A DNA stretch of 11,543 nt from Desulfobulbus sp. (GTDB lineage: Bacteria; Pseudomonadota; Gammaproteobacteria; Burkholderiales; Rhodocyclaceae). Positions 1 through 11,543 of the stretch are shown one piece after another. The translations under genes and the position numbers were made by a program. Under the pieces are notes generated by a model, which saw only the letters and a program-made list of their open reading frames with translations, had not been told where the DNA came from and searched no databases. The stretch's first letter is position 1; each line of letters begins with the position of its first letter. The DNA is taken from assembly GCA_009782025.1 (NCBI GenBank), contig WQUQ01000191.1, forward strand, positions 1 through 11,543, in the 5' to 3' direction.

Positions 1-102
1 GAATTCGCCCGCGACTGGCCGCTTCTGCTCGCCGTGGCCGAGGCGGCGAATCTTTCCGATGAAGATGTCGACAACCTGTTCATCCGGGCGGCGACGCTGT
101 GA
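1..102 (+). CDS. C-terminal end of a small tail protein, probably tail assembly chaperone (E/E' position)
   Basis: The first reading frame is open from the window edge to a TGA at 100-102, giving 33 residues of a protein whose start lies outside. The visible end is helical, with an aromatic DWPLLL segment followed by NLSDEDVDNLF. In P2-type phages the gene just before the tape measure is the E/E' pair, a tail assembly chaperone made by programmed frameshift. The position and the acidic, helical C-terminus fit that role, but too little is visible to prove the family. It would act in the cytoplasm by coating the tape measure protein before the tail tube polymerises. The gene reads in the same direction as the tape measure, but the two are separated by about 450 bp, which is unusual for genes that normally sit nearly end to end. 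Confidence 0.5.
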   Translation, partial: EFARDWPLLLAVAEAANLSDEDVDNLFIRAATL

Positions 103-111
103 TGGTGACTT

Positions 112-177
112 GAGTGGAGAGTGGAGAGTGGGGGAGTCGAGAGCAAAACCCGCTCCCCATCTCTCGGCTCTCGACTC
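112..177. repeat. GAGAGTG microrepeat and 11-bp inverted repeat
   Basis: Just after the tail gene stop, a 7-base unit GAGAGTG recurs in tandem (112-130). It is followed by an 11-bp perfect inverted repeat, GAGTCGAGAGC at 134-144 and GCTCTCGACTC at 167-177, with a 22-bp spacer. No coding function is visible. It resembles dispersed intergenic repeat material. A transcriptional role is possible, but no T-tract follows the stem. Confidence 0.55.
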
Positions 178-194
178 TCTTGTGGGCGGTGGTG

Positions 195-224
195 TTCGGC
201 TGCGCCGAATTCCGCTACGCGGAA
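195..224. repeat. two abutting 15-bp hairpins at the end of the inverted membrane-protein gene
   Basis: TTCGGC-TGC-GCCGAA (195-209) is followed directly by TTCCGC-TAC-GCGGAA (210-224). Both have perfect 6-bp stems with 3-base loops. The second contains the stop codon (215-217, read leftwards) of the minus-strand gene at 215-529. Two hairpins at the 3' end of a gene could stabilise or end its transcript, but there is no clear T-tract, so a terminator call would be inference. Confidence 0.5.
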
Positions 225-529
225 CCCGCCTCCGGCTGTCCCATGGCCTTCGGCCTTGCCGAATCCGCGCCTGCCGCTGGCCTTGGCGCCGGAAGGTATT
301 CCCGCTTTTCAAAGTACCGGCAGATCAGCAGGAGCGGGGGAGCACTGATGCCGCAATACCCAAGCACCGCCCAAGGATAGAGGATGATCCCGTAGATTCT
401 CTCCTCAAAGGCGTAATACGCCATCGGAAACACAAGGATGGCTACCGGCACAACAAACCAGCCGCTGACGATGAAATCCGACAAGAGAGCCGCCCAGTTT
501 CTCTTTTCCACCCAGTTTCGCTTTTTCAT
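215..529 (-). CDS. small two-helix membrane protein, candidate moron inserted between tail genes
   Basis: This 104-residue reading frame runs against the surrounding tail genes in the spacer before the tape measure. The start is ATG at 529. The same frame stays open upstream only as antisense of the tape measure gene, so the first Met after that overlap is the sensible start. The upstream CAGG is a weak ribosome site. The N-terminus is basic and tryptophan-rich (MKKRNWVEKRNW). Two hydrophobic helices follow at about residues 20-40 and 46-70, the second ending in LLLIC, and then a basic RYFEKREY stretch. The last ~25 residues are Pro/Ala-rich and come from the low-complexity repeat-like DNA at 215-300, so the original C-terminus may have been replaced. 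I do not recognise the family. An independently transcribed, inverted small membrane gene in a tail operon is typical of a moron (superinfection exclusion or host-fitness gene), but that role is inference. Confidence 0.6.
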   Translation of the reverse strand: MKKRNWVEKRNWAALLSDFIVSGWFVVPVAILVFPMAYYAFEERIYGIILYPWAVLGYCGISAPPLLLICRYFEKREYLPAPRPAAGADSARPKAMGQPEAGSA

Positions 530-548
530 ACCTGAAGGATAGACCAAA

Positions 549-3257
549 ATGGCCAACGAACTGGAACTTTCCTTGACCTTTGGCGTGACCGCCGGCGCGG
601 CCCTGTCCGCTTTCAACAACCTGAAAGGGACGATGGGCAAGGTCGCCGAGGTGACCAGGGATCTGAAAACCAAACAGAGCGCCCTAGGGAAGGAAATCGC
701 GGACGCCACCCAGCGCAACCTGCCCAATCTGGCCCAGCTCACCCAGCAGTACGATAAACAGCGGGTCACACTGGACAAGCTGAGGAATGCCACCGCGGCC
801 CTGGGCAAAACGCAGGCCGCCATCGCCGCCAATGAGCAACACCGGCAAAAGCTGCGCGGAAAGATCATGGAAACCGCCGCCCTGGCGTTTGCGGTGGTGA
901 AACCCCTGCAAGTCGGTTTCGAGTTCGACGCCAGCATGAGCCGGATTGCCGCGCAGAGCGGGTTTGACCGGCAATCCGCCGAGGTCCGGTCGCTGGAAGA
1001 GCGGTCCCGCTCGCTGGCCCAGGCCAGCGGTTTTTCCCACAGCGAAGTCGGAGAGACCGCTTTGCAGATGGTCGGCTCGGTATTCGACCCGAAAGAGGCC
1101 GAGGCCATGCTGGCCCCCGTCCTCGCCCTGGCCCGGGCCGCCCATATCGAAGCGCAGCGCGCCGGAGAAATCGCCGCCAACCTGATTCCCGCCTGGAATC
1201 TTCAGGCCTCGGACATGACCGAGGTGTCCGATGTGCTCGTGCAGACCTCGATCAAAGCCAATGTCAGCGTGGATCAGTTGTACGAGACCCTGAAGGGCAT
1301 CGCGCCGACCGCCCGGCAATTCGGCATGAGCATGAAAGACGCCGCCGCCATGACCGGGCTGTTGGGCAATGCCGGCATCCACGGTTCGGACGCAGCCGGC
1401 GCGCTCAAAAGCGTCATGACCAAGCTGGCCGGCTCGACCGCCCTCAAGAAGATGCGAATCAAGGCGACGGACGCCGCCGGAAACTTCCTGCCGCTGGACG
1501 AGATTTTCAAGAAGATCGACAACAAGCTCAAAGGCAAGGGCGAAGCCGCCCGCATGGCGATTTACAAGGAAATTTTCGGCAAGGCGGGCATCAGCGGCGA
1601 GGTGATCGCCAAAATGGCGCGCGGCGGCCTGGCCGATTTTCTGGACAGCATCAACCATTCCGCCGGCATCGCGCAAAAAACCGCCGACACCATGACCAAC
1701 AATCTGATGGGCGACCTCGGCCGGTTGAAAGCCGCTTTCAGCGAATTGTTCACCACGGCGGCCACCTCGGAAGACGGGCCGCTGCGGGGCCTGGCGCAGG
1801 GCGCGGCGGCGGCCGTGCGCTGGGTGACCGAACTGCTCAAGGAATACCCGACCCTCACGAAGTGGGCGGCAACGCTATTGACCGGACTGCTTGGCCTGAG
1901 AGTCGGGTTTCTCGCGGCCTCCTATGGCGCGTCGATCCTGATGGGGAACTGGCTCTCGCTCAAGAAGGTATGGACGGTATTCCGGGCCAGTTGGCTGCTG
2001 ATCCAGACGGGCAACCTGGGCGCGACGCTTCCCGCCATCGCCCGCATCGGGCCGGCGCTGCTCTGGCTGAGAAATCTCGTTGCCGTTGCCGCCGCAGGGT
2101 TTGGCAAATTCTTCGTCCTGCTGGCCGGCAAGGGCGTCGCCGCCATTTCAGCTGCGGCCAAGGCCATTCTCTGGCTCGGCCGCGCCCTCTTCATGAACCC
2201 GATCGGCCTGGCCATCACCGCCATCGCCGCCACCGCCTACCTGATCGTCAAATACTGGGGGCCGATCAAGGGATTCTTCACCCGGCTATGGTCGGGCATT
2301 ACCACCGCATTTCGCCTCGCCGGGGACGAATTGAGCGCCTGGTGGGACGGCCTGGCCTTTGATCTGCGCGACCACTTCGCCAGGATCGGCGAATTCTGCG
2401 CGCCCATCTGGCAGGACATCGTCGACGGGGCGGCCAACGCCTGGCGGCAGGCCGGCGATTTCTTCACCAGCGCGTGGCAAGGGGTTTCCGACAGGGCGGC
2501 GGGCATCTGGCAAACGATCCAGGATGCCTTCGCCGGCGGGCTGTCCGGCGTGGCTTCGCTCATCCTCGACTGGTCGCCGCTGGGCTTCTTCTACCAGTCC
2601 TTTGCCGGCGTCCTGAACTGGTTTGGCTTCGAGTTGCCCGCGACATTCAGCGATTTTGGCAAGATGCTGATCGACGGCCTGTGGAGCGGAATTGCCAGCA
2701 TGAGCGCATGGCTCGGCGAGAAGCTGTCGGCCTTCGGCGACAGGGTGTCGGACAAGGTCAAATCCGCCCTCGGCATTGCCTCGCCCTCCCGCGTCTTCGC
2801 CGGCATCGGCGCGGATACCATGCGCGGGCTGGAGCAGGGCCTGAACCGGAACAGCGCCGCGCCGCTCGACGCCATGAAGCGCACCGCCGGGGCGCTAGCC
2901 GCCGCCGGCGCGCTGGCCGCCAACCCGGCCTTTGCCACTCCCGGCCCGACCGGCGCTCTGGCGCAAAACCCCGCCGTTTCCGCCGTGACGGCCAACCCGG
3001 CCCTATCTGCCCTGCCGCGCCGCCCGGCCCTGCCGGAAGCCGGCCCCATTCGCCCCCTGCCAACCCCCTTGCGCGCCAGCCCCGGCGCGGCAACGCCCGC
3101 CAGCGACAACACAACCCGCAACGACACCCACGTCACCATCAACGCCGCGCCCGGCATGGATGAACGGATGCTCGCCGACCTGGTGGCGAAGAAGCTCAGG
3201 GACATCCAGCTCGCCGAACAGGCCAGAACCCGATCGCGCCTGATTGATGGGGATTGA
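549..3257 (+). CDS. T: tail tape measure protein (P2 gpT-like)
   Basis: This 902-residue protein sets contractile tail length and is injected ahead of the DNA. ATG at 549 follows a good GAAGGA ribosome site at 534-539. Residues ~20-110 are helical and coiled-coil-like. Residues ~120-340 look like the conserved phage tail tape measure core (PhageMin_Tail type), with the GFSHSEVGETALQMVG and MTGLLGNAGIHGSDAAGALK blocks. A long hydrophobic zone, ~435-570, contains several potential membrane-spanning helices (for example LIVKYWGPI preceded by AITAIAATAY). Trp-rich helical repeats follow, then IASPSRVFAGIG at ~740, a motif often seen near the end of these proteins. The tail is rich in Ala and Pro with NPA repeats and closes on a conserved-looking LVAKKLRDIQLAEQAR. 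P2 gpT is somewhat shorter (about 815 residues). The frame looks intact. The partners U and D that normally follow are absent. Confidence 0.93.
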   Translation: MANELELSLTFGVTAGAALSAFNNLKGTMGKVAEVTRDLKTKQSALGKEIADATQRNLPNLAQLTQQYDKQRVTLDKLRNATAALGKTQAAIAANEQHRQKLRGKIMETAALAFAVVKPLQVGFEFDASMSRIAAQSGFDRQSAEVRSLEERSRSLAQASGFSHSEVGETALQMVGSVFDPKEAEAMLAPVLALARAAHIEAQRAGEIAANLIPAWNLQASDMTEVSDVLVQTSIKANVSVDQLYETLKGIAPTARQFGMSMKDAAAMTGLLGNAGIHGSDAAGALKSVMTKLAGSTALKKMRIKATDAAGNFLPLDEIFKKIDNKLKGKGEAARMAIYKEIFGKAGISGEVIAKMARGGLADFLDSINHSAGIAQKTADTMTNNLMGDLGRLKAAFSELFTTAATSEDGPLRGLAQGAAAAVRWVTELLKEYPTLTKWAATLLTGLLGLRVGFLAASYGASILMGNWLSLKKVWTVFRASWLLIQTGNLGATLPAIARIGPALLWLRNLVAVAAAGFGKFFVLLAGKGVAAISAAAKAILWLGRALFMNPIGLAITAIAATAYLIVKYWGPIKGFFTRLWSGITTAFRLAGDELSAWWDGLAFDLRDHFARIGEFCAPIWQDIVDGAANAWRQAGDFFTSAWQGVSDRAAGIWQTIQDAFAGGLSGVASLILDWSPLGFFYQSFAGVLNWFGFELPATFSDFGKMLIDGLWSGIASMSAWLGEKLSAFGDRVSDKVKSALGIASPSRVFAGIGADTMRGLEQGLNRNSAAPLDAMKRTAGALAAAGALAANPAFATPGPTGALAQNPAVSAVTANPALSALPRRPALPEAGPIRPLPTPLRASPGAATPASDNTTRNDTHVTINAAPGMDERMLADLVAKKLRDIQLAEQARTRSRLIDGD

Positions 3258-3309
3258 GCAGGGTTGATGGGCCGCCCCGCGTCGTGGAGCAGGGCGGCGA
3301 CTTCTACGG
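3258..3309. other. junction after the tape measure gene
   Basis: P2-type phages have tail gene U immediately after T. No U start is visible here. A short plus-frame reading (VDGPPRVVEQGGDFYGYPTRLL in two parts, VDGPPRVVEQ then GGDFYGYPTRLL, ending TAA at 3329-3331) might be a scrap of another gene, but I could not assign it. The segment marks where the tail block was joined to the terminase block. Confidence 0.35.
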
Positions 3310-3405
3310 CTATCCGACGCGCTTGCTATAAAGCAGCAAGGCCACTAAGATGACCATATGGATCAAGCGATTGATCCACCGACGACATCTACCAGGTTTC
3401 GTCAT
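3310..3405 (-). CDS. 31-residue hydrophobic peptide with near-ideal ribosome binding site; type I toxin-like candidate
   Basis: ATG at 3405 (minus strand) is preceded by AAAGGAGGTGA with GGAGG nine bases from the start, the strongest Shine-Dalgarno in the window. The product begins MTKPGRCRRWINRL, strongly basic, continues into one hydrophobic helix (IHMVILVALLLY) and ends SKRVG, then TAG. A short basic end plus a single membrane helix is the general design of type I toxins such as ShoB and of other small membrane peptides; no sequence match is claimed. It lies 84 bases after the terminase stop on the same strand, where P2 carries portal gene Q, and could be co-transcribed with terminase. An 11-codon ORF just upstream (3421-3456) ends inside the Shine-Dalgarno, allowing translational coupling. 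The coding DNA contains an 8-bp-stem hairpin. Function is unknown, and it may be a chance ORF. Confidence 0.45.
   Translation of the reverse strand: MTKPGRCRRWINRLIHMVILVALLLYSKRVG
3324..3332 (+). promoter_or_regulatory. possible extended -10 promoter, plus strand
   Basis: TTGCTATAAAG contains TG-N-TATAAA (TG at 3324-3325, TATAAA at 3327-3332), an extended -10 pattern. No convincing -35 is present. Transcription from here would start near 3339 and run antisense to the 31-codon hydrophobic ORF, ending at the terminator at 3443-3468. Confidence 0.3.
3359..3378. repeat. 8-bp hairpin with GCGA tetraloop
   Basis: TGGATCAA-GCGA-TTGATCCA is a perfect 8-bp stem. Read on the plus strand the loop is a GNRA tetraloop, which favours a stable RNA hairpin on that strand. 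It lies inside the hydrophobic mini-ORF read on the opposite strand. Confidence 0.6.
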
Positions 3406-3420
3406 GAAGACTCACCTCCT

Positions 3421-3456
3421 TTACAGGAGCATGAGTGCAACGAAGGCCCCGGGCAT
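3421..3456 (-). CDS. 11-residue leader ORF overlapping the ribosome site of the hydrophobic mini-ORF
   Basis: ATG at 3456 opens an 11-residue frame (MPGAFVALMLL) whose TAA at 3421-3423 lies directly at the start of the AAAGGAGG ribosome site of the 31-codon ORF. This stop/ribosome-site overlap is the arrangement used for translational coupling, as mok/hok uses. Its own ribosome site is only a weak AAGG inside the terminator stem. It may be chance. Confidence 0.2.
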   Translation of the reverse strand: MPGAFVALMLL

Positions 3457-3468
3457 GGGGCCTTTTTT
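3443..3468 (+). terminator. Rho-independent terminator (plus strand)
   Basis: AAGGCCCC (3443-3450), a GGGCAT loop and GGGGCCTT (3457-3464) form a stem of 8 bp that runs into six T residues (3463-3468). There is no T-tract in the opposite direction, so it acts rightwards. It would end tail-operon transcription, or a short local RNA, before it runs into the oppositely oriented terminase gene. Confidence 0.8.
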
Positions 3469-3489
3469 GCAGCCCCTGCGCCGCCGATT

Positions 3490-5244
3490 CTAACCGAAAA
3501 GCTCGATCCTCGCCGTCCCCAGCCCGACCGCATCCGGCCGGGCCAGCGGTTCGTGCGAGAGGGCGTGCAGCACCGCCCAGGCGATGTCGGCGTGGTTCAC
3601 TTCTTCCGAACGGTCGGCGATGAAGGTCATCTGCCGGCCGGAAGGGGTCATGCCCTTCCTGATCGCCATGAAGCTCTGCGCCACGTCCGTCCAGCCGGCG
3701 TCGAATTCCAGCCGGCCCTTGTTGAGCACGTCCAGCCCCTTCAGCACCATCAGGGTCTTCCGCTCGACGCTGTAGCGGATGGCTTCCGCCGCCGGGTAGA
3801 ACTGGCGCACCAGTTGATACACCGCCGCGCCGACACCGGTCTCATCGATGCCGATGTAGCTCACGCGGTAACGATCCAGCATGGCGCGAATGGCGTCCGC
3901 CTGGCCCTGAAAATCCATCTTGGCGAATTGCTGCCGCTCCAGCAGGCGGAACTTGCCGCCGGCCACGGCGGGCGGCGCGATCACCGCGAGGCCGGCGGAA
4001 TCCCGCGATTTCGAGGGGTCGTAGCCGATCCACACCTCGCGCTCGCCGAAGGGGCGCTCGTGGAAGGGCAGAAAGTCCTCCCAGACCGCCCAGGAATCCA
4101 CCATCGCCCGCATCATCAGCGCCAGCGGGAAGATGCTGGCGGCGTCGTCGACGAAGTGGCACAGCATGAGATTGCCGTACTCTTCCGGCGAATACTCCTG
4201 GCGCAGCTGCTCGATGTCGAACAGGTCGCAGCCCCCGGCCAGCGCGTCCTCGACGGTGACGATCTGCCGCCACTGCCCGTCCGGCAGCAAGAGTCCACCA
4301 TAGAGCGCCGCATGGGAGAGATCGAAGTCGACCCGATCATCCTTCTTGCGCCCCTGGTTGTAGAGTCCGCCCGACCAGAACGGGTAGGCCGCGTGCGTCA
4401 TCGAGGAGGGCGTGGAGAAATAGGTCAGCCGCCAGCGCTTGTGCATCGCCATGCCGCTGGCCACCTTCCTCAGCTCGGCGAAATTCTGCGTCCAGAAATA
4501 TTCGTCGAAGTAGAGATTGCCGTGATAGCTCTGGGCGGTGCGGCTGTTGGTCGACAGAAAATACAGCGTCGCGCCATTGGAGAGCATGATGGGGCTGCCG
4601 CGCAATTCCACCCCGCAGCTCGCCGCGAACTGGATGATGTATTGGCGAAAAACATGCGCCTGCGCTTTCGAGGCCGAGAGAAATATCTGATTGCGCCCGG
4701 TCGTCATCGCATCCACCAGCGCTTCGCGGGCGAAATACCAGGTCGCGCCGATCTGCCGGGCTTTGAGAATATTGCGGATGCGCGCCGTTTCCCCGGCGGC
4801 CAGCCAGGCGCGTTGATAAGCGAACAGGGAATCCTGGAATGCCTGTCTGATTTTCGCCTCTTCATCCGGGCTGAAATCATTTTTCGCGGGCATTTTGCGC
4901 CCGCTCTTGTTTTTGTTGGCGCTCCGTGGATTCAAATCGGTTTCATTGCCGCCGGCCAGATATTTCTTGACGCGGGCGGTGCGCTCCAGCTGCCGGCCGA
5001 GCAGGTCGATTTCTTTATAATCCCGGCCCTCCTTGTTTTCCTTGGCGATCAGCAGAATCAGCCGCGCTTCCAGCGTGCCATCCACGCGCTCGACTGAACT
5101 GGCCTCGTCCCATTGATCCCGGTACTTCCAGGCGAACACCGTGTTGAGATTGACCTGCAAGGCTTCCGCGATGCGCGAAACGCGCCATCCCGCCCAATAC
5201 AGATGGCGTGCTTTCTTGCGCGGGTCGTTTTCGGTTTCGGACAT
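3490..5244 (-). CDS. P: large terminase ATPase subunit (P2 gpP-like)
   Basis: This 584-residue protein is essentially the length of P2 gpP (about 590). It is the motor that cuts concatemers at cos and packages DNA into proheads, working with gpM and the portal. The N-terminus (residues ~8-45) reads as a helix-turn-helix (LYWAGWRVSRIAEALQVNL). The ATPase shows the family's unusual Walker A, KARQIGAT at 161-168, followed by FAREAL, and a Walker B NLYFDEYFW with D247/E248. The nuclease half contains GYDPSKSRD with D409, GIDETG with D467 and HADIAWAVLHAL with D553, a plausible RNase H-type acidic set. Start ATG at 5244 gives the expected N-terminus, although no good Shine-Dalgarno is visible. It is divergent from O, as in P2. 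Its usual downstream partner Q (portal) is absent. No frame breaks are seen. Confidence 0.93.
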   Translation of the reverse strand: MSETENDPRKKARHLYWAGWRVSRIAEALQVNLNTVFAWKYRDQWDEASSVERVDGTLEARLILLIAKENKEGRDYKEIDLLGRQLERTARVKKYLAGGNETDLNPRSANKNKSGRKMPAKNDFSPDEEAKIRQAFQDSLFAYQRAWLAAGETARIRNILKARQIGATWYFAREALVDAMTTGRNQIFLSASKAQAHVFRQYIIQFAASCGVELRGSPIMLSNGATLYFLSTNSRTAQSYHGNLYFDEYFWTQNFAELRKVASGMAMHKRWRLTYFSTPSSMTHAAYPFWSGGLYNQGRKKDDRVDFDLSHAALYGGLLLPDGQWRQIVTVEDALAGGCDLFDIEQLRQEYSPEEYGNLMLCHFVDDAASIFPLALMMRAMVDSWAVWEDFLPFHERPFGEREVWIGYDPSKSRDSAGLAVIAPPAVAGGKFRLLERQQFAKMDFQGQADAIRAMLDRYRVSYIGIDETGVGAAVYQLVRQFYPAAEAIRYSVERKTLMVLKGLDVLNKGRLEFDAGWTDVAQSFMAIRKGMTPSGRQMTFIADRSEEVNHADIAWAVLHALSHEPLARPDAVGLGTARIELFG

Positions 5245-5332
5245 TCAAGGCATTCAACGGGCGGCAGAATCAGCCGACAGCGCATAGCCTATATTTTCGT
5301 GCGCCCCATTCAGCCCGCGATGATCCGAAATC

Positions 5333-5357
5333 TGTTGTCAATCGCGATTTGACGACA
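5333..5357. promoter_or_regulatory. dyad between divergent P and O operons, candidate Ogr-type late activator site
   Basis: TGTTGTC and GACGACA flank an inner perfect dyad GTCAA-TCGCGAT-TTGAC (5337-5353), near the middle of the 179-bp gap between the P and O starts. In P2 the divergent late promoters of this gap are activated by the zinc-finger protein Ogr, bound to a TGT/ACA dyad about 55 bp upstream of the start sites. Location and symmetry fit, but spacing differs slightly from the P2 consensus as I recall it, so the identity of the binder is inference. The rest of 5245-5423 holds the two leaders, with AT-rich stretches near 5290 and 5390 as possible -10 regions. Confidence 0.45.
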
Positions 5358-5423
5358 AAGACCGCTTTATCGTCCGCTTCAGGGGTGGAAATATTGCCAC
5401 GATTGATTCCCCTGGAGTGAACC

Positions 5424-6260
5424 ATGCCCATTTCCAAACCATTCGTCGTCGCCACTGAAGGGCGCACCATGGATGGCCGCGACCTGCCGCGCGAGTGGCT
5501 CGTGCAGGCGGCGGCGAATTACGATCCAGCCAGTTTCACCGCCGTGGTCAATCTCGATCATTACCTGGCCTTCGACCCCGAATCCACGTTTTCCGCCCAG
5601 GGCAAGGTGTTGAAGCTGACCACCCAGACCGCGAAGATTCTCGGCAAGGATCGCCTGCAACTGCTCGCCACCGTGGAGGCCTCCGAGGCGGCCGTCAAGC
5701 TTCAGTCTGTCGGCAAAAAATGCTTCTCCTCCATCGAGATCACGCCGAATTTCTCCGACAGCGGCCAAGCCTACCTGACCGGCCTGGCGCTGACCGACAC
5801 GCCCGCCGCGCTCGGCACGCAGGCGATGAAGTTCTCGACCTTCCACGAGGGCGAGGGGCTGGAACATCGGGCGCTGGCGCAGGAAACCCGCATGGAATTC
5901 TTGCCGGGCGAGCCGCCCAAGTCCCCGCCCGGCAAGCCGGAAGGGGAAAGCGGCGAGGGCCTGCTGGCCCGGCTGTTCGCCCTCTTGTCCGGCAAGCCGG
6001 GAGACGGCGAGCATGCCACAACGCCCCCGCCGCCCCCGCCGCCCCAGGCCGGCAAGGCGGAGTTCACCGCCGCGATTCTGGAGGCCTTCGCCGCCGAGCA
6101 GATCAAGCTGGCCGCCGAATCCGCGCGCCTGAAAGCCGAAGGCGAGGCCCTGAAGGCCAAAGTCGCCGCCCTCGAGGCCACGCTGTCCCGGCAGGACGCC
6201 TCCGGCCCGCAACGCCCGCCCGCCCCCGGCGGCGCCAACACGATCAAGACCGATTGCTGA
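5424..6260 (+). CDS. O: capsid scaffolding protein with internal serine protease (P2 gpO-like)
   Basis: This 278-residue protein is close to P2 gpO (about 284). It scaffolds procapsid assembly and then cleaves itself, N and the portal. The N-terminal half is the protease. D17 (in TMDGRD), H46 (in VVNLDHYL) and S102/S103 (in KCFSSIEITPNF) line up with the Asp/His/Ser catalytic triad known for gpO. LTGLALTDTPAALGT at ~125-140 is the typical block after the active site. A Pro/Gly-rich linker with a run of seven prolines (~200-208) leads to a charged helix (~215-260, AAESARLKAEGEALKAKVAALEA in part) that acts as the scaffold. It ends in a Pro-rich tail. The start is ATG at 5424, with GGAG eight bases upstream. 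It is separated from N by 13 bp and is the first gene of the capsid operon. Confidence 0.94.
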   Translation: MPISKPFVVATEGRTMDGRDLPREWLVQAAANYDPASFTAVVNLDHYLAFDPESTFSAQGKVLKLTTQTAKILGKDRLQLLATVEASEAAVKLQSVGKKCFSSIEITPNFSDSGQAYLTGLALTDTPAALGTQAMKFSTFHEGEGLEHRALAQETRMEFLPGEPPKSPPGKPEGESGEGLLARLFALLSGKPGDGEHATTPPPPPPPQAGKAEFTAAILEAFAAEQIKLAAESARLKAEGEALKAKVAALEATLSRQDASGPQRPPAPGGANTIKTDC

Positions 6261-6273
6261 AAGGATAGTCGCC

Positions 6274-7281
6274 ATGCGTAACGACACCCGCGCGCTTTTT
6301 TCCGCCTACCTGGCCCAGATCGGGCGGCTGAACGGCGTCACCCTGGAACTGAATCAGCAATTCACCGCCGAGCCGTCCATCCAGCAGACGCTGGAGAGCA
6401 AGATTCAGGAGTCCAGCGATTTCCTGATGAAGGTCAACAACATCGGCGTCACCGAGCAAGCCGGGCAGCGCGTGGGCTTAGGCATCGGCAGCACCATCGC
6501 CAGCACCACGGATACCACGACCAAGGATCGCCAGGCGACCGACCCGACGACGCTCGACAGCCGCGGCTATCTCTGCCAGCAGACCAATTTCGACACCGCC
6601 ATCCGCTACGCCAAGCTCGATGCCTGGGCCAAGTTCCCCGACTTCCAGACGCGCATCCGCGATGTCATCCTGCGCCGCCAGGCGCTGGACATCATGACCA
6701 TCGGCTTCAACGGCAAGAGCCGCGCCGCCGATTCCAATCGCATCGCCAACCCGCTGTTGCAGGACGTGAACATCGGCTGGCTGGAGAAGATCAGGATCGA
6801 GGCCGAAGAGCAGACGATGAGCGAAGGAGCCGCCGCCGGCGTCATCTCGATCGGCGAAACCGGCGACTACACCAATCTGGACGCGCTGGTGTTCGACATC
6901 GTAAACAACCTGATCGAGCCGTGGTACCGGCAAGACCCGGAACTGGTCGTCATCCTGGGCAGGAAGCTCTTTGCCGACAAGTATTTTCCCCTCATCAACG
7001 CCGTGCAACCGCCGACGGAGAAGATCGCCACCGATCTCATCGTCAGCCAGAAGCGCGTGGGCGGCTTGCAGGCGGTGCAGGCGCCCTATTTCCCGGACAA
7101 CACCCTGCTGGTCACCCGGCTGGACAATCTCTCCCGCTACTACCAGACCGGCGCCCGGCGGCGCACCGTGGTCGACAACGCCAAGCGCGACCAGATCGAG
7201 AATTACGAATCCTCCAACGATGCCTATGTCGTCGAGGACTACGGCCTCGCCGCGCTGGTCGAGAACATCAGCGAGGTTTGA
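6274..7281 (+). CDS. N: major capsid protein precursor (P2 gpN-like)
   Basis: This 335-residue HK97-fold capsid protein closely follows P2 gpN block by block: MRNDTRALFSAYLAQIGRLN at the start, EPSIQQTL and QESSDFL (~30-50), IGSTIASTTDT (~70-80), DFQTRIRDVILRRQALD, GFNGKSRA, NPLLQDVNIGWLEK (~165-178), NNLIEPWYRQDPELVVILGR (~212-231), the LFADKYFPLIN segment after it, and YESSNDAYVVEDYGLAALVE near the end. P2 gpN has ~357 residues; here the C-terminal extension after VENI is shorter. The N-terminal ~30 residues correspond to the part removed by the gpO protease. ATG at 6274 follows AAGGA at 6261-6265. It follows O in the same operon. The frame is intact, and this is the best conserved gene of the window. 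Confidence 0.96.
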   Translation: MRNDTRALFSAYLAQIGRLNGVTLELNQQFTAEPSIQQTLESKIQESSDFLMKVNNIGVTEQAGQRVGLGIGSTIASTTDTTTKDRQATDPTTLDSRGYLCQQTNFDTAIRYAKLDAWAKFPDFQTRIRDVILRRQALDIMTIGFNGKSRAADSNRIANPLLQDVNIGWLEKIRIEAEEQTMSEGAAAGVISIGETGDYTNLDALVFDIVNNLIEPWYRQDPELVVILGRKLFADKYFPLINAVQPPTEKIATDLIVSQKRVGGLQAVQAPYFPDNTLLVTRLDNLSRYYQTGARRRTVVDNAKRDQIENYESSNDAYVVEDYGLAALVENISEV

Positions 7282-7284
7282 GCC

Positions 7285-7518
7285 ATGCGTTTTACCAATG
7301 ACGACCAGGACGCGGCCTTCCTGAAGTACCAAAAGGCGCTGGACGAAGCCTCCGGCAAAGCCGCCGTCCAGCTGGTGTTGAAGGCGGCTCTGGCCGACCA
7401 GGGCGTGTCGCATCGCGTTTATCACGAACTGGGCCAGCTCGCCCGCGCCAAAAGCGCCGGGCGCGCGTCGGCTGCGGCCACCGATCCCGCCCCCGGAAAA
7501 AAAGGAGCCAAGGCATGA
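7285..7518 (+). CDS. 77-residue protein of unknown function between N and M
   Basis: ATG at 7285 is 3 bp after the N stop, and its TGA (7516-7518) overlaps the ATG of the M remnant as ATGA, so it belongs to the capsid operon by spacing. Residues 1-50 look like a compact helical domain (FTNDDQDAAFLKYQKALDEA, then VQLVLKAALADQGVSHRVYH). The last 25 are a flexible Ala/Lys-rich tail (GKKGAKA). P2 itself has no gene between N and M, so this is an addition in this lineage. I do not recognise it. By position it may assist head assembly or packaging, but nothing in the sequence shows that. Confidence 0.7.
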   Translation: MRFTNDDQDAAFLKYQKALDEASGKAAVQLVLKAALADQGVSHRVYHELGQLARAKSAGRASAAATDPAPGKKGAKA

Positions 7519-7560
7519 ACACCCCCGCCCAACGGCGGCGTGAATCCGTGTTGGCGAAAA
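7515..7560 (+). pseudogene. M: 5' remnant of small terminase subunit gene (P2 gpM-like), cut after ~14 codons
   Basis: ATG at 7515 opens with MNTPAQRRRESVLA, which matches the typical gpM start (MTSPAQRHMMRVSAA in P2, MNTPAQRH- in relatives) at the right place in the operon, with AAGGAG upstream. After about codon 14-16 all resemblance ends: the frame continues only as arginine-rich antisense-like residues to a stop near 7736. The same DNA, read one base earlier, is a primase-helicase gene. The normal gpM is ~250 residues and supplies the cos endonuclease, so this copy cannot do that job. The break is at or near the A6 tract at 7557-7562. A -1 slip there would fuse the M start to the primase. 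Confidence 0.75.
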
Positions 7561-7720
7561 AAGGCGGCGAGGATGGTCGAAGAACTATCCCGTTTCCAGC
7601 GCCTCGCCGACGGCGACGGCGGACGCCTATCTCGCCGAGGGGCGCGGCTTCGATCTGGACAAGATCAGGGGCTGGTACACCCAGGAGAACTACTTCAACG
7701 GCCATGAGGCGACGGCGACG

Positions 7721-10051
7721 GTGCGCTTTTCGCTGACGAAAGAGGTCGCCTGGGAACGTTTCATCGACCGCCCCGAGCGCTTCGACCGCCAGAAGGCGCG
7801 CTTCATCGGGGCCTATGGCGGCATGGCCTGGCAGCCGCCCGGGGCGGTGACGATCCCCGAGGAACTCTGGCTGGTGGAGGGCATTTTCGACGCCATCGCG
7901 CTCTATCATCACGTCATCCGCGCCGCCGCGATCATGTCCTCGTCGAACTACCCGCACCTGATGCTGACGGCCCTGAAGGCGCAATGCGCGGTGGCCAAAA
8001 AGCCCTTGCCCACGCTGATCTGGGCGCTCGATGCGGACGAGGCCGGGCGGCGGGCGACGTGGAAGTTTCACACGCGCGCCCTCGAGGAAGGCTGGCCGTC
8101 AACCGCCGCGCAGCCGCCCGGCGGACGGGCGGGCAAGCTGGACTGGAACGACCTGCACCAGCGCGACCGGCTGAGCCGGGACGACCTCGAGGCGTATCGC
8201 CATGCCGGGAAAATCCTGCTGGCCGGCACGCCGGCCGAGAAGGCGGGGCTGCTGTGGGAGAAAAATCGGCGCACGCAATTTTTCTTCGACCACGGCAAGA
8301 AACTGTACTGGTCGAAGATGGACATCGAGGCGGCGGAAAAGGCGCATCGCGTTTATGTCGAGGCCGGCCTGACGCCCGACGAGGCCAACGCGAAGGCGGC
8401 GCGCGATGCGCTCTCGACGGTGGAGATCTGCAACTGCCTGCCGGAGCCGCTCTACCATCTGGCCAACAGCGTGACGGGCGAGGCGTGGTACTACTTTCGC
8501 GTCTCCTTCCCGCATGACGGCGCGCCGATTCAGGACACCTTCACCCCGGCGCAACTGGCGGCGGCTTCCGAATTCAAGAAGCGCCTGCTCTCCTTCCCCG
8601 GCGCGGTGTGGACGGGCAAGGCGGGCCAGCTCGACCACGTGGTGGAACGCTGGACCTACAACATCAAGCGCGTCGATACCATCGACTTTCTCGGCTACTC
8701 GCTGGCGCACGGGGCCTACCTCTTCAACGACGTGGCGGTAAAGGACGGCAAGGTCATCGCCAAGAATGACGAGGATTATTTCTCCTTCGGCCGGGTGGCG
8801 ATCCGCTCCTTGTCGAAGCAGAAGGCGCTGACCATCGCCGCCGACACCCCGGCGCCGGAGAAGGGCTGGTTTAAAAAATTCCACATCGCCTTCGGCAAGA
8901 AGGGCGTCGTCGCCCTCGGCTACTGGCTCGGCTGCCTGTTCGCCGAGCAGATTCGCCAGCGCTACGAATCCTGGCCCTTTCTGGAAATCGTCGGCGAGCC
9001 GGGTTCGGGCAAGACGGCCCTGCTGGAAACCTTGTGGAAGCTCTTCGGCCGCGCCGGCTACGAGGGCTTCGATCCGATGAAGGCCTCCGCCGTCGGCTTT
9101 CTGCGCAGCATGGCGCAGTTCGCCAACATTCCCGTGGTCCTGATCGAGGCCGACCGCGAGGATGTCGACGGCATGCGCGGCCGGCCGCGCCAGCAATTCT
9201 ACTGGGATAGCCTCAAGAGCCTCTACAACGGCGGCAGCCTCAGAACCACCGGCGTCAAGTCCGGCGGCTCGGACACCTACGACCCGCAATTTCGCGCCGC
9301 CCTCATCATCAGCCAGAACAACCCGGTGCAGGCCAGCCAGGCGATCATGGAGCGCATCGTCCACCTCGGCTTCGATAAATCGCACCACTCCGAGGCCGGC
9401 CACGCGGCGGCGCTGGAACTGGGGCGGGTGGAGGTCGGCCAGCTGGCCGGCTTCCTGCTCAAAGCGGCAACGAAGGAACGCGAGGTGCTGGCCATTCTCG
9501 ACAAAAAAGCCGCCGCCTACGAACAGCGCATGACGGATGCCGGCATCAAGAACCGCCGTATCGCCAAGAACACGGCCCAGGTGATGTGCATGGTCGAGGC
9601 GCTACCGCTGGTGGCGGGCGTGCCGAAGGACGTGGCCGAGGAAGCCATCGCGCTGCTCGCCGGCATGGCGAAGGCGCGCGAACGCGAACTCTCCCGCGAT
9701 CACCCCATCATCGAACGCTTCTGGGAAACCTACGAATTCCTGAACGGCACCGGCACGGGCAGCGACGAGGACGCCGACCTGGGCCTCTCCGCCCGGCTCA
9801 ATCACAGCCGCGACCCGGAACTGATCGCCATCAATCTCAACCATTTCGCCCAGCTGGCCGGCGACCTGCGCCAGCCGATCCCCGACCTGGGCGACATCAA
9901 GAAATACCTGCCGACCTCGAAAAAACACCGCTTCATCGAGGCCAATCGCACGGTATCGAGCGCCATCAACGCCCGCTTCAACCTGCACTCTGAGTCCGGC
10001 GCCAGCCTGCGGCCAGCCAGCGTGCGCTGCTGGATTTTCAAATCGCGATAG
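7721..10051 (+). CDS. 5'-truncated TOPRIM primase / AAA+ helicase, joined to the M remnant
   Basis: The listed start is the first available GTG, giving 776 residues. The real frame continues upstream to at least 7565 (RGWSKNYPVSSAS, then ADAYLAEGRGFDLDKIRGWY) without any start codon, so the gene has lost its 5' end. A TOPRIM domain lies at ~45-150, with E53 in LWLVEGIFDA, the D104-x-D106 pair in ALDADEAGR and DWNDLH at ~141. A linking region with VTGEAWYYFRVSFPHDG follows. The helicase part has Walker A GEPGSGKT at 425-432 and Walker B VVLIEADRED at ~472-481. Further blocks are SQNNPVQASQAIMERIVHL and NHSRDPELIAINLNHFAQLA. Larger relatives in phages and integrative elements usually start with a CHC2-type zinc finger, which is missing here. 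It probably unwinds and primes element DNA, but loss of the N-terminus makes it likely a pseudogene or a helicase-only product. Confidence 0.82.
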   Translation: MRFSLTKEVAWERFIDRPERFDRQKARFIGAYGGMAWQPPGAVTIPEELWLVEGIFDAIALYHHVIRAAAIMSSSNYPHLMLTALKAQCAVAKKPLPTLIWALDADEAGRRATWKFHTRALEEGWPSTAAQPPGGRAGKLDWNDLHQRDRLSRDDLEAYRHAGKILLAGTPAEKAGLLWEKNRRTQFFFDHGKKLYWSKMDIEAAEKAHRVYVEAGLTPDEANAKAARDALSTVEICNCLPEPLYHLANSVTGEAWYYFRVSFPHDGAPIQDTFTPAQLAAASEFKKRLLSFPGAVWTGKAGQLDHVVERWTYNIKRVDTIDFLGYSLAHGAYLFNDVAVKDGKVIAKNDEDYFSFGRVAIRSLSKQKALTIAADTPAPEKGWFKKFHIAFGKKGVVALGYWLGCLFAEQIRQRYESWPFLEIVGEPGSGKTALLETLWKLFGRAGYEGFDPMKASAVGFLRSMAQFANIPVVLIEADREDVDGMRGRPRQQFYWDSLKSLYNGGSLRTTGVKSGGSDTYDPQFRAALIISQNNPVQASQAIMERIVHLGFDKSHHSEAGHAAALELGRVEVGQLAGFLLKAATKEREVLAILDKKAAAYEQRMTDAGIKNRRIAKNTAQVMCMVEALPLVAGVPKDVAEEAIALLAGMAKARERELSRDHPIIERFWETYEFLNGTGTGSDEDADLGLSARLNHSRDPELIAINLNHFAQLAGDLRQPIPDLGDIKKYLPTSKKHRFIEANRTVSSAINARFNLHSESGASLRPASVRCWIFKSR

Positions 10052-10203
10052 GAGGAATCATCCTGCAGGTCAATTCAACGAAATCACCCTGTCGCAAGTC
10101 GTGTACCGCGACGGCATTCCCCACGCCACCCGCGCCGCCATCGGCGAATGGCTGGAATACGCCGATCCGCAGAAGGCAATCGACAAACTTTTGGAGCGCA
10201 ACC
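10050..10203 (+). pseudogene. broken BRO-N domain (phage antirepressor family) fragment
   Basis: Directly behind the primase stop there is a good AGGAGG (10050-10055) but no usable ATG. About 15 bases later the frame reads QFNEITLSQVVYRDG, then IPHATRAAIGEWLEYADPQK and AIDKLLERN, a pattern I recognise from the N-terminal DNA-binding BRO domain of phage antirepressor-like proteins. Normal members continue with a YHPIGFLLI-type core and more than 100 further residues. Here similarity ends at about 10203, next to the antitoxin gene read from the other strand. An in-frame start is missing, and CTGCAG (10063-10068) suggests a small indel where the start once was. It is non-functional as it stands. 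It was probably the next gene of the primase operon before the toxin-antitoxin module was joined on. Confidence 0.6.
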
Positions 10204-10220
10204 GTGGCGCTCTTGACATT

Positions 10221-10556
10221 TCAGGCGACAGCCAACTCATCGGCCCATTGCGGATGGCGGGCGATCAGCCTCGCCAGCGCCTTGACCGCGCCTGGCGGCG
10301 TGAAGCGTCCCTGTTCCCAATCGCGTAGCGTGGCAACGGGCGTTTCGATGCGCTTGGCGAATTCGCTTTGTGACAGCCCCGTTGCCTTGCGAGCCTGGCG
10401 CAACAAGATTTGTTCCGGCGTGGTAACGCGGCCTGCGACACCGGCTTTTACCTCCGCCAAGGCTTCCCGGATGTCTGGAACCGGCTCGCCCGCATCGGCC
10501 TCGATGGCGCTGGCAACCGCTTCCACGTCGATATTTTTCAAATCGGACAATTTCAT
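10221..10556 (-). CDS. HigA-like antitoxin, XRE-family helix-turn-helix
   Basis: This 111-residue protein is read leftwards. ATG at 10556 lies one base beyond the toxin stop and is served by AGGGAG at 10563-10568; the longer frame from 10595 would overlap the toxin gene and lacks that site. The N-terminal half (~1-55, MKLSDLKNIDVEAVASAIEA onward) is an acidic flexible segment that would cover the toxin. The C-terminal half is a classic XRE helix-turn-helix, LLRQARKATGLSQSEFAKRI with ETPVATLRDWEQGRFTPPG, then a closing ALARLIARHPQW. Toxin-first order and this fold match the HigBA group. The antitoxin should neutralise the neighbouring toxin and repress the operon through the palindrome at 10880-10894. 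The frame is intact. Confidence 0.9.
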   Translation of the reverse strand: MKLSDLKNIDVEAVASAIEADAGEPVPDIREALAEVKAGVAGRVTTPEQILLRQARKATGLSQSEFAKRIETPVATLRDWEQGRFTPPGAVKALARLIARHPQWADELAVA

Positions 10557-10557
10557 T

Positions 10558-10869
10558 TCAAGCTCCCTTCCCCAAACGGTTAATTTCTGCTGCACTCAAG
10601 GCACTGGTATTGCCCTTGGCGTAGACCGTGACCAGCAGCACCGCGCCATCCTCATCCGCGTAGTAGTAGATCACCCGCGCGCCGCCGCTCTTGCCTGTGC
10701 CCTGCCGCTTCCAGCGCACCTTGCGAGCAGCTGGATCGGTGCGCTTGATGACCACGCCTTCGAGCGGGTTGGCCGCGATGAAATCAATGAAGGCTTCGCG
10801 CTCGGCATCGCTCCAGATGGAGGCGGCATTGCGCTGGAAAGTGGCGGATTCGATGACGGTCAACAGCAT
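10558..10869 (-). CDS. RelE/HigB-2-like toxin
   Basis: This 103-residue protein is the first gene of the leftward toxin-antitoxin operon. ATG at 10869 is chosen because it gives the family's usual N-terminus (MLLTVIESATFQRNAASIWS); the longer open frame upstream is unrelated DNA. It shows the family blocks FIDFIAANPLEGVVI, then RKVRWKRQGTGKSGGARVIY, and LLVTVYAKGNTSALSAAEIN near the end. Relatives such as HigB-2 of Vibrio are ribosome-dependent mRNA endonucleases, with basic residues in the RKVRW..GKSGGxRVIYY core contributing to RNA binding. Where many relatives have GTGGLRK, this protein has TDPAARK, a local variation that may weaken but need not abolish activity. It is followed after one base by the antitoxin start, so the pair is translationally coupled. 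Confidence 0.9.
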   Translation of the reverse strand: MLLTVIESATFQRNAASIWSDAEREAFIDFIAANPLEGVVIKRTDPAARKVRWKRQGTGKSGGARVIYYYADEDGAVLLVTVYAKGNTSALSAAEINRLGKGA

Positions 10870-10875
10870 GGGGCA

Positions 10876-10904
10876 ATAGTACGGGAATCCCGTATCGCCG
10901 TCAA
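10876..10904 (-). promoter_or_regulatory. promoter of the toxin-antitoxin operon
   Basis: Read leftwards: -35 TTGACG (10899-10904), a 17-bp spacer, then -10 TACTAT (10876-10881). Spacing is ideal and both boxes are close to the sigma-70 consensus. The toxin ATG is only 7 bp past the -10, so the message would be nearly leaderless, or a slightly different start site is used. Confidence 0.65.
10880..10894. promoter_or_regulatory. operator palindrome TACGGGA-A-TCCCGTA
   Basis: This is a perfect 7+1+7 dyad lying over the spacer and -10 box of the leftward promoter, 10 bp before the toxin start. It is exactly where a HigA-type dimer would bind to autoregulate its operon. It also ends only 17 bp from the -35 of the rightward promoter, so binding might influence that promoter too. 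Confidence 0.7.
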
Positions 10905-10911
10905 CCTCCGT

Positions 10912-10941
10912 TTGACACCCGCCGTCGGTCTGGACTATGCT
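10912..10941 (+). promoter_or_regulatory. sigma-70 promoter of the structured leader
   Basis: A perfect TTGACA -35 (10912-10917) is followed by an 18-bp spacer and TATGCT (10936-10941) as -10. Transcription would start near 10948 and run into the C4-like RNA. It faces away from the toxin-antitoxin promoter, with 7 bp between the two -35 boxes. Confidence 0.7.
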
Positions 10942-10947
10942 CCCCCC

Positions 10948-11029
10948 GTCGCCGAAACAAAGGCGACCGGGATTGCAGTCCCGAACGGAGCGGCGAGAAG
11001 CCGCAATGCGTTTGCCTTGCGGCTTTTTT
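10948..11029 (+). ncRNA. C4/CI-type phage immunity antisense RNA
   Basis: The predicted transcript is ~82 nt from the promoter start to the T-tract, about the size reported for P1 C4 RNA. It folds as four stems: GTCGCC/GGCGAC (10948-10967); CGGGA-TTGCAG-TCCCG (10968-10983); GCGGC-GAGAA-GCCGC (10990-11004); and a terminator stem AAGCCGCAA/TTGCGGCTT (10998-11025) followed by T's, the last two sharing bases and so competing. Its segment 10968-10995 is complementary in 26 of 28 bases to 11083-11113 downstream in the same leader. In P1/P7 (C4) and P4 (CI), such a small RNA made from the start of a transcript pairs with a later leader segment and blocks expression of the genes behind it. A reading across this leader (peptide pieces ERREAAMRLPCGFF and TRLQSGWRFTTATGAR) is what databases often call Icd-like. 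The assignment rests on structure, complementarity and recalled motifs. Confidence 0.7.
10998..11029 (+). terminator. Rho-independent terminator closing the antisense RNA
   Basis: AAGCCGCAA (10998-11006) pairs with TTGCGGCTT (11017-11025) around a 10-base loop, and T's continue to 11029. It lies between the promoter and the downstream genes, so transcripts must read through it for those genes to be expressed, as expected for a premature-termination immunity switch. Confidence 0.8.
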
Positions 11030-11082
11030 GTCGCCTTGGTGCGTCCAGTTATGGGCGGCCGGGCGGGAGGGGCCGCAAGGCC

Positions 11083-11160
11083 CGCCGATGCTCCGTCGGT
11101 ACTGCAACTCCCGTTTCGGTCGCCCACCCGATTGCAGTCGGGTTGGCGGTTCACAACCGC
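11083..11160 (+). promoter_or_regulatory. antisense target and switch-like hairpins in the leader
   Basis: 11083-11113 is the complement of the C4-like RNA core. Behind it, CCCGA-TTGCAG-TCGGG (11127-11142) repeats the same TTGCAG loop found in the antisense RNA, so ACTGCAA at 11101-11107 can pair either with the small RNA or with this local copy. GCGGTT-CAC-AACCGC (11146-11160) is a further hairpin just before the ribosome site of the next gene. Alternative pairing would tie small-RNA binding to termination or translation. The mechanism is inference. Confidence 0.5.
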
Positions 11161-11175
11161 AACTGGAGCACGATC

Positions 11176-11457
11176 ATGACGCATACTCCCCACAACCCGG
11201 TGGTTGACGCCATCGTCCGCACCGTCGCCGACGAGGCGCGCGCGGTCGAGAAGCCCTATCGCATGAGCGAAGAGGCGTTTCATCAATTCGACCTGGCCTG
11301 CCAGTCGCTGGGCGCGCTGGCGACGCTGTTCGCCGCGCACGATCAGCGGCAACTGGGCCTCTTGCTCGCCGAAGAAGTCGGCAGCCTGTTGAGCCTGGTG
11401 CACGACGCCCTCGTCACCGCGCACGCCGAACTCACCAACCGCGAGGTGGTGGCATGA
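11176..11457 (+). CDS. 93-residue protein of unknown function, first gene behind the immunity leader
   Basis: ATG at 11176 follows GGAG (11165-11168) at a 7-base distance. The open frame extends far upstream, but that part is antisense to the toxin-antitoxin genes and leader, so this start is preferred. The protein is acidic and helical, begins MTHTPHNPVVDAIVRTVADE, and has a hydrophobic mid-section (FDLACQSLGALATLFAAHD, then LGLLLAEEVGSLLSLVHDAL) that looks like packed helices, not membrane segments. I do not recognise a family. As the first gene under control of a C4-type leader it sits where P1 has icd/ant and P4 its early operon, so a role early after infection or on derepression is plausible but unproven. 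Its stop overlaps the next start as ATGA, indicating coupling. Confidence 0.75.
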   Translation: MTHTPHNPVVDAIVRTVADEARAVEKPYRMSEEAFHQFDLACQSLGALATLFAAHDQRQLGLLLAEEVGSLLSLVHDALVTAHAELTNREVVA

Positions 11458-11543
11458 CGAACGAGGCCGATACCGACAAAACCATCTCCAGACTGTGCTT
11501 CGGCATAAGCGATGTCGCCGCCGAGATCGATGGCTACGCCGCG
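11454..11543 (+). CDS. N-terminus of a second small gene, cut by the window end
   Basis: ATG at 11454 overlaps the previous stop (ATGA), with GAGG at 11443-11446 as ribosome site. The 30 visible residues begin MTNEADTDKTISRLCFGISD and continue VAAEIDGYAA with no stop. The family is unknown. It continues the operon that starts behind the C4-like leader. Confidence 0.65.
   Translation, partial: MTNEADTDKTISRLCFGISDVAAEIDGYAA

Follow-up and report, generated by a model that had tools for sequence, protein, structure and literature searches.

Near the end of the window, by which we mean the whole 11,543-nt stretch of DNA analysed here, lies a phage RNA on/off switch of a known type, comparable to those of phages P1 and P4 and embedded in prophage DNA. 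We interpret this locus as a P1/P4-type C4 immunity leader, with a probability of roughly 0.87. C4 most likely blocks translation of the operon that follows, and the short terminated leader RNA most likely acts as an attenuator or as a decoy for C4. At the sequence level, the locus contains a C4 match, complementarity to C4 at all four targets that co-varies among related loci, and a terminator (Table 1). Judged from these features, the antisense RNA is the segment at 11047-11131, and the 82-nt RNA at 10948-11029 resembles the upstream target element. This corrects the roles given in an earlier sequence-only reading of the same DNA, and an experiment built on that reading would have probed the wrong molecule.

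Table 1. Coordinates of the parts of the C4 locus in the window.
Feature	Position	Strand	Remarks
Sigma-70-type promoter, TTGACA-18-TATGCT	10912-10941	+	TTGACA 10912-10917, 18 nt, TATGCT 10936-10941; 10/12 matches
Short leader RNA, isrK-like / c4-a1b1-type, ~82 nt	10948-11029	+	RF01394 and RF03163 matches, both below cut-off
Leader 5' hairpin, GTCGCC/GGCGAC	10948-10967	+	
Target a1, TTGCAGT	10973-10979	+	Loop of hairpin 10968-10983
Target b1, ACGGAGC	10985-10991	+	
Terminator hairpin, outer stem	10992-11035	+	GGCGA 10992-10996 / TCGCC 11031-11035
Intrinsic terminator, inner stem and T6	11000-11006, 11017-11023, 11024-11029	+	GCCGCAA 11000-11006 / TTGCGGC 11017-11023, T6 11024-11029
C4 antisense RNA	11047-11131	+	RF01695, above cut-off
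C4 element b, TGCTCCGT	11089-11096	+	Loop of the third C4 hairpin
C4 element a, ACTGCAA	11101-11107	+	
Target a2, TTGCAGT	11132-11138	+	
Target b2, GGAGCA	11165-11170	+	Shine-Dalgarno GGAG inside; first-gene ATG at 11176
First operon gene, 93 aa	11176-11457	+	
Second gene	11454-11543	+	Start overlaps stop of first gene; runs off contig end

The Rfam C4 model RF01695 matched the window at 11047-11131 (55.5 bits against a cut-off of 45, E = 1e-8, model positions 1-87 of 87), and this was the sole C4 match in the genome of the window, which is 79% complete. The sequence-only reading had proposed a C4/CI-type antisense system and a scan with the C4 covariance model. The type of the system and the existence of a match were borne out, but the match falls on the segment that had been called the target and not on the proposed small RNA, so that inhibitor and target had been swapped. 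Since RF01695 matches 11047-11131 and not the 82-nt RNA, we regard the roles of the two segments as settled. The leader itself was matched by the isrK model RF01394 at 10948-11029 (37.5 bits against a cut-off of 50, E = 8e-7, model positions 1-77 of 77) and by the c4-a1b1 model RF03163, described as "a1, b1 targets of C4", at 10935-10987 (34.4 bits against a cut-off of 46.7, E = 3e-7, model positions 1-53 of 53). Both matches sit at the expected places and the next Rfam family on the leader had an E-value of 0.77. Being below both curated cut-offs, the leader is not counted as a formal member of the isrK or c4-a1b1 family. Both models are narrow for this group, since among 18 C4 loci scanned only 3 scored high enough for isrK and 1 for c4-a1b1. 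The promoter with a perfect TTGACA and the sequence features of an ~82-nt RNA ending in a terminator, both reported earlier, are present (Table 1); the stem of this terminator was absent from the list of the strict terminator scan and was picked up by a wider script.

The pairing claimed for the leader core was also recovered, with RNAduplex giving exactly 26 pairs between 10968-10995 and 11083-11113 (-42.2 kcal/mol). For the longer segments 10948-10999 and 11083-11128, the energy was -54.9 kcal/mol, a value reached by none of 500 dinucleotide-shuffled leaders (mean -32.2, sd 4.3, lowest -48.3). The sequence-only reading overlooked the second target pair, a2/b2, over the ribosome-binding site. 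The complements to C4 in the window are 7 nt long at a1, b1 and a2 and 6 nt long at b2, and the a1 and a2 regions contain an exact 10-nt repeat (10971-10980 and 11130-11139). The duplex of a2/b2 with C4 is weak relative to shuffles (-35.3 against a mean of -27.5), 14 of 500 being equally good. C4 pairs more strongly with the leader than with a2/b2 (-54.9 versus -35.3), which fits either a decoy or an attenuator role of the leader and separates neither from the other. When the window locus alone was compared with swaps, only a1 was far out, while b1, b2 and a2 were equalled by 6, 10 and 28% of the elements of other loci, respectively. Additional targets of the window C4 elsewhere in its own, incomplete genome were rejected, since the a+b pattern yielded 8 matches, 3 of them within the locus, as compared to 23 for the reversed control.

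To quantify the co-variation of the targets with C4, we used genomes of the same order. C4 was found in 7 of 60 relatives and, among 399 genomes from the order, in 55; each of the two scans gave no hit in 14 control genomes. Starting from 126 distinct C4 hits, we extracted 118 loci from 55 genomes in a common orientation. Of the hits left out, seven scored under the cut-off and one (G204:C3:272350-272438) lay close to another hit, while one locus scoring under the cut-off (L011) was retained. The boundaries of elements a and b were set by a script, whose rule errs on some unusual C4s. A free pairing search over 215 nt upstream, in which 22 of the 118 loci beat 95% of swaps upstream, 46 downstream and 8 on both sides, was too noisy and position-limited windows were therefore used instead. 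Exact complements of at least 6 nt to the C4 of the same locus were identified at a1 in 109, at b1 in 96, at a2 in 99 and at b2 in 93 of the 118 loci, compared to 16.9%, 9.0%, 13.8% and 7.0%, respectively, of 3818 swapped pairs. All four targets matched in 75 loci, as opposed to 0.13% of swaps, whereas at least one was missing at this threshold in 43 (three matched in 18, two in 19, one in 5 and none in 1); loci within one genome or genus are related, and these counts represent non-independent events. The b2 target overlaps a Shine-Dalgarno-like GGA, AGG or GAG in 87 of the 93 loci.

The number of distinct 9-nt strings was 45 for element a, some of which differ only by the cut point of the script, and 107 for element b. 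Within the genus of the window, the loci L005 and L008 have the same b and different a elements, and both a1 and a2 have changed along with a. The first gene after C4 encodes a protein rich in cysteine in both loci, 214 aa long in L005 and 210 aa in L008 (CRKGCHYCC and CQKGCAHCC, respectively). Taken as sequence complementarity, the data show that the upstream and downstream target pairs are both kept complementary to C4 across this set of 118 loci from a single order (55 genomes). The sequence-only reading had named the absence of compensatory changes in homologues as a reason to abandon it; such changes were found, the paired segments changing together. The variable a and b elements in this order would be tuned to adjacent targets, which is simpler than the retargeting to host genes that has been proposed for the numerous C4-like RNAs in Acinetobacter (PMC5320573).

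These results bear on two other explanations of the pairing. If the 82-nt RNA (10948-11030) were the C4-type antisense RNA and 11083-11113 its target, the 26 pairs between the segments would be accounted for, and there is a parallel in Gifsy-1, where the equivalent short RNA, IsrK, is described as working in trans on a downstream region of the mRNA to which it belongs (PMC4825925). For this reason, the short RNA of the window may be regulatory too. We nevertheless consider this assignment of roles highly improbable, since the C4 model fits 11047-11131 and not the 82-nt RNA, which is matched, below cut-off, by the isrK and "targets of C4" models, and since the second, downstream target pair of C4 is left unexplained. 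Alternatively, GC-rich hairpins could be complementary by chance, with no regulatory RNA involved. The region is indeed GC-rich and the shuffled leaders already average -32 kcal/mol, but the observed energy was reached by 0 of 500 shuffles, the C4 model is above its cut-off with two further models matching in the expected order, and the targets co-vary with C4 across the 118 loci, so that we give almost no weight to this explanation.

For the P1/P4-type immunity leader that we favour, we infer the processing of C4, the repression and the role of the short RNA from known systems. Transcription from the single promoter at 10912-10941 would either terminate at 11029, giving an isrK-like RNA of 82 nt, or continue through C4 into the operon. 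By analogy, C4 would be excised by RNase P, with the cut site placed solely from the P1 annotation and a mature RNA extending from about 11053 to 11128 if its ends correspond to those of the annotated P1 C4. In P1, the b' loop of C4 is reported to partly occlude ribosome-binding sites, while a' confers specificity and the 5' end is made by RNase P (PMC5320573). Element a and loop b of the window C4 would bind a1/b1 in the leader and a2/b2 at the first gene. Binding at a2/b2 would cover the Shine-Dalgarno sequence and block translation of the 93-aa gene, with the rest of the operon affected by polarity. Such covering is suggested by the GGAG within b2, by the overlap of b2 with a Shine-Dalgarno-like triplet in 87 of 93 loci and by the reported mode of action of P1 C4 (PMC5320573). 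Binding at a1/b1 may cause transcription to stop at the leader terminator, as in P4, or the short RNA may titrate C4 in an IsrK-like manner; the two sub-mechanisms are compatible with each other.

We also examined the structure of the leaders. A promoter with at least 9 of 12 matches to the consensus hexamers was located 15-75 nt upstream of a1 in 44 of 111 C4 loci (0.9% of shuffles), and in 105 of these 111 loci a1 fell in the loop of a hairpin (18% in the control). In 82 of 118 loci, the interval from a1 to C4 contained a terminator-like hairpin, compared to 8.6% of shuffles. No terminator with a T tract was found by the scan rule in 36 of the 118 loci; among the four other loci from the genus of the window, L003 and L008 have a T tract and L005 and L118 are without one by this rule, and hence attenuation cannot be universal. 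An outer stem that closes past the T tract, such as 10992-11035 in the window, was observed in 67 of 80 loci and 30% of shuffles, and read-through transcripts can therefore fold the T tract into a longer hairpin. An anti-terminator helix was rejected as a general feature, being identified in 29 of 80 loci as compared to 11% of shuffles.

If C4 acted mainly via a1/b1 on termination in the leader, with a secondary role for a2/b2, the high frequency of terminator-like hairpins between a1 and C4 (82 of 118 loci against 8.6% of shuffles) would be expected, and there is a precedent in the P4 CI RNA, for which premature termination via seqA and seqC is described (PMC4825925). Likewise, matches of at least 13 nt in sum were obtained for a1+b1 in 19 of 30 loci in genome G478, and for a2+b2 in only 9 of 30. 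However, a2 and b2 are conserved nearly as often as a1 and b1 (99 and 93 versus 109 and 96 of 118 loci), b2 lies on the Shine-Dalgarno sequence in 87 of 93 loci, and an anti-terminator arm open to displacement by C4 is not a general feature of the leaders, which makes a primarily P4-like attenuation unlikely. We entertain, as a tentative possibility, that the terminated 82-nt RNA titrates C4, such that strong firing of the promoter would lift the repression. This would be in line with the exact 10-nt repeat shared by the a1 and a2 regions, with the stronger binding of C4 by the leader than by a2/b2 and with the activation of downstream genes by IsrK in trans, which increased expression 139-fold for a translational fusion downstream and 8-fold for a transcriptional one (PMC4825925). 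Against it, the authors of the IsrK study favour a structural switch in the target mRNA over simple titration, and constitutive STnc1160 is reported not to have blunted the IsrK effect (PMC4825925).

Returning to the immunity leader as a whole, the order in the P1 GenBank record is two c4 promoters, "putative" a1 and b1, the C4 RNA, a2, b2, icd and ant, and that in P7 is c4, icd and ant, with matched C4 targets on both sides of C4 in both phages. The window shares with these leaders the order promoter, a1, b1, C4, a2, b2 and small first gene, as well as the position of b2 just upstream of the start codon, and in P1 and the window alike the distance from the final base of the -10 box to the start of a1 is 32 nt. 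The a and b sequences are different, the first gene is a 93-aa orphan rather than Icd, and no ant gene was seen in the window, whose contig covers only the first 90 bases of the second gene. Small genes also come first in the known systems, with icd preceding ant in P1 and small ORFs preceding alpha in P4. In P4 (seqA, CI RNA, seqC), an isrK match is followed by C4, and GTGAGAA and TTCACAGG, as read by eye, are located before C4 and again after it, with the second copy at the Shine-Dalgarno sequence; the upstream pair is beyond the range searched by the script, which therefore recovered the downstream pair alone. Common to P4 and the window are the terminated isrK-type RNA upstream of C4 and the second, downstream target copy at the Shine-Dalgarno sequence, whereas the upstream targets of P4 are farther from C4, and the window shows no alpha gene downstream, where the contig ends in the second gene, and has its primase-like ORF upstream.

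Gifsy-1 isrK/STnc1160, which we compared from its published description and not base by base, is similar in that a short RNA with a terminator precedes a stable, processed RNA and then a small ORF, and differs in its genes, orf45-anrP (PMC4825925). In Burkholderia cenocepacia J2315, ncS23 (81 nt, isrK, with a terminator) and ncS24 (90 nt, C4) are described as one transcriptional unit, with lengths derived from dRNA-seq and terminators that the authors themselves note are as yet unconfirmed (PMC4603805). The window locus, unlike ncS23 and ncS24, is known from its sequence alone. Both the c4 antisense RNA and c4-a1b1 were already included in a survey from 2010 (PMC2864571), and no published description of the window locus was found in the literature searched.

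Less expected was that some genomes contain many C4 loci, which in one of these, the related genome G170, show mutual specificity. At E <= 0.001, there were 29 C4 matches in G170, 35 in G466, 37 in G469, 39 in G470 and 30 in G478, many of those in the last four being below the family cut-off. The best a2/b2 target was the own one for all 29 C4s in G170, and the best a1/b1 target for 27 of 29 (ties counted as own), and no two loci in this genome share both a and b as cut by the script rule. It is conceivable, although doubtful, that the C4 loci constitute an orthogonal two-part RNA code (a x b), with the leader RNA as a built-in decoy and many switches per cell with little cross-talk, in which case the window locus would represent one codeword of the set. 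Cross matches of at least 13 nt in non-own pairs in G170 (21 of 812 for a2/b2 and 6 of 812 for a1/b1) and the weak preference for own targets in G478 (best in 10 of 30 for a2/b2 and 20 of 30 for a1/b1) speak against such a code. Within genomes, 1 of 1011 C4 pairs shared both a and b against an expectation of 1.94, numbers too small to judge avoidance, and this pair (L023 and L119, on two contigs of G204) may represent a duplicated contig end. Most C4 loci in G170 (for example L022, L046, L121, L122, L124 and L139) precede related small proteins of ~88-99 aa that contain MPNSPHSTPAPP and variants thereof, such that C4 and the small protein form a repeated unit.

The 93-aa protein of the window had no relatives besides the identical sequence in a large protein set, which places it on 5 contigs (the longest of 17,710 bases), no match in IMG/VR or in the genome contig set, and among 120 genomes was found only in its own. 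Alignments with the small first-gene proteins of other C4 loci gave 16-28% identity and a probability of 2% in the profile comparison, and homology is thus unsupported. The DNA of the window had no match among phage records, and there was no sign of a circular contig, since it contained no repeat of at least 40 nt. The C4 locus is surrounded by P2-type genes for capsid, scaffold and terminase, by a gene for a tape-measure protein and by an ORF resembling a primase, together with a toxin-antitoxin-like gene pair. A single small ORF separates the primase ORF (7721-10051, + strand) from the P2-type capsid gene upstream of it. The match of the primase ORF to PHROG 1139 begins only at position 126 of the 895-position profile, from which it follows that the 5' part of the ORF is either absent or encoded in a different frame. 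The segment 10221-10869 on the - strand is oriented away from the C4 promoter. It contains an HTH gene, for which HTH_31/HTH_3 scored above the cut-off and the MqsA antitoxin just under it, and a gene matched by RelE with a score under the cut-off. A perfect palindrome, TACGGGAATCCCGTA, is located at 10880-10894, beside a promoter-like site of these HTH and RelE-like genes.
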